Source: Tsukamurella pulmonis (lineage in GTDB: Bacteria; Actinomycetota; Actinomycetes; Mycobacteriales; Mycobacteriaceae). From it: DNA of 64,000 bases. The notes under the pieces were generated by a model. The model made no database searches and was not told the origin of the DNA. It was given only the letters and a program-made list of their open reading frames with translations. A program made the translations under genes and the position numbers. The DNA is taken from assembly GCF_900103175.1 (NCBI RefSeq), contig NZ_FNLF01000002.1, positions 434,001-498,000 of the forward strand, written 5' to 3'. This document shows positions 1 through 64,000 of this stretch, in pieces; within the stretch, counting starts at the first letter, position 1; every line of letters begins with the position of its first letter.

Positions 1-37
1 CGCTGCGCTACCGTCGGATCAGTCGAAGGGAGCGGGC

Positions 38-415
38 ATGGACGAGCGGGTCGAATCGACTGCGGAAGCGCGGCAGATGCTCGGCGAGCTGTGGGACACG
101 AACGGCCCGTTGTTGATCCACCAGAGCGGCGGTTGCTGCGACGGCTCCGCCCCGATGGTCTTCACCGTCGACGAGTTCCGCGTGGGCGATGCCAACACGC
201 GGCTCGGCACCGTCGAACTCGACGAGGGGCGCGCCGTGCCGATCTGGGTCTCCGACGGCGAGGCGCGGGTATGGGAGAACAGCGTCCTCGTGCTCGACCT
301 CGAGCCCGGCCGCGCCGCGGGCTTCTCGCTGGAGGGCTCGACCGGGAAGCGTTTCGTCTCGCGGGTGCGGATCACCGGCGCCGACGGTGCCGCGTGCCCC
401 GCCCCGCAGTCCTGA
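38..415 (+). CDS. DUF779 domain protein
   Basis: A 125-residue protein of the DUF779 family, small proteins usually encoded beside acetaldehyde/ExaC-type aldehyde dehydrogenases; their biochemical role is not established. The cysteine motif GGCCDGSAPM at residues 31-40 is the recognisable family feature. The length is normal and there is no signal peptide or membrane segment. The ATG follows a GGGAG ribosome-binding site. An aldehyde dehydrogenase lies 1.3 kb away on the other strand (1712-3235), so the usual association is kept but interrupted by a GH25-like gene. Family assignment is fairly sure; function is inferred only from the association. Confidence 0.85.
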   Translation: MDERVESTAEARQMLGELWDTNGPLLIHQSGGCCDGSAPMVFTVDEFRVGDANTRLGTVELDEGRAVPIWVSDGEARVWENSVLVLDLEPGRAAGFSLEGSTGKRFVSRVRITGADGAACPAPQS

Positions 416-559
416 CGCGAGCGCGCACGGCGATCGGCCGCTACCGTCGACCGTGAGGTTCGCGAACAGCGAGCCTCGACCACGTGAAAGACGTTCGCGC
501 AAAGCAAGACCGGGTGAATCTTCTCCCCAAAGTACCGTCTCGCGGGGTAGCGTGGGCGC

Positions 560-1258
560 ATGCGGAAGAGGCTGAGACGGGCGCGCGCCGCGCGGCTGCA
601 GCGCGACACCCTGTACGCCGACGTCTCCGAGTGGCAGCCGCCGCTGCCCGAGAACTACCCGTACCGCTGGGTGGCGATCCGCTCCAACGACGGCACCTAC
701 CGCGATCGACGTTTCGCCGCCAACTGGGACACCGTGCGACGACTGTTGGACGACGGGCGCCTGGTCGGCGCCATCGTCTACGCCGTTGTCCGGCCGAACT
801 GGGAGGACAGCCTCGCGGTGCACCTGGAGATGCAGGGCGAGGACCGGCCCGACGTGGTGACGATGGCGGACGCGGAGTCGTGGGGAGGCCAGATCGTCGG
901 GGATCATTCGGAGGCCTTCAACGGCTTCACTCGAGGCGCGTCGGACTGGCGCGGCGGCGACGCGGAACCACGGCCCACCCGGTGCATCGGCTACCTCAAC
1001 CCCAACGACATCGACATCTGGCCGTCTCTGCCCGAGATGCCCTTCGTCGTGCCCTCCTACGGCGCGCTGCCCGACTTCTCCCGCGCTCCGGAACTGGGGC
1101 GGCGCTTCGTGATCCACCAGTACACCGACGGCAGCGGCTATGGAAACGGCCTGCCCGAGGGCTACGGTCGCGTGCGGTGCGACATGAACGCCGCCAACGG
1201 ACTCGATCCGTGGCAGCTCGGAGACGTGCTGGGCACCAACACCATTCCGGTGGACTGA
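560..1258 (+). CDS. GH25-like (lysozyme-type) glycoside hydrolase
   Basis: A 232-residue protein resembling glycoside hydrolase family 25, muramidases that cleave peptidoglycan between MurNAc and GlcNAc. Visible GH25 hallmarks are the N-terminal DVSEWQ (residues 21-26), an internal DAE motif (about 104-106) matching the catalytic DxE, and the C-terminal QYTDGSG and CDMN motifs typical of the last strand. The N-terminus is basic (MRKRLRRARAARL) without a clear hydrophobic signal peptide, so export is uncertain. Similar domains occur in actinophage lysins, so a phage origin is possible, but no other phage genes are nearby. The fold call is good; activity is inferred. Confidence 0.7.
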   Translation: MRKRLRRARAARLQRDTLYADVSEWQPPLPENYPYRWVAIRSNDGTYRDRRFAANWDTVRRLLDDGRLVGAIVYAVVRPNWEDSLAVHLEMQGEDRPDVVTMADAESWGGQIVGDHSEAFNGFTRGASDWRGGDAEPRPTRCIGYLNPNDIDIWPSLPEMPFVVPSYGALPDFSRAPELGRRFVIHQYTDGSGYGNGLPEGYGRVRCDMNAANGLDPWQLGDVLGTNTIPVD

Positions 1259-1351
1259 GTCAGCCCACGTACGCGACGCCCGACGCACCGTCGGGCGGGA
1301 GCAGCGGACAGCGGAGCGCTCAGGCCGATCTTCGGTGCGTGTCGGCGACGG

Positions 1352-1525
1352 TTCGTCGGCGTGTCGTCGCAGGAATGCACCGAGGATCGGAGGGCGTCCC
1401 GGCGTCCAGGGGCTCGTCCGTGGGGCACTGACGTGGTGAGTGCAGGGGTATGCGCGCCACGCATGGCTCGTGCCGTGTAAAAGGCTGTGACCTGAGGGTT
1501 CGTGGGTATGCGCTGCACGCATCGC
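1352..1525. repeat. Degenerate intergenic repeat (two copies of an ATGCG-N5-CGCAT dyad)
   Basis: This sits in the 450-bp gene-free stretch 1259-1711. Two near-identical 21-nt blocks lie at 1447-1467 and 1505-1525. Each reads GGTATGCGC, two variable bases, CACGCAT, one variable base, GC, and contains the dyad ATGCG-N5-CGCAT. A third block lies at 52100-52120, 50 kb away. The block at 1352-1365 (TTCGTCGGCGTGTC) recurs at 52057-52070 with one change, again upstream of the dyad. The pattern suggests a small dispersed repeat or the binding site of an unknown protein. Nothing else gene-like is seen in 1259-1711. Confidence 0.55.
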
Positions 1526-1643
1526 TTGCGTGAACGACACGACCTCATCAGCGTGCCCGGGCCGCCACTCCGCCACCCCGCCACCCGCCGTCCACCACCC
1601 GAGCAGCGGCGCACCGTCGGCCGGCACCGACCGGCACACGCGA

Positions 1644-1677
1644 GCGGCGCCGCCCCCCGGATGGGGAACGGCGCCGC
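1644..1677 (-). terminator. Putative terminator of the aldehyde dehydrogenase gene
   Basis: A GC-rich hairpin begins 35 nt past the aldehyde dehydrogenase stop. The arms GCGGCGCCG (1644-1652) and CGGCGCCGC (1669-1677) pair perfectly, and the loop has further CCCC/GGGG pairing. There is no U-tract, as is common for actinobacterial intrinsic terminators, so the call is tentative. Confidence 0.45.
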
Positions 1678-1711
1678 GGACACCCTCACCTGGTGTCGTC
1701 CGGGCAGGGGA

Positions 1712-3235
<1,524 letters not shown>

Positions 3236-3291
3236 GGCGGACCTCCAAAGAGTGGCGTGATGTCAGTCACACTCCACCCTACGCAGTGACC

Positions 3292-3319
3292 GTTGCAACA
3301 CCGTTGCAGCCGGTTGCGG
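3292..3319. promoter_or_regulatory. GTTGC repeat cluster between GAF regulator and ALDH gene
   Basis: Three GTTGC-containing units lie in tandem: the palindrome GTTGCAAC at 3292-3299, GTTGCAG at 3303-3309 and GTTGCGG at 3313-3319, spaced 11 and 10 bp, about one helical turn. Related CGGTTGCA elements occur upstream of the CocE-like gene (6691-6723). They are candidate binding sites for the GAF regulator at 3336-4568. This is inference from position and repetition only. Confidence 0.45.
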
Positions 3320-3335
3320 CCCGAATCCGGCCAGG

Positions 3336-4568
3336 TCAGGCCAGGTCGATGGCGATCGCCGCGAGGCGGCCGTCCGCCTCGGCGCGCGCCCGGGCGTCCC
3401 CGTGGGCGCGCAGCACCCGCCAACCGTGCTCGTCGTCGCGCGCGTCCGGGAGGTCGAGCCACCGTCGTAGCAGGCCCAGATCCCGGCTCGCCATGACCGC
3501 CGATCGCAGGCTCTCCGCGAGCTCGGTGCGCAGGCGCGCGACGCCCGGCGCCGCCGAGTTCGGCAGCAGCGGCCCGCGGTAGAGCGCCAGCGCATCGGCC
3601 ACCCGGCCGGCGCGGAGGGCGCGCGCGGCGTCGTCGGCGTCGGAGGCGAGCGACCCCAGCAGCCGGTACGGCCGCGACCCCACGAGATCGGCGCCGACGG
3701 TCTTGCGCAGCCGCGAGACCTCGGCGCGGACCGTCACCACGTCCAGATCGCGCTCGTCGAGCAGCAGCGCCAGGTGATCGGCGGTCAGGCCCTCCGGGTG
3801 GCGGGCGAGCAGCGCGAGGATGTCGCCGTGCCGGCCGGTGAGCGGCACGTCACGGCCGTCCTTCTCCAGCACCGGGCGCCCGCCGAGCAGCCGCAGCCGG
3901 GGCACCGTCGTCGGAGCGGGCGGCGCCAGACGCAGGATCGCGAGCTGCCCCTCCACGGCGAGGGCGGCTGCCCGCACCAGGGCGAGGGCCTGCGGCGTCG
4001 CCACCTCGGGACCGCCCGTCACGTCCAGGACGCCGATCGGCGTGCGGGTCACCGGATCGTGCACGGGCACGGCGGTGCAGTTCCACCGGTGCGCGCGCCG
4101 CGCGAAGTGCTCCGAACCGGCGATCTGGACCTCGGCGTCCAGCGCGAGTGCGGTCCCCGGAGCGTTGGTCCCGGCCGCCGTCTCGCTCCAGTTCGCGCCC
4201 GGCGTGAAGTTCATGGACGCCGCGCGGCGCAACGCCGCGTCGTCGCCCTCCACCCACAGCAGGGTGCCGTCGCGATCGCCCACGGCCACCATCGCACCCG
4301 CGGAGTCGTCGACGAGCAGCCGTCGGATCACCGGCATGACACCCGCCAGTGGGGTGCGCGCCCGGAGCGCGTCGAGCGCACCGTCGCCCGACGGTGCCTC
4401 CCCGTCCGGGTTCACGCCGACGGCGCGGCTGCGCTGCCAGCTCTCGGCGATGAGGTGCCGCAGCTGCGATGCGCGCAGCGCGGCCTCGTCGACCGCACCG
4501 TCGACGAACATGCTGTGCAGCCGCGCGGCCGCACCGGCGGACGCGACGGCTCGGGAACCGGTCACCAT
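3336..4568 (-). CDS. GAF-domain transcriptional regulator of aldehyde metabolism
   Basis: A 410-residue cytoplasmic regulator with an N-terminal GAF sensory region (about 50-215, including the NWSETAAGTNAPGTAL segment typical of AcoR-like activators) and a C-terminal winged-helix-like region around 230-310 (GRHGDILALLARHPEGLT). It lacks the AAA+ sigma-54 domain of true AcoR, so it belongs to the actinobacterial GAF-regulator type found next to acetaldehyde dehydrogenase genes. It lies between a CocE-like hydrolase gene and the ALDH gene, all on the same strand, suggesting control of both. The ligand is unknown; an aldehyde or alcohol is a guess from context. Confidence 0.8.
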   Translation of the reverse strand: MVTGSRAVASAGAAARLHSMFVDGAVDEAALRASQLRHLIAESWQRSRAVGVNPDGEAPSGDGALDALRARTPLAGVMPVIRRLLVDDSAGAMVAVGDRDGTLLWVEGDDAALRRAASMNFTPGANWSETAAGTNAPGTALALDAEVQIAGSEHFARRAHRWNCTAVPVHDPVTRTPIGVLDVTGGPEVATPQALALVRAAALAVEGQLAILRLAPPAPTTVPRLRLLGGRPVLEKDGRDVPLTGRHGDILALLARHPEGLTADHLALLLDERDLDVVTVRAEVSRLRKTVGADLVGSRPYRLLGSLASDADDAARALRAGRVADALALYRGPLLPNSAAPGVARLRTELAESLRSAVMASRDLGLLRRWLDLPDARDDEHGWRVLRAHGDARARAEADGRLAAIAIDLA

Positions 4569-4599
4569 CGTGGAGACGACGATAGCCCGGAACGGGCGG

Positions 4600-6627
4600 T
4601 CACCAGCCCGGATCGCCCACGATCTGCAGGCTCACGTACGAGGGCCGTTCGGGGCTCATCAGCACCATCTGCTTGCCGAAGCGGGTCTTGAGCAGGTCGG
4701 GCACCGTCGCCAGGTAGCGCGGCACGCTGCCGGCGTAGACGTCCACGCGCAGGCGGTGGCCCTCCTCGAGCAGGGCGTCGGTCGGTACGACGTCGACGTC
4801 GAGCTCGATGATCTCGCCCGGCACCACCTTCTGCTTGGCGGACCAGGTGAGCGGGTGGACGGCGCCGAGCAGCTCGCCGTCGAGGTCGAAGGTGCTGCGG
4901 GCGGGATCGACGGCGCGGTTCGAGGCCAGCAGGCCGCCGCCGGAGAGCACCGTCGAGGTGCCGTCCGGTGCGACGTCGTTGACGGTCACCGTCCAGATCG
5001 CCTCGTCGCCCTCGCACCGCGTCACCAGATGCACGTTGATCGCGCCGCTCAGCTGCACCGGCGCCGCGGCCGGCGGCGAGGTGAAACTGAGCGCGCCGCG
5101 CTCCTGCACCGCGGCGTTTTCCAGGGCCGGCACGGCCTTGGTCAGGCCGGCGAGCACCTGGGTCAGATCGGGGGAAGCCAGGCCGCGCAGGTCGATCCGC
5201 GTGGATGCGGACTCGCGCCGGCGCGCCGGGACGACGGCGAGGCCACCGTCGAACCTGGCGTGCGCCGCCGTGCCCGACGGTGCCGGGGTCGCGTAGAGCC
5301 GCTGGGTGCGTGCGCCGGCACGGGGGAAGGACTCGCCCGCGCTCCAGCCGCCGCCCTGCTGTTCCAGGGTGACGGGGCCGTACCGGTCGACGCCGTTGTC
5401 GATGTCCTTGAGCCAGCGGTCGTACCAGGCGCGCTCGAGCACGTCGATGCGCGGCGGCGCCTGGGTGCCGCCGAAGCCGGCGCCCATGTCGAAGTGGAAG
5501 CCGTTGGTGATCACCATCTGTTTGCGCCCGGCGGGCAGGTTCAGGCGCTGGTACGTGCGCGGCGTGCTGCGGCCGAACAGGTCGTGCCAGCCGCCGAACA
5601 GGAAGGTGGGAGCGGTGATCGACTCGATCTGCGCGTTCCGCTCGGTGAAGTACGGGTTGTCGTTCACGCGCGGATCGCGGCCGGTGAGGACGCCGGAGAC
5701 CACCGAGGAGATCTCCGTCGCGGGCGAGGCCAGGCGGCTGTGCAGCCAGCGGAAGACGTTGCCGTTCACGGTGTCCCGCAGCAGCGTGCGCGGATTGTAG
5801 AGCCACTTGAGCGCGTTCACCGCGCCCAGCCACAGCGGGATGAACACCGACGGGAGGCCGCCGGTGATGTAGATGTCGCGGACGATGTCCTCGCTGCCCT
5901 CGATCGCGAAGACGGCGCCGAGGCCCTCCGGGGCGTGGCCCGCGGCCTGCAGCGAGTTGATCGCGGAGTACGACCAGCCGCCCATGCCGAGCTTGCCGTC
6001 GCACCACGCCTGCTCGCGGGCCCAGGCCAGGGCCTCGACCGAGTCGCGCTGCTCGCGCGGGCCGAGGATCTGCCACACCCCGTGCGAGGTGCCGGTGCCG
6101 CGGACGTCGACGATCACCTGCACGTAGCCGCTGCGCACCAGCCGCCGGTTGATGCCGAAGCCCTGCAGCAGGCCACCGGAGAAGTCGACGGTTCCGCCCG
6201 TGAGGGTCTTGGAGGCGTTCGTCAGCGCCGGGCCGACGAAGGCGGCGTGCGTGGTCTCGTCGATCGCGTCGACGACCATCCGGTTGTACGGGTTCAGGTT
6301 GAGGATCGCGGGATAGGGGCGCTCCACGGGGACCCCGTCGAGCTCGGCAGGCCGGACGACGGTGGCCCGGAGAACCACCCCGTCGGACATGCGGATGTCG
6401 ACGTTGCGGTCGATGTGGACCCGGGGGTAGGTGAGCCGGCCGTCGACGGCCTCGCGCCAGGCGAGGGCGTCGGCGCCGCCGGTGGGGTCGCCGAGGGGAA
6501 GCGTGTGGTCGACGCGCGCGTGGTGCACGCCGCCCGTCGGGGCGGGCAGCGCCGGGCTGCGGTCCCAGAGCGGGAAGCGCACGCCGGACAGCCGTGCGTT
6601 CGCTCTACCGGATCGGCTGGTCACCAT
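4600..6627 (-). CDS. CocE/NonD family (S15) hydrolase
   Basis: A 675-residue serine hydrolase of the CocE/X-Pro dipeptidyl-peptidase (S15) family; members cleave esters or acyl-peptides. The nucleophile elbow GGWSYSA places the catalytic Ser near residue 219, and GGWHDLFG (about 355) matches the region of the acid residue. The C-terminal third is the beta-rich jelly-roll domain usual in this family. The ATG at 6627 is preferred over an upstream in-frame TTG (6645) because a GGAAGGGG site sits just before it. No signal peptide is seen. The gene ends 31 bp before the GAF regulator start, so co-transcription is plausible. Substrate unknown. Confidence 0.85.
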   Translation of the reverse strand: MVTSRSGRANARLSGVRFPLWDRSPALPAPTGGVHHARVDHTLPLGDPTGGADALAWREAVDGRLTYPRVHIDRNVDIRMSDGVVLRATVVRPAELDGVPVERPYPAILNLNPYNRMVVDAIDETTHAAFVGPALTNASKTLTGGTVDFSGGLLQGFGINRRLVRSGYVQVIVDVRGTGTSHGVWQILGPREQRDSVEALAWAREQAWCDGKLGMGGWSYSAINSLQAAGHAPEGLGAVFAIEGSEDIVRDIYITGGLPSVFIPLWLGAVNALKWLYNPRTLLRDTVNGNVFRWLHSRLASPATEISSVVSGVLTGRDPRVNDNPYFTERNAQIESITAPTFLFGGWHDLFGRSTPRTYQRLNLPAGRKQMVITNGFHFDMGAGFGGTQAPPRIDVLERAWYDRWLKDIDNGVDRYGPVTLEQQGGGWSAGESFPRAGARTQRLYATPAPSGTAAHARFDGGLAVVPARRRESASTRIDLRGLASPDLTQVLAGLTKAVPALENAAVQERGALSFTSPPAAAPVQLSGAINVHLVTRCEGDEAIWTVTVNDVAPDGTSTVLSGGGLLASNRAVDPARSTFDLDGELLGAVHPLTWSAKQKVVPGEIIELDVDVVPTDALLEEGHRLRVDVYAGSVPRYLATVPDLLKTRFGKQMVLMSPERPSYVSLQIVGDPGW

Positions 6628-6690
6628 TGCAACCCCTTCCTTCAACCGTCAACCTAGAGCACAGGTGACGAACCTCACAAACCAGGGGTG

Positions 6691-6723
6691 CGGTTGTTGC
6701 AGATCCGATGCAGAACGGTTGCA
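6691..6723. promoter_or_regulatory. CGGTTG repeats upstream of the CocE-like gene
   Basis: The divergent gap 6628-6823 contains CGGTTGTTGCA at 6691-6701, GATGCAG at 6707-6713 and CGGTTGCA at 6716-6723. They resemble the repeats before the ALDH gene (3292-3319), supporting one shared regulator. The rest of the gap shows only a GGAGG site for the next gene. Confidence 0.35.
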
Positions 6724-6823
6724 TTCCCGGAGGTCCCGTTCACCGTGGATGCAGCACTCCGCACGACGGCGGAGCGCCCGATAAGCTCGTTCTCGCACTC
6801 GTTCCCGAATTCGGAGGTACCCC

Positions 6824-7264
6824 ATGTCGCTGACCACCACACTCCTCGATCCTGCGCGCCAGCCGGCCGTCGTCGCCGACTTCGCGTCGGTCGTCGAAGC
6901 CGAGGTGGGCGACAAGAGCGGGCTGTCGGGCACCGTCATCAAGACCGCCTACTCCGCCGTCAAGAAGGTCTCGCCGAACGTCATCGAGTCGGCGCTGACC
7001 AAGCTGCTGCCCGACTTCGCCGCCGCGCTCGACCCGTTCTGGACCGAGTTCCAGGCCCAGGGCCCGGGCGACTTCGGCCAGTTCCTCGCCGCCCGCGGCG
7101 ACCAGGTGGGCGACGCGCTGCTCGCGGTCACCGACAAGAAGGCCGAGTCCACCAGCCAGCCGGCCCTGCGCAAGGCCTACTCGAGCCTGCGCGGCAAGGC
7201 CAAGGAGAACGTCGTCGCAGCGCTCCCGCGCGTCGGCGCGGCCGTCCAGAAGAACGCGGCCTGA
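6824..7264 (+). CDS. DUF6918 family protein
   Basis: A 146-residue soluble, alpha-helical protein of unknown function that matches my memory of the Corynebacteriales family DUF6918: it opens MSLTTTLLDPARQP, has a KSGLSGTVIKTAYSAVKKVSP core (about 32-52) and ends in an ALPRVGAAVQKNA tail. No signal, metal motif or membrane segment is seen. A GGAGG site precedes the ATG. It is followed after 2 nt by a RidA-family gene, so the two are probably co-transcribed. Family call moderate; no function is claimed. Confidence 0.75.
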   Translation: MSLTTTLLDPARQPAVVADFASVVEAEVGDKSGLSGTVIKTAYSAVKKVSPNVIESALTKLLPDFAAALDPFWTEFQAQGPGDFGQFLAARGDQVGDALLAVTDKKAESTSQPALRKAYSSLRGKAKENVVAALPRVGAAVQKNAA

Positions 7265-7266
7265 TC

Positions 7267-7659
7267 ATGGCGAACGTGGAGCTGCACGGCTCGGACCGGC
7301 TGACCACCGCGGTGGCGCACGCCTACAGCGCGACGGTGCCCGCGGGCGCCACCGTCCACATCGCCGGTGTCGCGCCGCTCGACGAGGGCGGCACCACACT
7401 CGCCCCCGGCGACGTGCAGGGCCAGGTGCGCGCGGCCGTCGCCAACCTGCGGGTGATTCTGGACGAGCGCGGTGCGGGGCTCGCCGACGTCGCGCGGCTG
7501 ACGGTGTTCGTGGCCGAGCACCTGCAGATCGACCTGCAGGTCGCCGTCGACACCCTCGCCGAGCTCTTCGGCGATCTGCCGCCGCTGTCGGTCGTCGGCG
7601 TCAGCCGGCTCCGCTACGACGATCAGGTGGTCGAACTCGAGGCCGTCGCCGCGCTGTAG
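7267..7659 (+). CDS. RidA/YjgF family protein
   Basis: A 130-residue member of the RidA (YjgF/YER057c/UK114) family. The founding enzymes hydrolyse reactive enamine/imine intermediates made by PLP enzymes; many subgroup members are uncharacterised. Family features are the central VRAAVANLRVILDERG helix and the VARLTVFV strand. The classical RidA catalytic arginine context near the C-terminus (CEIEA) is not obvious, so this may be an Rid subfamily member with another role. It starts 2 nt after the DUF6918 stop. The subgroup function is open. Confidence 0.8.
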   Translation: MANVELHGSDRLTTAVAHAYSATVPAGATVHIAGVAPLDEGGTTLAPGDVQGQVRAAVANLRVILDERGAGLADVARLTVFVAEHLQIDLQVAVDTLAELFGDLPPLSVVGVSRLRYDDQVVELEAVAAL

Positions 7660-7756
7660 CGGCCGGTTCTGTGAGCGCAGGCACAGCGGCGCGACGGGAT
7701 CAGGGGTGGCCACAGGGGTTCGTTCGCGCCGAATGCGAGGGGTTACCGTATGGGAT

Positions 7757-8371
7757 GTGAGTACCCCTTCATCCGCAGACTCCGTGGCCACCGTGATCAC
7801 CGGGGCGAGCTGGCCCAGGATCCTCACCTGGCGATCCGAGGACGGGAACCTCCTGGAGTCCGTCCGGGTACAGCTCACCGGCGACCGGATCAAGGCCTAC
7901 GGCCGCATCATCGCGGCACCGTCGGCCGACGGCCCCGCGTTCAACGCCTCCTACGACCTCGTCACCGACGACGAGGGCGTCACCCGGCGACTGTCCGTGC
8001 ACGCGTTGACCGCGGCCGGCGAATCGCAGGTGACCATCGCCCGCGACGGCGAGAACCACTGGCTCGTGCAGGGCGCGCAGGGCTCCGAGCGGGGCTTCTT
8101 CTCCGGCGCGCTCAGCGTCGACGTGCTCAAATCCGCGTTCTTCAACGCGCTCACCATCCGCCGGTTCGACCTGCAGAGCCACCCCGAGGAGATCGACGTG
8201 CCGGTCGTGTACGTCGACCTGCCGAGCCTCGCGGTCAAGGAGACGGTCATCAACTACGACGGTGCCGCCGACGGCATCACCGTCATCTCCCCGATCAGCA
8301 GCTCGAAGGTCTCCGTCGACGCCGACGGCTTCATCATCGACTACCCGGGGCTCTCGCGCCGGGTCGAGTGA
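7757..8371 (+). CDS. Putative glycolipid-binding protein (PF06475-like)
   Basis: A protein of about 204 residues resembling the putative glycolipid-binding family PF06475, a beta-rich fold found in Actinobacteria and Pseudomonas. Recognisable segments are the repeated beta strands around LTWRSEDGNLLESVRV, the middle HWLVQGA and the late VVYVDLPSLAVKE. The GTG at 7757 is preferred to an in-frame upstream ATG (7706) because residues before VSTPSS look non-conserved; the site GAGGGG lies 13 nt upstream, so the start is uncertain. Its TGA is directly followed, with no gap, by the convergent tyrA stop (TGATCA). Ligand unproven. Confidence 0.65.
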   Translation: MSTPSSADSVATVITGASWPRILTWRSEDGNLLESVRVQLTGDRIKAYGRIIAAPSADGPAFNASYDLVTDDEGVTRRLSVHALTAAGESQVTIARDGENHWLVQGAQGSERGFFSGALSVDVLKSAFFNALTIRRFDLQSHPEEIDVPVVYVDLPSLAVKETVINYDGAADGITVISPISSSKVSVDADGFIIDYPGLSRRVE

Positions 8372-9340
8372 TCAGCCGAGCGCCGTGATCACGCCCCCGG
8401 CGTGACCGGCCTCGCGCAGCGCCCGCTGCCACCCCGCCCCGTCGAGCACGGGGGAGAAGGGGGTGCGGCGGGCGTTCTCGTACCGCCGGCGCGCCGCGTA
8501 CCCGCGCTCGGTGATCTCCCCGACGGTGCCCTTCTCCGCCAGCTCGGCGCGTGCCGCGATCAGCTCGGCGATGGTGTCGTCGAGCGCGTCGAGCAGGGCC
8601 GGGGCGTTCGCCTCGCACATCGCGTTCACCAGCGACGGTGCGGTGCCCGCCACCCGGGTCACGTCGCGGAAGCTGCTCGCGGCGAGCGAGAGGGCGAGCT
8701 GCTTGGCCGCCGGGTCGAGCTCGGCGGTGATCGCGACCGCCTCGGCCACCACGTGCACCGAGTGCGAGATCCGCGCGACGGCCGCGTCGTGCTCGGTGGA
8801 GCCGGCGGGCACGATCACGGCGCCGCAGTCCAGTCCGACGGTCGCGGCCAGCCTCCAGGCCTGCGCGGACGTCTCGTCGTCGGCGGTGACCACCCAGGTC
8901 GCGCCGTCGAAGAGCGTCGCATCGGTCGCGGCCCAGCCGGAGAAGGCGGTGCCCGCCATCGGGTGCCCGCCGGCGTAGCGGCCTGTCAGGCCCGCGGCGG
9001 CGACCCGTCGCGCGACGTCGCCCTTGACGCTCACGGCGTCGGTGAGCCAGGCGTTCGGCGCGTGCTCGGCGACGGCGGCCAGCACTCCGTCGAGCGCGGG
9101 CACCGGCACCGCCACGACGATCACGTGCCCGCCCTGATCGGCGCGGCGCAGCGTCGCGGCCAGGTCCGCGGAGGCGTCGAACCCCGCGGCGTCGGCGTCG
9201 TCGACCGCGGCGACCGAGCGGTTCCAGCCGTACGCGGGACGCCCGGCACGGTCGAGCGCGCGGAGGATCGAGCCGCCGATCAGGCCCAGCCCGAGGACGC
9301 ACACGGGGACGTCGGAATGAGGAGCACGCTGCGCAGACAC
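8372..9340 (-). CDS. tyrA: Prephenate dehydrogenase
   Basis: TyrA oxidatively decarboxylates prephenate to 4-hydroxyphenylpyruvate in tyrosine synthesis (cytoplasm, NAD(P)-dependent). The Rossmann motif GLGLIGGS follows the N-terminus, the GGHPMAGT loop carries the conserved substrate-site histidine, and the C-terminal helical dimer domain is intact. An upstream ATG at 9421 would overlap the start codon of the divergent neighbour by 2 nt, so I prefer the GTG at 9340, close to the Rossmann fold; the extra N-terminal 27 residues look non-conserved. The neighbourhood (tyrA, tadA-associated gene, tadA, tRNA-Ser) matches Rv3754-Rv3752c. Confidence 0.9.
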   Translation of the reverse strand: MSAQRAPHSDVPVCVLGLGLIGGSILRALDRAGRPAYGWNRSVAAVDDADAAGFDASADLAATLRRADQGGHVIVVAVPVPALDGVLAAVAEHAPNAWLTDAVSVKGDVARRVAAAGLTGRYAGGHPMAGTAFSGWAATDATLFDGATWVVTADDETSAQAWRLAATVGLDCGAVIVPAGSTEHDAAVARISHSVHVVAEAVAITAELDPAAKQLALSLAASSFRDVTRVAGTAPSLVNAMCEANAPALLDALDDTIAELIAARAELAEKGTVGEITERGYAARRRYENARRTPFSPVLDGAGWQRALREAGHAGGVITALG

Positions 9341-9419
9341 CCCGACAGCGTTCCACAACCGTGTTCGGAAGCCGTATGAGACGTGTCGCGGAGGCGGGTT
9401 TGCGGATACGGTTTCACTC

Positions 9420-9938
9420 ATGGCCGCACAGACCGCACCGGAGCGCTACGACGACGTCGACGGTTACGCCGTGGCCGTCACCCGCGAGGAGACCACCTGG
9501 ACGGTGCACCTGCTCGACCCGGGTGCACTCGGCAACATCGGCAAGGCCGAGCAGGAGCTCAAGGGGCTGCGCGCCACCGGCGCGGTGTTCGGCCTGCTCA
9601 ACGTGGACGACGAGTACTTCGTCATCGTGCGGCCCGGGCCCTCGGGCACGCGGCTGCTGCTCTCGGACGCCACGGCCGCCGTCTTCGACGAGCTCGCGGT
9701 GCAGGCGCTCGAGCGGCTCAACGTCGACGTGCCGGACATCGATCCCGAGGAGATCGAGGACACCGATCCCTGGCCCGAGGGCGATCTCGGCATCCTCGGC
9801 GACCTCGGCCTCGGCGAGCAGGAGCTCAGTGTGCTGCTGGCCGACCCGGACCTCTACCCGGACGAGCAGCTGCAGGTCATCGCCGAGCGGCTCCGGTTCG
9901 ACACCGAGCTCGGCGCGATCCTCGATTCCCTGGGCTAG
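9420..9938 (+). CDS. tRNA adenosine deaminase-associated protein
   Basis: A 172-residue acidic protein of the actinobacterial family found immediately upstream of tadA (Rv3753c type). It has no known catalytic motif. It is beta-rich at the N-terminus, then very acidic around DIDPEEIEDTDPWPEG (about 115-130), with a helical C-terminus. Its TAG stop overlaps the GTG start of tadA (TAGTG), implying translational coupling. A supporting role for TadA is inferred from constant gene order only. Confidence 0.8.
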   Translation: MAAQTAPERYDDVDGYAVAVTREETTWTVHLLDPGALGNIGKAEQELKGLRATGAVFGLLNVDDEYFVIVRPGPSGTRLLLSDATAAVFDELAVQALERLNVDVPDIDPEEIEDTDPWPEGDLGILGDLGLGEQELSVLLADPDLYPDEQLQVIAERLRFDTELGAILDSLG

Positions 9939-10402
9939 TGGCACTGCTCGACGCCGAGCGCGCGGCGGTGGGCCTCGCCCTGGAGGCCGCGGGCCTGTCC
10001 GGCCCGGACGACGTGCCCGTCGGCGCCGCGGTGATCGCCCCCGACGGTGCCGTGCTCGCGATGGCGGGCAACCGGCGGGAGGCCTCCGGGGATCCGACCG
10101 CCCACGCCGAGGTGCTCGCGATCCGCGAGGCGACGGCGGCGTTCGGCGACGGCTGGCGGCTCGAGGGCTGCACCCTGGCCGTCACGCTGGAGCCGTGCGC
10201 GATGTGCGCGGGAGCGCTGGTCTCGGCCCGCATCGGCCACCTCGTCTTCGGCGCCTTCGAACCGAAGACCGGCGCCGTCGGGTCGGTGTGGGACGTGGTG
10301 CGCGATCCGCGCGTCACGCACCGCGTGACGGTGCGCGGCGGCGTCCGCGAGGCCGAGTGCGCCGCCCTCCTCACGGACTTCTTCGCCCCGCACCGGTCGT
10401 GA
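9938..10402 (+). CDS. tadA: tRNA-specific adenosine deaminase
   Basis: A 154-residue cytidine/deoxycytidylate-deaminase-fold enzyme that converts A34 to inosine in tRNA-Arg(ACG). Zinc-site motifs are complete: HAE with the catalytic Glu (about residue 49-51) and PCAMCAGA (about 81-88). The length is normal. The GTG start overlaps the upstream stop by one base. A tRNA-Ser gene follows 46 bp downstream. The call is firm. Confidence 0.93.
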   Translation: MALLDAERAAVGLALEAAGLSGPDDVPVGAAVIAPDGAVLAMAGNRREASGDPTAHAEVLAIREATAAFGDGWRLEGCTLAVTLEPCAMCAGALVSARIGHLVFGAFEPKTGAVGSVWDVVRDPRVTHRVTVRGGVREAECAALLTDFFAPHRS

Positions 10403-10410
10403 CCAGCCGA

Positions 10411-10440
10411 TTTAACTGCTGAGTCGTCTTCCGGTAAAGT
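10411..10440 (+). promoter_or_regulatory. Promoter of tRNA-Ser(CGA)
   Basis: A TTTAAC -35-like element (10411-10416) and a TAAAGT -10 element (10435-10440) are separated by 18 bp. Transcription would begin within a few bases of the mature tRNA 5' end at 10449. It fits a SigA-type promoter. Confidence 0.55.
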
Positions 10441-10448
10441 ACTCCGAC

Positions 10449-10539
10449 GGTGGCGTGTCCGAGCGGCCGAAGGTGCAGCACTCGAAATGCTGTGTGCGGT
10501 AACCCCGTACCGAGGGTTCAAATCCCTCCGCCACCGCCA
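10449..10539 (+). tRNA. tRNA-Ser(CGA)
   Basis: A class II tRNA with a long variable arm. The acceptor GGTGGCG (10449-10455) pairs with CGCCACC (10529-10535), the discriminator is G (10536), and the CCA is encoded (10537-10539). The anticodon stem CAGCA/TGCTG encloses the loop CTCGAAA, giving anticodon CGA (10483-10485), which reads UCG serine codons. The T-loop GGTTCAAATCC is canonical. Confidence 0.97.
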
Positions 10540-10544
10540 CGGTT

Positions 10545-10583
10545 CTGAGCCGGGATGTCCTCCGACATCCCGGCTCAGCTGTT
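10545..10583 (+). terminator. Intrinsic terminator of tRNA-Ser(CGA)
   Basis: Perfect 15-bp arms, CTGAGCCGGGATGTC (10545-10559) and its complement (10564-10578), enclose a 4-nt loop and are followed by CTGTTTT. It begins 6 nt after the tRNA CCA end. Confidence 0.85.
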
Positions 10584-10618
10584 TTCCGGGGCCTGCGCCC
10601 GCGAGCCGCGCGGAGGGC

Positions 10619-11284
10619 TCAGGCGTCGGCCGCTGCGGCGCGCACCCCGGGCGTGCCCCGGTGGCGCGCCGGTCGCGCCGCGCGCACGCGGCGGCGCGGA
10701 CGGCGCCGCAGCCACCACTCGCAGAATCCGAGCGCGATCAGCCAGCTCGGCCAGGCGACGATCGCCGGCCCCCAGGTCTCGAGGGCGGACTCCGGAATGC
10801 CGGCGGCGTCGAGGACGAGGAAGGCGACCGGGCCCAGGATGCGGTTGATGATCACCGAGTACATGAGTGCCGCGCTGCGCAGCATCCAGCGACGGTGTGC
10901 GCCGACGTCGCCGCCCACGATCGCCCGCACGCCGAGCGCGGTGAACAGCAGCATCAGCGAGCCGAGGGTGACGTTGGAGGCGGCGTTGACCGGGCCGAAC
11001 GGTGTCACGGTGCCGATCGCGATCGCCGCGAGCCCCACCGGCAGCGCGCACGCGACGTAGATCCGGCCCGCGATCCAGTGGTACTTCGCGAACCAGCGAC
11101 GCCCCAGCTGCACCAGGCCGGCGAGCATCGCGACGGAGCCGAGCACGATGTGCCCGACGAGCAGCCCGTAGTACCAGTCCGGCTGATCGTCGAGCGGGAC
11201 CCGGCTGCCGCCGGTGAGGTACGGCGGCAGCGAATAGGCGAGGAAGACCAGCACGACCAGGGCGCCCACCAGCAGTTTCTTCAT
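10619..11284 (-). CDS. DUF2306 integral membrane protein
   Basis: A 221-residue inner-membrane protein of the DUF2306 family, function unknown. I see about five to six hydrophobic segments: an N-terminal one (MKKLLVGALVVLVFLAYSL), then around 42-60, 73-95, 105-122 and 140-155. The HIVLGSVAMLAGLVQL and HRWMLRSAALMYSVI segments with conserved His/Arg are the family signature. The C-terminus is Arg/Ala-rich and cytoplasmic. It stands alone, convergent to the tRNA terminator and divergent from the N-acetyltransferase gene. Confidence 0.8.
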   Translation of the reverse strand: MKKLLVGALVVLVFLAYSLPPYLTGGSRVPLDDQPDWYYGLLVGHIVLGSVAMLAGLVQLGRRWFAKYHWIAGRIYVACALPVGLAAIAIGTVTPFGPVNAASNVTLGSLMLLFTALGVRAIVGGDVGAHRRWMLRSAALMYSVIINRILGPVAFLVLDAAGIPESALETWGPAIVAWPSWLIALGFCEWWLRRRPRRRVRAARPARHRGTPGVRAAAADA

Positions 11285-11393
11285 GCCCGTGACGCTAGGG
11301 ACTGCGCACGGGCGGACGGATCACCCGCGCGGGTGGACCGGCGTAGTCCCCTGGGGTGAGGCACGATGGCCGGGAACGGAGCCGAGGAGGGCG

Positions 11394-12230
11394 ATGAACA
11401 CCGACGACGCCTGGGGCGCGCCCGCGCTCGATCTGCCGCGGTACCTGCGCCGCGTCGGCCTCGCGGCGCCGCCCGCGCCGGACCTCGCCGGACTGACGGA
11501 CTTGGTGCGGGCGCACGCGCGCACGCTGCCGTGGGAGAACTTCGACGCCGTGCGCGGCGTGCCGGGGGAGCTCACTCTCGACGCCCTGCAGCGACGCATG
11601 ATCGACGGGCGCCGCGGCTACGGCTGCACCGGCCACGTTCCGTTGCTCGCGGCGGTCCTGCAGCGCACGGGCTGGAAGTTCGGGGCCGCGTCGGGCCGGG
11701 TGCTGGTCGACGGCCGGCCCGCCGCGAGCACGCACGCGCTGCTCCTCGCCGAGGTCGACGGTGCGCCGCACCTCGTCGAGGTCGGCTTCGGCGCCGTCCC
11801 GACGGTCCCGTTGCGGCTCGAGTCCGGCCTCGAGCAGGACGCCGACGGCTGGCGCTACCGGCTCACCGCGATGCCGGTCGGTTTCGGCGAGGAGTGGCAG
11901 CTCGACTTCCTCGACCCGAGCGCGGATCAGTGGCGGCCGCAGTACCGCTTCACCGTGGCCGATCGCACCTGGGCCGATCTGCGGATGACGAACTTCTACG
12001 TCGCGACCTCGCCGCACTCGCCGTTCCGCGGCCGGCCGATGGCCGTGGTCAACCGCCCCGGCCTGCGCCACGTGCTCACCCGCGACGCGGTGATCACCAC
12101 CCGCCCCGACGGGGGCAGGGAGTCCGTGCCGTACGTGGCGGCGGACCGTCGGGCGATCCTGGCGGAGACCTTCGCGATCGACCTGCCCGCGGACGAGGAC
12201 GCCGCGCTGACGGCCCTCAGTGCGAGCTGA
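11394..12230 (+). CDS. nat: Arylamine N-acetyltransferase family protein
   Basis: A 278-residue member of the NAT family, cytoplasmic enzymes that transfer acetyl from acetyl-CoA to arylamines or hydrazines such as isoniazid. The catalytic Cys78 lies in RRGYGCTGH (the usual order is RGGYC), His114 in STHALLL, and the third triad position is Glu129 in LVEVGFG where most NATs have Asp. A Cys-His-Glu triad has been reported for an active Bacillus cereus NAT, so activity is possible. The ATG at 11394 has a GAGGAGGG site. Its stop overlaps the 3' end of the convergent lipoprotein gene by 14 nt. Family sure, substrate open. Confidence 0.88.
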   Translation: MNTDDAWGAPALDLPRYLRRVGLAAPPAPDLAGLTDLVRAHARTLPWENFDAVRGVPGELTLDALQRRMIDGRRGYGCTGHVPLLAAVLQRTGWKFGAASGRVLVDGRPAASTHALLLAEVDGAPHLVEVGFGAVPTVPLRLESGLEQDADGWRYRLTAMPVGFGEEWQLDFLDPSADQWRPQYRFTVADRTWADLRMTNFYVATSPHSPFRGRPMAVVNRPGLRHVLTRDAVITTRPDGGRESVPYVAADRRAILAETFAIDLPADEDAALTALSAS

Positions 12231-12612
12231 AGAAGCCGATCGCCTTCTCGCCGCTGTCGCAGCGCGCGAGCATGCCGGGGGTCTGCGCCAACGTGCAGTT
12301 CCACCCCTCGACGGTGACGGGCTTCGCCATCGCGATCTGCGGCCCGAAGGCGTTCGCGACGCGCATCGCCTCGGCGCAGTCCACCTTCGCGGTGCCGAGC
12401 GCGTGCACGTAGAGGGCCCCGTCGGGGCCGCGGGTCTGCCCGCACATCTCGGCGCGGTTCTCGGCCGTCGTAGCGGAGGCCGACGGTGCGCCGGACGGCG
12501 CAGGGGTGGAGGCGGAGTCCGAGGAACTGCCGCAGCCCGCGAGGAGCAGGCCGCACACTGTTGCAGTTGCGACGGCTGTGACAGGCGTTGCGAAGTGCTG
12601 AAATGCGGTCAT
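12217..12612 (-). CDS. Small secreted lipoprotein, unknown function
   Basis: A 131-residue predicted lipoprotein. The signal peptide ends in a lipobox, LLLAGC, with the acylated Cys near residue 25, followed by a Ser/Pro/Ala-rich linker and a compact domain with three further cysteines (in EMCGQ, VDCAEA and NCTLA) and a fourth near the end, which may form disulfides outside the membrane. The ATG at 12612 is chosen because it begins the signal peptide; a longer frame upstream lacks it. The 3' end overlaps the nat gene by 14 nt in convergent orientation. Function unknown. Confidence 0.75.
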   Translation of the reverse strand: MTAFQHFATPVTAVATATVCGLLLAGCGSSSDSASTPAPSGAPSASATTAENRAEMCGQTRGPDGALYVHALGTAKVDCAEAMRVANAFGPQIAMAKPVTVEGWNCTLAQTPGMLARCDSGEKAIGFFSSH

Positions 12613-12754
12613 ACCCTGCACGCTACCTGCCGACCGGTGATGAGCCTCACAAAACTGCCGGTCAGCGACATTATTGCGGGCGGCAACGATCGGTACACTC
12701 GAACTCGACCCGTACAGCGCGCCCGACGCGCATCGACGACTCGGAGTGACTCGC

Positions 12755-15700
12755 ATGGCACTGTTCCTGTACCGGCTGGGGAGGTTCGCCTACCTCAACC
12801 GATTCAAAGTCATCGCGGTATGGCTGTTGATCTTCGTCGGAGTGCTCGGTGCCGGTGTCGCGCTGAGCAAGCCCACCGTCGACAACTTCTCGCTGCCCGG
12901 CCTGCCGTCGGAGAAGGCGACGAACATCGTCTCCGAGAACTTCGGCGACAGCGGCGGCGATCCCTTCACCACCGCCTCGGCGACCATCGTCTTCCACGCC
13001 AAGGACGGCAAGCTCACCGATCCGGCCGCCGCGGCCGGCATCGATCGCACGATCGCCGACATCAAGAACCTGACCAAGAAGGTCACGGAGAACGGCGTCG
13101 AGCGCGACGAGCCGCTGGTCAAGGACCGCGAGCTGCTGCACAACCCGACGGGCAAGCTGGATCCGAACGCGCTCACCCCGGACCAGCGCGCCCAGCTCGA
13201 GGCGATCACGGCCCAGGGCAAGGACATCGCGTCGACCAAGTCGCCGCAGCAGAAGGACGCCGACGCCGCCGCGACCTCGTCGGTCAGCCCGGACGGCAAG
13301 ACCGCCAAGATCACGGTGAACTTCGTCGACAAGGTCACCGACCTGCCCAAGTCGCTCTCCGAGGACATCACCAAGGCGCGCGAGGCCGGCGAGTCCGCCT
13401 CCAACGGCACCCTGCAGATCGAGGCCGACGGTTCCGCCGCCCGCGGCGAGCCCGACCTGGGCGCGACGAGCGAGATCATCGGCATGATCGTGGCCGCGAT
13501 CGTCCTCATCATCACCTTCGCCTCGCTGGTCGCCTGGGGCCTGCCGCTGATCAACGCGATCATCGCCGTGCCCGTCGCCATCGGCGGCGTCATGCTCGCC
13601 ACGCATTTCATCGAGCTCGGCACCTTCCCCACGGTCCTGACCTCGATGATCGGCCTGGCCGTCACCATCGACTACGCCCTGTTCATCGTGTCCCGATATC
13701 GGCACGAACTCCGGCGACTGGGCGCCACGACCAAGGAGCAACGCGCGGAGGCCGCCGGCATCGCCGTGGGCACCGCCGGCACCGCGGTGATCTTCGCCGG
13801 CCTGACGGTGATCATCGCGCTCGCCGCGCTGGCCTTCATCGGCATGGACTTCCTCGGCCAGATGGGCGTCGCCGCCGCGTGGGGTGTGTTCATCGCCGTG
13901 ATCGTGGCCCTGACCCTGCTCCCGGCGCTGCTCGGCCTGTTCGGCTCGAAGGTCTTCGCCGGCCGCGTCAAGGGCCTGCACCCGCCGGACACCGACGAGG
14001 GCGAGGGCCGGGTCGCCAACGGCCTGCGCTGGGCGCACCTGATCAAGAAGGTCCCCGTCGTCACGCTGATCGCGGGCGTCGCGGTGCTCGGCATCCTCGC
14101 CATCCCGATCAAGGACATGAAGACCGCGCTGCCCGGCTCGGGCATGAGCGAGAAGAGCACGTCGGAGCGGCAGGCCTACGACCTCATCGCCGACGCCTGG
14201 GGCAAGGGCGCCAACGGCACCCTGCTCGTCGCCCTCGACGGTGCCGACGCCCAGCCGAACCAGCGCCTGGCCGCTTACGCGCAGATCGTGGACAAGCTCA
14301 ACACGAGCCCCGAGCTGTCGCCGCTGGTCGCGAACGCGCAGATCGCGCAGCTCGCGCCCGACAACAAGGCGGCGACGGTCATCGTCACGCCCAAGTCGGG
14401 CCCGAACGACGACGACACCCAGTCGCTGGTGACCAAGATCCGCAACATGGCCAACGGCGACGCCGGCACCGAGAGCCGCCTCGGCGTGGACCTCGGCGTC
14501 GCGGGCAGCACGGCCATCGAGATGGACGTCTCCGAGAAGCTCGGCTTCAAGATCAGCGCGGGCGGTGTCCTGCCGCTCTACCTCGCCATCGTGGTGGGCC
14601 TGGCGTTCGTGCTGCTGCTCGTCGCCTTCCGCTCGATCATGGTGCCGATCACGGCCGCCCTGGGTTTCCTGCTCTCGGTGCTCGCCACCTTCGGCGTCAC
14701 CTCGGCGATCTTCACCGACGGTGCGCTCGGCCTGATCGACAACACGCAGCCGCTGGTGGCGTTCCTGCCGATCTTCATGATCGGCATCGTCTTCGGCCTC
14801 GCGATGGACTACCAGGTCTTCCTGGTCTCCCGGATGCGCGAGGAGTTCGTGCACACCGGCGATGCCACGCAGTCCGTGGTGACGGGCGTGCAGTACGGCG
14901 CCCGCGTGGTGACCGCCGCGGCGATCATCATGATCTCGGTCTTCGCCTCGTTCATCCTCAACGAGCAGGTGTTCATCAAGGAGATCGGCTTCGGCCTGGC
15001 CGTCGCCGTCCTCTTCGACGCCTTCATCGTGCGCCTGGTGATCATCCCGTCGGTGATGACGCTGCTGGGCAAGTGGGCGTGGTGGCTGCCGAAGTGGCTG
15101 GACAAGATCCTGCCCAACGTCGACATCGAGGGCGAGGCGCTCGTCGCGCAGCTCGGCCGCGGCGCGACCGCCGACACCGCGGCGATCCCCGCGCAGACCA
15201 CGGCGGAGATCCCGGTGCCGACCGAGCAGCTGGCCCCGGTCGGCGCGACGGACGAGTACGCCCGCGGTGCCGCCCGAGTCGAGTCCGCCGGCGTCAACGG
15301 CCACAGCAACGGCGTCGCGCGGCCCAGCGTCGCACCGACGGCGCCCGTGCCGCTGGTTCCGCTCGGCAAGGACGAGCCGGCCACCGAGCCGGTGCCGGCC
15401 GCGACCACGGACGAGAACCCGGTGGTCGAGGTCAACGCCCCGGCGGCCGAGCTGCCCGAGTCGGTCGTGCAGGACACCCGGGAGTACCCGGTGGCCCGGC
15501 CCGGCGTCCCGGTGCCGGATCACACCACCACCGGCCCGATCCGCGAGCGCTCGCGCGGCGACCGCACGAGCGACGAGATCGCGCAGCTGCGCGAGCAGAA
15601 CAAGGCGATCGCCGCGGAGCTCAGCGCGCTGCGCTCGGACTACCGGTCCATGACCAGCCGGACGCGCCTGCAGAGCGAGCACATCAGCGACCCGACGCGG

Positions 15701-16951
15701 TTCGACATCGACGGTCGCCTCGAGGGCCCCGACGGTCCGCTCGGCCGCGCCGGCCGCCTGCTCACGCCGCACGGTGAGATCCTCACGCCCGCCTTCATCC
15801 CCGTCGGGACCAAGGCGACGGTGAAGACCGTCATGCCCGAGGCGGTCTCCGACCTCGGCGCACAGGCGGTGCTCGCGAACGCCTACCACCTGTACCTGCA
15901 GCCCGGTCCGGAGATCGTGGAGCAGGCCGGCGGCCTGGGCGCGTTCATGAACTGGGACGGCCCCACCTTCACCGATTCCGGTGGCTTCCAGGTGATGTCG
16001 CTCGGGTCGGGCTTCAAGAAGGTCATCGACATGGGCGGCGGCGAGGAGCTGCAGGGCGACGACGCCATCGCCGAGGGCAAGGACCGGCTCTCCCGCGTCG
16101 ACGACGACGGCGTGACCTTCCGCAGCCACCTCGACGGCACGGAGCACCGGTTCACGCCGGAGGTGTCGATGCAGATCCAGCACCAGCTGGGCGCCGACAT
16201 CATCTTCGCCTTCGACGAGCTGACCACCCTGCACAACACCCGCGCCTACCAGGTGGAGTCGCTGGAGCGCACGCGCCTGTGGGCCCGTCGCTGCCTCTCC
16301 GAGCACAACTGGCTCACCGCGCAGCGGCACGACGCGATCTCGCTGTGGGGCGTGGTGCAGGGTGCGCAGTACGAGGACCTGCGCCGCAAGGCGGCCAAGG
16401 ACCTGCGCGCGCTGAGCGAGGAGGACCGGCTGGCCGGCGGCCTCGGCTTCGGCGGTTACGGCATCGGCGGCGCGCTGGAGAAGGCGAACCTGGCGACGAT
16501 CGTGCGCTGGGTGAACCAGGAGCTCGAGGAGGACAAGCCCAAGCACCTCCTCGGCATCTCCGAGCCGGACGACATCTTCGCCGCGATCGAGCAGGGCATC
16601 GACACCTTCGACTGCGTCTCGCCGTCGCGGGTGGCGCGCAACGGTGCGATCTACTCGCTCGACGGTCGCTACAACGTGACCAACTCGCGGTTCAAGACGG
16701 ACTTCCGCCCGCTCGATCCCGAGACGGAGAACTTCACCTCGCAGTACACCCGCGCGTACATCCATCACCTGTTCAAGGCGAAGGAGAGCCTCGCGGCCAC
16801 GCTCGCGACGATCCACAACGAGCAGTTCATCGTCTCCCTGGTCGCGAAGATCCGGGCGTCGATGCTCGACGGCACGTACTGGGACTTCAAGGAGGAGTTC
16901 CTGGGCCGCTACTACAAGGGAACCCAGCAGCACCTCGCCAAGTCGGACTAG
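12755..16951 (+). CDS. MMPL-family transporter fused to a tRNA-guanine transglycosylase domain
   Basis: A single uninterrupted frame of 1398 residues. Residues 1 to about 780 form a complete MMPL/RND transporter: TM1 (about 12-36), a large extracytoplasmic loop (40-240), five helices, a second loop and five more helices. The Asp-Tyr proton-relay pairs are present in both halves (D306-Y307 and D685-Y686). Residues about 780-965 are a Pro/Ala/Glu-rich tail ending in a coiled coil (REQNKAIAAELSALRSDYRS). Residues about 983-1398 are a TGT domain with TDSGGFQ (Asp1074), FDELT (Asp1154) and the nucleophile region FDCVSPSR (Asp1286). The three zinc Cys positions are Thr1324, Asn1326 and Ser1329. The ATG at 12755 has a GGAG site. 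An internal ATG (15650) has no ribosome-binding site. Either this is a true fusion or a stop was lost between two genes. Confidence 0.85.
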   Translation: MALFLYRLGRFAYLNRFKVIAVWLLIFVGVLGAGVALSKPTVDNFSLPGLPSEKATNIVSENFGDSGGDPFTTASATIVFHAKDGKLTDPAAAAGIDRTIADIKNLTKKVTENGVERDEPLVKDRELLHNPTGKLDPNALTPDQRAQLEAITAQGKDIASTKSPQQKDADAAATSSVSPDGKTAKITVNFVDKVTDLPKSLSEDITKAREAGESASNGTLQIEADGSAARGEPDLGATSEIIGMIVAAIVLIITFASLVAWGLPLINAIIAVPVAIGGVMLATHFIELGTFPTVLTSMIGLAVTIDYALFIVSRYRHELRRLGATTKEQRAEAAGIAVGTAGTAVIFAGLTVIIALAALAFIGMDFLGQMGVAAAWGVFIAVIVALTLLPALLGLFGSKVFAGRVKGLHPPDTDEGEGRVANGLRWAHLIKKVPVVTLIAGVAVLGILAIPIKDMKTALPGSGMSEKSTSERQAYDLIADAWGKGANGTLLVALDGADAQPNQRLAAYAQIVDKLNTSPELSPLVANAQIAQLAPDNKAATVIVTPKSGPNDDDTQSLVTKIRNMANGDAGTESRLGVDLGVAGSTAIEMDVSEKLGFKISAGGVLPLYLAIVVGLAFVLLLVAFRSIMVPITAALGFLLSVLATFGVTSAIFTDGALGLIDNTQPLVAFLPIFMIGIVFGLAMDYQVFLVSRMREEFVHTGDATQSVVTGVQYGARVVTAAAIIMISVFASFILNEQVFIKEIGFGLAVAVLFDAFIVRLVIIPSVMTLLGKWAWWLPKWLDKILPNVDIEGEALVAQLGRGATADTAAIPAQTTAEIPVPTEQLAPVGATDEYARGAARVESAGVNGHSNGVARPSVAPTAPVPLVPLGKDEPATEPVPAATTDENPVVEVNAPAAELPESVVQDTREYPVARPGVPVPDHTTTGPIRERSRGDRTSDEIAQLREQNKAIAAELSALRSDYRSMTSRTRLQSEHISDPTRFDIDGRLEGPDGPLGRAGRLLTPHGEILTPAFIPVGTKATVKTVMPEAVSDLGAQAVLANAYHLYLQPGPEIVEQAGGLGAFMNWDGPTFTDSGGFQVMSLGSGFKKVIDMGGGEELQGDDAIAEGKDRLSRVDDDGVTFRSHLDGTEHRFTPEVSMQIQHQLGADIIFAFDELTTLHNTRAYQVESLERTRLWARRCLSEHNWLTAQRHDAISLWGVVQGAQYEDLRRKAAKDLRALSEEDRLAGGLGFGGYGIGGALEKANLATIVRWVNQELEEDKPKHLLGISEPDDIFAAIEQGIDTFDCVSPSRVARNGAIYSLDGRYNVTNSRFKTDFRPLDPETENFTSQYTRAYIHHLFKAKESLAATLATIHNEQFIVSLVAKIRASMLDGTYWDFKEEFLGRYYKGTQQHLAKSD

Positions 16952-16969
16952 TCAGCCCGCCGCGACACG

Positions 16970-17023
16970 CAAACGTCCGGGCGTTCGTCTCAAGGACCCA
17001 TGAGACGAACGACCGGACGTTTG
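16970..17023. terminator. Long inverted repeat, probable terminator
   Basis: Two 23-nt arms with one internal mismatch flank an 8-nt loop (AGGACCCA): 16970-16992 and 17001-17023. The outer parts are CAAACGTCCGG and CCGGACGTTTG; the inner parts are CGTTCGTCTCA and TGAGACGAACG. It lies 18 nt past the stop of the MMPL-TGT gene and 40 nt before the next start. There is no U-tract. It could end transcription of the fusion gene or serve as an operator for the AraC-type gene downstream. Confidence 0.6.
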
Positions 17024-17062
17024 TCCACTCCGGCCGGGCGTCGGCCCCAGTAGGATTCGGAC

Positions 17063-18054
17063 ATGCCCCACGTGGTCGCGCTGCCCGTCTGCGACGGGAT
17101 GACGATGCTCGAGTACGGGACCGTGGTCGAGGCGCTCGGGTTCGCGTGGAACGACCTCCCCTCGCTCGGCTACGACGTGCGCGGCTGCGGCCCGGCCGAC
17201 GGGGTGCGCACGCTCGGCGGCGCGGTCCTGCACCCCGGGTACGGCCTCGACGAGATCGCGAGTGCCGACACCGTCATCGTCACCGCGGTGACGGACCCGC
17301 GCACGGACTCCAACCCGGAATGGCACGAGCCGCTGCGGGCCGCGGCGCGCGGCGGAGCCAGGATCGTCTCCATCTGCACCGGCGCGTTCGCGCTCGCGGG
17401 CGCGGGCCTGCTCGACGGCCGCCGCGCCACCACGCACTGGCGGCACGCGGGCCTGCTGCAGTTCCGTTTCCCGCGCGTGCACGTCACGCCGTCGGAGCTC
17501 TACATCCAGGACGGGCCGGTGCTCACGGGAGCGGGCTCGGCCGCCGGCCTCGACCTGTGCCTGCACCTGATCCGCAGCGATCACGGTGCGGGCACCGCCA
17601 ACGAGGTGGCCCGTCGCCTGGTGGTCGCGCCGCACCGCGACGGCGACCAGTCGCAGTTCGTCAACATCGACACCCTGCGGCCGGACATGGACAAGCGGTT
17701 CGCGGACTTCCTACAGGGGCTCGCGCACGGCATCGGCGGAGTGAAGGGACTCGACGACATGGCGACCCGGGCCGGTGTCTCGCGCCGCACGCTGCACCGG
17801 CGGTTCCGGCAGTACACCGGTGTCGCGCCGCTGGAATGGCTGATGCGGCAACGGGTCTACCGCGCCATGCGACTGCTCGAGACCCACCAACGACTCGATC
17901 ACGACGATCACCGGTCGTGCGGGCTTCGACGCCGAGGAGACCCTGCGGTACCACTTCAAGCGGCAGACCGGTCTCGCTCCCACGGCGTACCGCGAGAAGT
18001 TCCGGGGCAGCGACGTCGGCCGCAGCGCCGGCCGGCCCGTGGCCGGATCTTGAG
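17063..18054 (+). pseudogene. GlxA-type (DJ-1/PfpI + AraC) regulator, frameshifted
   Basis: The N-terminal region (about 1-180) is a DJ-1/PfpI-like domain with the SICTGAFALA nucleophile-elbow segment, and the C-terminus begins an AraC helix-turn-helix (about 235-275, RAGVSRRTLHRRFRQ). After MRLLET the frame breaks: the homologous continuation (ITGRAGFDAEETLRYHFKRQ, then GLAPTAYREKF) is in the next frame and ends at the TGA 18052-18054. One extra C in the CCC at 17883-17885 explains it. Without correction the second DNA-binding helix-turn-helix is lost. It may be a real pseudogene or a sequencing/assembly indel. The target genes are unknown. Confidence 0.8.
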
Positions 18055-18110
18055 GAATTGCGGCACCGCACACCTGGGCGCGGCGATCGGCCCCGGATAC
18101 CGTTTCTGGC

Positions 18111-18314
18111 ATGAGGATTCAGCAGTTCAGGAAGGTCTTCGGCGGCGCTCGCAGCGCCTCGGGGACGCGGAGCGGGGCACCGGGATGGATGCGGGGGTTC
18201 GCCTCCGGCATCACGGCGAGCAACCTGGTGCGGCACGGAGTGGACGTACCCAGCGCCCACGGTGCACGGGTGCGCCACGGCCGGCACGAGAGCGGCCGCC
18301 CGGGGCCGGCGTAG
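18111..18314 (+). CDS. Possible small protein, unknown
   Basis: A 67-codon frame in the 267-bp gap between the GlxA-like gene and gluQRS. It is basic and Gly/Ser/Arg-rich, with no recognisable domain, signal peptide or good ribosome-binding site. Third positions are mostly G/C, but the opposite strand also has an open frame here. Treat it as weak; the gap may be non-coding. Confidence 0.25.
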   Translation: MRIQQFRKVFGGARSASGTRSGAPGWMRGFASGITASNLVRHGVDVPSAHGARVRHGRHESGRPGPA

Positions 18315-18321
18315 CCCGCGA

Positions 18322-19173
18322 TCAGAGCGGCAACGTCCACGGCTCGCGCGGAAGCCGTGCCGGATCGAAGTCGTCGAGCATCTCGCGCGGGGTGCGCCCG
18401 CGCAGCCCGAGGCTCGCGGCGATCTCCGGCAGCACGACCCCCGGCCCCCCGCGGTCGGCGAGGGTGACGGCACCGTCGCGCTTGGCGAGCCGGACGCCGT
18501 TGGGGCCCAGCACCATCGGTACGTGGGCGTAGGTCGGCGGCGGATCGCCGAGCAGCGTCCCGAGGTAGGCCTGCCGCGGCGCGGAGGAGAGCAGATCGTC
18601 GCCGCGCACCACCTGGTCGACGCCCTGCGCGGCGTCGTCGACCACCACGGCGAGGTTGTAGGCGTACGTCCCGTCGCCGCGCCGGAGCACGAAATCATCG
18701 ACCGCGCCGGTGTATTCGCCGTGCAGCACGTCGGTGACCGTGAACTCGTCGACGGTCGCGCGCAGCCGCAGGGCGGCCGGGCGCTCGCGCCGCCGTTCCA
18801 CCCGTTGCGCCTCGGTGAGGTCGCGACAGGTCCCCGGGTACGCGCCCTCCGGCGCGTGCGGCGCCGACGGGGCCGCGAGGATCTCCCGCCGGGTGCAGTA
18901 GCACTCGTACACGTCGAGCCGTGTCAGCGCCGCCGCGTACACGTCGGTGCGGGCGGACTGCCGCACGGGCGCTCCGTCCCAGTCCAGGCCGATCGCGGCG
19001 AGGTCGGCGAGTTGCCGGGCCTCGGCACCGCCGGCCACCCGGTCCAGATCCTCGACGCGCAGGAGGAACTCCCGGCCCGTCGAGCGGGCGAACAGCCAGG
19101 CCAGGAGCGCGGTGCGCAGATTGCCCACGTGCAGATCGCCCGAGGGGCTCGGCGCGTACCGTCCAGCAGTCAC
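18322..19173 (-). CDS. gluQ: Glutamyl-Q tRNA(Asp) synthetase
   Basis: A 283-residue truncated glutamyl-tRNA-synthetase paralogue that attaches glutamate to queuosine at position 34 of tRNA-Asp. It has the class I HIGH-type motif in [12 protein letters not shown] (about 7-18), a Cys-containing zinc insertion ([10 protein letters not shown] and later YPGTCRDL), and the KMSKS equivalent VRLAKRDG. It lacks the anticodon-binding domain, as expected for this family. The GTG start overlaps the upstream WYL regulator stop (GTGA), so the two are translationally coupled. Its presence near a TGT-containing gene supports queuosine-modified tRNA in this organism. Confidence 0.92.
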
Positions 19174-20138
19174 CGCTCCAGTTTACGAACGCCGCGCACG
19201 CGGCCGAGATTCTCGGCCCACCTTGCGACGTGGTCGAGCAGTTCCGCCGGCTCGATCACGGTGACGTCGGCGTCGAGCACCGCGATCGCCATCGCCGGCC
19301 AGTCCAGCGTGTCCGCCTCCATCCGCACGACGGTGCCGCCGGGCGTCTCCTCCAACCGGGCCCAGCGGCCGATGCGCGCGCGCACGCGCTCGGCGGGCGC
19401 GTCCACCAGCAGCTCGATCGAGTGCCCGGGCGTGCGCTGGCCGACGGCGGCGCGGACGTACGCCGCGGCGTCCTCGGCGGGGAGCTCGCGCGGACGGAAC
19501 CGCACTCCGGTTCTCGACGGTCCGCTGATCCGGTCGAGCCGGAAGCTGCGCCAGTCGTGGCGGTACAGGTCGTAGGCCACGAGGTACCAGCGCCGCCCGA
19601 GCGGCACCAGGCGCAGCGGCTCGGTGAGCCGCTCGGTGCGCGCGCCGTCGGCGGCGGTATAGCCGAATTCGAGTCGCTCCTCGGCCCGGCAGGCCTCGGC
19701 CAGGCCGGTGAGGATCCGCGGATCGACGGCGGGGCCGCCGCTCAGCGTCGCGGGCTGGGTGACGGCGCCCAGTGCCTCGACCCGCTTGCGCAGCCGGGGC
19801 GGCATCACGGCGGCGACCTTGCCGAGCGCGCGGACGGAGGTCTCGGCGATGCCGGCGATCCCGCCCTGCGCGGCGGTCTGCAGCCCGACGGCGATCGCCA
19901 CCGCCTCCTCGTCGTCGAGGACCAGCGGCGGCAGCGCGGCGCCGGCGGCCAGCTGGTACCCGCCGTCCACGCCGCGCGTGGCGGAGACGGGGTAGCCGAG
20001 GTCGCGCAGGCGCTCGATGTCGCGGCGCAGCGTGCGCACCGACACCTCGAGCCGGTCGGCCAGTTCGGAGCCCGGCCAGTAGCGGTGGGTCTGCAGCAGG
20101 GACAGCAGCCGCAGGGTTCGGGAGCTCGTGTTCGCCAT
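19170..20138 (-). CDS. WYL-domain transcriptional regulator (DeoR/YafY type)
   Basis: A 322-residue regulator with an N-terminal winged HTH ([20 protein letters not shown], about 6-25, then [19 protein letters not shown]) and a WYL ligand-binding domain around 140-200 ([20 protein letters not shown]). WYL domains sense nucleic acid or small ligands. I prefer the ATG at 20138 over one at 20159 because a 34-bp dyad (20146-20179) then lies fully upstream. It is divergent from a DinB-like gene and its stop overlaps the gluQ start. Likely autoregulated; the link to tRNA modification is by operon position only. Confidence 0.85.
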
Positions 20139-20145
20139 GTCTTCC

Positions 20146-20179
20146 AGTGTGTTCTGCATTAAGGACAGAAACTGACACT
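20146..20179. promoter_or_regulatory. Dyad in the WYL/DinB divergent promoter
   Basis: The inverted repeat AGTGT-N1-TTCTG-N9-CAGAA-N4-ACACT sits between the two divergent starts. Position and symmetry suggest the operator of the WYL regulator, controlling both its own operon and the DinB-like gene. Confidence 0.5.
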
Positions 20180-20201
20180 AATCGCTCGTAGCCTTGTGTT
20201 C

Positions 20202-20732
20202 ATGACCGAGACCCAGAACATCTCCGCAGAGCGCAACGACATCCTCAGCTTCCTCGCCGAACGCCGGCATTTCCTGCGTTTCACCGCGCAGGGGCTGACG
20301 GACGAGCAGGCCGGCACCCGCAGCACCGTCAGCGAGCTGACCGTGGGCGGCCTCATCAAGCACGTGACCGAGGTCGAGAAGGGCTGGCAGGACTTCGCGG
20401 TGGGCAAGGGCCACGCGATGGACGACATCGACTTCGAGAACATCACGCCGGAGCAGCAGGAGGCTTTCGCGAACACGTTCCGCCTCACCGACGGCGAGAC
20501 CATCGAGGGTGTCCTCGCCGAGCACGAGAAGGTCGCGGCCGCCACCGACGAGCTGGTGCGCACCCTCGATCTTGACACGGCCTTCGAGCTGCCCGAGGCG
20601 CCGTGGCAGCCGCCGGGCGTGTTCTGGACCGTGCGCCGCGTCTTCCTGCACATCGCCGGCGAGACCGCGCACCACGCCGGCCACGCCGACATCATCCGCG
20701 AGAGCATCGACGGCCAGAAGAGCATGGGCTAG
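20202..20732 (+). CDS. DinB-family (DUF664-like) four-helix protein
   Basis: A 176-residue member of the DinB/YfiT-like four-helix-bundle superfamily, which includes metal-binding thiol transferases and many proteins of unknown function. Histidines at the expected metal positions are visible: LIKHVTEVEKGW (about 48) and HIAGETAHHAGHADIIRE near the C-terminus. The ATG at 20202 is chosen; a GTG two codons earlier is possible. It is divergent from the WYL regulator, a common pairing. Substrate unknown. Confidence 0.85.
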   Translation: MTETQNISAERNDILSFLAERRHFLRFTAQGLTDEQAGTRSTVSELTVGGLIKHVTEVEKGWQDFAVGKGHAMDDIDFENITPEQQEAFANTFRLTDGETIEGVLAEHEKVAAATDELVRTLDLDTAFELPEAPWQPPGVFWTVRRVFLHIAGETAHHAGHADIIRESIDGQKSMG

Positions 20733-20789
20733 CGGCCGGGGTCCGCGGGTCCGGTCCCGATGTCGGCGGTGACGCCTACGATCGGACAC

Positions 20790-21818
20790 GTGGACCTCCC
20801 CGTGAACCCGCCGCTGGATCCCATGCTCGCGAAGGCCGCCAAGGCCGTGCCCGGCGAGGGATACTCGCACGAGCCCAAGTGGGACGGTTTCCGTGCCCTC
20901 ATCTTCCGCGACGGCGACGAGGTCTTCATCGGCTCGCGCAGCGGCAAGGACCTCGGCCGGTACTTCCCCGAGGTGGTCGCGGCCGCGCGGGCGGAGCTTC
21001 CCGAACGCTGCGTGCTCGACGGGGAGATCGCCGTCGCCGTGCACCGCGAGGGCCGCAAGCGGCTCGACTGGGAGTCGCTCTCCGCGCGCATCCACCCGGC
21101 GGAGTCCCGGATCACCAAGCTCTCGGAGGAGACCCCGGCGATCTTCATCGGCTTCGACGCGATCGCGATGGCGGACGTGGACCTCACGGGCAAGCCCTTC
21201 AGCGCGCGCCGCCAGGTGCTCGTCTCCGCGTACGCCGGCACCGGGACCTGCAAGATCAGCCGCGTCACCACCGATGCGGGCGCCGCTGCCGACTGGTTCG
21301 AGCGCTTCGAGGGCGCCGGACTCGACGGGGTGATCTCCAAGCGGGTCGACGGGCACTACCTGCCCGGCAAGCGGGAGATGATCAAGGTCAAACACGCCCG
21401 CACCGCCGAGGCCGTGGTCATCGGCTACCGGATGCACAAGTCGCAGCCGAACGCCGTCGGCTCCGTCCTGCTCGGCCTCCACCAGGACGGGCAGCTGCTG
21501 CCGATCGGCGGCATCGGCGCCTTCACCGCCGCCAAGCGCGAGGAGTACCTGCAACTGCTCGAGCCCATGCGCACCGCCGAGTCCGTGCAGGGCGAGCCCA
21601 ACCGCTGGGCCACCCCGGAGAAGACGGGGGAGTGGGTGCCCGTGCGCCCCGAACTGGTCGTCGAGTTCGACTACGACCAGATGGAGGGAATGCGCCTGCG
21701 GCACACCGCCAAGTTCCGGCGCTGGCGACCCGACCGCGACCCGTCGAGCTGTGGCTACGAGCAGCTCGAGGTCCCCGTCACCTACGACCTCGACGACGTT
21801 CTGCAGGAGGGCGAGTGA
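20790..21818 (+). CDS. ligC: ATP-dependent DNA ligase LigC
   Basis: A 342-residue ATP-dependent ligase of the mycobacterial LigC type, sealing nicks in repair by adenylation of the lysine in motif I, EPKWDGFRA (Lys30). Further nucleotidyltransferase motifs (SRSGKDL, DGEIAV, DGVISKR, MIKVKH) are in order, followed by an OB domain ending in RRWRPDRDP. The GTG at 20790 gives the family-typical N-terminus VDLPVNPPLDPMLA. Its TGA overlaps the ATG of the Prim-Pol gene (TGATG). No Ku gene is in the window. The pair corresponds to Rv3731/Rv3730c. Confidence 0.93.
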   Translation: MDLPVNPPLDPMLAKAAKAVPGEGYSHEPKWDGFRALIFRDGDEVFIGSRSGKDLGRYFPEVVAAARAELPERCVLDGEIAVAVHREGRKRLDWESLSARIHPAESRITKLSEETPAIFIGFDAIAMADVDLTGKPFSARRQVLVSAYAGTGTCKISRVTTDAGAAADWFERFEGAGLDGVISKRVDGHYLPGKREMIKVKHARTAEAVVIGYRMHKSQPNAVGSVLLGLHQDGQLLPIGGIGAFTAAKREEYLQLLEPMRTAESVQGEPNRWATPEKTGEWVPVRPELVVEFDYDQMEGMRLRHTAKFRRWRPDRDPSSCGYEQLEVPVTYDLDDVLQEGE

Positions 21819-22915
21819 TGGCGAAGGCCCCGGCAGCCGAGGTGATCGTCCCCGGGCCCGGTGGCGATGGAGGTGACCGCGCCGTCCGGGTCTCGAGCCC
21901 GGACCGGATCATCTATCCCGCCACCGACCTCACCCCCGAGGTCTCCAAACTCCAGGTGGCGCAGTACTTCGCCGCCGTCGGCGAGGCGCTGCTCGCGGCC
22001 ATCGGCGACCGCCCCACGGCGCTCGAGCGGTGGCCCGGCGGCGTGCATCCCGGCGGCCGGCTCGCGCAGGGCCCGCAGGACAAGGACGCGGACGGCTTCT
22101 ACCAGAAGCGGATGATGAAGGGCGCGCCCGACTACGCGAAGACGGTGCGCATCGCTTTCCCGTCCGGTCGCCCCGCCGACGAGCTGTGCCCGTCGGAGAT
22201 CGCGATCCCGGTGTGGTGCGCGCAGATGGGCACCATCACCTTCCACCCCTGGCCGGTGCGCAGCGCCGATGTGGATCATCCCGACGAGCTGCGGATCGAC
22301 CTCGATCCCCAGCCCGGCACCGACTTCCGCGACGCGGTACGGGTCGCGGGCATCGCAAGGGAGCTGGCCGACGACCTCGGTCTGCGGGCGTACTGCAAGA
22401 CCTCCGGCAACCGCGGCGTGCACGTCTTCATCCGCATCGCGCCGCGGTGGGACTTCGTGGACGTGCGCCACGCCGCCATCGCCTTCGGTCGCGAACTGGA
22501 GAAGCGCGACGACGGGGTGACCACCGCGTGGTGGAAGGAGGAGCGGGGGACAAGGATCTTCGTGGACTACAACCAGAACAGCCGCGACCGCACCATCGCC
22601 TCCGCGTGGTCGCTGCGCGCGGTGCAGGGCGCCACCGTCTCGACGCCGCTCACGTGGGACGCGCTGGCCGAGCTGAAGGACCCGCACGAGCTCAACCTGT
22701 TCACCGTGCCCGAGCGGCTCGCCGACGGGAACCCGTGGGCCGACATGGACGACGTCGCGCACGATCTGACCCCGCTGCTGGAGCTGTGGGAGCAGCACCC
22801 CGTCGAGCTGAACTACCCGCCCGACTACCCCAAGATGCCCGGCGAGCCCCCGCGCGTGCAGCCCAGCAAGAAGGTCGCCGAGCACTGGGACGCCGAGGGC
22901 AACCGTATCGAGTAG
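21818..22915 (+). CDS. LigD-type primase-polymerase (Prim-PolC)
   Basis: A 365-residue stand-alone archaeo-eukaryotic primase-like polymerase, related to the polymerase domain of LigD. Such enzymes fill short gaps, preferring ribonucleotides, and work with LigC in excision repair. The catalytic motifs are visible: motif I DLDPQPG (Asp161, Asp163), motif II SGNRGVHVF and motif III VDYNQN. Its start overlaps the ligC stop by one base, so it is co-translated with ligC. The N-terminal 25 residues are Gly/Pro-rich and probably flexible. The call is firm. Confidence 0.9.
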   Translation: MAKAPAAEVIVPGPGGDGGDRAVRVSSPDRIIYPATDLTPEVSKLQVAQYFAAVGEALLAAIGDRPTALERWPGGVHPGGRLAQGPQDKDADGFYQKRMMKGAPDYAKTVRIAFPSGRPADELCPSEIAIPVWCAQMGTITFHPWPVRSADVDHPDELRIDLDPQPGTDFRDAVRVAGIARELADDLGLRAYCKTSGNRGVHVFIRIAPRWDFVDVRHAAIAFGRELEKRDDGVTTAWWKEERGTRIFVDYNQNSRDRTIASAWSLRAVQGATVSTPLTWDALAELKDPHELNLFTVPERLADGNPWADMDDVAHDLTPLLELWEQHPVELNYPPDYPKMPGEPPRVQPSKKVAEHWDAEGNRIE

Positions 22916-22963
22916 CCGATCGGGGTCCAGGCGCGGTTCACCCCGGTCTGGTAAGCACAGGGC

Positions 22964-24487
22964 ATGCGCTCGAATCGCCCTCTCGCCGCCGCCCTCGTCG
23001 CCGTCCTCGCGGGCGGCGCCCTCGCCGCCTGCTCCTCCGGGGGTGACGACGACGCCGCGAAGCTGGACCTCAAGACGGGCACGAACTCCGCGCTGACCAT
23101 CACCGCGGCGCAGCTCGCGGGCTTCGCGCAGGGCGGGGCGGTCGTGGACGTGAAGCCGACGCCCGACGGCACCGTCGAAGCGGCCAAGGGCGGCGCCCTG
23201 GTCTTCAAGCCCAAGGCGGGCTTCACCGGGAAGGTCGATCTGCAGGCCGTCGTCTCGCCGGCCGTCGCGCTGTACTCGTCCGACATCCCGCCGCTCGCCA
23301 CCGTCGGCGGCGTCTCGATCGACGGCAGCGGTTACGGCTCGTCGTGGACGCCCGTGCCGGGCGCGCAGGGCGAGTTCTACGGCCTCACCGACCGCGGACC
23401 CAACGTCGACGGTCCGGGCAAGGACGAGAAGGTCGCCGTCACGCCCGACTTCACCCCGCAGATCGGCCGGTTCCTGCTCGAGGACGGTGCGGTGAAGCTG
23501 CAGAGCGTCATCACGCTCAAGGGCCGCGACGGCCGCCCGCTCAACGGCCTGGGCGATACGGCCGCGCCGACCGGCGAGAAGATGCTCGACCTGGACGGCG
23601 GCGAGCTGCCGCCCGGCGACCACGGCATCGACTCCGAGGGCCTCGTCGCGCTGCCCGACGGCTCGTTCTGGGTGTCGGACGAATACGGCCCCTTCCTGAT
23701 CCACTTCGACGCCAACGGGCAGGAGCTCGAGCGCCTCGCGCCCGGCAAGGGCCTGCCGGAGGTGCTCCGCAACCGCACGCCGAATCAGGGCATGGAGGGC
23801 CTGACCGTCACGCCCGACGGGAAGCGGCTGGTGGGAATCATGCAGTCCGCGTTGAGCGTTCCCGGGCTGAGTGGCAGCGCCAAGGAGGTTCCGGTGACCC
23901 GCATCGTGGTGATCGACCTGGCGACCAAGGCGGTGCAGCAGTACGCGTACCCGCTCGACGATCCCAAGAACACCAAGAAGGCCGTCTCCGAGATCACCGC
24001 GATCTCCGACCGGGAGTTCCTCGTCGACGAGCGCGACGGCAAGACCGCGCCCAAGGCGAACAAGTCGGTGTACCGAATCAGCCTCGACGGGGCGACCGCG
24101 CTCGGCGAGCAGAACCCCGAGACCCTCGTCGGAACCGGCACCAGCGCCGAGGCCGAGGCCGCGCTCAAGGGGGCGGGCATCACGCCGGTCCGCAAGACGA
24201 TGGCGCTCGACCTCAGCGGGCTCGTCGACAAGCTCAACCCCGCCGGGAAGTTCTACGGCCACGACAAGGTGGAGGGCCTCGCCACGCTCGACGGCGGGAA
24301 GACCCTCTACATCGCCAACGACAGCGACTTCGGCCTCGCGGGGATCGCCGGCCCGCGGACGCCGTTCCAGCTCAAGGCGAAGACGCTGGCGAACGGCTTG
24401 CAGGACAGCCTGGAGGTGCTCAAGGTCGATACGTCGCGCCTGAACGAGCCCACCGTGGAGCGCACGATCACCGTCACCGTCGGGTAG
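22964..24487 (+). CDS. Esterase-like phytase-family lipoprotein
   Basis: A 507-residue predicted lipoprotein. The signal peptide ends in the lipobox LAAC (Cys near residue 23). Most of the mature protein, from about residue 95, is a beta-propeller of the 'esterase-like activity of phytase' family (PF13449-like), with FYGLTDRGPNVDGPG, GIDSEGLVALPDGSFWVSDE and KVEGLATLDGGKTLYIANDS as blade motifs. It acts outside the membrane, probably on phosphate esters; true phytase activity is not shown. An N-terminal Gly-rich region (about 40-90) looks like a separate small domain. It stands alone between ligC/Prim-Pol and an arsR gene. Confidence 0.85.
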   Translation: MRSNRPLAAALVAVLAGGALAACSSGGDDDAAKLDLKTGTNSALTITAAQLAGFAQGGAVVDVKPTPDGTVEAAKGGALVFKPKAGFTGKVDLQAVVSPAVALYSSDIPPLATVGGVSIDGSGYGSSWTPVPGAQGEFYGLTDRGPNVDGPGKDEKVAVTPDFTPQIGRFLLEDGAVKLQSVITLKGRDGRPLNGLGDTAAPTGEKMLDLDGGELPPGDHGIDSEGLVALPDGSFWVSDEYGPFLIHFDANGQELERLAPGKGLPEVLRNRTPNQGMEGLTVTPDGKRLVGIMQSALSVPGLSGSAKEVPVTRIVVIDLATKAVQQYAYPLDDPKNTKKAVSEITAISDREFLVDERDGKTAPKANKSVYRISLDGATALGEQNPETLVGTGTSAEAEAALKGAGITPVRKTMALDLSGLVDKLNPAGKFYGHDKVEGLATLDGGKTLYIANDSDFGLAGIAGPRTPFQLKAKTLANGLQDSLEVLKVDTSRLNEPTVERTITVTVG

Positions 24488-24512
24488 GCGCCGCGCAGAA
24501 CTCGCTTAACCC

Positions 24513-24540
24513 TTGACTTATATAAGCCTGTAGTGAAATA
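24513..24540 (+). promoter_or_regulatory. Promoter with ArsR-type operator
   Basis: TTGACT (24513-24518), 16 bp later GAAATA (24535-24540), and the 10-bp palindrome CTTATATAAG (24517-24526) overlapping the spacer. The start GTG at 24549 is about 9 nt after the -10 element, so the mRNA may be leaderless. The palindrome is a likely autoregulatory ArsR site. Confidence 0.6.
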
Positions 24541-24548
24541 CTCGTGAT

Positions 24549-24899
24549 GTGCACGCCTTCGACGTCCTCGGTGACCCCGTCCGCCGCCACCTGATCGAGC
24601 TCCTCGCTCGCGGGGAGCTCTCGGCGGGTGAACTGAGCGACGAGGTGCGTGCGCGTTTCGGGATCAGTCAGCCCGCGGTCTCGCAGCACCTGAAGGTGTT
24701 GCGTGAGGCCGGCTTCGTCGCGGTCCGCCCCGAGGGCGCGCGACGGCTGTATTCGGTGCAGCCCGAGCCCCTTCGGGAGGTCGACGACTGGCTGGTCCCT
24801 TTCCGTCACTTCTGGGAGCCGAAGTTGTGGGCCCTCGGGACCGAGATATCGCGCGGCAAGAAGGCGCGCCGATCGACTGCAGACAAGGAAGAGCAATGA
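24549..24899 (+). CDS. ArsR/SmtB-family transcriptional regulator
   Basis: A 116-residue winged-HTH repressor. The recognition helix segment is SQPAVSQHLKVLREAGFV (about 39-56) followed by the beta wing RRLYSVQ. There are no cysteine clusters for metal binding, so this is the 'regulator of SRPBCC/AHSA1 neighbour' class rather than a metal sensor. Its TGA overlaps the ATG of the SRPBCC gene (ATGA), implying a two-gene coupled operon. The GTG start is near a predicted promoter, consistent with leaderless translation. Probably autoregulated. Confidence 0.9.
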   Translation: MHAFDVLGDPVRRHLIELLARGELSAGELSDEVRARFGISQPAVSQHLKVLREAGFVAVRPEGARRLYSVQPEPLREVDDWLVPFRHFWEPKLWALGTEISRGKKARRSTADKEEQ

Positions 24900-25537
24900 C
24901 TTACGACATCGACGATCTCGCCGCGACCCAGCCCGCCGCGGTCACCCGCCGCGCCGAGGTGCGCGACACCGGCGAGGGGGACGTCCACGTCTCCGGCTCG
25001 CTCAGCCAGACCTACCCCACCGACGTCGCCGACCTCTGGGACGCCGTCACCAGCGCCGAGCGCCTGCCGCGCTGGTTCGCGCCCGTGACCGGCGAGCTGG
25101 CCCTCGGCGGTCGCTTCCAGGTGGAGGGCAACGCCGGCGGCACCGTCCTCGAGTGCGACGCGCCGCACCGCTACCTCGTCTCCTGGGAGATCATGGGCGG
25201 CACCTCGCAGGTCGAGGTCGTCGTCGAGCCCGACGGTGACGGTGCCCGCCTCACGCTGACGCACTCGGGCGAGAACGTGCGGGACTTCTACGAGCAGTTC
25301 GGCCCCGGCGCCACCGGCGTCGGCTGGGACCTGGCCTTCCTCGGCCTGAACGCGCTGATCACCACGGGTCAGGACCGCCCCGAGGACGCCGAGGCGTTCT
25401 TCGCGACGCCCGCCGCCAAGGCGCTCGTCGCCGCCGCGGCGCAGAGCTGGGCCGAGGCGAGCATCGCCGCCGGCGTGCCCGAGGAGCACGCCCGCGCGCA
25501 GGGCGAGCGGACCGCCGCCTTCTTCTCCGGCGAGTAG
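24896..25537 (+). CDS. SRPBCC (AHSA1-like) protein
   Basis: A 213-residue START-like hydrophobic-pocket protein. The N-terminal about 150 residues fit the AHSA1/SRPBCC fold (PTDVADLWDAVTSAERLPRW, LGGRFQVEGNAGGTV). The C-terminal about 55 residues are an Ala-rich helical extension (AAAAQSWAEASIAAGVPEEH). It is paired with the ArsR gene through an ATGA overlap, the standard arrangement for this class. Ligand unknown. Confidence 0.85.
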   Translation: MTYDIDDLAATQPAAVTRRAEVRDTGEGDVHVSGSLSQTYPTDVADLWDAVTSAERLPRWFAPVTGELALGGRFQVEGNAGGTVLECDAPHRYLVSWEIMGGTSQVEVVVEPDGDGARLTLTHSGENVRDFYEQFGPGATGVGWDLAFLGLNALITTGQDRPEDAEAFFATPAAKALVAAAAQSWAEASIAAGVPEEHARAQGERTAAFFSGE

Positions 25538-25541
25538 TCCC

Positions 25542-27152
25542 TCAGGCCGCGGTGGCCGTCACCACGGTCTCGTCCGTCGCGTCCTCGGTCGCCTCCGCGG
25601 CCGGCTGCTCGGTCCCGGTCGACGGTGCGGTCTCGGTCGCCGAACCCGCCGTCGCGGAGCCGGTCTCGGTCGCGGAGCCGGTCCGCTCGACGGTGCCGGG
25701 CTCACCGGTGCCCGTCGCCGCCGGGGTCCCGGACTCCGGCGCCGTGCTCTCCTGCGTCCCGGTGGTCGCGGTCGCGGTGGTCGGCTCGGTCGTGCCCCGC
25801 GTGGCCGTCGTGCTCGGCTCGACGGTGCCGCTCGACGCCGTCGTCGTCGGAGACGGATCCGCCTGCGAGGTCGTGTTCTTCACGAGCTGCAGCAGCGGCG
25901 ACTGCTCCGTGGTCGTCCGCTCGGCGGACGTCGCCGTGGCCGAGGCGGAGGTGCTCTTCTCCGCGTCGGTCGTGGCCGGTGCCGTGGGCTTCGGCGCGAG
26001 GTAGCGGGAGGCGTCGCCCGTGCCGGTCAGCGCCTGACCGACGCCCTGAATTCCGGCGCCGAGCAGGCCGAGGCCGAGGTCCAGCGGCTTGATGGCCGGG
26101 AACACGCCGAACGGGGTCGCGGCGCCGTAATCGCTGCGGTCGTAGCCGGTTTCGATGAGCACCCGCGCGACCGGCGAGACCAGGTCGACGAACGGAGTGA
26201 GCAGGGCGGTGGTGCCGGTGGCCTTGCCGAGATCGAGCAGCGGCAGCATGAGCGGGAGGATCTTCGCCGGCAGTGTGACGTAGCGGGTGTCGCCGCTGAC
26301 CTGGCAGTAGGTGCCGGCCGTGCAGTTCTCGGTGGCCGCGGCGACGGCGGCGCGGACCTCGTCGGGCGTGTACCCGATGGGCTGCTCCGACGGGGCGTCG
26401 GATCCCTTGGGAGAGAGCATCGTCCCGTGCACGTACCAGAACCCGACGAGCGCGTTGGCCGTGGCCAGCAGGTTCACGGGGTACTTGGGGAAGTCGGTGA
26501 CGCCGTCGTACTGGAAGGCCACGTCCGTCGTGTTGATCCTGCCGGGCGTGGTGGTGTTCGTCGGGGTGCCGGGGCCGAAGGTCACGTCGAGGATCGGGAT
26601 GTGCCCGAGGAACGACGGCCGGGTGAACAGGCCGCCGTTGGGGCGACTTGCGTTGCCGATCAGCACGAACGAGACGTTGTCCGGCACACCGCCGTTCTCG
26701 GCGAGCTGCTTCTTGACCGCGCTGACCACGGTGCCGCCCTGCGAGTACCCGAAGATCACGATCGGGGAGTCCGGATCGGTCGCGGCGTACTGCTCGTTCA
26801 GGCTCGTGACGCCGCTGCCGACCGAGTCGTCCCACTTCGCGCCCTCGAGGCCGCCCCAGCCCGGCAGCGGCACGGGCCAGAACTCGGCGATGTACGGGAC
26901 CGGCTTCGCGACGCAGTCCTCGGCGCCGCACGCACCCGTCGGCGCCACGTAGTAGCCGACGACGTTCTCCTGATAGCCCGGGACCTTCGACGGATCCTTG
27001 GTGCCGGTGCCGGGCACCACGAGCACGGTGGTCGCGGCCCAGGCCGCGGCCCCGGCGAGTGCGGTGCCCAGGGTGAGGGCGATCGCGCCGAGCAGCGCGA
27101 TGAGCCCGGTCACGAGGCGGCGGGGACGGGACGTCGATACGAACTCCGGCAT
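25542..27152 (-). CDS. Secreted PE-PPE domain serine hydrolase with Thr/Ser-rich tail
   Basis: A 536-residue exported protein. It has an N-terminal signal segment (GLIALLGAIALTLGTALAGA), then a PE-PPE (alpha/beta hydrolase) domain from about 40 to 390 with the nucleophile motif GYSQGG and an early VVPGTGTKDPSK. Mycobacterial homologues act as esterases or cutinase-like acyltransferases on cell-envelope lipids. The last about 140 residues are a low-complexity Thr/Ser/Ala/Glu tail. The ATG at 27152 is preferred to a TTG at 27173. It acts outside the cytoplasmic membrane. The 172 bp upstream show no other gene. Confidence 0.85.
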   Translation of the reverse strand: MPEFVSTSRPRRLVTGLIALLGAIALTLGTALAGAAAWAATTVLVVPGTGTKDPSKVPGYQENVVGYYVAPTGACGAEDCVAKPVPYIAEFWPVPLPGWGGLEGAKWDDSVGSGVTSLNEQYAATDPDSPIVIFGYSQGGTVVSAVKKQLAENGGVPDNVSFVLIGNASRPNGGLFTRPSFLGHIPILDVTFGPGTPTNTTTPGRINTTDVAFQYDGVTDFPKYPVNLLATANALVGFWYVHGTMLSPKGSDAPSEQPIGYTPDEVRAAVAAATENCTAGTYCQVSGDTRYVTLPAKILPLMLPLLDLGKATGTTALLTPFVDLVSPVARVLIETGYDRSDYGAATPFGVFPAIKPLDLGLGLLGAGIQGVGQALTGTGDASRYLAPKPTAPATTDAEKSTSASATATSAERTTTEQSPLLQLVKNTTSQADPSPTTTASSGTVEPSTTATRGTTEPTTATATTGTQESTAPESGTPAATGTGEPGTVERTGSATETGSATAGSATETAPSTGTEQPAAEATEDATDETVVTATAA

Positions 27153-27325
27153 GGTTCGCTCAGCTTTCGGCAAGGGAGGACGGACTACGCCGCTCAGCTT
27201 TGCACAGCCTCCACCAGCACGGCCCCGGATCGTGACCGGATCTCACAGAATTCACCGAGCCCTTGCGCGGACGTCACGCCGGCGCCTCTCACGTGCCCCC
27301 TCCGCTCCGCGATCGTCGCGCGGAA

Positions 27326-28225
27326 TCACGGCGCGGCGAGGAAGCGGGCGAAGTCGGCGGCGGGCGAGTCGTCGGCACCGTCGGCGGCGGTTACCGCCAC
27401 CACCGAGCGCACGGCCTCGGGGTCGGTGAGCCGCACGTGCCCGTGCGGGAACGGGGGGTCGCCCGGTGCCGGCCCGGGGACGAGGGCGAGCCCGAGCCCC
27501 TGTTGCGCCATCGCGCGGGCCATGGCCATGTCCTCGGTCTCGAGGACGATGCGCGGTTCGAATCCGACGCCCCGGAACAGCTCGTCGGTCGCGGAGCGCG
27601 TGCCCAGACCCGTCCGCGCCAGGATGAAGCCCTCGTCCGACAGCTCCGCGAGGGAGACCTCGGGCCGCGTCGCGAAGGGCGAGTCCGGCGGCGCCACCAG
27701 CACTAGCGCCTGGTCGAACAGCGGCGTCACCACCAGGCCCTCCCGTCGCGGCGGCGGCGAGACGAGGGCGGCGTCGATGCGGTGACCGGCCACCTCGTCG
27801 AGCAGGCCATCGGTCACGCCCAGCTCGAAGACGAACTGGACGTCGGGGTGCAGCCGGCGGAACCCGGCCACCGACCGGGGGACGAACGAGGCCCCGAGGG
27901 TGCGGATGAAGCCGAGGCGGATCAGCGGCGCCGGGGAGGCCTTGAGATCCGCGCGGTGCAGGCCCAGGGCGAGGCCGTCGAGCGCGCGTTCGGCGTACAG
28001 GGCGAGCTCGACGGCGGCGGGGGTGGGGGCGATGCCGCGGCCGTGCGCCTCGAACAGGCGCAGGTGCAGGCGCTGTTCGAGGCGGTGGATCGAGCGGCTC
28101 ACCGTGGTGGGGGTGAGCTTCAGTGCGGCCGCGGCGGCGGCGTAACTGCCGGTGCGCATGACGGCGTGGAACTCGGTGAGCCCGGGTGCGAGCGCGTGCT
28201 GACGCTGCGCCATCGAATGCTGCAT
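27326..28225 (-). CDS. LysR-family transcriptional regulator
   Basis: A 299-residue LysR regulator: the N-terminal winged HTH (about 15-75, GSYAAAAAALKLTPTTVSRS, then IHRLEQRL) and the periplasmic-binding-protein-like effector domain (from about 95). It is divergent from a TauE/SafE permease gene with 92 bp between them, the classical LysR arrangement, so it probably controls that gene. The start has no clear ribosome-binding site; an ATG four codons later is possible. The effector is unknown, possibly a sulfonate/sulfite-related compound. Confidence 0.88.
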   Translation of the reverse strand: MQHSMAQRQHALAPGLTEFHAVMRTGSYAAAAAALKLTPTTVSRSIHRLEQRLHLRLFEAHGRGIAPTPAAVELALYAERALDGLALGLHRADLKASPAPLIRLGFIRTLGASFVPRSVAGFRRLHPDVQFVFELGVTDGLLDEVAGHRIDAALVSPPPRREGLVVTPLFDQALVLVAPPDSPFATRPEVSLAELSDEGFILARTGLGTRSATDELFRGVGFEPRIVLETEDMAMARAMAQQGLGLALVPGPAPGDPPFPHGHVRLTDPEAVRSVVAVTAADGADDSPAADFARFLAAP

Positions 28226-28229
28226 ATCT

Positions 28230-28244
28230 GCATCATAGCGATGC
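28230..28244. promoter_or_regulatory. Candidate LysR operator
   Basis: GCATC-ATAGC-GATGC is a 15-bp dyad just upstream of the LysR start and within the divergent gap; a second TGCAT element overlaps it (28221-28225). The size fits the T-N11-A LysR box. The remaining gap holds a GAGGAG site for the permease. Confidence 0.45.
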
Positions 28245-28317
28245 GAAAGAGGCTGTTTTCATGCCTATCAGTCACGAATAGTCTGGTGTTAGTTAGCCAA
28301 GCGACGAAAGAGGAGTC

Positions 28318-29175
28318 ATGACTCAGGTAGCAGCCCCGGCGTCGACCGGATCGGCCGTGGCCGGCCCTCGGATCCCGGGCCCGCGACGGTCCGCGTCGAT
28401 CGGCTTCCTGGGCGGGATCTCCGGCGGTCTCCTCGGCGGCGGAACCGGCGTGGTCACGGTCCCGGCCCTGGATCGGCACTCGACGCTCTCGCGCCACGTC
28501 ATCCACGGCACCTCGACGCTCGCCAACGTCTCCGCCGCCCTGGTCGGGTCGATCGTCTACGCGCTGCGCGGTGGGCACGTCGACTTCGTACCCGGTGTCG
28601 GCCTGATGATCGGCGGCATCGTGGGCGCCTACGTCGGCGCGCGCTGGGTCTCGAAGGTGCCCGAGGTGGTGCTCCGCTCGCTCTTCGTCCTGGTATTGGT
28701 GCTCTCGTCGACCAAGTTCCTCCTGCAGGGCTTCGGTATCGAGGTCGGGTCCTCTTCGGGCCTGTTCGACGGTGCGCCGCTGATCGTCGCGGTGGCGACG
28801 GTGACGGGGCTGCTCGTCGGCGCGTACTCGGCGGCCATGGGGCTCGGCGGCGGGTTGCTCGTCGTGCCGGTGATGGCCGTGATGTTCGGCGCCGATCTGC
28901 ACACCGCGGCCGGAACGTCGCTCCTGGTCATGCTGCCCAATGCGATCGTCGGGGCGGCCACGCACATCCGGCACGGCAGTGCCGATCTGCAGGTGGGCAA
29001 GCCGCTGGCGCTGGCGGCCCTGCCGGGCTCGCTGGTCGGCGTGAGTCTCGCGCTCGCCCTCCCGGAGCGCGGGCTCGCGGTCGTGCTCGGCTCGTTCATG
29101 GCGTTCCTCGCGGTCCGCGAGGTGCTGCGCTGGCGCCGGACGGTGCTGGCCGAGCGCGCCGAGCGCACCGTCTGA
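28318..29175 (+). CDS. TauE/SafE-family sulfite/anion exporter
   Basis: A 285-residue inner-membrane protein of the TauE/SafE (DUF81) family, which exports sulfite, sulfoacetate or other small anions. About eight hydrophobic segments are present, with the two family glycine motifs GFLGGISGGLLGGGTGVV (about 28-45) and GAYSAAMGLGGGLLVVPV (about 165-182) that mark the repeated halves. The first 25 residues are polar and cytoplasmic. It is divergent from LysR. The substrate is not determinable here. Confidence 0.88.
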   Translation: MTQVAAPASTGSAVAGPRIPGPRRSASIGFLGGISGGLLGGGTGVVTVPALDRHSTLSRHVIHGTSTLANVSAALVGSIVYALRGGHVDFVPGVGLMIGGIVGAYVGARWVSKVPEVVLRSLFVLVLVLSSTKFLLQGFGIEVGSSSGLFDGAPLIVAVATVTGLLVGAYSAAMGLGGGLLVVPVMAVMFGADLHTAAGTSLLVMLPNAIVGAATHIRHGSADLQVGKPLALAALPGSLVGVSLALALPERGLAVVLGSFMAFLAVREVLRWRRTVLAERAERTV

Positions 29176-29247
29176 CCTGCTGATCCGCGTCCCCGGACCG
29201 CTCCGGGCCCGAGGCTGTTCGCGTGCACGAGAGGAAAGGAGCCCGAC

Positions 29248-29751
29248 ATGTCCTCCGTCAATGATTCGTATGAGAAAGCGACTGGTAGTAGAATTCTCGC
29301 CATGACAGGCGGGGAGGCGGAAGCGGCACCACTGCTGCTCGCCCAGCGCCTCAACTCGCTCTACGAGCGCGAGGCCAAGGCGGGGCGCCCGCGTACCAAC
29401 AACGCGATCGCCGAGCAGTTGCGTGAACGCAACCCCGGGCTGCGGGTCTCCGGCGGCTACCTCTCCGCGCTCCGCAACGGTGGGCGCGCCAACCCCTCGA
29501 TCGAACTGCTCCGCGCGCTCGCCGCGTACTTCGAGGTCCCCGTCGACCATCTGACCGCGCCGGGCACCGACGACGAGGCCGCGCTCGCGGCGGAACTGGT
29601 CATGCGCGAGGCCGGCATCCGGGCCCTGGCGCTGCGCGCCGAAGGGCTCGGCGAGGCCAGTCTGGCCAGCATCGCCGCGATCATCGACAACGCCCGGAAG
29701 CTCGAGGGCCTGCCGGTGGCGGGTGAGCAGGCGCAGAACCCGACCGACTGA
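29248..29751 (+). CDS. XRE-type regulator (EspR-like)
   Basis: A 167-residue helix-turn-helix protein with an EspR-like arrangement: LLLAQRLNSLYE, then the HTH (NNAIAEQLRERNPGLRVSGG, YLSALRNGGRANPSIELLRA) and a helical C-terminal dimerisation region. Two starts are plausible. The ATG at 29248 has an AAAGGAG site. The ATG at 29302 follows a TAGAAT -10 (29289-29294) by the distance expected for leaderless mRNA, and homologous residues begin near it. It lies 43 bp before a convergent hydrolase gene and near a MAB_1171c-like/ImmA pair; such XRE genes often accompany them. Confidence 0.82.
   Translation: MSSVNDSYEKATGSRILAMTGGEAEAAPLLLAQRLNSLYEREAKAGRPRTNNAIAEQLRERNPGLRVSGGYLSALRNGGRANPSIELLRALAAYFEVPVDHLTAPGTDDEAALAAELVMREAGIRALALRAEGLGEASLASIAAIIDNARKLEGLPVAGEQAQNPTD
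29287..29296. promoter_or_regulatory. AGTAGAATTC motif before the XRE gene
   Basis: This 10-nt motif is identical to one before the hydrolase gene at 30739-30748. It overlaps a TAGAAT -10-like element. The two copies suggest autoregulation by the XRE protein and control of the hydrolase gene. Confidence 0.4.
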
Positions 29752-29794
29752 AACGTCGGCCGGGTTCCGGCGGATTGCTCTGCAGTGCAGTCGA

Positions 29795-30721
29795 TCACGC
29801 AGCGGAGCTGAGCTCCAGAGCGGCGAAGTGCCGCACGATCTCGGGGCCGGCCTCGCGGATCGAGGCCGCGTGGCCCGCTCCGGCGAGAACGGTGAAGCGA
29901 GCGGCCGGCATCGTCCCGGCGAGCAGCCAGGAATCCGCCAGGCGCTCGGTGTCGTGCTCGCCCGCGATGAAGAGAGCGGGCGTGAACACCGCTGCGTAGT
30001 CGTCGATCTCGCGTCCGGCGTCGAGCTCCTGGGAGTCGAAGAACGCAGCCAGGGCTCCCGGCTCGTTGGTGCGCAGTCGCTCGCGGGCCGATGCGCTGAG
30101 GGGGCGTTCGCGCTGGGTGTCCCAGCGGTCCATGAAGGTGTCCATCGACCCGCTGTCGAGCGCGGCCCGGGCGCCCGGGAAGAACACCCGGTCCGCCATC
30201 GAGGGCTGCGGGCGGTGCGAACCGCCAATGCACACCATCGATTCCAGGCGATCCGGTGCGAGGAAGGGCAGGCGCAACGAGGTGCGGGCACCGAGTGAGA
30301 AGCCAACCGTGTGGAACCGGTCGATGCCCAGCTGATCGGCGATGCCGAGCAGGTCGCGGGCCATCGTCTCGATCAGGTACTGCTGCGGGTCGACGGGCTT
30401 GTCGCTGGCGCCGTGGCCGAGCATGTCGACCTCGATGAGCGGGCGATCGCCGCGCAGCGCCTCGACGACTCCGACGGAGTGCCAGACCTGCGCCGACTGG
30501 AACGTCCCGTGCAGCAGGAAGACGGGGGTCTGGTCGCCGGTGTGCGCGGCCGCCGGCGTGAAGCGGTAGGAGATACGGGCGCCGTCGGGACGCCGGTAGG
30601 TCTCGGTACGGGTATCGACTACGGAATTCTCGTTCATGGCGAGCACCTTGCGGTCGTGGATGTCCCTGTCGCGGGAGAGCGGGAGTGCAACGTCCGGCGG
30701 CGTCGGCGGAACGTCTGTCAT
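29795..30721 (-). CDS. Alpha/beta hydrolase
   Basis: A 308-residue hydrolase of the alpha/beta fold. It has the oxyanion region LLHGTFQSAQVW (about 75-86), the nucleophile elbow GFSLGA (catalytic Ser), and a late GAGHAASIR with the catalytic His. The acid residue is likely in FIAGEHDTERLADS. The ATG at 30721 follows a TAGATA -10 by 6 nt (leaderless), while another ATG at 30637 marks the start of clear homology. It is probably cytoplasmic. It is convergent with the XRE gene and shares its motif. Substrate unknown. Confidence 0.82.
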   Translation of the reverse strand: MTDVPPTPPDVALPLSRDRDIHDRKVLAMNENSVVDTRTETYRRPDGARISYRFTPAAAHTGDQTPVFLLHGTFQSAQVWHSVGVVEALRGDRPLIEVDMLGHGASDKPVDPQQYLIETMARDLLGIADQLGIDRFHTVGFSLGARTSLRLPFLAPDRLESMVCIGGSHRPQPSMADRVFFPGARAALDSGSMDTFMDRWDTQRERPLSASARERLRTNEPGALAAFFDSQELDAGREIDDYAAVFTPALFIAGEHDTERLADSWLLAGTMPAARFTVLAGAGHAASIREAGPEIVRHFAALELSSAA

Positions 30722-30729
30722 CCACGGTA

Positions 30730-30748
30730 TCTACTGACAGTAGAATTC
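30730..30748. promoter_or_regulatory. TCTACTG-A-CAGTAGA palindrome and AGTAGAATTC motif
   Basis: A perfect 15-bp palindrome (30730-30744) extends into AGTAGAATTC (30739-30748), which recurs at 29287-29296. On the minus strand a TAGATA -10 lies next to it, upstream of the hydrolase gene. It is a good candidate operator for the neighbouring XRE protein. Confidence 0.5.
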
Positions 30749-30775
30749 GGTAGTGACACGAATCACTTTGGGAGC

Positions 30776-31930
30776 TTATTTACGGTCTGTTAACGATCGG
30801 TACTCCTGCGACACCGAGCTCACCCAGGAGATCTGCTGGTCGAAGGGGAGATCGGGGCGGCGGGCGATCTCGCCGAAACCGAGCTCACCCTCGAGTGAAG
30901 TGTCTGATTTATGCATTTGTAACACCGCGCCGCGGATCTCCCGAGCGAAGTCCGCACTCGACTGCGGGTGTGATCGCTCGTCGGACCCGGGCAGGAGCGG
31001 GGCCAGGTGGATCAGCCCGTCGTGGATGTCCACCATCATGCGGTAGACGCGGATCTCGGGGTGCGCCGTGCTGAGCCACGGCGTGGGCGCGGCGCCGCGG
31101 CTGGAGTTCAGGTCGGTCCACAGCGGTGTGAGCGCCCGGCAGGTGCGCCGCGCCCGGGCCGACCGCCTGGCGTCGCTCCACCGGTGCCGCGCCTCCGGGT
31201 AGGCGAACCCGAGGCCCAGGAGTGTCGCCGCCACGATCGCCGTTGCGGCGGTGAGGTACTCGAGCACGACGATCGGTGTCCCCCGCGCGCTGGAGAGCGC
31301 CTTCGCGGCCTGGTTGGCGGCGAAGATCAGATCGAGGACGACGCCCACCGAGATGATCGTGACCGCGGTGCGCACGGCCGGCGTCGCTCTCTCGCCGAGG
31401 CGGTCCGTGTGGAACCGGCAGGCGCCGAGCAGCACGAGGAGTCCGAACGTCAGCGTGCCCGCGTAGGTGAGGATGAGCGCCGTCCCCGTCGCGGTCTCGG
31501 CGAACTTCGCGCTGACGGATCCGACGAGGTCCGTGCGCGGTGTGTGCCACCAGAGGACGATCATCGCGAGCGTGCTGGCGACCGCGGCCCCGCCGATGCC
31601 GTAGCCGAACGGCCGGGTGACGGAGCCGTGCCGCCAGGCGCGGGCGACGAGGATCATCGCCGCGCACCAGAGCGGAGAGATGGCGTAGGTGATCAGGAGG
31701 GACGCCGAGTCCTCGAACACCGCGTTCACCCGGCGCACGATCCAGGGCGCTGCGCTGGCGAAGCCCAGGCCCTTGAGTGTGAACGAGACCGCAAGCCAGC
31801 GACGCACGCGCGCTGCGCGTCCCGGAGTGAGGCTGGTGGCCGCGATCAGAAGGGCGACGACGGCGCACGCTATCGCCGCCCCGGAGAACAGGACGTCGTT
31901 CAGGACGACGACGGTGGGCGGGGGCGGCAC
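30776..31930 (-). CDS. MAB_1171c-like (DUF6545) membrane protein
   Basis: A 384-residue integral membrane protein. About seven hydrophobic segments occupy residues 8-240 (for example LFSGAAIACAVVALLIAATS and LLITYAISPLWCAAMILVA), followed by a soluble C-terminal domain of about 140 residues (from WSDARRSARARRTCRALTPL). This architecture matches proteins called 'MAB_1171c family putative transporter' in actinobacteria; the function is not established. The GTG start has a GAGG site and lies 7 nt after the ImmA-like stop, so the two form an operon. The soluble tail suggests signalling as much as transport. Confidence 0.75.
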   Translation of the reverse strand: MPPPPTVVVLNDVLFSGAAIACAVVALLIAATSLTPGRAARVRRWLAVSFTLKGLGFASAAPWIVRRVNAVFEDSASLLITYAISPLWCAAMILVARAWRHGSVTRPFGYGIGGAAVASTLAMIVLWWHTPRTDLVGSVSAKFAETATGTALILTYAGTLTFGLLVLLGACRFHTDRLGERATPAVRTAVTIISVGVVLDLIFAANQAAKALSSARGTPIVVLEYLTAATAIVAATLLGLGFAYPEARHRWSDARRSARARRTCRALTPLWTDLNSSRGAAPTPWLSTAHPEIRVYRMMVDIHDGLIHLAPLLPGSDERSHPQSSADFAREIRGAVLQMHKSDTSLEGELGFGEIARRPDLPFDQQISWVSSVSQEYRSLTDRK

Positions 31931-31937
31931 GTCGACC

Positions 31938-32408
31938 TCATCGCGACAGCATGTGAGGGGCCAGGGTGGCGATGAATCCGCCGTCGTCGGCGAGGTGGCC
32001 GCGCCGGCGATCCCGTTCCGAACGGACCTGCGCGAACGCCGTCGCGAGTAGTTCCGCCTCGTGCTCCTGCGCCGGATCGGAGTGGGCGCTGCGGAACCGC
32101 ATCCGGCCCTGTGGTTCGGCCGCTGCTCCGTCGAGGTGCCCGCAGACCAGGTGCCCCAGCTCGTGGAAGATCACGTGTTCGGCGAAGAACGGCGGCAGGC
32201 CGGTCGCGTGGACGATGGTGTCCCGGTCGCGCCCGGCGAGCACCGTGCCGGTGATCCCGGTGCCGGTGAGGTCGGTGGCCGTCACGTCGATCGGTCGTTC
32301 ACGCCGCTCGGCGACGATCGCCACCAGCTCGGATGCACTCGACCAGGAGTCGCCCAGGCCGCGCGCGAGCCTCATCGCGTCGGCGAGGTCGATCACGGTC
32401 CACTGCAT
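31938..32408 (-). CDS. ImmA/IrrE-like HExxH metallopeptidase
   Basis: A 156-residue protein with the zinc motif HELGHLVCGH (about 82-91) and a downstream acidic EHEAELLATAFA helix, as in ImmA/IrrE (DUF955) peptidases that cleave XRE-type repressors. It lacks its own HTH, so the partner repressor should be separate; the XRE gene at 29248 is the nearest candidate. The ATG at 32408 has a GGAG site; a GTG one codon upstream is possible. It is the first gene of an operon with the MAB_1171c-like protein. The inducing signal is unknown. Confidence 0.8.
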   Translation of the reverse strand: MQWTVIDLADAMRLARGLGDSWSSASELVAIVAERRERPIDVTATDLTGTGITGTVLAGRDRDTIVHATGLPPFFAEHVIFHELGHLVCGHLDGAAAEPQGRMRFRSAHSDPAQEHEAELLATAFAQVRSERDRRRGHLADDGGFIATLAPHMLSR

Positions 32409-32620
32409 CACTGTCTCCGGGGCGGGGGCACGGGTGCGGATGCCAGTTAAGTTTAGTGAGGCTTCGGTTCGAGCGCACTACGAGAAGATCTTTTGTGAGG
32501 GACTGCACTCATCGGTGGGGCGCGTCCGTCGAATGCGGAGCCCGCCGTCGCGATGGCCCGGTCGAGGGCGTGCGCCCGAACCGGCGACGCCGCGCCACAA
32601 GTGCGTGGTCTACTGGCGGC

Positions 32621-33070
32621 GTGTTCGAGATCGAGTCGGACCCGTCGATCGTGGAGCTCGACAGGTACGTGCCGGAGGCGCCCGCGACGGTGTGGCGCGC
32701 GCTCACCGAGCCGGCGTCCGTCGAGCAGTGGCTCGTGCGGTCGGTCGGGCTGCGACCGGAGATCGGCACCACCTTCATCCTCGAGATCCCGTCGGATCCG
32801 CCGGGGGAGGTCTCGTGCGAGGTGATCGACGCGGTGCCCGCCGTGCGGTTCGCGCACAGCTACACGGATCTCCGGGCGCCTCGGCCGGCACGCTGGGTCG
32901 TCGACTGGAAACTGGTGCCGGAGGGGCGCGGGACCCGGATCGTCTTCACGATGTCGGGCTTCGACGTCGACGACCGGCAGCAGAAGTTCGCCCGCAACGC
33001 CGCGGAGCGTGGCTACCGCAACACGCTGATCCCCAAGCTCGCGGCCGCGGCGGCGGCGATCGCCGACTGA
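32621..33070 (+). CDS. SRPBCC (AHSA1-like) protein
   Basis: A 149-residue START-like domain protein (VPEAPATVWRALTEPASVEQ at about 16-35, then the typical WKLVPEGRGTRIVFTMSGF). The GTG at 32621 is chosen because homology starts there; no clear ribosome-binding site is seen, so it may be leaderless. The 32412-32620 gap upstream shows no gene. Ligand unknown. It is flanked by the ImmA-like gene (opposite strand) and a DUF1330 gene. Confidence 0.8.
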   Translation: MFEIESDPSIVELDRYVPEAPATVWRALTEPASVEQWLVRSVGLRPEIGTTFILEIPSDPPGEVSCEVIDAVPAVRFAHSYTDLRAPRPARWVVDWKLVPEGRGTRIVFTMSGFDVDDRQQKFARNAAERGYRNTLIPKLAAAAAAIAD

Positions 33071-33101
33071 CCGGTCCCGCAGTGGGACGGGCGCACCGGT
33101 G

Positions 33102-33395
33102 TCAGTCGAGGCCTTCGACGACGCGGAAGTCACGCTCCACGGCATCGCCCAGCGCTGCCAGCGCCTCTTGATACGCCGCGCTCTCGCGGGTGGCGACGGC
33201 CTGCTCGAAACTCTCGAACTCGATCAGGATCGTCCGCTCGGCGACACCCTGCTCGTACGGGGCGACACGACCGTCGCGGGAGAGGAGTCGCCCGCCGCCG
33301 GCCCGGACGGCTGCGCCGGCGAGCGCGTCGTAGGCGGCCACCTTCTCCGGATCCTTGATGACCCGGTAGACGCTGACCCAATACCCCTTGGCCAC
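33102..33395 (-). CDS. DUF1330 family protein
   Basis: A 97-residue dimeric alpha+beta-barrel protein of the DUF1330 family (KGYWVSVYRVIKDPEKVAAY at the N-terminus; TILIEFESFEQAVATRESAA, about 55-74). Function unknown in general; the fold is related to ferredoxin-like monooxygenase/dehydratase domains. Single gene, convergent with the SRPBCC gene. Confidence 0.85.
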   Translation of the reverse strand: MAKGYWVSVYRVIKDPEKVAAYDALAGAAVRAGGGRLLSRDGRVAPYEQGVAERTILIEFESFEQAVATRESAAYQEALAALGDAVERDFRVVEGLD

Positions 33396-33448
33396 GGTGT
33401 CTCCTGTGCTCGGAAGAGTTGCGTCAGGAGCTTAACGTCGCGCTGACC

Positions 33449-33943
33449 TCACAGTTCTGCGACGCGCTCGGTGAAGTCGGGAGGCAGGGGATCTCCCGCC
33501 TGCAGCTCGAGGTCGTGCATCACGCGCAGTGCCTTCGCGCTGTGGATCAACCAGCCCGTGGTGGAGACGCTGTCCGTGCTCAACGGCCGCGCGTCGACGG
33601 ACCCGGTGAGGAACTGCTGCGGGTGGACGGGCACGCAGGTGTTCGGCGCGAGGGACTCCATCGACCGTTCGGCCAGCCAGGAACGGAGCAGCTCCGCCTC
33701 CATGCCGGCCACGATGCTTCCCTCGAGGATCGCTGCGACGAACCGTCCCTGCTCGACGAAGTCGTCGACGATCATCGTGGAGGGGTCGAGCATGAACACC
33801 ATGGCGCTGTCATCGTCGGCCGCGGCATCGTCGTCGACCCAGAACTGAACGCCGGTCCAGTTCCCCGCAAGGACACGGGCCTTTCGGCCCGTCATCGCCG
33901 AGACGACAGCGGAATTGACCGCCGAGGTCTCGGCGTCGTACAC
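33449..33943 (-). CDS. Unknown protein, apparent N-terminal frameshift
   Basis: A 164-residue acidic protein with no recognised domain. A coupled ATG at 34032 (TGATG with the upstream stop) reads MFGGVSARTR and soon leaves this frame, whereas the present frame extends upstream as RERKNARAHQREPADAFVAL without any start codon. One missing C near 34022 (GGCGGCG for GGCCGGCG) would restore MFGRRERK. So the true gene is likely 33449-34032 with an indel. A GTG at 33943 is the only start in the open frame. The context suggests an immunity-like operon; the function is unknown. Confidence 0.6.
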   Translation of the reverse strand: MYDAETSAVNSAVVSAMTGRKARVLAGNWTGVQFWVDDDAAADDDSAMVFMLDPSTMIVDDFVEQGRFVAAILEGSIVAGMEAELLRSWLAERSMESLAPNTCVPVHPQQFLTGSVDARPLSTDSVSTTGWLIHSAKALRVMHDLELQAGDPLPPDFTERVAEL

Positions 33944-34031
33944 CTGTACCGCGCCCTTCTCGAGTGCGACGAAGGCGTCGGCGGGTTCGCGCTGGTGGGC
34001 GCGCGCGTTCTTGCGCTCACGCCGCCGAACA

Positions 34032-34466
34032 TCAGAACTCCTCTCCGCCGTCCGCGCTCCCGATCTCGCAGTGGTTCACGGAGAACCGGGAGAGCGTGTC
34101 CCACGCCCGATCCGAGACTTCGAGCAGGAGATCCTCGGTGATCCGCAGGTCGTCGGCAGCGGTGCCATGGACGTCGATCCACTCGAAGGTGAGGATGTCC
34201 GCGTTGTCGAGCTCTTCGCCCACCTGCTCGTCGAAGGCGATCCGGCAGTGCGGGTTCACGGAGAACCCCGTCAGGCCGGCGGTGCGCAGAGCGGCGAGGA
34301 GCCGCGGCGACATCAGGTACACCGGGAAACTCTGGATCAGATCGTCACCGAGCCAGCCTGCGACCACGAAGTGCAGTCGGTGCACCAGCGGCGGATGCAC
34401 CGATGTGTCCAGCACCGACTCGTCGCCGAGACCGCCCGCGACCTCGGGATCGAGCACACGGGACAC
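34032..34466 (-). CDS. Immunity-protein-like protein (Imm43/DUF1629-like), tentative
   Basis: A 144-residue soluble protein. The pattern SPRLLAALRTAGLTGF (about 55-70), then FEWIDVHGTAADDLRITEDL, then EVSDRAWDTLSRF near the C-terminus resembles DUF1629/Imm43-type immunity proteins, which protect against contact-dependent or polymorphic toxins. That comparison is from memory and weak. The GTG at 34466 has an AAGGAG site 4 nt upstream. It is coupled to the next gene by TGATG and is preceded by a 33-codon peptide gene. No toxin gene is adjacent. Confidence 0.6.
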   Translation of the reverse strand: MSRVLDPEVAGGLGDESVLDTSVHPPLVHRLHFVVAGWLGDDLIQSFPVYLMSPRLLAALRTAGLTGFSVNPHCRIAFDEQVGEELDNADILTFEWIDVHGTAADDLRITEDLLLEVSDRAWDTLSRFSVNHCEIGSADGGEEF

Positions 34467-34497
34467 GAGACTCCTTCTCCGGTCGACCGGCTGCGGG

Positions 34498-34599
34498 CTA
34501 CGGGATGAGCTTGGTGAGGAATTCCGCGACGACGTCGGTCGCGTATTCGACGGCCTTCCGCACTGCTCGGCGCAGGCGGCCGGGGCGCTGCGAACCCAT
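34498..34599 (-). CDS. Small amphipathic peptide, unknown
   Basis: A 33-codon frame beginning MGSQRPGRLRRAVRKA with an AGGGGGAG site 2-3 nt upstream of its ATG and ending in EFLTKLIP. The sequence from residue 9 forms a cationic amphipathic helix. It lies 31 bp upstream of the immunity-like gene in the same direction. It may be a leader peptide, a small membrane-active peptide or a remnant of a larger gene. Between 34600 and 34759 I see nothing else. Confidence 0.35.
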   Translation of the reverse strand: MGSQRPGRLRRAVRKAVEYATDVVAEFLTKLIP

Positions 34600-34759
34600 G
34601 TCTCCCCCTCGTGCCGCCGTGTCGACGACACCGCCGTCGATCCGTGGCCCGAGGTTAGCATCGCGGACGCCACTGTGAACAGACACTTGTTCGATGCTGC
34701 ATCGTCGCCCCAGGGTGTGCCGCTGGCCGCCGCGTCGCTCGACCGGGTGCGGGAACGAC

Positions 34760-34796
34760 TCAGGGGCGGTTCCGATGTGCTCGGAACCGCCCCTGA
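34760..34796 (-). terminator. Intrinsic terminator of tRNA-Ser(GGA)
   Basis: Perfect 15-bp arms, TCAGGGGCGGTTCCG (34760-34774) and its complement (34782-34796), with a 7-nt loop. It begins 4 nt past the tRNA 3' end on the minus strand. There is no U-tract. Confidence 0.75.
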
Positions 34797-34800
34797 TCTG

Positions 34801-34886
34801 CGGAGGATAGGGGATTTGAACCCCTGAGGGCTATTAACCCAACCCGCGTTCCAGGCGAGCGCCATAGGCCACTAGGCGAATCCTCC
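34801..34886 (-). tRNA. tRNA-Ser(GGA)
   Basis: A class II tRNA on the minus strand. The acceptor GGAGGAT pairs with ATCCTCC (34802-34808), the discriminator is G, and CCA is not encoded. The anticodon stem CTCGC/GCGGG (one G-U type or mismatch position) encloses CTGGAAC with anticodon GGA (UCC/UCU serine codons). The variable arm and the GGTTCAAATCC T-loop are canonical. Confidence 0.96.
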
Positions 34887-34893
34887 GTGGACC

Positions 34894-34913
34894 ACTGTAG
34901 ACGACGGCCCCCG

Positions 34914-34922
<9 letters not shown>
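34894..34922 (-). promoter_or_regulatory. Promoter of tRNA-Ser(GGA)
   Basis: On the minus strand TTGGGT (34922-34917) and TACAGT (34899-34894) are 17 bp apart, and transcription would start about at the tRNA 5' end. It overlaps the divergent ffs promoter. Confidence 0.6.
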
Positions 34923-36364
<1,442 letters not shown>

Positions 36365-36392
36365 GGCGCGCCTGAGCAGGAGGATCGCGCCG

Positions 36393-37718
36393 GTGGCGGA
36401 CGAGAACAGCCGGCGTTTCCCCCGGCAGTGGTGGGTATTGGCCCTCTTCGCGGTGGCCGCTGCCGTCGCCGTGTGGCAGCAGTTCGTCCGGATCCCGTTC
36501 TCGACACCGATGTACGGGCTCTTCCACAACCAGATCGACGCCGAGGTCTACCGCAAGGGCGGCGAGATCGTCGCGCACGGCGGCGAGGGCCTCTACGACG
36601 GTCCGCTGCTCAACGACATCCTGCCGTTCACCTACACGCCCTTCGCGGGCGTGCTGTTCGTGCCACTGAGCTGGATGTCCACCGAGGTCCTGCGCTGGGT
36701 GTGGACCATCGCCGTGATGCTCGCGCTGTTGGCGTGCATCCTCATCGCGCTGCGCCTGGTGGGCTTCGTCCGCGACTGGCGCGTGTGGTTCGCGGCGATC
36801 TGCCTGACGCTGGTCGCCACGGTCCTCGAGCCCGTGCGCACGACCATCTGGTTCGGCCAGATCAACGTCTTCCTCATGCTGCTCCTGTTGTGGGACCTCG
36901 GCCGGCCCGCGGGGGCGCGGTTCAAGGGGTTCAGCATCGGCATCGCCGCGGGCATCAAACTCACCCCGCTGTTCTTCCTCGCCTATCTCGTGGTCACGAG
37001 GCAGTGGCGTGAGGCCCGCACCGCGATCGCGACGCTGGCCGGCACCGTGGTGGTCGGCTTCCTGGTGATCCCGCAGCAGTCGTGGCAGTACTGGTCGGGC
37101 ACCTTCCTCGACGCCAACCGGGTGGGCGAGCCGAACCAGGTCGGCAACCAGTCGATCAACGGCCTCATCGCGTACCTCACCCACGCGGAGGAGCCCTCGA
37201 CCGCGGTCTGGCTGGCCGTCGCCGTGCCCGCAGCCCTCGCGGGCCTGGGGATCGCGGCCTGGGCGTACCGGCGCGACGAGGTGCTGCTCGCGGTCACCGT
37301 CGTCGGCCTGACCGCCTGTGCCGTCTCGCCCTTCTCCTGGGGGCACCACTGGGTGTGGATCGTGCCGCTGCTCGTGCTCCTCATCGGCCGCGCGCTGCTC
37401 ACCGCCGATCCCGGTCGGCGCGTGCTCGCCCTCGTGGCCGCCGCCGCGCTGGTCGCGGCCACCTTCATCTGGGTCACCTATTTCCCGCACCTGCAGCCGA
37501 CGGGCGTCGACGACGTGCACGACACGTACGCGATCGGGATCTTCCTGCGCCCGATGGACAACCCCGTGCTCAAGGCGCTCGCCGGCGGCGTCTACGTGTG
37601 GATCTTCGTCGCCACGCTGATCGGCTCCGCCTGGTACCTCCGCCACACGGAGGATCGACCCGCGCTCGCGGACGAGGCCGTCCCGGCCGGACCGGGCCGG
37701 TCCGGCCGTGCAGCCTGA
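36393..37718 (+). CDS. GT87 (GT-C) polyprenol-phosphate-mannose-dependent mannosyltransferase
   Basis: A 441-residue integral membrane glycosyltransferase of the DUF2029/GT87 family. In mycolata such enzymes add alpha-1,2-mannose branches to lipomannan/lipoarabinomannan or related glycans on the periplasmic side, using polyprenyl-phosphomannose. About ten hydrophobic segments are present. The first loop carries FHNQIDAEVYRKGGE with the GT-C aspartate, and FSWGHHWVW near residue 310 is a family motif. The GTG start follows AGGAGGA by 8 nt. The thrE start overlaps its stop by 11 nt. The acceptor is not determinable. Confidence 0.87.
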   Translation: MADENSRRFPRQWWVLALFAVAAAVAVWQQFVRIPFSTPMYGLFHNQIDAEVYRKGGEIVAHGGEGLYDGPLLNDILPFTYTPFAGVLFVPLSWMSTEVLRWVWTIAVMLALLACILIALRLVGFVRDWRVWFAAICLTLVATVLEPVRTTIWFGQINVFLMLLLLWDLGRPAGARFKGFSIGIAAGIKLTPLFFLAYLVVTRQWREARTAIATLAGTVVVGFLVIPQQSWQYWSGTFLDANRVGEPNQVGNQSINGLIAYLTHAEEPSTAVWLAVAVPAALAGLGIAAWAYRRDEVLLAVTVVGLTACAVSPFSWGHHWVWIVPLLVLLIGRALLTADPGRRVLALVAAAALVAATFIWVTYFPHLQPTGVDDVHDTYAIGIFLRPMDNPVLKALAGGVYVWIFVATLIGSAWYLRHTEDRPALADEAVPAGPGRSGRAA

Positions 37719-38940
37719 CCGGCGCACCGAGGACCGCCGGCTGCTGGCCTACCTCGGCGCCGCGATGATCGCCGGCGGGCAGCCCGTGCACGAGGTCGAG
37801 GACGAGCTCACCGGCGTCGCCACCGCCCTCGGTCACCCGCTCGCCCAGATCGGGGCCACGCCCACGGGCCTGACGCTGACGCTCGAGCCCGGCGCGCCCG
37901 CCACCTTCGAATCGATCGCGGGCCCGCTCCGGCTCGAGCAGTCGGAGGTGGTCGCGGAGGTGCGACGGGGTCTCGTCGCGCGCACGTTGTCGGTCGACGA
38001 CGCCTTCGCCCGGCTCGGGACCCTGCGCTCGCTGCCGCACCGGTACCCGCAGTGGGTGCAGGACGCCTCGTGGTCGGTGATCGCCGTCGGCATAGCGATG
38101 CTGTTGCAGCCCGGCCTGCCCAACATCGCCGCCGCGGCGATCGGTGGCGTGGTGGTGATGCTGCTGGTCAAGGCCGCAGGACGGGTGCGGCTCGCGGCCA
38201 CGCTGCTGCCCACGATCGCGGCCTTCACCGTGGGGACGGGGGTCTTCGCCGCCGCGCAGGCCGGTTGGCTCGACGGTCCGCTGCGCACCCTCCTCGCGCC
38301 GCTGGCGGTGCTGCTGCCGGGCGCGTTGATGGTCACCGGCATGTCGGAGCTCGCGGCCGGCGCGATGGTCGCGGGCAGCTCCCGGCTGACGTTCGGGACC
38401 GTGCAGCTGCTGTTGTTCTCGCTCGGCGTCCTCAGTGCGACGTCGGTGCTCGGCGTCGCCCCGGAGATGCTGGTCAACGAGCGGATCAATCAGCTCGGCT
38501 GGTGGGGGCCACCCGTCGGGCTGGCGCTGATCTGCGTGGGCGTGTGCCTCAACGAGGGCGCGTCGATGCGGTTGCTTCCGGCGATCGGCCTGGTGGTGGC
38601 CGCGGCCTTCGGCGCGCAGCTCGCGGGGCAGGCGCTCTCGGGCGTCGTGCTCGGCGGCTTCCTCGGCGCGATCGCGGGCAGCCTCGGTGCATCGCTGGTG
38701 GCGGCGGTGCGGCCGCAATGGTCGCGGTTGGTGGTCTTCCTCCCGGCGTTCTGGGTGCTCGTGCCCGGCAGTCTCGGCCTGTTGTCGGTGACGTCGGTGG
38801 GCATCGATCCGGAGCAGGGCGCGCGCACCGTCGTCGACGTGGCGGCGGTGATCTGCGCCCTCGCCCTCGGGCTGCTGTTCGGTTCCGCGCTTGCGCAGGC
38901 GGTGACGGGACGGTTCGAGCGTCGTTCGCATCCGCGATAG
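37708..38940 (+). CDS. thrE: ThrE-family threonine/serine exporter
   Basis: A 410-residue inner-membrane exporter of the ThrE family, characterised in Corynebacterium glutamicum as exporting threonine and serine by proton motive force. The N-terminal about 125 residues form the soluble amphipathic region (GAAMIAGGQPVHEVEDELTG, about 18-37), followed by about ten hydrophobic segments including LAVLLPGALMVTGMSELAAG. Family length is about 450-490; here it is a little shorter. It overlaps the upstream GT87 gene by 11 nt. The family call is strong; the substrate is inferred. Confidence 0.87.
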   Translation: MQPDRRTEDRRLLAYLGAAMIAGGQPVHEVEDELTGVATALGHPLAQIGATPTGLTLTLEPGAPATFESIAGPLRLEQSEVVAEVRRGLVARTLSVDDAFARLGTLRSLPHRYPQWVQDASWSVIAVGIAMLLQPGLPNIAAAAIGGVVVMLLVKAAGRVRLAATLLPTIAAFTVGTGVFAAAQAGWLDGPLRTLLAPLAVLLPGALMVTGMSELAAGAMVAGSSRLTFGTVQLLLFSLGVLSATSVLGVAPEMLVNERINQLGWWGPPVGLALICVGVCLNEGASMRLLPAIGLVVAAAFGAQLAGQALSGVVLGGFLGAIAGSLGASLVAAVRPQWSRLVVFLPAFWVLVPGSLGLLSVTSVGIDPEQGARTVVDVAAVICALALGLLFGSALAQAVTGRFERRSHPR

Positions 38941-38946
38941 CGAACT

Positions 38947-38979
38947 GTTCACCCGCACACTGATTCATGTTCATACGCG
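38947..38979 (+). promoter_or_regulatory. Pho-box-like repeats upstream of phoA
   Basis: GTTCACCCGCA (38947-38957) and GTTCATACGCG (38969-38979) are spaced 22 bp, twice the 11-bp unit of PhoP direct repeats. They sit 18 bp before the phosphatase start, consistent with phosphate-starvation control. The intermediate unit ACACTGATTCA is degenerate. Confidence 0.5.
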
Positions 38980-38996
38980 CATGTTTCGCTACGGCA

Positions 38997-40469
38997 ATGA
39001 CGAACCTCGGTAGCGGAAAGGCGCGGACGGCGATGGCCGTCAGCGCGGTGGCGGTGCTCGGCGTGGTCGCGGCCTGCGGCAGCGGCGGCGACGACGGGCC
39101 CGGCACCTCGGGTGAGACGGCAGCGAAGGTGGAGATCAACCGGCAGGCGGCCGGCGACGTCACGACCCACGGCGGCGCCAAGCGGCTCGCGGGTGATCAG
39201 ACCCAGGCGATCGCCGACTCGATCCAGCGCTCGAAGGCCAAGAACGTGATCCTCGTGATCGGCGACGGCACCGCCAACCAGGAGCTCACCCTCGCCCGGA
39301 ACTACCAGTGGGGTGCGGGCGGCCAGATCCCCGGCATCGACGAGCTGCCGCTGTCGGGCGACTACACCACCTACGCGATCGACAAGAAGACCAAGAAGCC
39401 GGACTACACCACGGATTCCGCGGCCTCCGGGTCCGCGTGGGCCACGGGCACCAAGACCTACAACGGCGCCGTCGGCGTCGACGTCGACGGCAAGGCGCAG
39501 CGCTCGATCCTCGAGATCGCCAAGGCCAACGGCCGCAAGACCGGCAACGTCACCACCACCGAGCTGCAGGACGCCACCCCCGCCGTGCAGGTCGCGCACG
39601 TCGCGCAGCGCAAGTGCTACGGCCCCGTCGCCACCAAGGAGAAGTGCCCCGAGAACCTGCAGGAGAACGGCGGCCTCGGCTCGATCACCGAGCAGCTGCT
39701 CGCGGCGCGCGCCGACGTCACCCTCGGCGGCGGCTGGAAGACCTTCCAGGAGACCGCGACCGCCGGCGAGTACCGCGACAAGACCCTCGAGGTGCAGGCC
39801 AAGGAGCGCGGCTACCAGATCGCCCGCTCCGGCGCGGAGCTCGACGCCGTCACGGAGGCGAACCAGGACAAGCCGGTGCTCGGCGTCTTCGCCGACGGCA
39901 ACCTGCCGCGCGTGTGGGACAAGGCGACCGCCACCCTGCAGGGCGGCAAGGAGCCGGCCGTCACCTGCTCGCCCAACCCCGGGTTCGGTGCCACCCCGAA
40001 GCTCGCGTCGATGACGAAGAAGGCCATCGACCTGCTCAAGGGCGACAAGGGATTCTTCTTGCAGGTCGAGTCCGGCTCGGTCGACAAGGCCAACCACGAC
40101 GCCGACCCCTGCGGCCAGATCGGTGAGACCGTGCAGCTCTCCGAGGCGGTGTCGACGGCACTCGAGTTCGCCAAGCAGGACAAGGACACGCTCGTCATCG
40201 TCACCGGTGACCACGCGCATTCGAGCCAGATCATCGAGGCGGGCACCGTCACGCCCGGCCTGACCCGCACGCTCGCCACCAAGGACGGCGGCCAGCTGAC
40301 CGTCAACTACGGCACGTCGCTCGAGCCGGGCGAGGAGCAGCACACCGGCGGCCAGGTCCGCATCGCGGCGTACGGCCCCGGCGCCGCGAACGTCGTCGGG
40401 CTGACCGACCAGACCGATCCGTTCTTCTACATCACGGACGCCCTCGGTCTCGACCGCGACAAGAAGTAG
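38997..40469 (+). CDS. phoA: Alkaline phosphatase lipoprotein
   Basis: A 490-residue alkaline phosphatase, exported and predicted to be lipid-anchored. The signal peptide ends in the lipobox VVAAC (Cys near residue 26). Catalytic Ser141 lies in [10 protein letters not shown], and the metal ligands are visible: [16 protein letters not shown] and GDHAHSS. It releases phosphate from monoesters outside the membrane. The ATG at 38997 marks the signal peptide; upstream ATGs at 38967 and 38981 exist, the former in frame. Pho-box-like repeats upstream and a strong terminator downstream suggest a single-gene transcript. Confidence 0.92.
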
Positions 40470-40476
40470 GAGCGCC

Positions 40477-40520
40477 GCGAGCGGCGGCCCGGCACCGTCG
40501 GGCCGCCGCTCGCTGTCTTT
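40477..40520 (+). terminator. Intrinsic terminator of phoA
   Basis: Perfect 15-bp arms GCGAGCGGCGGCCCG (40477-40491) and its complement (40499-40513) enclose a 7-nt loop, followed by TGTCTTT. It starts 7 nt after the phoA stop. Confidence 0.8.
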
Positions 40521-40583
40521 CGCTCTTCTCCGCCGACGGTCCGCCCGCTACCGTGGGTGCACACGCAAAGGGCAGGGGGAGAG

Positions 40584-41132
40584 ATGTATCCGATGGTCGT
40601 GCCGGTTCCGCGCATCCACCGCGCGCTCGCTCTGATCCAGGCCCTCATCGCCGCGCTCACCGTCGTGGGTTTGGTGATCTACTGGATGACCGCCTTCGAC
40701 AGCGATTCCGCCGACAGTTACGCCGACGTGGGCGAGGGGTGGGGCCTGTACCTGCTGACCCTGATCGCCCCGCTCGCGGTGCTCCTCGTCGCCGCCCTCG
40801 TCGGACTGATCGGACTCGCGGTCTTCCTCGCCAGAGGATCGCTGGTGGCCCGCGTCGCGAGCTGCTGCGTGTGGGCGGTGCTCATGCTCGCCGGCCTGGT
40901 GTCGGTCCAGCTGCACCCCGCGTTCGTGCTGGTGCTGTTCGTGTCGCTGTGCATGCTGCTGGCGCTCGCCTTCGCCGACCGCCTCGGCGGTACCCCGCTC
41001 CCGCCGGCGCCCGGTCCGGCGCGGTTCGTCCCTCCGGCCCCGCCGTACCCGACGGGGCAGTTCCCGGCCGTCCCGCCGCATGCGACGGGGCAGTTCCCGG
41101 CGGTCGCTCCGACCGACGAGCCGGAGCGGTGA
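40584..41132 (+). CDS. Small membrane protein with Pro-rich cytoplasmic tail
   Basis: A 182-residue protein with three or four hydrophobic segments (about 18-36 after MYPMVVPVPRIHRALALI, 60-82, 92-115) and a C-terminal tail of about 50 residues rich in Pro/Ala (PTGQFPAVPPHATGQFPAVA contains an 8-residue direct repeat, TGQFPAVP/A). No known family. The ATG at 40584 has a GGGGGAG site. It precedes dnaX by 77 bp; the gap holds nothing obvious. Confidence 0.65.
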   Translation: MYPMVVPVPRIHRALALIQALIAALTVVGLVIYWMTAFDSDSADSYADVGEGWGLYLLTLIAPLAVLLVAALVGLIGLAVFLARGSLVARVASCCVWAVLMLAGLVSVQLHPAFVLVLFVSLCMLLALAFADRLGGTPLPPAPGPARFVPPAPPYPTGQFPAVPPHATGQFPAVAPTDEPER

Positions 41133-41209
41133 CGGCGCGCCGCAGTCGCCCGGCGGTTGGTCGCCGAGCAAGCTGCGACGCTGTCGGACCCTGCCGGTAG
41201 CCTGGCACC

Positions 41210-43624
41210 GTGGCTCTCTACCGCAAGTACCGTCCCGCGACGTTCGCCGAGGTCGTCGGGCAGGAGCACGTCACCGAGCCGCTGAGCATCGCGCTCGATT
41301 CCGGCCGGATCAACCATGCGTACCTGTTCTCCGGCCCGCGCGGCTGCGGCAAGACCTCGTCGGCGCGCATCCTGGCCCGCTCGCTCAACTGCGAGCAGGG
41401 CCCCACCAGCACACCGTGCGGCGTCTGCAACTCCTGTGTCGCGCTCGCCCCCGGCGGCCCCGGCAACCTCGATGTCACCGAGATGGACGCCGCCAGCCAC
41501 GGCGGTGTGGACGACGCGCGCGAGTTGCGCGATCGCGCCTTCTACGCCCCGGCCGAGTCGCGCTACCGCGTCTTCATCGTCGACGAGGCGCACATGGTCA
41601 CCCCGCAGGGCTTCAACGCGCTGCTGAAGATCGTCGAGGAGCCGCCGGAGCACCTCATCTTCATCTTCGCCACCACGGAGCCGGAGAAGGTGCTCACCAC
41701 CATCCGCTCCCGCACGCACCACTACCCGTTCCGGCTGCTCGCGCCCAACGTCATGCGGCCGCTGCTGGAGAAGATCACGGGTGCCGAGCACGTCGCGGTC
41801 GAGCCCCAGGTGTATCCGCTGGTCATCCGCGCGGGCGGCGGATCCCCGCGTGACTCCCTGTCGATCATGGATCAGCTGCTCGCCGGTGCCGGCCCCGAAG
41901 GCGTGACCTACCAGCGCGCCCTCGGCCTGCTCGGCGTCACCGACACGGCCCTGATCGACGCCGCGGTCGACGCGTTGGCCGTCGCCGACGGCGCCGCCCT
42001 GTTCGGCGCCGTCGAGAAGGTGATGGAGGCCGGGCACGATCCCCGTCGTTTCGCCACGGACCTGCTCGAGCGCCTGCGCGACCTGATCCTCCTGCACACC
42101 GTCCCGGACGCCGCCGATCGCGGGCTCATCGACGTGCCGCAGGACGTGCTCGAGACGATGCGCGGGGAGGCCGCGAAGCTCGGCCTCGCGACGCTCACCC
42201 GGTGCGCCGAGGTCACGCACGCCTCCCTCGCCGAGATGCGCGGCGCCACCTCGCCGCGCCTGCTGCTCGAGGTCATGTGCGCCCGCATGCTGCTCCCCGC
42301 GGCCGACGATGCGCAGGCCGCTCTCCTGCAGCGCATCGAGGCGCTCGAGCGGCGCCCCGCGGGCGCGCCCGCTGCCGGTGGTGCCGCACCCGTCCCGGGT
42401 TCCGCGCCCGCCGCCCCGTCGGGCGGTCCGGCCCCCGCACCCCAGCCCGACGGTCCGCCGTCCCGTTTCGTCCGGCCCAGTCAGCGTCAGGCCGAGGCCG
42501 CCGCCGAGCCGGTGGCGCAGCCCGCTGCCCCTGTCGCGCCCGCTGCTCCCGCCCAGCCCGCTGTTGCCGCCCAGCCCGCGGCTCCGTCGCAGCCCGCCGT
42601 GCCCGCGCAGGAGCCCGTCGCGGCCACCCCGCAGGCCGAGCCCGCGCAGGCCCAGCAGCCGGTGGCGCCGGCCGCACCCGAGCCCGTTGCCCCCGAGCCC
42701 GTTGCCCCCGAGCCCGTCGCGCCCGAGCCCGTGGCGGCGCAGCACGCACAGCCTGCCGCGGCGCGGCCCGAGCCCGAGGAGCCCGTCGAGTCGGAGCCTG
42801 TACTGCATCGCCCGGAGCCGGAAGCGCCCGCGCGCGAGCCCGAGCCGCCAGCACCCGCGCGGGAGCCGGAGCCTGCCGCCCCGCCGCAGGCAGTCGAGCC
42901 GCCCGCGCCGGAGCCCGTGCGCGCAGCGGCCCCGGAGCCGACGCCCCCGGCACCCGAGCCCGAGTACCGTCCCGAACCCGAGCCGCAGACCGCCGCCGCA
43001 CCCGCGGCGCAGGCACCGTCGGGCCCCTCCGTCGAGGAGGTGCGCACGGCGTGGCCCAAGGTGCTGCGCGCGGTCAAGGACCGCAGCACGGTCACGTTCG
43101 CCCTGATGCCGAACGTGCAGGTGCTCGGATTGTCCGGCGATACCCTGCACCTGGCGCTGCCGATCCCCGCGCTGCTCGGCCGGTTCAGCGATCAGCAGCA
43201 CGTGGGCAACCTGCGCGATGCGGTCCGCGAGGTCTTCGGCACGCAGTGGAACGTCGAGGTCGGCGACGGCAGCGGCGCTCGCCAGCAGGGTGCTCCCGCG
43301 GCAGCGCCGCAGCAGCAGCGCCCCGCGGCCGAGCCGCGCAAGGCGCCGCCCACCTTCGAGCGACGCAGCCGCGCGGGCGAGCAGCGCCCGGACCCGCGCC
43401 CGGCCGGCCGGGAGAACCGCGCACCGTCGCACCACGACGACATCCCGCTGCCGCCCGAGCCGGACCCCGAGCCGGCGCCCGTCGAGGAGATCTCCGAAGA
43501 GGAGATGATGGACGCCGCGCACCGGGAGGACGCCGTCTCCGGCAGCACCAGCGCGCCCCGTCGCGACCCGGACGAGATCGCGCTGGAGTTGCTCAAGAAC
43601 GAACTCGGCGCCCGCCCCATCTGA
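41210..43624 (+). CDS. dnaX: DNA polymerase III subunit gamma/tau
   Basis: An 804-residue clamp-loader ATPase. Walker A GPRGCGKTSS (42-51), a four-cysteine zinc knuckle (CEQGPTSTPCGVCNSC), Walker B VFIVDEAH and the sensor regions are intact (about 1-370). Residues about 388-610 are a Pro/Ala/Glu-rich linker with a tandem PEPVA repeat, then a C-terminal domain (about 612-690, VRTAWPKVLRAVKDRSTVTF) that in tau contacts DNA polymerase. The GTG start is the family start (VALYRKYRPATFAEV). The stop overlaps the next ATG (TGATG). No obvious slippage heptamer was found by eye. Confidence 0.95.
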   Translation: MALYRKYRPATFAEVVGQEHVTEPLSIALDSGRINHAYLFSGPRGCGKTSSARILARSLNCEQGPTSTPCGVCNSCVALAPGGPGNLDVTEMDAASHGGVDDARELRDRAFYAPAESRYRVFIVDEAHMVTPQGFNALLKIVEEPPEHLIFIFATTEPEKVLTTIRSRTHHYPFRLLAPNVMRPLLEKITGAEHVAVEPQVYPLVIRAGGGSPRDSLSIMDQLLAGAGPEGVTYQRALGLLGVTDTALIDAAVDALAVADGAALFGAVEKVMEAGHDPRRFATDLLERLRDLILLHTVPDAADRGLIDVPQDVLETMRGEAAKLGLATLTRCAEVTHASLAEMRGATSPRLLLEVMCARMLLPAADDAQAALLQRIEALERRPAGAPAAGGAAPVPGSAPAAPSGGPAPAPQPDGPPSRFVRPSQRQAEAAAEPVAQPAAPVAPAAPAQPAVAAQPAAPSQPAVPAQEPVAATPQAEPAQAQQPVAPAAPEPVAPEPVAPEPVAPEPVAAQHAQPAAARPEPEEPVESEPVLHRPEPEAPAREPEPPAPAREPEPAAPPQAVEPPAPEPVRAAAPEPTPPAPEPEYRPEPEPQTAAAPAAQAPSGPSVEEVRTAWPKVLRAVKDRSTVTFALMPNVQVLGLSGDTLHLALPIPALLGRFSDQQHVGNLRDAVREVFGTQWNVEVGDGSGARQQGAPAAAPQQQRPAAEPRKAPPTFERRSRAGEQRPDPRPAGRENRAPSHHDDIPLPPEPDPEPAPVEEISEEEMMDAAHREDAVSGSTSAPRRDPDEIALELLKNELGARPI
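42677..42736. repeat. 15-nt tandem repeat in dnaX linker
   Basis: Four consecutive 15-nt units of the type CCCGAGCCCGTTGCC encode PEPVA in tandem, within the low-complexity linker. Such coding minisatellites can vary in length between strains. Confidence 0.85.
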
Positions 43625-44070
43625 TGCACGCCTCGCGCCGCTCGGTGATCCTGGGGGCGCTGTTCGTGCCGGTGGTCGCCGGCTGCGCTCCGTCGGAGCC
43701 TGCACCTTCCGCGCCGACCGTTCGCGACGAGGTGGAGCCGATTCGCAAGCGGGTCAAAAACATCGGCGACAGCTTCTCGGCCCGCTGGATCGGCCGCTCC
43801 AACGCCGACGACCGAAATCCCGGGCCCAGCGCCGTATGGCTCGACGCGGTGATCGCCCTCGGCGACGAAGTCGTGACCACCCGGCTGCGCGACGCGGCGG
43901 GGACGGCACCGGGCAGGTCGCGCCCCGAGCTGCCGGCCGTGCTCGGAGATCCAGGGGTCGGGCTCACCGATGCCGGGCTCGACGCGTTCGTGGCCGTCGA
44001 GCCCGGCACGGTGCGGGCGTTCCTGTATCCGGAGCGTCGCCTACTGGCGGTGATGTACTTCCGCGGCTGA
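43624..44070 (+). CDS. Small lipoprotein, unknown function
   Basis: A 148-residue protein starting with a short signal that ends in the lipobox VVAGC (Cys near residue 22). The mature domain (about 30-148) is soluble and has no recognised family; it includes RKRVKNIGDSFSARWIGRSN and a C-terminal EPGTVRAFLYPERR. Its ATG overlaps the dnaX stop by one base, so it is translationally coupled to dnaX. It is convergent with tmsB, with 8 bp between stops. Confidence 0.7.
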   Translation: MHASRRSVILGALFVPVVAGCAPSEPAPSAPTVRDEVEPIRKRVKNIGDSFSARWIGRSNADDRNPGPSAVWLDAVIALGDEVVTTRLRDAAGTAPGRSRPELPAVLGDPGVGLTDAGLDAFVAVEPGTVRAFLYPERRLLAVMYFRG

Positions 44071-44078
44071 CTCCGGAC

Positions 44079-45380
44079 TCAGGCGTTCCACCAGGGGCGC
44101 AGCGGCAGATCGCCCGCTCCGCCCTTCTCGTCGAGCTTGACCGCCAGGATCTGGTGCAGTTGGACCACGTTGCGCTCGAAGCCGAGTCGCGATCCGGCCA
44201 TGTAGAGACCCCACACGCGAGCGGTGCCCAGACCGACCTCTGCCACGGCCTCGTCCCAGTTGTCGACCAGGTTTGCGCACCAGCCGGCCAGGGTGCGGGC
44301 GTAGTGCTCGCGGAGGTTCTCCTCGTGCCGCACCTCCATCCCGCCGATGTCCTGGATCGCGGCGATCACACGGCCGGAGCCGGTGAGCTCGCCGTCGGGG
44401 AAGACGTACCGGTCGATGAACTGGCCGCCCTTGCCCGACAGCTTGTTGTCGTGCCGCGTGATCGTGTGATTGAGCAGCAGGCCACCGGTCTTGAGCTTCT
44501 CGCGCAGCGACGTGAAGTACGACGGGTAGTTGTGCACGCCGATGTGCTCGGTCAGGCCGATCGAGCTGATCGCGTCGAAGTCGCCCTCGGGCACGTCGCG
44601 GTAGTCGCTGTAGCGCACCTCCGCGAACTCGCCCAGGCCCTCCGCCTCGATCGCGGCCTGTGCCCACTCCGCCTGCTCCTTGGACAGGGTCGCGCCGATG
44701 GCGTGCACCCCACGGCGGGCCGCGTAGCGCACCATGCCGCCCCAGCCGCAGCCGACGTCCAGGAGCCGGTCGCCCGGCTTCAGGCGCAGCTTCTCGAAGA
44801 CCAAGCGGTACTTGTTCTCCTGCGCCTCCTCGAGCGTCGCGCCGGCGTCCGGGTAGCAGGCGCACGTGTAGGTCATCGACGGTCCGAGCACCAGCTCGTA
44901 GAACCGGTTGGAGACGTCGTAGTGGTGGTGGATCGCGTCGGCGTCGCGGGTCTTGCTGTGCCGCAGTCCCTCCGCGATCCGCCGCCAGCGCGGGATCGCC
45001 TCCTGCGGCGGCGGTGCGATCGGGATCATGTGCTCCGCACCGACGGAGCGCGCGATCTGCGCGATGAGCCGGGGGCCGGGCTTGGCGAACTTGAGGTCGT
45101 CGGACAGAGCCCGCAGCGCCTCGTACGGGTCTCCCGGGGGCGCACCCGTCAGTTCCAGGTCGCCGGCGACGTAGGCGCGCGCGAGGCCCATGTCACCGGG
45201 CGCCGTTGCGAGGTAGGTGGTTCCGCGCGGGGTGAGCAGGTCCAGGCCGTACGGTGCGTCGTCCGGGCCGGCGGACGAGCCGTCGTAGGCCTTGACCCGG
45301 ATGGCGAGCTTGCCGCCCGCCACCTTCTCGATGATCTCGGCGAGGCTGAGCTTGGGGAGATGCTCAGTGGATCGCGTCAA
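44079..45380 (-). CDS. tmsB: SAM-dependent methyltransferase for 10-methyl (tuberculostearic) fatty acids
   Basis: A 433-residue Cfa-family methyltransferase. In related actinobacteria TmsB/BfaB transfers a methyl group from SAM to the C9-C10 double bond of membrane oleoyl chains, giving 10-methylene stearate that the partner TmsA reduces. The SAM motif LLDVGCGWGG and ALSKEQA-like region, with GLTEHIG and the late RYVFPDGEL, match the family. A TTG start (45380) has an AGGAGG site, and the frame upstream belongs to tmsA. It lies directly downstream of tmsA, whose stop overlaps the spacer. Homologue of Rv3720. Confidence 0.9.
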   Translation of the reverse strand: MTRSTEHLPKLSLAEIIEKVAGGKLAIRVKAYDGSSAGPDDAPYGLDLLTPRGTTYLATAPGDMGLARAYVAGDLELTGAPPGDPYEALRALSDDLKFAKPGPRLIAQIARSVGAEHMIPIAPPPQEAIPRWRRIAEGLRHSKTRDADAIHHHYDVSNRFYELVLGPSMTYTCACYPDAGATLEEAQENKYRLVFEKLRLKPGDRLLDVGCGWGGMVRYAARRGVHAIGATLSKEQAEWAQAAIEAEGLGEFAEVRYSDYRDVPEGDFDAISSIGLTEHIGVHNYPSYFTSLREKLKTGGLLLNHTITRHDNKLSGKGGQFIDRYVFPDGELTGSGRVIAAIQDIGGMEVRHEENLREHYARTLAGWCANLVDNWDEAVAEVGLGTARVWGLYMAGSRLGFERNVVQLHQILAVKLDEKGGAGDLPLRPWWNA

Positions 45381-45381
45381 T

Positions 45382-46833
45382 TCACTGCCTCCTGACTGTC
45401 TTGTCGTACAGGCCCAGCAGGCGATCCTCCGGGTCGTAGCGGGACTTGTACTTCTCCAAGTGGGTTCCGCCGTAGAGCTCGTCGAACTCGGCGCGCTCGT
45501 AGAAGGCCTCGGAGTAGAGGGACTTGTGCCCTCCCAGTTCCGAGACCTTCTCCTCGATGAGGCGGTTCGCCCGGCCCTCGATCTGGCCGGGTTGCTTCGG
45601 GACCGCGGACCAGAAACCGACGTTGACGTAGGTCTCGCGGGGTTCCAACGGGTACAGCGGCCAGGGCCGGTCCGGGTCGGCACCGGTCGGCAGTGGGTCG
45701 CGCAATCGCAACGGGCACAGCCAGATCGGTTCGATGGGGATCTCGTCGAGGAACCATTCGAGGAACTCGGTGATCTCGTCGATGTGCACCTCGATGTCCT
45801 GGACCACGCGCTCGCCGGGCGGCTCGCCCTTGCGCGCGGCGAGTCGATCGCCGATGTCCCACCGCCGGTCCAGCGCCACCAGCTTCCAGTAGAAGCTGCT
45901 GCGCAGCAGGTGCTTCGGCCACAACCGCCGGACCTTCGGGTTCTGTGCGCCGAAGGCGCGCGAGCACCAGAACCAGTCGGTGTCCCAGCGCCACAGGTAA
46001 TCGTGCGTGGTGAGCCGGTCGCGGGTGATCCCGTCGGCGTGCTGGATCGAGCGGTAGTAGATCTCGCGCCCGGTGTAGTCGCTGAGCGGGCCCGGCTCGT
46101 CGGTCTTGCGGCCGAGCACCAGGTAGGACTCGTCGGCGGAGAAGACCACCCCGTCGAGGTAGTCGACGGCCTCGCCCTCGTACTCGCGGGCGTCGACGAT
46201 CTCGCCCATCGTCTCCTGCAGGTCGTCGAGTGTGTGGAAGCGCACGTGCCGCAGCTCGACGTACCGGGTCACGGGCTCCAGCGCGACGGTGAGTCGCGTC
46301 GAATATCCCAGGGTGCCGTACGAATTGGGGAATGCAAAGAAGAGGTCGGCATCCGGTCCGCCCGGTGCGGCGGTCACGACCTCGCCGCTGCCGGTGAGGA
46401 TGTCCATCGAGAGCACCGCCTCGTGCGGCAGTCCCGCCCGGAACGAGCTGGACTCGATGCCCATGCCGCTCACTGCGCCGCCGAGGGTGATCGATTTGAG
46501 CTGCGGCACCACCGTCGGGGCGAGGCCGAAGGGCAGCGTCGCCGCCACCAGGTCCTCGTACGTGCACATCCCGCCGACGTCCGCGGTGCGGGCCTCGGGA
46601 TCGATCGAGATGACCGAGGCGAGCCCGGAGACGTCGAGTCCGGGGGCTTCGGCGGCCGCGCGAGCGCGGAACAGGTTGGAGGTCTTCTTGGCCAGGCGGA
46701 CACGGGCGTTCGGCGGGATGGCGCGGTAGCTCTCGCGCAGGCGCGCGAGCCCCTCCGCGTAGGCCGCCTCGCCTGCGATCGGGACCGTCGACGGGGTTCG
46801 CGCCGGCGTAACGTTGCGAGCACTCACGATCAT
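45382..46833 (-). CDS. tmsA: FAD-binding oxidoreductase for tuberculostearate synthesis
   Basis: A 483-residue FAD-linked (PCMH-type) oxidoreductase homologous to TmsA/BfaA and Rv3719. It reduces the methylene group made by TmsB to a methyl branch. FAD-binding sequences such as ADVGGMCTYEDL and SITLGGAVSGMGIESSSFRA (about 110-130) are present, with the C-terminal substrate domain. The ATG at 46833 lies 4 nt after a TATAGC element, so a near-leaderless start is possible; a GTG two codons later (46827) is an alternative. Operon order is tmsA then tmsB. Confidence 0.9.
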   Translation of the reverse strand: MIVSARNVTPARTPSTVPIAGEAAYAEGLARLRESYRAIPPNARVRLAKKTSNLFRARAAAEAPGLDVSGLASVISIDPEARTADVGGMCTYEDLVAATLPFGLAPTVVPQLKSITLGGAVSGMGIESSSFRAGLPHEAVLSMDILTGSGEVVTAAPGGPDADLFFAFPNSYGTLGYSTRLTVALEPVTRYVELRHVRFHTLDDLQETMGEIVDAREYEGEAVDYLDGVVFSADESYLVLGRKTDEPGPLSDYTGREIYYRSIQHADGITRDRLTTHDYLWRWDTDWFWCSRAFGAQNPKVRRLWPKHLLRSSFYWKLVALDRRWDIGDRLAARKGEPPGERVVQDIEVHIDEITEFLEWFLDEIPIEPIWLCPLRLRDPLPTGADPDRPWPLYPLEPRETYVNVGFWSAVPKQPGQIEGRANRLIEEKVSELGGHKSLYSEAFYERAEFDELYGGTHLEKYKSRYDPEDRLLGLYDKTVRRQ

Positions 46834-46921
46834 CGACGCTATACCCCTCGGCCGCGCCGCGCGCGGGCCGTTACCGATTGGTTAGGCTGGCGACGAACCC
46901 GTCGGCGGTGCCGGCACCCAC

Positions 46922-46942
46922 GTCCCCGACCTCGTCGGGGAC
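46922..46942. repeat. Perfect 9-bp stem-loop in SRPBCC 5' region
   Basis: GTCCCCGAC (46922-46930), CTC loop, then GTCGGGGAC (46934-46942). It lies 26 nt before the SRPBCC start and could be a terminator-like or translational control structure; no U-tract. Confidence 0.5.
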
Positions 46943-46968
46943 CCCGATACTCAGAGGATCGAAGTACG

Positions 46969-47418
46969 TTGGCCCAGGTAACCGCCACTAAGTCCATCAC
47001 CATCTCCGCCGCGCCCGAGGCCGTCCTCGCCGCGCTCAGCGACTACACGCGCCGCGCCGAGATCCTGCCCCCGAACTACCGCGACTACCGCGTCGTCGAG
47101 GGCGGCCAGGGCTCCGGCACCGTCGCCGAATGGGTCCTGCAGGCCACGGAGAAGCGCTCGCGCAACGTGCGCGCCACCGTGACCGTCGACGGCGCCACCA
47201 TCACCGAGACCGACGCCAACAGCTCGATGGTCACCACCTACCGCGCCGTCGCCGCCGACAGCGCGGGCGATGCGACCACCGCGACCGTCACGACCACCTG
47301 GCAGGGTGCCGGTGGTATCGGGGGCTTCTTCGAGAAGACCTTCGCGCCCAAGGGCCTCGGCCGCATCTACGACGAGCTGCTCACCAACCTCAAGGTTCAG
47401 GTCGAGTCCAACGGCTAG
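46969..47418 (+). CDS. SRPBCC protein (Rv3718c-like)
   Basis: A 149-residue START-like protein with ISAAPEAVLAALSDYTRRAE near the N-terminus and the helix FFEKTFAPKGLGRIYDELL at the C-terminus. M. tuberculosis has a homologue, Rv3718c, in the same order between the tmsAB-like pair and the amidase. A TTG start (46969) gives the family-typical MAQVTATKSITI; an AGAGGA site is 11 nt upstream. Ligand unknown. The 135 bp upstream holds a short perfect hairpin. Confidence 0.82.
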   Translation: MAQVTATKSITISAAPEAVLAALSDYTRRAEILPPNYRDYRVVEGGQGSGTVAEWVLQATEKRSRNVRATVTVDGATITETDANSSMVTTYRAVAADSAGDATTATVTTTWQGAGGIGGFFEKTFAPKGLGRIYDELLTNLKVQVESNG

Positions 47419-47446
47419 GCGCCCGCGGCGTCACCGCGGGACGCCG

Positions 47447-48403
47447 GTCGCGCCGCTGCCGCTGCGCGACGGCGTCGACCCGACGCGACTCGTCGTCGCC
47501 GAGGAGGAGGCGGGTCGCACACTCGGCGAGGTGCTCGAGGCCCGCTTTCCCGGCACCGCGGCGTACGTGGCGCGCGAGAGCGCGGCCGGGTGCGTCCTGG
47601 CGTCCGACGGTGCGCCGCTCGACCCCGGATCGGTCCTCGCCGCCCGGCAGGCGGTGTGGATGTACCGCGAGCTGCCGGACGAGATCGACGTGCCCTTTCC
47701 GATGCCGATCCTCTTCCAGGACGAGCGGATCGTCGTGGTGGACAAGCCGCACTTCCTCGCGACGATGCCGCGCGGCGCGCGCGTGGTGCAGAGCGCGCTG
47801 GTCCGGCTGCGTCGCGAACTGGACGAGCCGCGGCTCTCGCCCGCGCACCGGTTGGACCGGCTGACCGCCGGCGTGCTGCTGTTCACCCGTGACCCCGCGG
47901 TGCGCGGTCCGTACCAGCAGTTGTTCGCGACGGGCGTGGCGCGCAAGGAGTACGCCGCGCTGGCACCGCTGCGCGCGGACCTCGCGCTGCCGACGGTCGT
48001 GGAGTCACGGATCGAGAAGACGCCGGGGATCATGCGCGCCTACGAGGTGGACGGCCCGGCCAACGCCCGCTCGCACGTCGCGCTGGAGGCCGAGCTGCCC
48101 GACGGCCGCGGCGGCACCGTCGGCCGGTACCGGCTGCGTCCGGAGACCGGGAAGACCCACCAGCTGCGGCTGCACATGTCGGGCCTGGGGGTGCCGATCC
48201 TGGGGGATCCGTTGTATCCCGAGCCGCGCGAGTTCGTGGACGGCGACTTCTCCGATCCGCTGCGCCTGCTGGCCCGCCGACTCGCCTTCACCGACCCGAT
48301 CGACGGAACCGAGCGGGAGTTCGTGAGCGGGCGGGAACTCGGCGCCGGAGAATTCGCCGTGCACGAGCCTCCGAAGCCGAATTCGGCTTCGGAGGGCAGC
48401 TGA
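47447..48403 (+). CDS. RluA-family pseudouridine synthase
   Basis: A pseudouridine synthase of the RluA/RsuA superfamily, modifying rRNA or tRNA uridines. The catalytic Asp is in HRLDRLTAGVLLF, with LRPETGKTHQLRLHMSGLGV as the second signature. The homologous N-terminus is VAPLPLRDGVDPTRLVVAEE. No ATG/GTG/TTG lies near it: the frame is open upstream to a GTG at 47306 and an ATG at 47270 inside the SRPBCC gene. So the start is unresolved (a CTG or an overlapping start is possible). A 28-bp palindrome lies in its last codons. RNA target unknown. Confidence 0.85.
   Translation, partial: VAPLPLRDGVDPTRLVVAEEEAGRTLGEVLEARFPGTAAYVARESAAGCVLASDGAPLDPGSVLAARQAVWMYRELPDEIDVPFPMPILFQDERIVVVDKPHFLATMPRGARVVQSALVRLRRELDEPRLSPAHRLDRLTAGVLLFTRDPAVRGPYQQLFATGVARKEYAALAPLRADLALPTVVESRIEKTPGIMRAYEVDGPANARSHVALEAELPDGRGGTVGRYRLRPETGKTHQLRLHMSGLGVPILGDPLYPEPREFVDGDFSDPLRLLARRLAFTDPIDGTEREFVSGRELGAGEFAVHEPPKPNSASEGS
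48368..48395. terminator. 28-bp perfect palindrome at 3' end of pseudouridine synthase
   Basis: A perfect 14+14 inverted repeat (half CCTCCGAAGCCGAA) lies in the last codons of the pseudouridine synthase gene and points to the convergent amidase gene. It would form a long hairpin on either strand, so it may act as a bidirectional terminator although it is coding. Confidence 0.55.
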
Positions 48404-48428
48404 GTGCGGAATCTCCGGGTATTTCCAG

Positions 48429-49262
48429 CTACCGAGTCGGGGGCGAGCCCAGGTACGCGCTGATGCCTGCGGCGATCGCGTCGGCGAGCCGCTGCTGGCC
48501 GTCGGCGGATTCGAGCACCTTGGCCTCCTCGGCGTCGCGCAGGTTGCCCGCCTCGACCAGCACGGACGGGACCGTCGCGAGGTTCAGCCCGGCCAGGTCG
48601 GAGCGCGGGTAGAGGCCGCCGGAGCCGATGTACGCGGCCGGGGTGAAACCGCCCGCGACGAGCGCGTCGCGCATCTTCGCGGCGTACGCCGGGCTCGCCG
48701 TCTCCTGTGCTGGGTTGAGCGGCGGCGAGGAAAGATTCACGTGAAACCCGCGATTACCGGGGGCGGAACCGTCGGCGTGGATGCTGACGGCGGCATCGGC
48801 GCCCCAGCGGTTCGCCGCCTCGGCGCGGGCGTCGATGCACGAGGCGACGGAGGTGTCGTCGGTGCGGGAGAACATCACCTGGGCGCCCGCGGCGGTGAGC
48901 GCCCGGTAGAGCTTGTAGGCCACGGCGTAGTTGAACGTGTGCTCGGGCACGCCGTTGACGCTGGTCGTGCCGGTGGTCTGGCAGGGTTTGGTGCCGCCGC
49001 GGCCGGTGGGGACCTGCTTGTTGATCGAGGCGTCGTTCGCGCCGTTGTGGCCGGGGTCGACGAAGATCTTCTTGCCGTTCAGCGCGCCCGCGGCGAGCGG
49101 CGCCGCGTTGTTCACGAGGGCCGGCCCACCGAGCGATAGGCTGGTGGGTGCGGCCGCGTTCCGCTGCGATCCGGCGTCACCGACGGTGCAGCCGGAGAGG
49201 ATCAGCGCAGGGAGCACGGTCGCGGCCGCGAGGGCGGAACGGCGGTTCTTCACGGATCGCAC
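48429..49262 (-). CDS. N-acetylmuramoyl-L-alanine amidase (Ami1-like)
   Basis: A 277-residue secreted zinc amidase (Amidase_3) that cuts the MurNAc-L-Ala bond of peptidoglycan during cell division. The signal peptide ends in the lipobox-like LILSGC (Cys near 25). Catalytic features are the FVDPGHNG zinc-binding His, the SIHADG segment and VLVEAGNLRD with the terminal Glu. It corresponds to Rv3717 (Ami1) in the same position beside ybaB/recR. Extra Cys (TKPCQTTG, ASCIDA) may form a disulfide. Convergent with the pseudouridine synthase. Confidence 0.9.
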   Translation of the reverse strand: MRSVKNRRSALAAATVLPALILSGCTVGDAGSQRNAAAPTSLSLGGPALVNNAAPLAAGALNGKKIFVDPGHNGANDASINKQVPTGRGGTKPCQTTGTTSVNGVPEHTFNYAVAYKLYRALTAAGAQVMFSRTDDTSVASCIDARAEAANRWGADAAVSIHADGSAPGNRGFHVNLSSPPLNPAQETASPAYAAKMRDALVAGGFTPAAYIGSGGLYPRSDLAGLNLATVPSVLVEAGNLRDAEEAKVLESADGQQRLADAIAAGISAYLGSPPTR

Positions 49263-49347
49263 TGTACCGCCCCAGCCGGCACAGTGGAATCACGAGTAAC
49301 ACGAATCGGACATAGCGGGTCACCTGACCGGCGGAGGGAGACGGCAC

Positions 49348-49656
49348 ATGCAGCCCGGAGGCTCGATGGAAGACCTGATGGCGCAGGTCGGTGCGATGCA
49401 GCAGCAGCTCATGGCGGCGCAGGAGGAGCTCGCCGTGACGACGGTCGAGGGCCAGGCCGGCGGCGGCCTGGTGAAGGTGACCGGTACCGGCGACGGCCAG
49501 GTGAAGTCCCTGACCATCGACCCCAAGGTGGTCGACCCGGAGGACGTCGAGACCCTGCAGGACCTGGTCCTGGGCGCCCTGACGAACCTGGCGGAGAACA
49601 CGGCCGCCGTCGCGCAGCAGAAGATGGGGCCGCTGGCCGGCGGCCTGCCCTTCTGA
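49348..49656 (+). CDS. YbaB/EbfC family nucleoid-associated protein
   Basis: A 102-residue DNA-binding protein of the YbaB/EbfC family, homologous to Rv3716c. The family core is the N-terminal helix [20 protein letters not shown] followed by [20 protein letters not shown]. Typical location between amidase and recR. The ATG has a GGAGG site. It associates with the nucleoid, and in some bacteria acts with RecR-linked repair. Confidence 0.9.
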
Positions 49657-49666
49657 CGGTCGGCAC

Positions 49667-50314
49667 GTGTACGAAGGACCCGTTCAAGAGCTGATCGACG
49701 AGCTCGCGAAGCTCCCGGGGGTGGGACCGCGCGGCGCGCAGCGCATCGCCTTCCACCTCCTGGGGGTGCAGCCGACCGACATCGATCGGCTCACGAACGC
49801 GCTCACCCGGGTGCGCAACGACGTGCGCTACTGCGAGGTGTGCGGCAACGTCTCCGCCGAGCAGCGGTGCCGGATCTGCTCCGACCCGCGCCGCGACGCC
49901 TCGAAGATCTGCGTGGTCGAGGAGGCGAAGGACGTGCAGGCCGTCGAGCGCACCCGCGAGTACCGCGGGCTCTATCACGTGTTGGGCGGCGCTCTCAATC
50001 CGATCAAGTCGGTGGGCCCGGACAAGCTCCGCATCCGCGAGCTGCTCGTGCGGCTCGGCACGTCGGTCGACGGTGTCGACGTGGACGAGGTCATCATCGC
50101 CACCGATCCCAACACCGAGGGCGAGGCCACCGCCGCCTTCCTCGTGCGGATGCTCAAGGACTTCCCCGGCCTCACCGTGACCCGGCCCGCCGCGGGCCTG
50201 CCCATGGGCGCCGAGCTGGAGTTCGCCGACGAGCTGACCCTCGGTCGCGCGATGAGTGGCAGGCGATCGCTGGCCGAGCCGCCGCGCGTCCTCGAAGAGA
50301 CGCCGCCGAGCTGA
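49667..50314 (+). CDS. recR: Recombination mediator RecR
   Basis: A 215-residue RecR, which with RecO/RecF loads RecA on gapped DNA. HhH region [17 protein letters not shown] (about 16-32), the four-Cys zinc finger [16 protein letters not shown] (about 57-72), the Toprim domain ([26 protein letters not shown]) and a Walker-B-like tail are present. The GTG start is 10 nt past the ybaB stop. Homologue of Rv3715c. Firm call. Confidence 0.95.
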
Positions 50315-50316
50315 CC

Positions 50317-50865
50317 GTGGACGCCGCAGCCGTGCTGGCCCGCCTGGGCGCGCCCGAGGGCATCGTCGCGATCGACGGTCCGTCCGGGGCGGGCAAGTCG
50401 ACGTACGCGCAGCGTCTCGTCGACGACCTGCGCGCGGGCGGCGCCCGCGTCGCGCTGGTGCGCACCGACCACTACGCCACGTGGGACGACCCGGTCTCGT
50501 GGTGGCCGCAGCTCGTCGCCGAGGTGATCGACCCGCTGGCGCGGGGGCGCAACGCCTTCTACCGGCCGATGGTCTGGCGCGAGGGCGTCCCGTCGCCGGG
50601 GGAGGAGCTGCGCCTGCCCTGGGCGCCGCTCATCGTGATCGAGGGCGTCTCGAGCGCGCGGCGCTCCTTCGCGGACCGGCTGTCCCTGGGCTTGTGGCTG
50701 GACGGCGGCACCGCGGAGCAGCGCCTCGAGCGGGCCGTCGCGCGGGACGGCGAGGACGCCCGCGACGAGCTGGTGCGCTGGCAGGAGTTCGAGCGCGGCT
50801 GGTTCGCGGTCGACGGTACGCGGGAGCGCTGCACCGTCGTCGACTCACCGGTACTCGCGCACTAG
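50317..50865 (+). CDS. P-loop nucleoside (uridine-type) kinase-like protein
   Basis: A 182-residue P-loop NTPase of the uridine-kinase/phosphoribulokinase-like type: Walker A GPSGAGKST (about 23-31), the VRTDHYATWDDPVSWWPQ lid region and the IVIEGVSSARRSF Walker-B-like strand. The GTG start (50317) follows the recR stop by 2 nt. The substrate may be a nucleoside or another alcohol; it is not determinable. Probable operon with ybaB-recR. Confidence 0.75.
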   Translation: MDAAAVLARLGAPEGIVAIDGPSGAGKSTYAQRLVDDLRAGGARVALVRTDHYATWDDPVSWWPQLVAEVIDPLARGRNAFYRPMVWREGVPSPGEELRLPWAPLIVIEGVSSARRSFADRLSLGLWLDGGTAEQRLERAVARDGEDARDELVRWQEFERGWFAVDGTRERCTVVDSPVLAH

Positions 50866-50963
50866 AACCTGTCGGTGCGCTGTGGCACCGTCGGGGCATG
50901 GCGGACCGGCAGCAGCAAGAGAAGATCGACGCCGCGGCGCGGGCCGCGGAATAGGATCGAAGC

Positions 50964-51452
50964 ATGCGCCTGCGCGACCATCCGATCATCGAGGTCTCCC
51001 GAGAGCTTCCATGCTCGCCGGCGGAGGCGTGGCGCCTCGTCACCGACATCACGCTCCCCACGCGCGCGGAAGGGGAGCTGCAGCACGCGGAATGGCTCGA
51101 CGGAGCCGACGGCGTCGCCGTGGGAGCGCGGTTCCGTGGGCACAACGCCGACCCGGAGATCGGTGAATGGTTCACCGAGCCCGAGGTCACCGAGGTCGAG
51201 GACGGCCGGCGCTGGGTCTGGCGCGTGGGCCCTGCCGATGATCCGTTGGCCACGTGGGGATTCGAGGTCGAACCCGTCGAGGGCGGCGCGCTGGTGCGGC
51301 AGTGGGCGCGCGCCGGAACGGGGACCTCGCCCCTGAGCGAGTACATCGCGGAGCACCCGGATCAGGAGGCCCGGATCATCGACTTCCGCCTCGGCCTCTG
51401 GCGCGACTACATGCGGGCCAATCTCGACCTCCTCGCGCGCGAGGTGGGCTGA
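50964..51452 (+). CDS. SRPBCC family protein
   Basis: A 162-residue START-like domain (SRELPCSPAEAWRLVTDITL at about 11-30, EVEPVEGGALVRQWARAG in the centre). The ogt GTG starts 1 nt after its stop, suggesting an operon. Ligand unknown. The 98 bp upstream include an 18-codon mini-frame (50898) that I do not count as a gene. Confidence 0.82.
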   Translation: MRLRDHPIIEVSRELPCSPAEAWRLVTDITLPTRAEGELQHAEWLDGADGVAVGARFRGHNADPEIGEWFTEPEVTEVEDGRRWVWRVGPADDPLATWGFEVEPVEGGALVRQWARAGTGTSPLSEYIAEHPDQEARIIDFRLGLWRDYMRANLDLLAREVG

Positions 51453-51453
51453 C

Positions 51454-51978
51454 GTGCCCGCCGGCTTCGCCCTCTTCGACACCGCTGTGGGGCGGTGCGG
51501 GATCGCCTGGGGCGCCGACGGTGCCGTGACCGCCGTCCGACTGCCGGAGGAGTCCGATCAGGCCACCGCGCAGCATCTCGGCGAGGGCGCGGAGCCGGCC
51601 GCGCCGCCGCCCGCGATCGAACGCGTGATCACGGCCGTCGTCGACCTGGTCTCCGGCACGAACCTCGACGACGATCTCGCCTGGGTGCCCCTGGACATGC
51701 AGGGGCTCACGGACTTCCAGCGCTCCGTCTACGACGTGGCCCGCCGGATCCCGCCCGGAGTCACCCGTACCTACGGCGAGATCGCCACGGAGATAGGCCT
51801 TCCCGGTTCCGCACGCGCCGTCGGTCGGGCGCTGGGCGAGAACCCCTTTCCCCCGGTCGTGCCCTGCCACCGGGTGACCGCCGCGAACGGCAGGACGGGC
51901 GGCTTCTCCGCCGGCGGCGGCGTCACGACCAAGATGCGCCTGCTCTCCACCGAGCAGGCCGTCCTCGGGCTCTGGTGA
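51454..51978 (+). CDS. ogt: Methylated-DNA--protein-cysteine methyltransferase
   Basis: A 174-residue Ogt/MGMT that removes O6-methyl from guanine to its active-site cysteine in the PCHRV motif (about residue 136). The preceding RAVGRALGENPFPPVV and the helix-turn-helix TYGEIATEIGLPGSARAVG are typical. The GTG start lies one nt after the SRPBCC stop (TGACGTG). Suicide DNA-repair protein. Firm call. Confidence 0.92.
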   Translation: MPAGFALFDTAVGRCGIAWGADGAVTAVRLPEESDQATAQHLGEGAEPAAPPPAIERVITAVVDLVSGTNLDDDLAWVPLDMQGLTDFQRSVYDVARRIPPGVTRTYGEIATEIGLPGSARAVGRALGENPFPPVVPCHRVTAANGRTGGFSAGGGVTTKMRLLSTEQAVLGLW

Positions 51979-52056
51979 ACTCTTCCGCGCGTCCCGCCGT
52001 TGGTTTGCTGGTTCTGCTCACGATGTCCCCCAGCTCGGGACGGGGCGCCGCGATGT

Positions 52057-52120
52057 TTCGTCGGCGCGTCACGGGGATGCCCTGCGACGGCGCCGACGAG
52101 GTATGCGCCGCACGCATGGC
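52057..52120. repeat. Third copy of the ATGCG/CGCAT composite repeat
   Basis: TTCGTCGGCGCGTC (52057-52070) and GGTATGCGCCGCACGCATGG (52100-52119) repeat the pair seen at 1352-1525, 50 kb away. Here the two parts are 29 nt apart (82 nt in the first locus). Both lie in gaps, so this looks like a small intergenic element. The rest of 51979-52166 shows nothing else. Confidence 0.55.
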
Positions 52121-52166
52121 CTCCGGTCGACACACCGTGACCCGGTCCGGCCGAGCGGCGACGGGC

Positions 52167-52904
52167 CTACTTCCGCAGGCGCTCGCGCCGGAGCAGCTCG
52201 ACGTCCGGCAGGTCCAGCGGCTCGAGCGAACGCCCGGTCGCGCGGGCCAGCAGATGATCGGCCAACTCCGGGTTCCGCGCGAGGGCCGGGCCGTGCATGT
52301 AGGTGCCGAGCACGCTGCCCTGGACGACCCCGTCGACCGCGGCGCCCGCGCCGTTGCCCGTGCCCCGGACCACGCGCATCAGCGGCGCGGCGTCCGGGCC
52401 GAGAGCCGAACCGCCGCGGTGGTTCTCGAAACCGCTCAGCGGCTGGGTGAGCCCGTCGATCAGCGGCACGCCCTCGATCTCGCCGATCGAGCGGGTCGCC
52501 TGCGGGGTCGTGGTCAGGTCGAAGAGCGAGATGCCGTCGACACGCTCGCCCTCGGACGTCTCGTACCAGTGGCCGAGCACCTGGATCGCCGCGCAGATCG
52601 CGAGCACGGGCGCGCCCTTGGCCGCGGCCTCCTGCATGCCCGGGTACTGGGTCAGGTGGCGGGTCGCCAGGCGTTGCGCGTAGTCCTCGGCGCCGCCGAG
52701 GGTGTAGATGTCGCAGGTCGCGGGCACCGGATCGGCCAGCGTGATCGGCAGGACCTCGGCGTCGATGCCGCGCAGCCGCGCCCGCTGGCGCAGCACCAGG
52801 GCGTTGCCGCCGTCGCCGTAGGTGCCCATCACATCGGGCAGCACCAGGCCGATGACCAGGGTGGACTCGGTGATCCGAGCCTCGGATCCGGAGAAGTCGA
52901 TCAC
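52167..52904 (-). CDS. gatD: Lipid II isoglutaminyl synthase, GatD glutaminase subunit
   Basis: A 245-residue class I glutamine amidotransferase. GatD supplies ammonia to MurT, which amidates D-Glu of lipid II to D-isoglutamine in peptidoglycan. The catalytic Cys lies in VLAICAAIQVLG, and the YMHGPALARN segment carries the His. The GTG start (52904) overlaps the murT stop (GTGA), confirming a murT-gatD operon. Homologue of Rv3713. Firm. Confidence 0.93.
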   Translation of the reverse strand: MIDFSGSEARITESTLVIGLVLPDVMGTYGDGGNALVLRQRARLRGIDAEVLPITLADPVPATCDIYTLGGAEDYAQRLATRHLTQYPGMQEAAAKGAPVLAICAAIQVLGHWYETSEGERVDGISLFDLTTTPQATRSIGEIEGVPLIDGLTQPLSGFENHRGGSALGPDAAPLMRVVRGTGNGAGAAVDGVVQGSVLGTYMHGPALARNPELADHLLARATGRSLEPLDLPDVELLRRERLRK

Positions 52905-54142
52905 GCGCGCCGCCCTTCCAGTGCCGTGTTCAGGTCGCGGAACGCGGTGTAGTTGGCGAGGACTTCGACCCGTCCGGGCGGGCACGAGGCGATCGCCGCG
53001 AGGGGATCGGCGACGAGCGAGTGCTCCGCCCCGGCGTAGGTCAGGCGCACCGCGAGGTCGGCCCCGCGCTCGCCCGACGCCACGACCTTGCCGTTGTCGA
53101 ACCGCTCGAACTGCACGTCCCACAGCCACGAGAGGTCCTCACCGTCGGGGACCTGTCCGTTCACGGCGATCACCAGTCCCTCGGCGGTGCCGTCGATCAT
53201 CGACATGGCCTCCTGCCAGCCGGCGGGGTTCTTCGCGAGCAGCATCCGGACGGTGTGCTCGCCGACGATCACCGTCGAGTAGCGGCCCGCGACCTCGCCG
53301 ACGGTGCCGACGGCCTCGACCGCGGCCCGCGGGTCGGCGCCCATTGCGACCGCGGCGGCCACTGCCTGCGCGGCGTTGCCGCGGTTCGCCCGACCGGGCA
53401 GTTTCAGATCCAGCGGCGCGACGAAACCGTCCGGCCCGTGGATGGAGGTGTCGTCGACCCACCAGTCGGGCTCCGGGCGGGAGAAGTCGGTCCCCGTCGA
53501 GTACCAGTGCGCGCCGTCGCGGACGATGGGCTCGCCCGAGCGGGGGCACGAGGTGGAGTCGCTGGTCCAGCCCGCGCCGGCCGCGACCCAGACCACGTTC
53601 TTCGCGTCGTACGCGACGGAGGTCACGAGCACGTCGTCGCAGTTCGCGATCACGGTCAGCTCGGGGTGCGCCTCGACGCCCGCGCGCAGCCTGCGCTCGA
53701 TGGCGTTGATCTCGCCGACGCGGTCGAGCTGGTCGCGCGAGAGGTTGAGCAGGACGAGCGCCTCGGCGTCGGTGGCGTCGAGCACGTGCGGCACGTGCAG
53801 TTCGTCGACCTCGAGGGCGGCGAGCGGCGCGCGCTGGTGTGCGGTGAGGGTGGCGACGATGCCGGCGTCCATGTTCGCCCCGTCGGCCTGCGTGGCGACC
53901 TCGCGGCCGAGCGTGCCGAGTGCGGCCGCGGTCATCCGGGTGGTGGTCGACTTGCCGTTGGTGCCGGTCACCACGACGGTGCGTTTGCCCGCGGCCAGTC
54001 GGGACATCAGATTCGGCTCGATCTTGAGCGCGACCAGGCCGCCGATCATCGAGCCCTTGCCGCGCCCGGCGCGCTGCGACGCCCAGGCTGCGGATCGGGC
54101 GGCGAGCAGCGCCGCGCGGGCGCGGAGGGGGAGTCCGGGCAT
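52901..54142 (-). CDS. murT: Lipid II isoglutaminyl synthase, MurT ligase subunit
   Basis: A 413-residue Mur-ligase-like enzyme. The ATP loop TGTNGKSTTT (about 59-68) and the following central domain match MurT; the C-terminal DUF1727 region (PPGRVEVLANYTAFRDLNTA) is present. Canonical MurT has a four-cysteine zinc ribbon in the middle domain; here only the first Cys is kept in DSTSCPRSGEPI and the second is Ser, with no clear second pair. The ATG at 54142 is preferred over 54172. Coupled with gatD downstream. Confidence 0.92.
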   Translation of the reverse strand: MPGLPLRARAALLAARSAAWASQRAGRGKGSMIGGLVALKIEPNLMSRLAAGKRTVVVTGTNGKSTTTRMTAAALGTLGREVATQADGANMDAGIVATLTAHQRAPLAALEVDELHVPHVLDATDAEALVLLNLSRDQLDRVGEINAIERRLRAGVEAHPELTVIANCDDVLVTSVAYDAKNVVWVAAGAGWTSDSTSCPRSGEPIVRDGAHWYSTGTDFSRPEPDWWVDDTSIHGPDGFVAPLDLKLPGRANRGNAAQAVAAAVAMGADPRAAVEAVGTVGEVAGRYSTVIVGEHTVRMLLAKNPAGWQEAMSMIDGTAEGLVIAVNGQVPDGEDLSWLWDVQFERFDNGKVVASGERGADLAVRLTYAGAEHSLVADPLAAIASCPPGRVEVLANYTAFRDLNTALEGRRA

Positions 54143-54170
54143 GCGCTCCAGGATAGGGCAAGCTGGATTC

Positions 54171-54920
54171 ATGGCTGAACTGCACGAGGACCGGCGGCGG
54201 GCGCTCTCGTTCGGGGCGATCGCCGAGGATTACGACCGGCTGCGCCCCCGCTACGCGGACGTCACCGTCGACGCGATCACGACGGGCGCGGGCACCGCCG
54301 TCGACGTCGGGGCGGGCACGGGCATCCTGGCACGGCAACTGCGCGAGCGCGGCGTGGAGGTGCTGGCCGTCGAGCCGGATGCCGCGATGGCCGAGGTCGC
54401 GCGCGCCTCCGGCGTCCCGGCCGAGGTCGCGACGTTCGAGGACTGGGATGCGCAGGGCCGCACGTTCGACCTGGTCACCTTCGGCCAGTCCTGGCACTGG
54501 GTCGACGCCGAGACCGCGATCCCGCGGCTCGCGGACCTACTCGCCCCGGGCGGGCGTGTGGTGCTGTTGTGGAACAAGCTGCGGCCGTGCCGCCCGTCGA
54601 ACGACGCGCTGCGTGCCGCGAGCGAGGACTACGTCAACGTCGAGGCCGCGGGCGCCGGCACCGCCCACGATCAACTGTTCGCGATGGCGCAGCTTCGCCG
54701 TCGGTTCGAGGAGGCGGGCTTCGTCGTGACCGAGCGCGAGGACGGCTGGGTCGAGACGCAGCCCAAGGAGCGCTGGCTGGACCTGGTCTTCACGTACTCA
54801 GGGCACTCAACCCTGCCGGACGACCGCCGGGTCGCGCTGCGTGCCGCGCTCGCCGAGGTCATCGGCGACGGTGACGTCGAGCTCTCGGCCGGCACCACCG
54901 CCCTCATCGCCACCCGGTAG
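54171..54920 (+). CDS. Class I SAM-dependent methyltransferase
   Basis: A 249-residue cytoplasmic methyltransferase. SAM motif I is AVDVGAGTGILARQL (about 43-57), followed by VLAVEPD and the FGQSWHWVD segment. The acceptor is unknown. The ATG at 54171 is divergent from murT with 28 bp between starts. Its last 114 nt overlap the 3' end of the antisense EamA gene, because that gene has no earlier stop. Both C-termini could be non-conserved extensions. Confidence 0.83.
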   Translation: MAELHEDRRRALSFGAIAEDYDRLRPRYADVTVDAITTGAGTAVDVGAGTGILARQLRERGVEVLAVEPDAAMAEVARASGVPAEVATFEDWDAQGRTFDLVTFGQSWHWVDAETAIPRLADLLAPGGRVVLLWNKLRPCRPSNDALRAASEDYVNVEAAGAGTAHDQLFAMAQLRRRFEEAGFVVTEREDGWVETQPKERWLDLVFTYSGHSTLPDDRRVALRAALAEVIGDGDVELSAGTTALIATR

Positions 54921-55802
54921 CGGCGACGGCCGCCGCAGCATGCCGAGCAGGCAGCCGGCGATGACCGTCCCGGCGCCGGCCAGCGCGAGCGCCGTCGGGT
55001 GCTCGCCGAGCACGACCGCGCTCGCGGCGATCCCGACGACCGGGACCAGCAGCGTGGCCGGCGCGACGGTCGAGGCGGGGTAGCGGGCCATCAGCGCGCC
55101 CCACAGCCCGTACCCGACGACGGTGCTGAGGATCGCGATGTACGCCACACCCAGCAGAGCCAGACGACCCTCGGTGCCGTCGAGGCTGTGCGCCAGGGCC
55201 TTCCACCCTGTGGTGGGGCCCTCCACGGCGGCGCTGAGCGCCAGCATCGGCAGGGGCGGGATCACCGACATCCACAGGGTGAAGCGGAAGGGCTCCGACG
55301 GTGCCGCCAGCCGCTGCCCGATGTTGCCGAACGCCCAGCTCAGGCCTCCCAACAGGGTGAGCGCGACGCCGAGGACGCCGACGCCCGCCGCGGCGTCCGC
55401 GCGGTCGGCGATGATCAGGCCCATCCCGACGACCGCGATCCCGATGCCGACGATCTGCCGGACGGCCAGCTTCTCGTGCAGCAGCACGGCGCCGAGCAGG
55501 ACGGTGAACGGCGCCGAGGACTGCAGCACCAGCGAGGCCAGGCCGGTCGGCATCCCGATGTGCATGGCGGTGAACAACAGGCCGAACTGGAAGGTGCCCG
55601 AGCCGATGCCGTAGAGCAGCAGCCACTTCACCGGCCCCTTCGGCGGGCGCACGAACAGCAGCACCGGGAGCGCGAGAACCAGGAAGCGCAGCGCGCCCAG
55701 GAACAGCGGCGGGAAGTAGTCCAGGCCGTAGCGGATGGCGAGGAAGTTCAGTCCCCACAGCACGACGACGAACAGGGCGACGAGGCGGTGGCGGGGGGTC
55801 AT
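54807..55802 (-). CDS. EamA-family (DMT) transporter
   Basis: A 331-residue inner-membrane transporter of the drug/metabolite superfamily with about ten hydrophobic segments (LVALFVVVLWGLNFLAIRYG at the N-terminus; LGGLSWAFGNIGQRLAAP in the centre). Substrates of related proteins are amino acids or metabolites. The C-terminal 40 residues (after GMLRRPSPLPGG) are hydrophilic and extend over the antisense methyltransferase gene. Divergent from LysR with a palindromic gap. Substrate unknown. Confidence 0.85.
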   Translation of the reverse strand: MTPRHRLVALFVVVLWGLNFLAIRYGLDYFPPLFLGALRFLVLALPVLLFVRPPKGPVKWLLLYGIGSGTFQFGLLFTAMHIGMPTGLASLVLQSSAPFTVLLGAVLLHEKLAVRQIVGIGIAVVGMGLIIADRADAAAGVGVLGVALTLLGGLSWAFGNIGQRLAAPSEPFRFTLWMSVIPPLPMLALSAAVEGPTTGWKALAHSLDGTEGRLALLGVAYIAILSTVVGYGLWGALMARYPASTVAPATLLVPVVGIAASAVVLGEHPTALALAGAGTVIAGCLLGMLRRPSPLPGGDEGGGAGRELDVTVADDLGERGTQRDPAVVRQG

Positions 55803-55857
55803 GCATTCCACTGTCGCGCCCCTGGACCGGAAGAACAATCGAATACTTCTTGAGCGT

Positions 55858-55878
55858 CCATGTAGCGTGGCTACATGG
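55858..55878. promoter_or_regulatory. Perfect palindrome at the LysR start
   Basis: CCATGTAGC-GTG-GCTACATGG (9-bp arms, 3-nt centre) includes the LysR start ATG at 55875. It is in the EamA/LysR divergent gap and is a strong candidate for LysR autoregulation. It also hints at a leaderless LysR mRNA. Confidence 0.55.
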
Positions 55879-56765
55879 ACGTGCACCGGCTCCGGATCCT
55901 TCGCGAACTGGCCGATCGCGGCACCGTCGCCGCGACGGCACGGGCGATGGACATGACCCCGTCGGCGGTCTCCCAGCAACTCAAGGTGCTCGCACGGGAG
56001 GCGGGCGTCGATCTGCTCGAGCCCGACGGCCGGCGCGTGCGCCTCACCGACGCCGGTCTCGCGCTGGTGGTCCGCGCGGAATCGGTGCTGGGCGAACTGG
56101 ATCGGGCTCGCGCGGAGATGGATCGGTACCGCTCGACCCCCGTCGGCGTCGTCCGGCTCACACTCTTCCCGTCGGCCGCGGAGCTGCTGCTGCCGGGCGT
56201 GCTGCGGCGCACCGCCGCCGCCGGAGTGCAGGTGGCCGCGGCGGACGCGGACCTGCCGGGCACCGAGCTGCCGGCGATGCTCGCGGATGCGGACGTGGTG
56301 GTCGCGCACCGTGACGAGCGGGCCGGCCCGCTGGGCGGACCCCGGATCGCCTCCCGCGTGCTCATGCGGGAGCCGATCGACCTGGTGGTTCCGGTGGACC
56401 ACCCGTTCGCCGAGGCGGGCCGGGTCGACGCGACGCAGCTCGCCGACCTCGACTGGATCAGCGTGCGCGACGGCTTCCCCGTCGACGACGTGCTCCGCTC
56501 CCTCGCCACGATCACCGGCGTGCAGCCGCGGGTGGTGCAGCGCATCAACGACTTCCACACGATCCAGGCCATGGTGGCGGCCGGGCTCGGGGTCGCGCTC
56601 GTCGCGCGCCACGCGGTGACCCACCCCGGAGTCCGGGGGCTCGAGATCGCCGGTGTGCTGGCCGCCCGCATTCTCGAGGCGGCGACGCGGCCCGGGGCTG
56701 AACGCCGGCCCGCCGTCGCGGCGGTGCTGCGCGCGCTCGACGAGGAGGTCGCGGCGGTGGGTTGA
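55875..56765 (+). CDS. LysR-family transcriptional regulator
   Basis: A 296-residue LysR regulator: an N-terminal HTH (ARAMDMTPSAVSQQLKVLAR, about 22-41) and an effector-binding domain beginning near residue 95. Divergent from the EamA transporter gene, which it probably controls. The start ATG lies within a 21-bp palindrome. The co-inducer is unknown. Confidence 0.87.
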   Translation: MDVHRLRILRELADRGTVAATARAMDMTPSAVSQQLKVLAREAGVDLLEPDGRRVRLTDAGLALVVRAESVLGELDRARAEMDRYRSTPVGVVRLTLFPSAAELLLPGVLRRTAAAGVQVAAADADLPGTELPAMLADADVVVAHRDERAGPLGGPRIASRVLMREPIDLVVPVDHPFAEAGRVDATQLADLDWISVRDGFPVDDVLRSLATITGVQPRVVQRINDFHTIQAMVAAGLGVALVARHAVTHPGVRGLEIAGVLAARILEAATRPGAERRPAVAAVLRALDEEVAAVG

Positions 56766-56786
56766 CGCCGGTGTCGAAGTCATCCC

Positions 56787-58067
56787 ATGATTCGAGTGAT
56801 GACGTCGAGCTCGCAAGTCGCCGCCCCGCCCGCGCTCCGGGCCGTCGGCGCCCTGACGTGCGCCGCCGCCCTGATCACGATGGGCATCTGCCTGCGACTG
56901 ATCTTCGGCAGCTCGTCGGCCGTGCTCGCGGAGATCCGGGACGCGTACGGACTGAGCGGCGCCGAGGTCGCGCTCCTCACCACCGGCCCCGTGCTCTGCC
57001 TCGGGCTGTTCTCGGCCGCCGCGCCGCGTCTGGCCCACCGGTACACGGCCGTGGTGGTGGCGACCGCCGCCGTCGCGATGGTCGCGCTCGGCAGCGCGCT
57101 GCGGATCGCGCCCAGTTGGACGGTGCTCCTCGGCGGCACGCTGCTCGCCGGCGCCGGGATCGCCCTGGGCAACGTCCTCGGGCCGGTGCTGGTGCGGATC
57201 TTCTTCCCGCACCGCCTCGGGCTGATGACCGGCCTGTTCACCGCGATGGTGTGCCTGTCCACCGGGTTCGCCTCGGCGCTCACGGTTCCCGGTGCGACGG
57301 CGCTCGGCGGCAGTTGGCGCGGTGCCCTGGCCCTGTGGGCGATCCCCGCGCTCGCCGCCGCGGCACTGCTCACGGTGGTCACCGTGCGCTACCTCGCCTT
57401 CCGCCGGAGCGTCCCCGAGTCCGACGGTGCCGCCGAGACCGGAGCCGCCCGGACGGTGCTGCGCAGTCCGGTGGCCTGGGCGGTCACCGGGTTCATGGGG
57501 CTGCAGTCGCTGCAGGCCTACGCCCTGATCGGCTGGATCCCCACCATCTACCGCGACCGGGGCCTGTCGGCGCAGACCGGTGGCGCCATGCTGGCGATCG
57601 GCGGCCTGCTCAGCGTGGTGACCGCGCTCAGCTTCCCGCAGTGGGCCGCGCGTCGCCGCGAGCAGCGGACCGTCGCGGTGGCGGCCGTTGGGCTGCAGGC
57701 GATCGGCGTGTTCGGCGTGCTCGCCTTCGGTACCGGGATCGGTGCCTGGATCGCGAACGTCTTCGTCGGCTTCGGCCTGGGGGCGATGATCTCGCTGGCC
57801 GTCACGATGATGAACCTGCGCGCCGCCACCACCGCGCAGGCGGTCTCGCTGTCCGCGATGTCGCAGACGGTGGGCTACCTGCTCGCCGCCTGGGGGCCGA
57901 TGCTCATGGGCGTCCTGCACGGCGTGCACGACGACTGGACGCTCCCGCTGGTCGGCCTGCTGATCCTGCTGGTGCCGCTCCTGTTGTGCGGGCTCGTCGC
58001 CGGTGGGAACAAGAGCGTCGGAAGTGCTGGGGCCGACGACGGGGCGGGGGCGCGGGCGCGCACGTAA
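56787..58067 (+). CDS. MFS transporter, CynX/NimT type
   Basis: A 426-residue major-facilitator protein with twelve hydrophobic segments, resembling the CynX/NimT group (cyanate, 2-nitroimidazole or other small anion exporters). The first helix region is VGALTCAAALITMGICLRL, and the HRLGLMTGLFTAMVCLSTGF stretch carries the motif region after TM4. An ATG at 56799 is an alternative start. Gap to the next gene is 9 bp. Substrate unproven. Confidence 0.83.
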   Translation: MIRVMTSSSQVAAPPALRAVGALTCAAALITMGICLRLIFGSSSAVLAEIRDAYGLSGAEVALLTTGPVLCLGLFSAAAPRLAHRYTAVVVATAAVAMVALGSALRIAPSWTVLLGGTLLAGAGIALGNVLGPVLVRIFFPHRLGLMTGLFTAMVCLSTGFASALTVPGATALGGSWRGALALWAIPALAAAALLTVVTVRYLAFRRSVPESDGAAETGAARTVLRSPVAWAVTGFMGLQSLQAYALIGWIPTIYRDRGLSAQTGGAMLAIGGLLSVVTALSFPQWAARRREQRTVAVAAVGLQAIGVFGVLAFGTGIGAWIANVFVGFGLGAMISLAVTMMNLRAATTAQAVSLSAMSQTVGYLLAAWGPMLMGVLHGVHDDWTLPLVGLLILLVPLLLCGLVAGGNKSVGSAGADDGAGARART

Positions 58068-58076
58068 GGTGGGCGC

Positions 58077-59771
58077 ATGAGCGAACACGACGCCCCGGAT
58101 GCGATCGTCGTCGGTGCGGGACTCGCGGGCCTGGTGGCCGCGTACGAGCTGTCGCGAGCGGGACGCCGGGTCCTCATCGTCGACCAGGAGAACCGCAACA
58201 ATCTCGGCGGCCAGGCGTTCTGGAGCCTCGGCGGCCTGTTCCTGGTGGACTCGCCGGAACAGCGGCGCCTCGGCATCAAGGACTCCTTCGAGCTGGCGTG
58301 GCAGGACTGGACGGGCTCGGCGGGCTTCGACCGTGAGGACGAGGACCGCTGGCCCCGGCAGTGGGCCCGGGCCTACGTCGAGTTCGCCACCCACCGCAAG
58401 CGCGACTACCTGCGCCGCCTCGGCCTCGGTTTCACCCCGGTGGTCGGCTGGGCGGAGCGGGGCGGCGGCACCGCCGACGGCCACGGCAACTCCGTCCCGC
58501 GCTTCCACCTCACCTGGGGCACCGGCCCCGAGGTGGTGCGGGTCTTCCGCGAGCCGGTCGAGCGCGCGGAGGCGAAGGGGCTGGTGCGCTTCGCCTTCCG
58601 GCACCGCGTCGACGAGCTGATCACCGGTGCCGACGGCGCGATCGTCTGTGTCCGCGGCGCGGTCCTCGAGCCCACGGACCTCGAGCGCGGCGTGGCCAGC
58701 AGCCGGGAGACGGTCGGGGAATTCGAGTTCCGCGCACCGACGGTGCTCGTCACCTCGGGCGGCATCGGCCACAACTTCGATCTCATGCGCCAGTACTGGC
58801 CCGCCGAGCGCCTCGGCCCGTTCCCGCGGCACATGATCGCCGGCGTGCCCGCGCACGTCGACGGGCGCATGCTCGCGATCTCCGAGGAGGCAGGCGCGAA
58901 CATCGTGAACCGCGACCGCGTCTGGGCCTACACCGAGGGCATCCACAATTGGGACCCGATCTGGCCCGACCACGCGATCCGCATCATCCCGGGGCCCTCG
59001 TCCCTGTGGTTCGATGCGAACGGCAACCGGTTCACGGCGCCGAACTTCCCTGGATTCGACACCAACGCCACGATGAAGGCGATCCTCGAGACCGGTTACG
59101 ACTACTCGTGGTTCGTGCTCACGCAGACGATCATCGAGAAGGAGTTCGCGCTCTCGGGGTCGGAGCAGAACCCCGACATCACCGAGAAGGACCTGAAACT
59201 CGCCCTCGGGCGGGTGAAGTCGAAGGGGGCGCCGGGCCCGGTCGAGGCGTTCAAGCAGCACGGCGAGGACTTCGTCGTCGCCGACACCCTGGAGGAACTG
59301 GTCGCGGGTATGAACGCGATCGGCCGCGGCGGGCACGTCGAACTCGAACACCTGCGTACCCAGATCGAGGCGCGCGACCGTGAGACCGCCAACGCGTTCA
59401 GCAAGGACGCCCAGCTGCAGGCGATGCACAACGCGCGGAACTATCTGGGCGACAAGGTGGTCCGTGTCGCCAAGCCGCACCGCATCCTGGACCCCGCGCA
59501 CGGGCCGCTCATCGCGGTGCGCCTGAACATCCTCTCCCGCAAGACCCTGGGCGGGCTCGAGACCGACCTCTCGGCGCGCGTCCTCGGGGCCGACGGTGCG
59601 CCCGTGCCCGGCCTGTACGCCGCCGGTGAGGTCGCCGGGTTCGGCGGCGGCGGTGTGCACGGGTACAACGCACTGGAGGGCACGTTCCTCGGCGGATGCA
59701 TATTCTCGGGGATGACGGCGGGCCGCGCGGCAGCGGCCGCCACCGGTGGACGGAAGGGAGTGAGGGCGTGA
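58077..59771 (+). CDS. FAD-binding dehydrogenase (fumarate-reductase/KstD-like)
   Basis: A 564-residue flavoprotein. The N-terminal FAD motif is IVVGAGLAGLVAAYELSRAG (about 10-29), and the C-terminal GLYAAGEVAGFGGGG binds the flavin again. Family members are called FAD-binding dehydrogenases, related to 3-ketosteroid-delta1-dehydrogenase and fumarate reductase flavoproteins. Its TGA overlaps the SDR GTG (GTGA), so the two are co-translated. Substrate unknown. Confidence 0.85.
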   Translation: MSEHDAPDAIVVGAGLAGLVAAYELSRAGRRVLIVDQENRNNLGGQAFWSLGGLFLVDSPEQRRLGIKDSFELAWQDWTGSAGFDREDEDRWPRQWARAYVEFATHRKRDYLRRLGLGFTPVVGWAERGGGTADGHGNSVPRFHLTWGTGPEVVRVFREPVERAEAKGLVRFAFRHRVDELITGADGAIVCVRGAVLEPTDLERGVASSRETVGEFEFRAPTVLVTSGGIGHNFDLMRQYWPAERLGPFPRHMIAGVPAHVDGRMLAISEEAGANIVNRDRVWAYTEGIHNWDPIWPDHAIRIIPGPSSLWFDANGNRFTAPNFPGFDTNATMKAILETGYDYSWFVLTQTIIEKEFALSGSEQNPDITEKDLKLALGRVKSKGAPGPVEAFKQHGEDFVVADTLEELVAGMNAIGRGGHVELEHLRTQIEARDRETANAFSKDAQLQAMHNARNYLGDKVVRVAKPHRILDPAHGPLIAVRLNILSRKTLGGLETDLSARVLGADGAPVPGLYAAGEVAGFGGGGVHGYNALEGTFLGGCIFSGMTAGRAAAAATGGRKGVRA

Positions 59772-60574
59772 GCGGACGTACCGCACTGGTGACCGGGGCG
59801 ACTTCCGGCATCGGCTACGAGACGGCGAAGCTGCTGGCACAGAAGGGGTATCGAGTTCTCGGTACCAGTCGTGATCCGGAGACGATCGCGGCGGACAAGC
59901 GGATCCCCGGGGTGGAGTACCTGGCGCTGGATCTGGCCGACCGGGATTCGGTCGCGGCCTGTGCCGCCGCGGCCGGCCACGTCGACGTCGTGGTCAACAA
60001 CGCGGGCGAGAGCCAGTCCGGCCCGCTGGAGGAGCTCCCCGCGGACGCCGTGGACCGCCTCTTCCAGACGAACGTCTTCGGCGCGGTGCAGCTGACGCAG
60101 CGCCTGCTCCCGGCGATGCGCGAGCAGCGCTACGGCCGCGTGATCATGGTCGGCTCGATGCTCGCCAGCTTCCCGCTCGCCTACCGCGGCTCCTACGTCG
60201 CGGCGAAGGCCGCGCTCAAGGGCTTCGCCTCCGCCGCGCGCCAGGAGCTCTCACCCTTCGGCGTCGCGGTGACCACCGTCGAACCCGGCTCGATCGCGAC
60301 CGGCATCGGCGAGCGGCGCACCAAGTACATCGCCGACAACTCGGTGTACCGCACCGACTTCGACACGATGATCGAGAACCTCGATGCCAATGAGCGTGCG
60401 GGCATCACCCCGAAGCAGGTGGCGGAGGTGATCGTGAAGGCGATCGAGGCGGACAAGCCCCGCGAGTTCGCCGCGGTGGGCAGCAACGCGCCGCTGGTCT
60501 TCCTGCTCAAGCGCCTGGTGCCCGTCGAGGTCGTCTCGAGCATCGTCGCGCGCAAGCACGGACTCAAGCGGTAG
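59768..60574 (+). CDS. Short-chain dehydrogenase/reductase
   Basis: A 268-residue SDR oxidoreductase. NAD(P)-binding TGATSGIG (about 9-16), the NNAG motif, the active-site Ser (MVGSMLASFPL) and YVAAKAALKGF (Tyr, Lys) are intact. The GTG start (59768) overlaps the FAD dehydrogenase stop. The substrate is unknown but probably connected with that enzyme. Confidence 0.9.
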   Translation: MSGRTALVTGATSGIGYETAKLLAQKGYRVLGTSRDPETIAADKRIPGVEYLALDLADRDSVAACAAAAGHVDVVVNNAGESQSGPLEELPADAVDRLFQTNVFGAVQLTQRLLPAMREQRYGRVIMVGSMLASFPLAYRGSYVAAKAALKGFASAARQELSPFGVAVTTVEPGSIATGIGERRTKYIADNSVYRTDFDTMIENLDANERAGITPKQVAEVIVKAIEADKPREFAAVGSNAPLVFLLKRLVPVEVVSSIVARKHGLKR

Positions 60575-60584
60575 TGTCCGAATC

Positions 60585-60803
60585 GTGCACGTCCTGATCG
60601 AGCCGACCCAGCGCTATCTCGCGTGCGTGGTGTGCGGTTGCACCACGTTCGATCGGCGGGAGGTGAAGATGAACACCACCGGTGCTTCCTTCCTCGGCTT
60701 CGACTGGGCCAATAGGTCCGGGGACGGAGCGATCTGCACGGCGTGCGGGTACGTCCACACGTTCCTCGGTCCCGGGCACAGCTGGGTGAACGCGACCCCG
60801 TAG
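60585..60803 (+). CDS. Small zinc-ribbon protein
   Basis: A 72-residue protein with two CxxC pairs, CVVCGC (about 14-19) and CTACG (about 51-55), forming a likely zinc ribbon. GTG start; it follows the SDR gene by 10 nt. Function unknown; it may be a stand-alone ribbon used in RNA/DNA or protein binding. Confidence 0.7.
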   Translation: MHVLIEPTQRYLACVVCGCTTFDRREVKMNTTGASFLGFDWANRSGDGAICTACGYVHTFLGPGHSWVNATP

Positions 60804-60830
60804 CGCTGGTCTCCGAGGCAGCGCCGACAC

Positions 60831-60855
60831 GATCTACTACATAGTGTCGTAGATC
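60831..60855. promoter_or_regulatory. Dyad upstream of nsrR
   Basis: GATCTAC and GTAGATC (60831-60837; 60849-60855) are separated by 11 nt. It lies 50 bp before nsrR. A TGCATATTT segment nearer the gene (60881-60889) resembles an NsrR half-site. Confidence 0.45.
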
Positions 60856-60904
60856 ACTGGATTTTATCTTGCACGTAATCTGCATATTTCAATAGCCTGG
60901 TCAC

Positions 60905-61342
60905 GTGAGGCTCACAGGATTCAGCGACGTCGGACTACGGATCTTGATCCGGCTCGCCGTCGCGGAGGACGGGGACCGGCTCTCGACCCGCGACATCGCC
61001 GCCGAGATGCAGGTGTCCTACGCCCATGCGACGAAGGCGTGCGCACACCTGTCCGCCCGCGGATGGATCGAGGCGGATCGCGGCCGCGGCGGGGGCGTCA
61101 CGCTCACTGCGTCCGGCCGTGCCGCTGCGCTCGGCGACGTCGTGCGCTCCCTGGAGGGCGACGACGACGGCGAGCTCATCGATTGCGCGGGCCTGGGGTG
61201 CCCACTCCGGTCCGCGTGCCGGCTCCGGTCCGCCCTCGCCACCGCGCGCGCGGCGTTCTACGCGTCGCTGAACACCGTCACCGTGGCCTCGCTGGCGCAA
61301 CCGCCCACTCGAGCGGTCGTGCTCGAACTCACGAACCGATAA
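60905..61342 (+). CDS. nsrR: Rrf2-family NO-sensing repressor NsrR
   Basis: A 145-residue Rrf2-type regulator. The winged HTH is at the N-terminus (RDIAAEMQVSYAHATKACAH), and three cysteines (C94, C99, C105; CAGLGCPLRSAC) match the iron-sulfur-cluster ligands of NsrR. The cluster reacts with nitric oxide to release the repressor. It is followed by the flavohemoprotein gene, the classical target. Possibly autoregulated; the GTG start has no strong ribosome-binding site. Confidence 0.88.
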   Translation: MRLTGFSDVGLRILIRLAVAEDGDRLSTRDIAAEMQVSYAHATKACAHLSARGWIEADRGRGGGVTLTASGRAAALGDVVRSLEGDDDGELIDCAGLGCPLRSACRLRSALATARAAFYASLNTVTVASLAQPPTRAVVLELTNR

Positions 61343-61353
61343 GGATGCTCACG

Positions 61354-62538
61354 ATGCTTTCCGCAGCCCACAGGGAAATCGTTTCCGCCACACTGCCGCT
61401 CGTCGGCGGTGCCATCGCCGAGATCACTCCGGTGTTCTACCGCCGCCTGTTCGCCGCGCACCCGGAACTCGAGCGGGACCTGTTCAACCGTGGCAACCAG
61501 GCCAACGGCGCCCAGCAGGCGGCACTCGCGGGCGCCGTCGCGATGTACGCCACGATGCTGGTCACCGAGGACGCGCAGGAGCGCGCCCTGATCGAGCGGA
61601 TCGCGCACAAGCACGCCTCGCTGGGCGTGCCGCCGTCCGCCTATCCGGTGGTGTACGAGCACCTCTTCGCCGCCATCGTCGAGATCCTCGGTGCCGACAC
61701 CGTGACGGCGCCCGTCGCGGAGGCGTGGACGGCCGTCTACTGGGCCATGGCCGACGAGCTGATCGGTCGCGAGCGCGAGCTGTACGCCGAGGCCGACACC
61801 ACGCCGGAGACGACCTGGATGCCCGTCGTCGTGACGGAGCGCGTGCAGCAGTCGCCCGCCACCGTCGCCCTGACGCTGGCCGCACCCGACGGCTCGTCGC
61901 TCCCGACTTTCCGTGCCGGGCAGTACGTCTCCGTCGCCGTCGTCCTGCCCGACGGTGCCCGCCAGATCCGGCAGTACAGCCTCTCCCACGCCGCGGGAGC
62001 GGATCGCTGGCGGATCTCGGTGCGCCGCGAGGGCGAGGTCTCGTCGCATCTGCACGAGTACGCCTTCGAGGGCGACGTGCTGCAGGTGTCCCATCCGTTC
62101 GGCGACGTCTACCTCGACAGTGATCCGGCGACGCCGCTGCTGCTCGCCTCGGCGGGCATCGGCATCACCCCGGTGCTGGGGATGCTCTACGCGCTCGAGG
62201 CGGAGCAGCAGGGGCGCGCGGTCACCGTCGTCCACGCCGACCGCACCCGCGCGACGCACGCCCATCGTGCCGAGCTCGCCGAGCTCGTCGGGCGGATCCC
62301 GGACGCCCGGCTGATCACCTACTACGATCGGCTGCCCGAGGGATACCCGCTGGGCGACGGCGAGCGCCGCGGGCGGATCGACCTGCGCGACATCGATGTT
62401 CCGGCGGATGCGAACATCTACCTCTGCGGGCCCCAGCCGTTCATGACCGCACTCGGCGGCCAGCTCGCGGCGGCCGAGGTGGCGCCGGAGCGGATCTACG
62501 CGGAGGCCTTCACTCCGGTCTCGCCCGTGAGTGCGTGA
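61354..62538 (+). CDS. hmp: Flavohemoprotein (nitric oxide dioxygenase)
   Basis: A 394-residue Hmp that converts NO and O2 to nitrate. The globin domain (about 1-140) contains the proximal His in HKHASLGV (about His87). The FAD domain (RQYSLS) and NAD domain (GIGITPVLGML; CGPQPFM) follow. The ATG at 61354 is preferred to 61345 because an AAGGA site precedes it by 8 nt. It forms an operon with nsrR. Its stop overlaps the convergent MocR gene by 29 nt. Confidence 0.93.
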   Translation: MLSAAHREIVSATLPLVGGAIAEITPVFYRRLFAAHPELERDLFNRGNQANGAQQAALAGAVAMYATMLVTEDAQERALIERIAHKHASLGVPPSAYPVVYEHLFAAIVEILGADTVTAPVAEAWTAVYWAMADELIGRERELYAEADTTPETTWMPVVVTERVQQSPATVALTLAAPDGSSLPTFRAGQYVSVAVVLPDGARQIRQYSLSHAAGADRWRISVRREGEVSSHLHEYAFEGDVLQVSHPFGDVYLDSDPATPLLLASAGIGITPVLGMLYALEAEQQGRAVTVVHADRTRATHAHRAELAELVGRIPDARLITYYDRLPEGYPLGDGERRGRIDLRDIDVPADANIYLCGPQPFMTALGGQLAAAEVAPERIYAEAFTPVSPVSA

Positions 62539-63934
62539 TCGACTCCTCGAGGATGCGCGCCGCCTCCGGGAAGCGTTCGGGCTGCGGTCCGGCGTAGGCC
62601 AGGCGAAGGTGGTTGCCCGTCGGCTCCGCGGGGAACCATTCGTCGCCGGAGCCCACGACGAGCCCGGCGCGCCGGCAGTCGTCGACGACGGTGCCGAGGT
62701 CGACCTCCTCGGGCAGGCGCGCCCACAGGGCGAGTCCGCCGCGCGGGACCGCGTCGATCGCGACCGACGGGGCCTCCTCGCGCAGGGAACGCAACAGCAG
62801 GTCGCGCCGCTCGCCGAGGCTGTGCGCCAGGCGGCGCAGGTGCGTCCGCCACGCCGGGGCGGTGACCACGTCGAGCGCCACGGCCTGCAGCACGCCGCTG
62901 ACGTACATCGCGTCCGCCTGCGTGTCGGCGAGGATGCGGTCGCGGGCCGGCCCGCGGGCGATCACCGCCGCCACCCGCACCGCTGGCGCCACGCTCTTGC
63001 TCAGCGAGCGGATGTAGACCACGTGGCCGTCGTCGTCCCGCGCGGCGAGGGGCGCGGGCGCCGCGTCGATGCCGAAGTCGCGGGCGTAGTCGTCCTCGAT
63101 GAGGAAGGCCCCCGCGGTGCGCACGGCGCCGAGGACCGCCGCCGCGCGGTCCGCGTCCCACACGGCCCCGGTCGGACTGGCGAACGTGGGCTGCGCGTAG
63201 AACGCACGTGCGCCCGTCTCCGCCAGCACCCGGCGCACGACGTCCGGATCCGGGCCCGACGGTCCGCTCGGAACGGGGACGACCTCGACGCCCGCCTGCT
63301 CCGCCGCCAGGATCGCGCCCCAGTAGGTGGGCGATTCCATCACCAACGGTCGCCCCGTGCCGACGAGCGCGCGGAACGCCGTGAGCAGTGCGCCCTGACT
63401 CCCGGGGGTGATGACCACGTCCCGGGCTCCGACGGGGCCGATACCCGCCGGTGTGAGGGCCGCCAGCTCCGCCGCGAACCACGACCGCAGTTCAATGACG
63501 CCGGCGATGGGTGGCCGGCCGAGCAACGACTCGCTGCGGGATGCGCGCGCCAGAGCCGGCCGCACGAGTCGTTCCGGTAGCAGCTCGCGCGCCGGGTAGC
63601 CGGAGTGCAGGCCGATGGCGTCACCGTCCGAGGGCTGCAGCGCGGTGGGCGCGGCGGGGGTGCGTCGGCCCGAGGCGCCCAGCGCGGCGGTCTGCCAGCT
63701 GAAATCGACCGCGCGTGTCGCCCGCTCGACGCGAGCGAAAGTGCCGACACCAGGCCTGGTTTCGACTTCTCCGAGCGCAGTGAGGGAGCGCAGTGCCTGC
63801 TGCACCGTGACCGGGCTGACCCGATGTTCGGCGACGAGGGCCCGCGTCGACGGCAGCTTGGAACCGGGCGGAGATGCGGCGATCCACCCGCGCAGCGCTG
63901 TCGTCAGCCGCGCGCTACTGCTATCGTCAGACAT
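62510..63934 (-). CDS. MocR/GntR-type PLP-dependent regulator
   Basis: A 474-residue GntR-HTH plus aminotransferase-fold protein. The HTH lies at about 8-65 (KLPSTRALVAEHRVSPVTVQ), and the PLP lysine is in SLSKSVAPAVR. MocR regulators usually control neighbouring genes for vitamin B6 or amino-acid metabolism. The ATG at 63934 is preferred over 63961 because homology begins at MSDDSS. The divergent gene, if any, lies beyond the window edge. Confidence 0.87.
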   Translation of the reverse strand: MSDDSSSARLTTALRGWIAASPPGSKLPSTRALVAEHRVSPVTVQQALRSLTALGEVETRPGVGTFARVERATRAVDFSWQTAALGASGRRTPAAPTALQPSDGDAIGLHSGYPARELLPERLVRPALARASRSESLLGRPPIAGVIELRSWFAAELAALTPAGIGPVGARDVVITPGSQGALLTAFRALVGTGRPLVMESPTYWGAILAAEQAGVEVVPVPSGPSGPDPDVVRRVLAETGARAFYAQPTFASPTGAVWDADRAAAVLGAVRTAGAFLIEDDYARDFGIDAAPAPLAARDDDGHVVYIRSLSKSVAPAVRVAAVIARGPARDRILADTQADAMYVSGVLQAVALDVVTAPAWRTHLRRLAHSLGERRDLLLRSLREEAPSVAIDAVPRGGLALWARLPEEVDLGTVVDDCRRAGLVVGSGDEWFPAEPTGNHLRLAYAGPQPERFPEAARILEESITHSRARPE

Positions 63935-63956
63935 GAAAGACAATGATAGCGCTACT
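63912..63956. promoter_or_regulatory. Repeats in MocR promoter region
   Basis: GCGCTACT occurs twice (63912-63919, 63949-63956), and the dyad GCTATC (63920-63925)/GATAGC (63945-63950) flanks the start ATG. These direct/inverted repeats fit MocR operators. Nothing else is seen to 64000. Confidence 0.4.
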
Positions 63957-64000
63957 CTCACCAGGCCGTCAGTGATACCGGAGTCGACTCCGGCACGGGC

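What the first reader, a model, noticed from the sequence alone, without database searches (positions are those of the whole stretch)
12755..16951. Transporter-enzyme fusion: MMPL permease joined to a tRNA-guanine transglycosylase
One frame with no stop contains a complete MMPL transporter (both D-Y proton-relay pairs kept) and, after a coiled-coil tail, a TGT domain with its catalytic aspartates. No ribosome-binding site precedes the internal ATG (15650). The MMPL C-terminus is cytoplasmic, so the enzyme would sit at the membrane, possibly close to a transported base or its precursor. I know of no described MMPL-TGT fusion. A lost stop codon or assembly artefact is the main alternative.
Basis: partly seen in the sequence, partly recalled or inferred. 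Interest (0 to 1): 0.85.

Follow-up and report, generated by a model that had tools for sequence, protein, structure and literature searches.

The report
Lipid-type transporter fused to tRNA-modifying enzyme
One protein joins a membrane transporter, probably of the kind that exports cell-envelope lipids, to the enzyme that puts queuine into tRNA; the fusion is shared across this bacterial genus and already in print, but the same enzyme module, with a decayed active site, also sits on other transporters of the same cell, which looks new.

Summary
Window 12755-16951 is one 1398-aa frame: MMPL transporter, Pro/Ala linker, short coiled coil, full TGT domain. It is not an artefact: 14 of 16 genomes of the genus (Tsukamurella, by named loci) carry it in one open frame; the other two are a contig end and a broken frame. 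Sister genera have stand-alone tgt, often with a separate MMPL gene upstream, so a neighbouring pair probably fused. The fusion is in print (Quaiyum 2024, Tpau_4044). Not seen in print here: all four TGT-domain proteins found in this genome are transporter fusions (2 MMPL, 2 MFS) sharing a coil-TGT module seen only in this genus, and only the window copy keeps the full active site. The MMPL half is probably a CmpL4-type envelope-lipid transporter, not a queuine importer: in C. glutamicum tgt lies downstream of cmpL4, and a known importer family (QPTR) occurs in exactly the 27 TGT-bearing genomes of 29 tested. QueA is absent and GluQRS is a close neighbour, so the enzyme most likely inserts salvaged queuine at the membrane. 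The decayed modules may bind, dimerise or regulate. Structure prediction never ran.

The parts
12743..12748 (+). ribosome-binding-like GGAGTG before ATG 12755
   Evidence: GGAG in 13 of 13 congeners printed
12755..15124 (+). MMPL transporter part (about residues 1-790), D306-Y307 and D685-Y686 pairs; CmpL4-type by context
15125..15559 (+). Pro/Ala-rich linker of variable length, open in frame in the 14 intact genomes of the genus
15560..15727 (+). genus-specific conserved block: coiled coil with regular a/d heptads (residues 942-963, nt 15578-15643) plus the TRLQ..DPTRF segment
15743..16915 (+). TGT domain (residues 997-1387), full active site, three Zn cysteines lost, H349 equivalent kept
18322..19173 (-). 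GluQRS, glutamyl-Q tRNA(Asp) synthetase, acts on the product of the TGT (role recalled)
9420..10402 (+). tRNA-adenosine-deaminase-associated protein (over its cut-off) and a TadA-like deaminase (131 bits, cut-off 150), neighbours also found near tgt in other genera

Best explanation
Shown by sequence: in this genus an MMPL transporter and a TGT, which are neighbouring separate genes in several sister genera, are one polypeptide, and the TGT half is the only one of the genome's four TGT-domain proteins with a complete active site. Inferred: the MMPL half is a CmpL4-type, proton-driven envelope-lipid (mycolate) transporter and not the importer of the base; queuine enters through the separate QPTR carrier; the cytoplasmic C-terminal TGT, held as a dimer by itself and by the coiled coil, swaps G34 of GUN tRNAs for queuine at the membrane; GluQRS then glutamylates Q in tRNA-Asp. 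Also inferred: the coil-TGT module was copied after the fusion onto a second MMPL and onto MFS export pumps, where it lost base-recognition residues and now serves as a binding, dimerisation or regulatory domain.
For: One frame in 14 of 16 genus genomes. TIGR00430 above its cut-off; median dN/dS 0.06 in the TGT part and 0.17 in the transporter part (7 of 14 intact sequences used). Stand-alone tgt with a separate MMPL upstream on the same strand in 7 of 19 loci outside the genus and in 36 of 70 named non-Tsukamurella loci; in L068 and L070 the two stop-to-stop frames are separated by a single stop codon. C. glutamicum: tgt lies downstream of cmpL4, a mycolate-lipid gene. QPTR in 27 of 29 genomes, exactly those with TGT; QueA in 0 of 9 genus genomes tested; GluQRS equivalog about 1.4 kb downstream. 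Other modules.
Against: No transport, tRNA or localisation assay was found or could be made. CmpL4 orthology rests on context and best score; the tree joins the fused MMPL to tgt-linked ones only weakly (86/61), and neither NCgl0228 hexapeptide tested occurs in the fused MMPL. The repeated mmpL-tgt pairing could mean a real Q link for the MMPL. The OtrB-type decayed copies keep the D102 and D280 equivalents (13 of 13), so some chemistry cannot be excluded. By region, the supposed dimer part of the decayed copies is no more like the active TGT than other parts are (0.46 identity for the OtrB type, 0.32 for the second-MMPL type). The decayed clade is not clearly rooted inside the genus TGTs. G014 has the two halves in different frames. 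Pfam QueC is just over its cut-off in the own genome (22.4 against 22 bits), read here as a chance or PP-loop match.
Confidence: 0.6

Rival explanations
1. The MMPL half is itself an importer (or exporter) of queuine or a related 7-deazapurine and hands it to the fused TGT.
For: Gene fusion and repeated gene pairing; MMPL was a high-scoring Q-transporter candidate in PMC11130926.
Against: QPTR is present in each TGT-bearing genome of the 29 tested; only weak MMPL matches in TGT-bearing G019 and G022 (best 139 and 149 bits) but strong ones (566 and 548 bits) in TGT-less G032; a C. propinquum MmpL did not complement in E. coli, expression failure not ruled out; the tgt-linked cmpL4 of C. glutamicum works in mycolate metabolism.
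Confidence: 0.2
2. The fusion is neutral: a stop codon was lost, the linker is cleaved or simply tolerated, and each half does its former job. This overlaps with the best explanation for the jobs of the halves, and differs in giving the joining no use.
For: Single-stop separation in L068 and L070; long linker of variable length.
Against: Residues 957-985 (end of the coil and the segment after it) are 0.88 identical among catalytic copies and 0.82-0.88 within the two decayed groups, where they are the best-kept region (in the catalytic copies the TGT body is better kept, 0.91-0.98); the block precedes every module whose start is present.
Confidence: 0.25
3. Frame or assembly artefact.
For: G014 carries the halves in different frames.
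Against: 14 of 16 species assemblies agree, with dN/dS well under 1 in both halves.
Confidence: 0.01

Closest known systems
Tpau_4044 (MMPL-TGT) and Tpau_0550 (MFS-TGT) of Tsukamurella, Quaiyum et al. 2024, PMC11130926
   Same: Same architecture and genus; the window gene is very likely the Tpau_4044 ortholog (inferred; that accession was not fetched).
   Different: The passages and sections read do not mention a decayed active site in the MFS copy, a second MMPL-TGT, an LfrA-like MFS-TGT, the shared coil, the Zn loss or CmpL4; supplements were not read.
cmpL4 (NCgl0228) and downstream tgt of Corynebacterium glutamicum, PMC4287177 and PMC3370651
   Same: MMPL gene followed by tgt.
   Different: Two separate proteins there, one here.
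Bacterial TGT (Z. mobilis, PDB 1enu and others)
   Same: Domain and active-site residues.
   Different: Three Zn cysteines lost; joined to a membrane protein.
Eukaryotic QTRT1/QTRT2 TGT with a non-catalytic partner subunit (roles recalled)
   Same: Idea of an active and an inactive-looking TGT-like chain in one cell.
   Different: The OtrB-type decayed domain is nearer to bacterial TGT (167 bits) and QTRT1 (133) than to QTRT2 (44), and sits on a transporter; no interaction is shown.
QPTR-TGT fusions (named in PMC11130926)
   Same: Transporter fused to TGT.
   Different: QPTR is a known Q-precursor importer; MMPL and these MFS groups are not known to be.

Membership tests
Bacterial TGT (TIGR00430) | score above the curated equivalog cut-off | tested here: met
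   381.9 against 306.75 bits
Bacterial TGT (TIGR00430) | active-site D102, D156, Q203, D280 equivalents (roles recalled) | tested here: met
   15 of 15 window-type copies aligned, window included; G007's cut copy was left out
Bacterial TGT (TIGR00430) | Zn site C318, C320, C323, H349 (recalled) | tested here: not met
   three Cys lost, His kept, 15 of 15; also lost in 10 of 23 stand-alone TGTs, so not a strict requirement in this group
Bacterial TGT (TIGR00430) | base exchange at G34 of GUN tRNAs | not testable with these tools
   needs a tRNA assay
MMPL transporter (PF03176) | Pfam score and two D-Y pairs | tested here: met
   277 bits against 20.5; D306-Y307 and D685-Y686
MmpL3 TMM exporter (NF052608) | score above the equivalog cut-off | tested here: not met
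   204 against 1400 bits; a nearer MmpL3 homologue lies at G000:C2:4442520-4445105, 807.5 bits, also under the cut-off, as in 8 of 8 genomes searched
CmpL4-type transporter | tgt-linked MMPL is the genome-wide best relative of the fused MMPL | tested here: inconclusive
   true in 7 of 18 TGT-bearing genomes outside the genus (G017, G020, G025, G031, G033, G035, and G027 when its two pieces are added); 16-20 kb from tgt in G024 and G030; a cut copy near tgt but not the best in G034; unlinked or absent in the rest; tree support weak; the C. glutamicum protein was not compared directly
Queuosine-precursor transporter | occurs wherever salvage TGT occurs | tested here: not met
   weak matches only in TGT-bearing G019 and G022; strong relatives in TGT-less G032
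Queuosine-precursor transporter | uptake of preQ0, preQ1 or queuine | not testable with these tools
   published C. propinquum MmpL test negative

The most novel reading that the evidence does not exclude
The coil-TGT module has become a membrane assembly device: decayed TGT domains on two MFS transporters and a second MMPL pair, through the shared coiled coil and kept TGT dimer residues, with the single active TGT on the lipid-type transporter, tying export and tRNA queuosine status into one complex, a bacterial counterpart of the QTRT1/QTRT2 heterodimer.
Probability: 0.15. Interest if true: 0.8.

Novelty: new variant of a known kind. Interest (0 to 1): 0.5.

Why it matters
Fusion of a transporter to TGT has been used as a sign that the transporter carries a Q precursor. 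This case is a warning: the MMPL partner is probably a lipid transporter, and the MFS partner carries a TGT domain without the base-recognition residue. It is also an unusual case of a tRNA-modifying enzyme turned into a repeated accessory module on transporters, which makes the question whether pseudo-TGTs act on transporters directly testable in one genus. The window fusion itself is already known in print; what is new is the set of decayed sister fusions and the CmpL4 reading.

Tried and rejected
Artefact or lost stop in this one assembly: rejected by 14 of 16 genus genomes. Hidden fusions in sister genera: the four longest of the stand-alone frames (569-717 aa) were scanned with Pfam and show only TGT. 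The coil as a wider domain: the profile found it in 7 of 121 family genomes, all 7 in this genus, 20 matches, each in the frame of a TGT-domain protein (for many genomes only the best 54 first-look candidates were scored). QueC: 19 of 29 genomes gave a match and 15 of these are over the Pfam cut-off of 22 bits, own genome included, but all are 20-27 bits over about 53-65 of 210 positions, most in frames of 650-730 aa; I read them as PP-loop matches of other proteins and did not count them. QueG, QueH, QueD, QueE and QueF were not searched. My note that all four catalytic positions are lost in the MFS copies was wrong: D102 and D280 align as kept; D156, Q203, G229 and the F106-Q107 loop are lost. 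Paper searches: transporter fusions with TGT, MmpL with Tsukamurella, Tsukamurella with tRNA-ribosyltransferase, MmpL with tgt and queuosine, TGT with pseudoenzyme; none showed a description of the decayed modules; papers other than PMC11130926, PMC4287177 and PMC3370651 were seen in listings only. Structure prediction of the coil-TGT module was asked for nine times and never ran because the machine was full; no fold search followed.
Full report
Observation. The frame at 12755-16951 (+) is real: 1398 aa with MMPL (277 bits) and TGT (381 bits) domains, both D-Y pairs at D306-Y307 and D685-Y686, and the equivalents of Z. mobilis D102, D156, Q203 and D280 (residue roles recalled). ATG 12755 has GGAGTG at 12743-12748; GGAG stands there in 13 of 13 congeners printed; ATG 15650 has no such site.

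Not an artefact. Of 16 genomes of the genus (own plus G001-G015), 14 carry MMPL and complete TGT in one open stop-to-stop frame of 1374-1609 codons. In G007 the TGT is cut by a contig end; in G014 (83% complete) the two halves lie in overlapping different frames. Median dN/dS is 0.17 (transporter) and 0.06 (TGT) over 21 pairs of 7 chosen sequences of 14.

Origin. In sister genera tgt stands alone. A related MMPL gene lies upstream on the same strand in 7 of 19 fetched loci outside the genus (L057, L060, L065, L066, L068, L069, L070; L071 has only a weak match on the other strand) and in 36 of 70 named non-Tsukamurella loci with up to 9 kb upstream held, 0 of 20 Gordonia among them; some loci are cut short (the best 80 of 386 relatives were kept). 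In L068 and L070 the two stop-to-stop frames touch at one stop codon. gluQRS lies in the same 20-kb stretch in 16 of 19 of those loci and tyrA in 10 of 19, so fusion of old neighbours is the simplest route. The fused MMPL's best relative is the tgt-linked one in G017, G020, G025, G031, G033 and G035, and in G027 when its two pieces are added, 7 of 18 TGT-bearing genomes outside the genus; it is 16-20 kb from tgt in G024 and G030; in G034 a cut copy lies near tgt but is not the best; in the others it is unlinked or absent. The MMPL tree agrees but with weak support (86/61).

What the MMPL half does. Yang et al. 2014 (PMC4287177, passages read) state that tgt lies downstream of cmpL4 in C. glutamicum and that co-expressing tgt with plasmid-borne cmpL4 did not improve growth; the antibiotic susceptibility of that strain was intermediate, which the authors ascribe to cmpL copy number. 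Varela et al. 2012 (PMC3370651, passages read) show that NCgl0228 (cmpL4) and NCgl2769 are redundant in corynomycolate metabolism. Two hexapeptides that I translated from the NCgl0228 primers both occur in the tgt-linked MMPL of G017 and together in no other of 48 MMPL rows, the fused ones included: a lead only, since G017 is unnamed. The MMPL half is not MmpL3 by the curated model: 204 bits against a cut-off of 1400; a nearer MmpL3 homologue, 807.5 bits, lies elsewhere in the genome.

How queuine gets in. QPTR (PF02592) is present in 27 of 29 genomes and absent from G026 and G032, the two of these 29 without TGT. QueA is found in 4 of 29 and in 0 of 9 genus genomes. QueC matches are short and near the cut-off (15 of 29 over it, own genome at 22.4 against 22 bits) and I do not count them. 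GluQRS, over two equivalog cut-offs, sits at 18322-19173; from general knowledge it needs finished queuosine, so the TGT should insert queuine itself. The MMPL relatives do not follow TGT: G019 and G022 have TGT but only weak MMPL matches, G032 lacks TGT but has strong ones.

The module. The search found four TGT-domain proteins in this genome (five matches), all fused to transporters: the window copy; L008 MMPL-TGT; L006 MFS (LfrA-like)-TGT; L007 MFS (OtrB/EmrB-like)-TGT. Across 16 genomes I count 41 TGT-domain proteins: 16 of the window type; 15 OtrB-type (one, in G014, without a transporter in its frame); 8 of the second-MMPL type (L053 cut by a contig end, L051 with only part of an MMPL in frame); and 2 other MFS, L006 and L048. 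Of these, 37 are in one frame with transporter sequence; the other four are G007, both of G014, and L053. The 39 relatives' modules whose start is present, and the window, share a block of about 50 residues whose first part has regular heptads, I7-L10-N14-I17-L21-L24-Y28 in the window, with N14 invariant in 11 of 11 aligned rows; an Asn at a core position is typical of dimeric coils (recalled). The block occurs in 7 of 121 family genomes, all in this genus, 1 of 31 genera. The two MMPL types are different branches of the MMPL tree, so the module was added to a second transporter rather than copied with the first.

Decay. Against Z. mobilis TGT, 13 of 13 OtrB-type copies (L033 and L035 apart) have Ala at 156, Thr or Ala at 203, Asp or Glu at 229 and lack F106-Q107, but keep aligned D102 and D280 and, of the residues that I recall as dimer face, Y330, H333, E339, H349 and N350; K52 is lost. 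In 8 of 8 second-MMPL copies D156 and E339 are gone and D280 is Glu in 7, while H333, H349 and N350 stay. L035 of G008 shows a different, milder decay (E102, D156 kept, G203). By region, the active-site loop of residues 1076-1105 is all but gone (0.04 identity to the catalytic copies in the MFS group), but the C-terminal region does not stand out (0.46), which does not favour a selectively kept dimer face. Median dN/dS is 0.15 for the OtrB-type module (7 of 14 used) and 0.28 for the second-MMPL module (4 of 8 used), so they are constrained, the latter weakly. The OtrB-type domain still matches solved bacterial TGTs best (167 bits), QTRT1 at 133 and QTRT2 at 44 bits. Neighbouring regulators are MarR (L007), TetR (L006) and a LuxR-type response regulator (L008). 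The TGT tree does not root the decayed copies clearly.

Zinc. The window-type TGT has lost three Zn cysteines in 15 of 15 rows, and so have 10 of 23 stand-alone TGTs; the loss probably predates the fusion.

Prior art and verdict. Quaiyum et al. 2024 (PMC11130926; passages, sections 2.1 and 2.2) report MFS-TGT Tpau_0550 and MMPL-TGT Tpau_4044 as fusions unique to Tsukamurella. So the fusion is known. Supplements of that paper were not read, so some of this may be listed there.

Noticed in passing
L006:5864-8812, L007:5466-8702, L008:6213-9812: Three further transporter-TGT fusions in the same genome (two MFS, one MMPL), each with a decayed TGT active site.
   Followed up: yes
window 15743-16915 and L057, L058, L059, L061, L062, L063, L065, L066, L068, L069: Loss of the three zinc cysteines of TGT in the fused copy and in 10 of 23 stand-alone TGTs examined.
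   Followed up: partly
G000:C2:1280036-1280518: QPTR (PF02592) carrier, unlinked to tgt here but next to tgt in several sister genera; its presence or absence matches that of TGT in 29 of 29 genomes.
   Followed up: yes
L119 / L032 (G014): MMPL and TGT halves in different overlapping frames in one congener whose assembly is 83% complete; sequencing error or true break not decided.
   Followed up: no
L007:9182-9664: Aminoacyl-tRNA editing domain protein two genes upstream of the MFS-TGT fusion, with a MarR regulator between.
   Followed up: no
L035 (G008): An OtrB-type MFS-TGT with a milder, different active-site decay (E102, D156 kept, G203), possibly an early stage.
   Followed up: partly
L014, L016, L018, L063: Some stand-alone TGTs lie in long open frames (569-717 aa) whose extra part has no Pfam match; start sites not settled.
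   Followed up: partly
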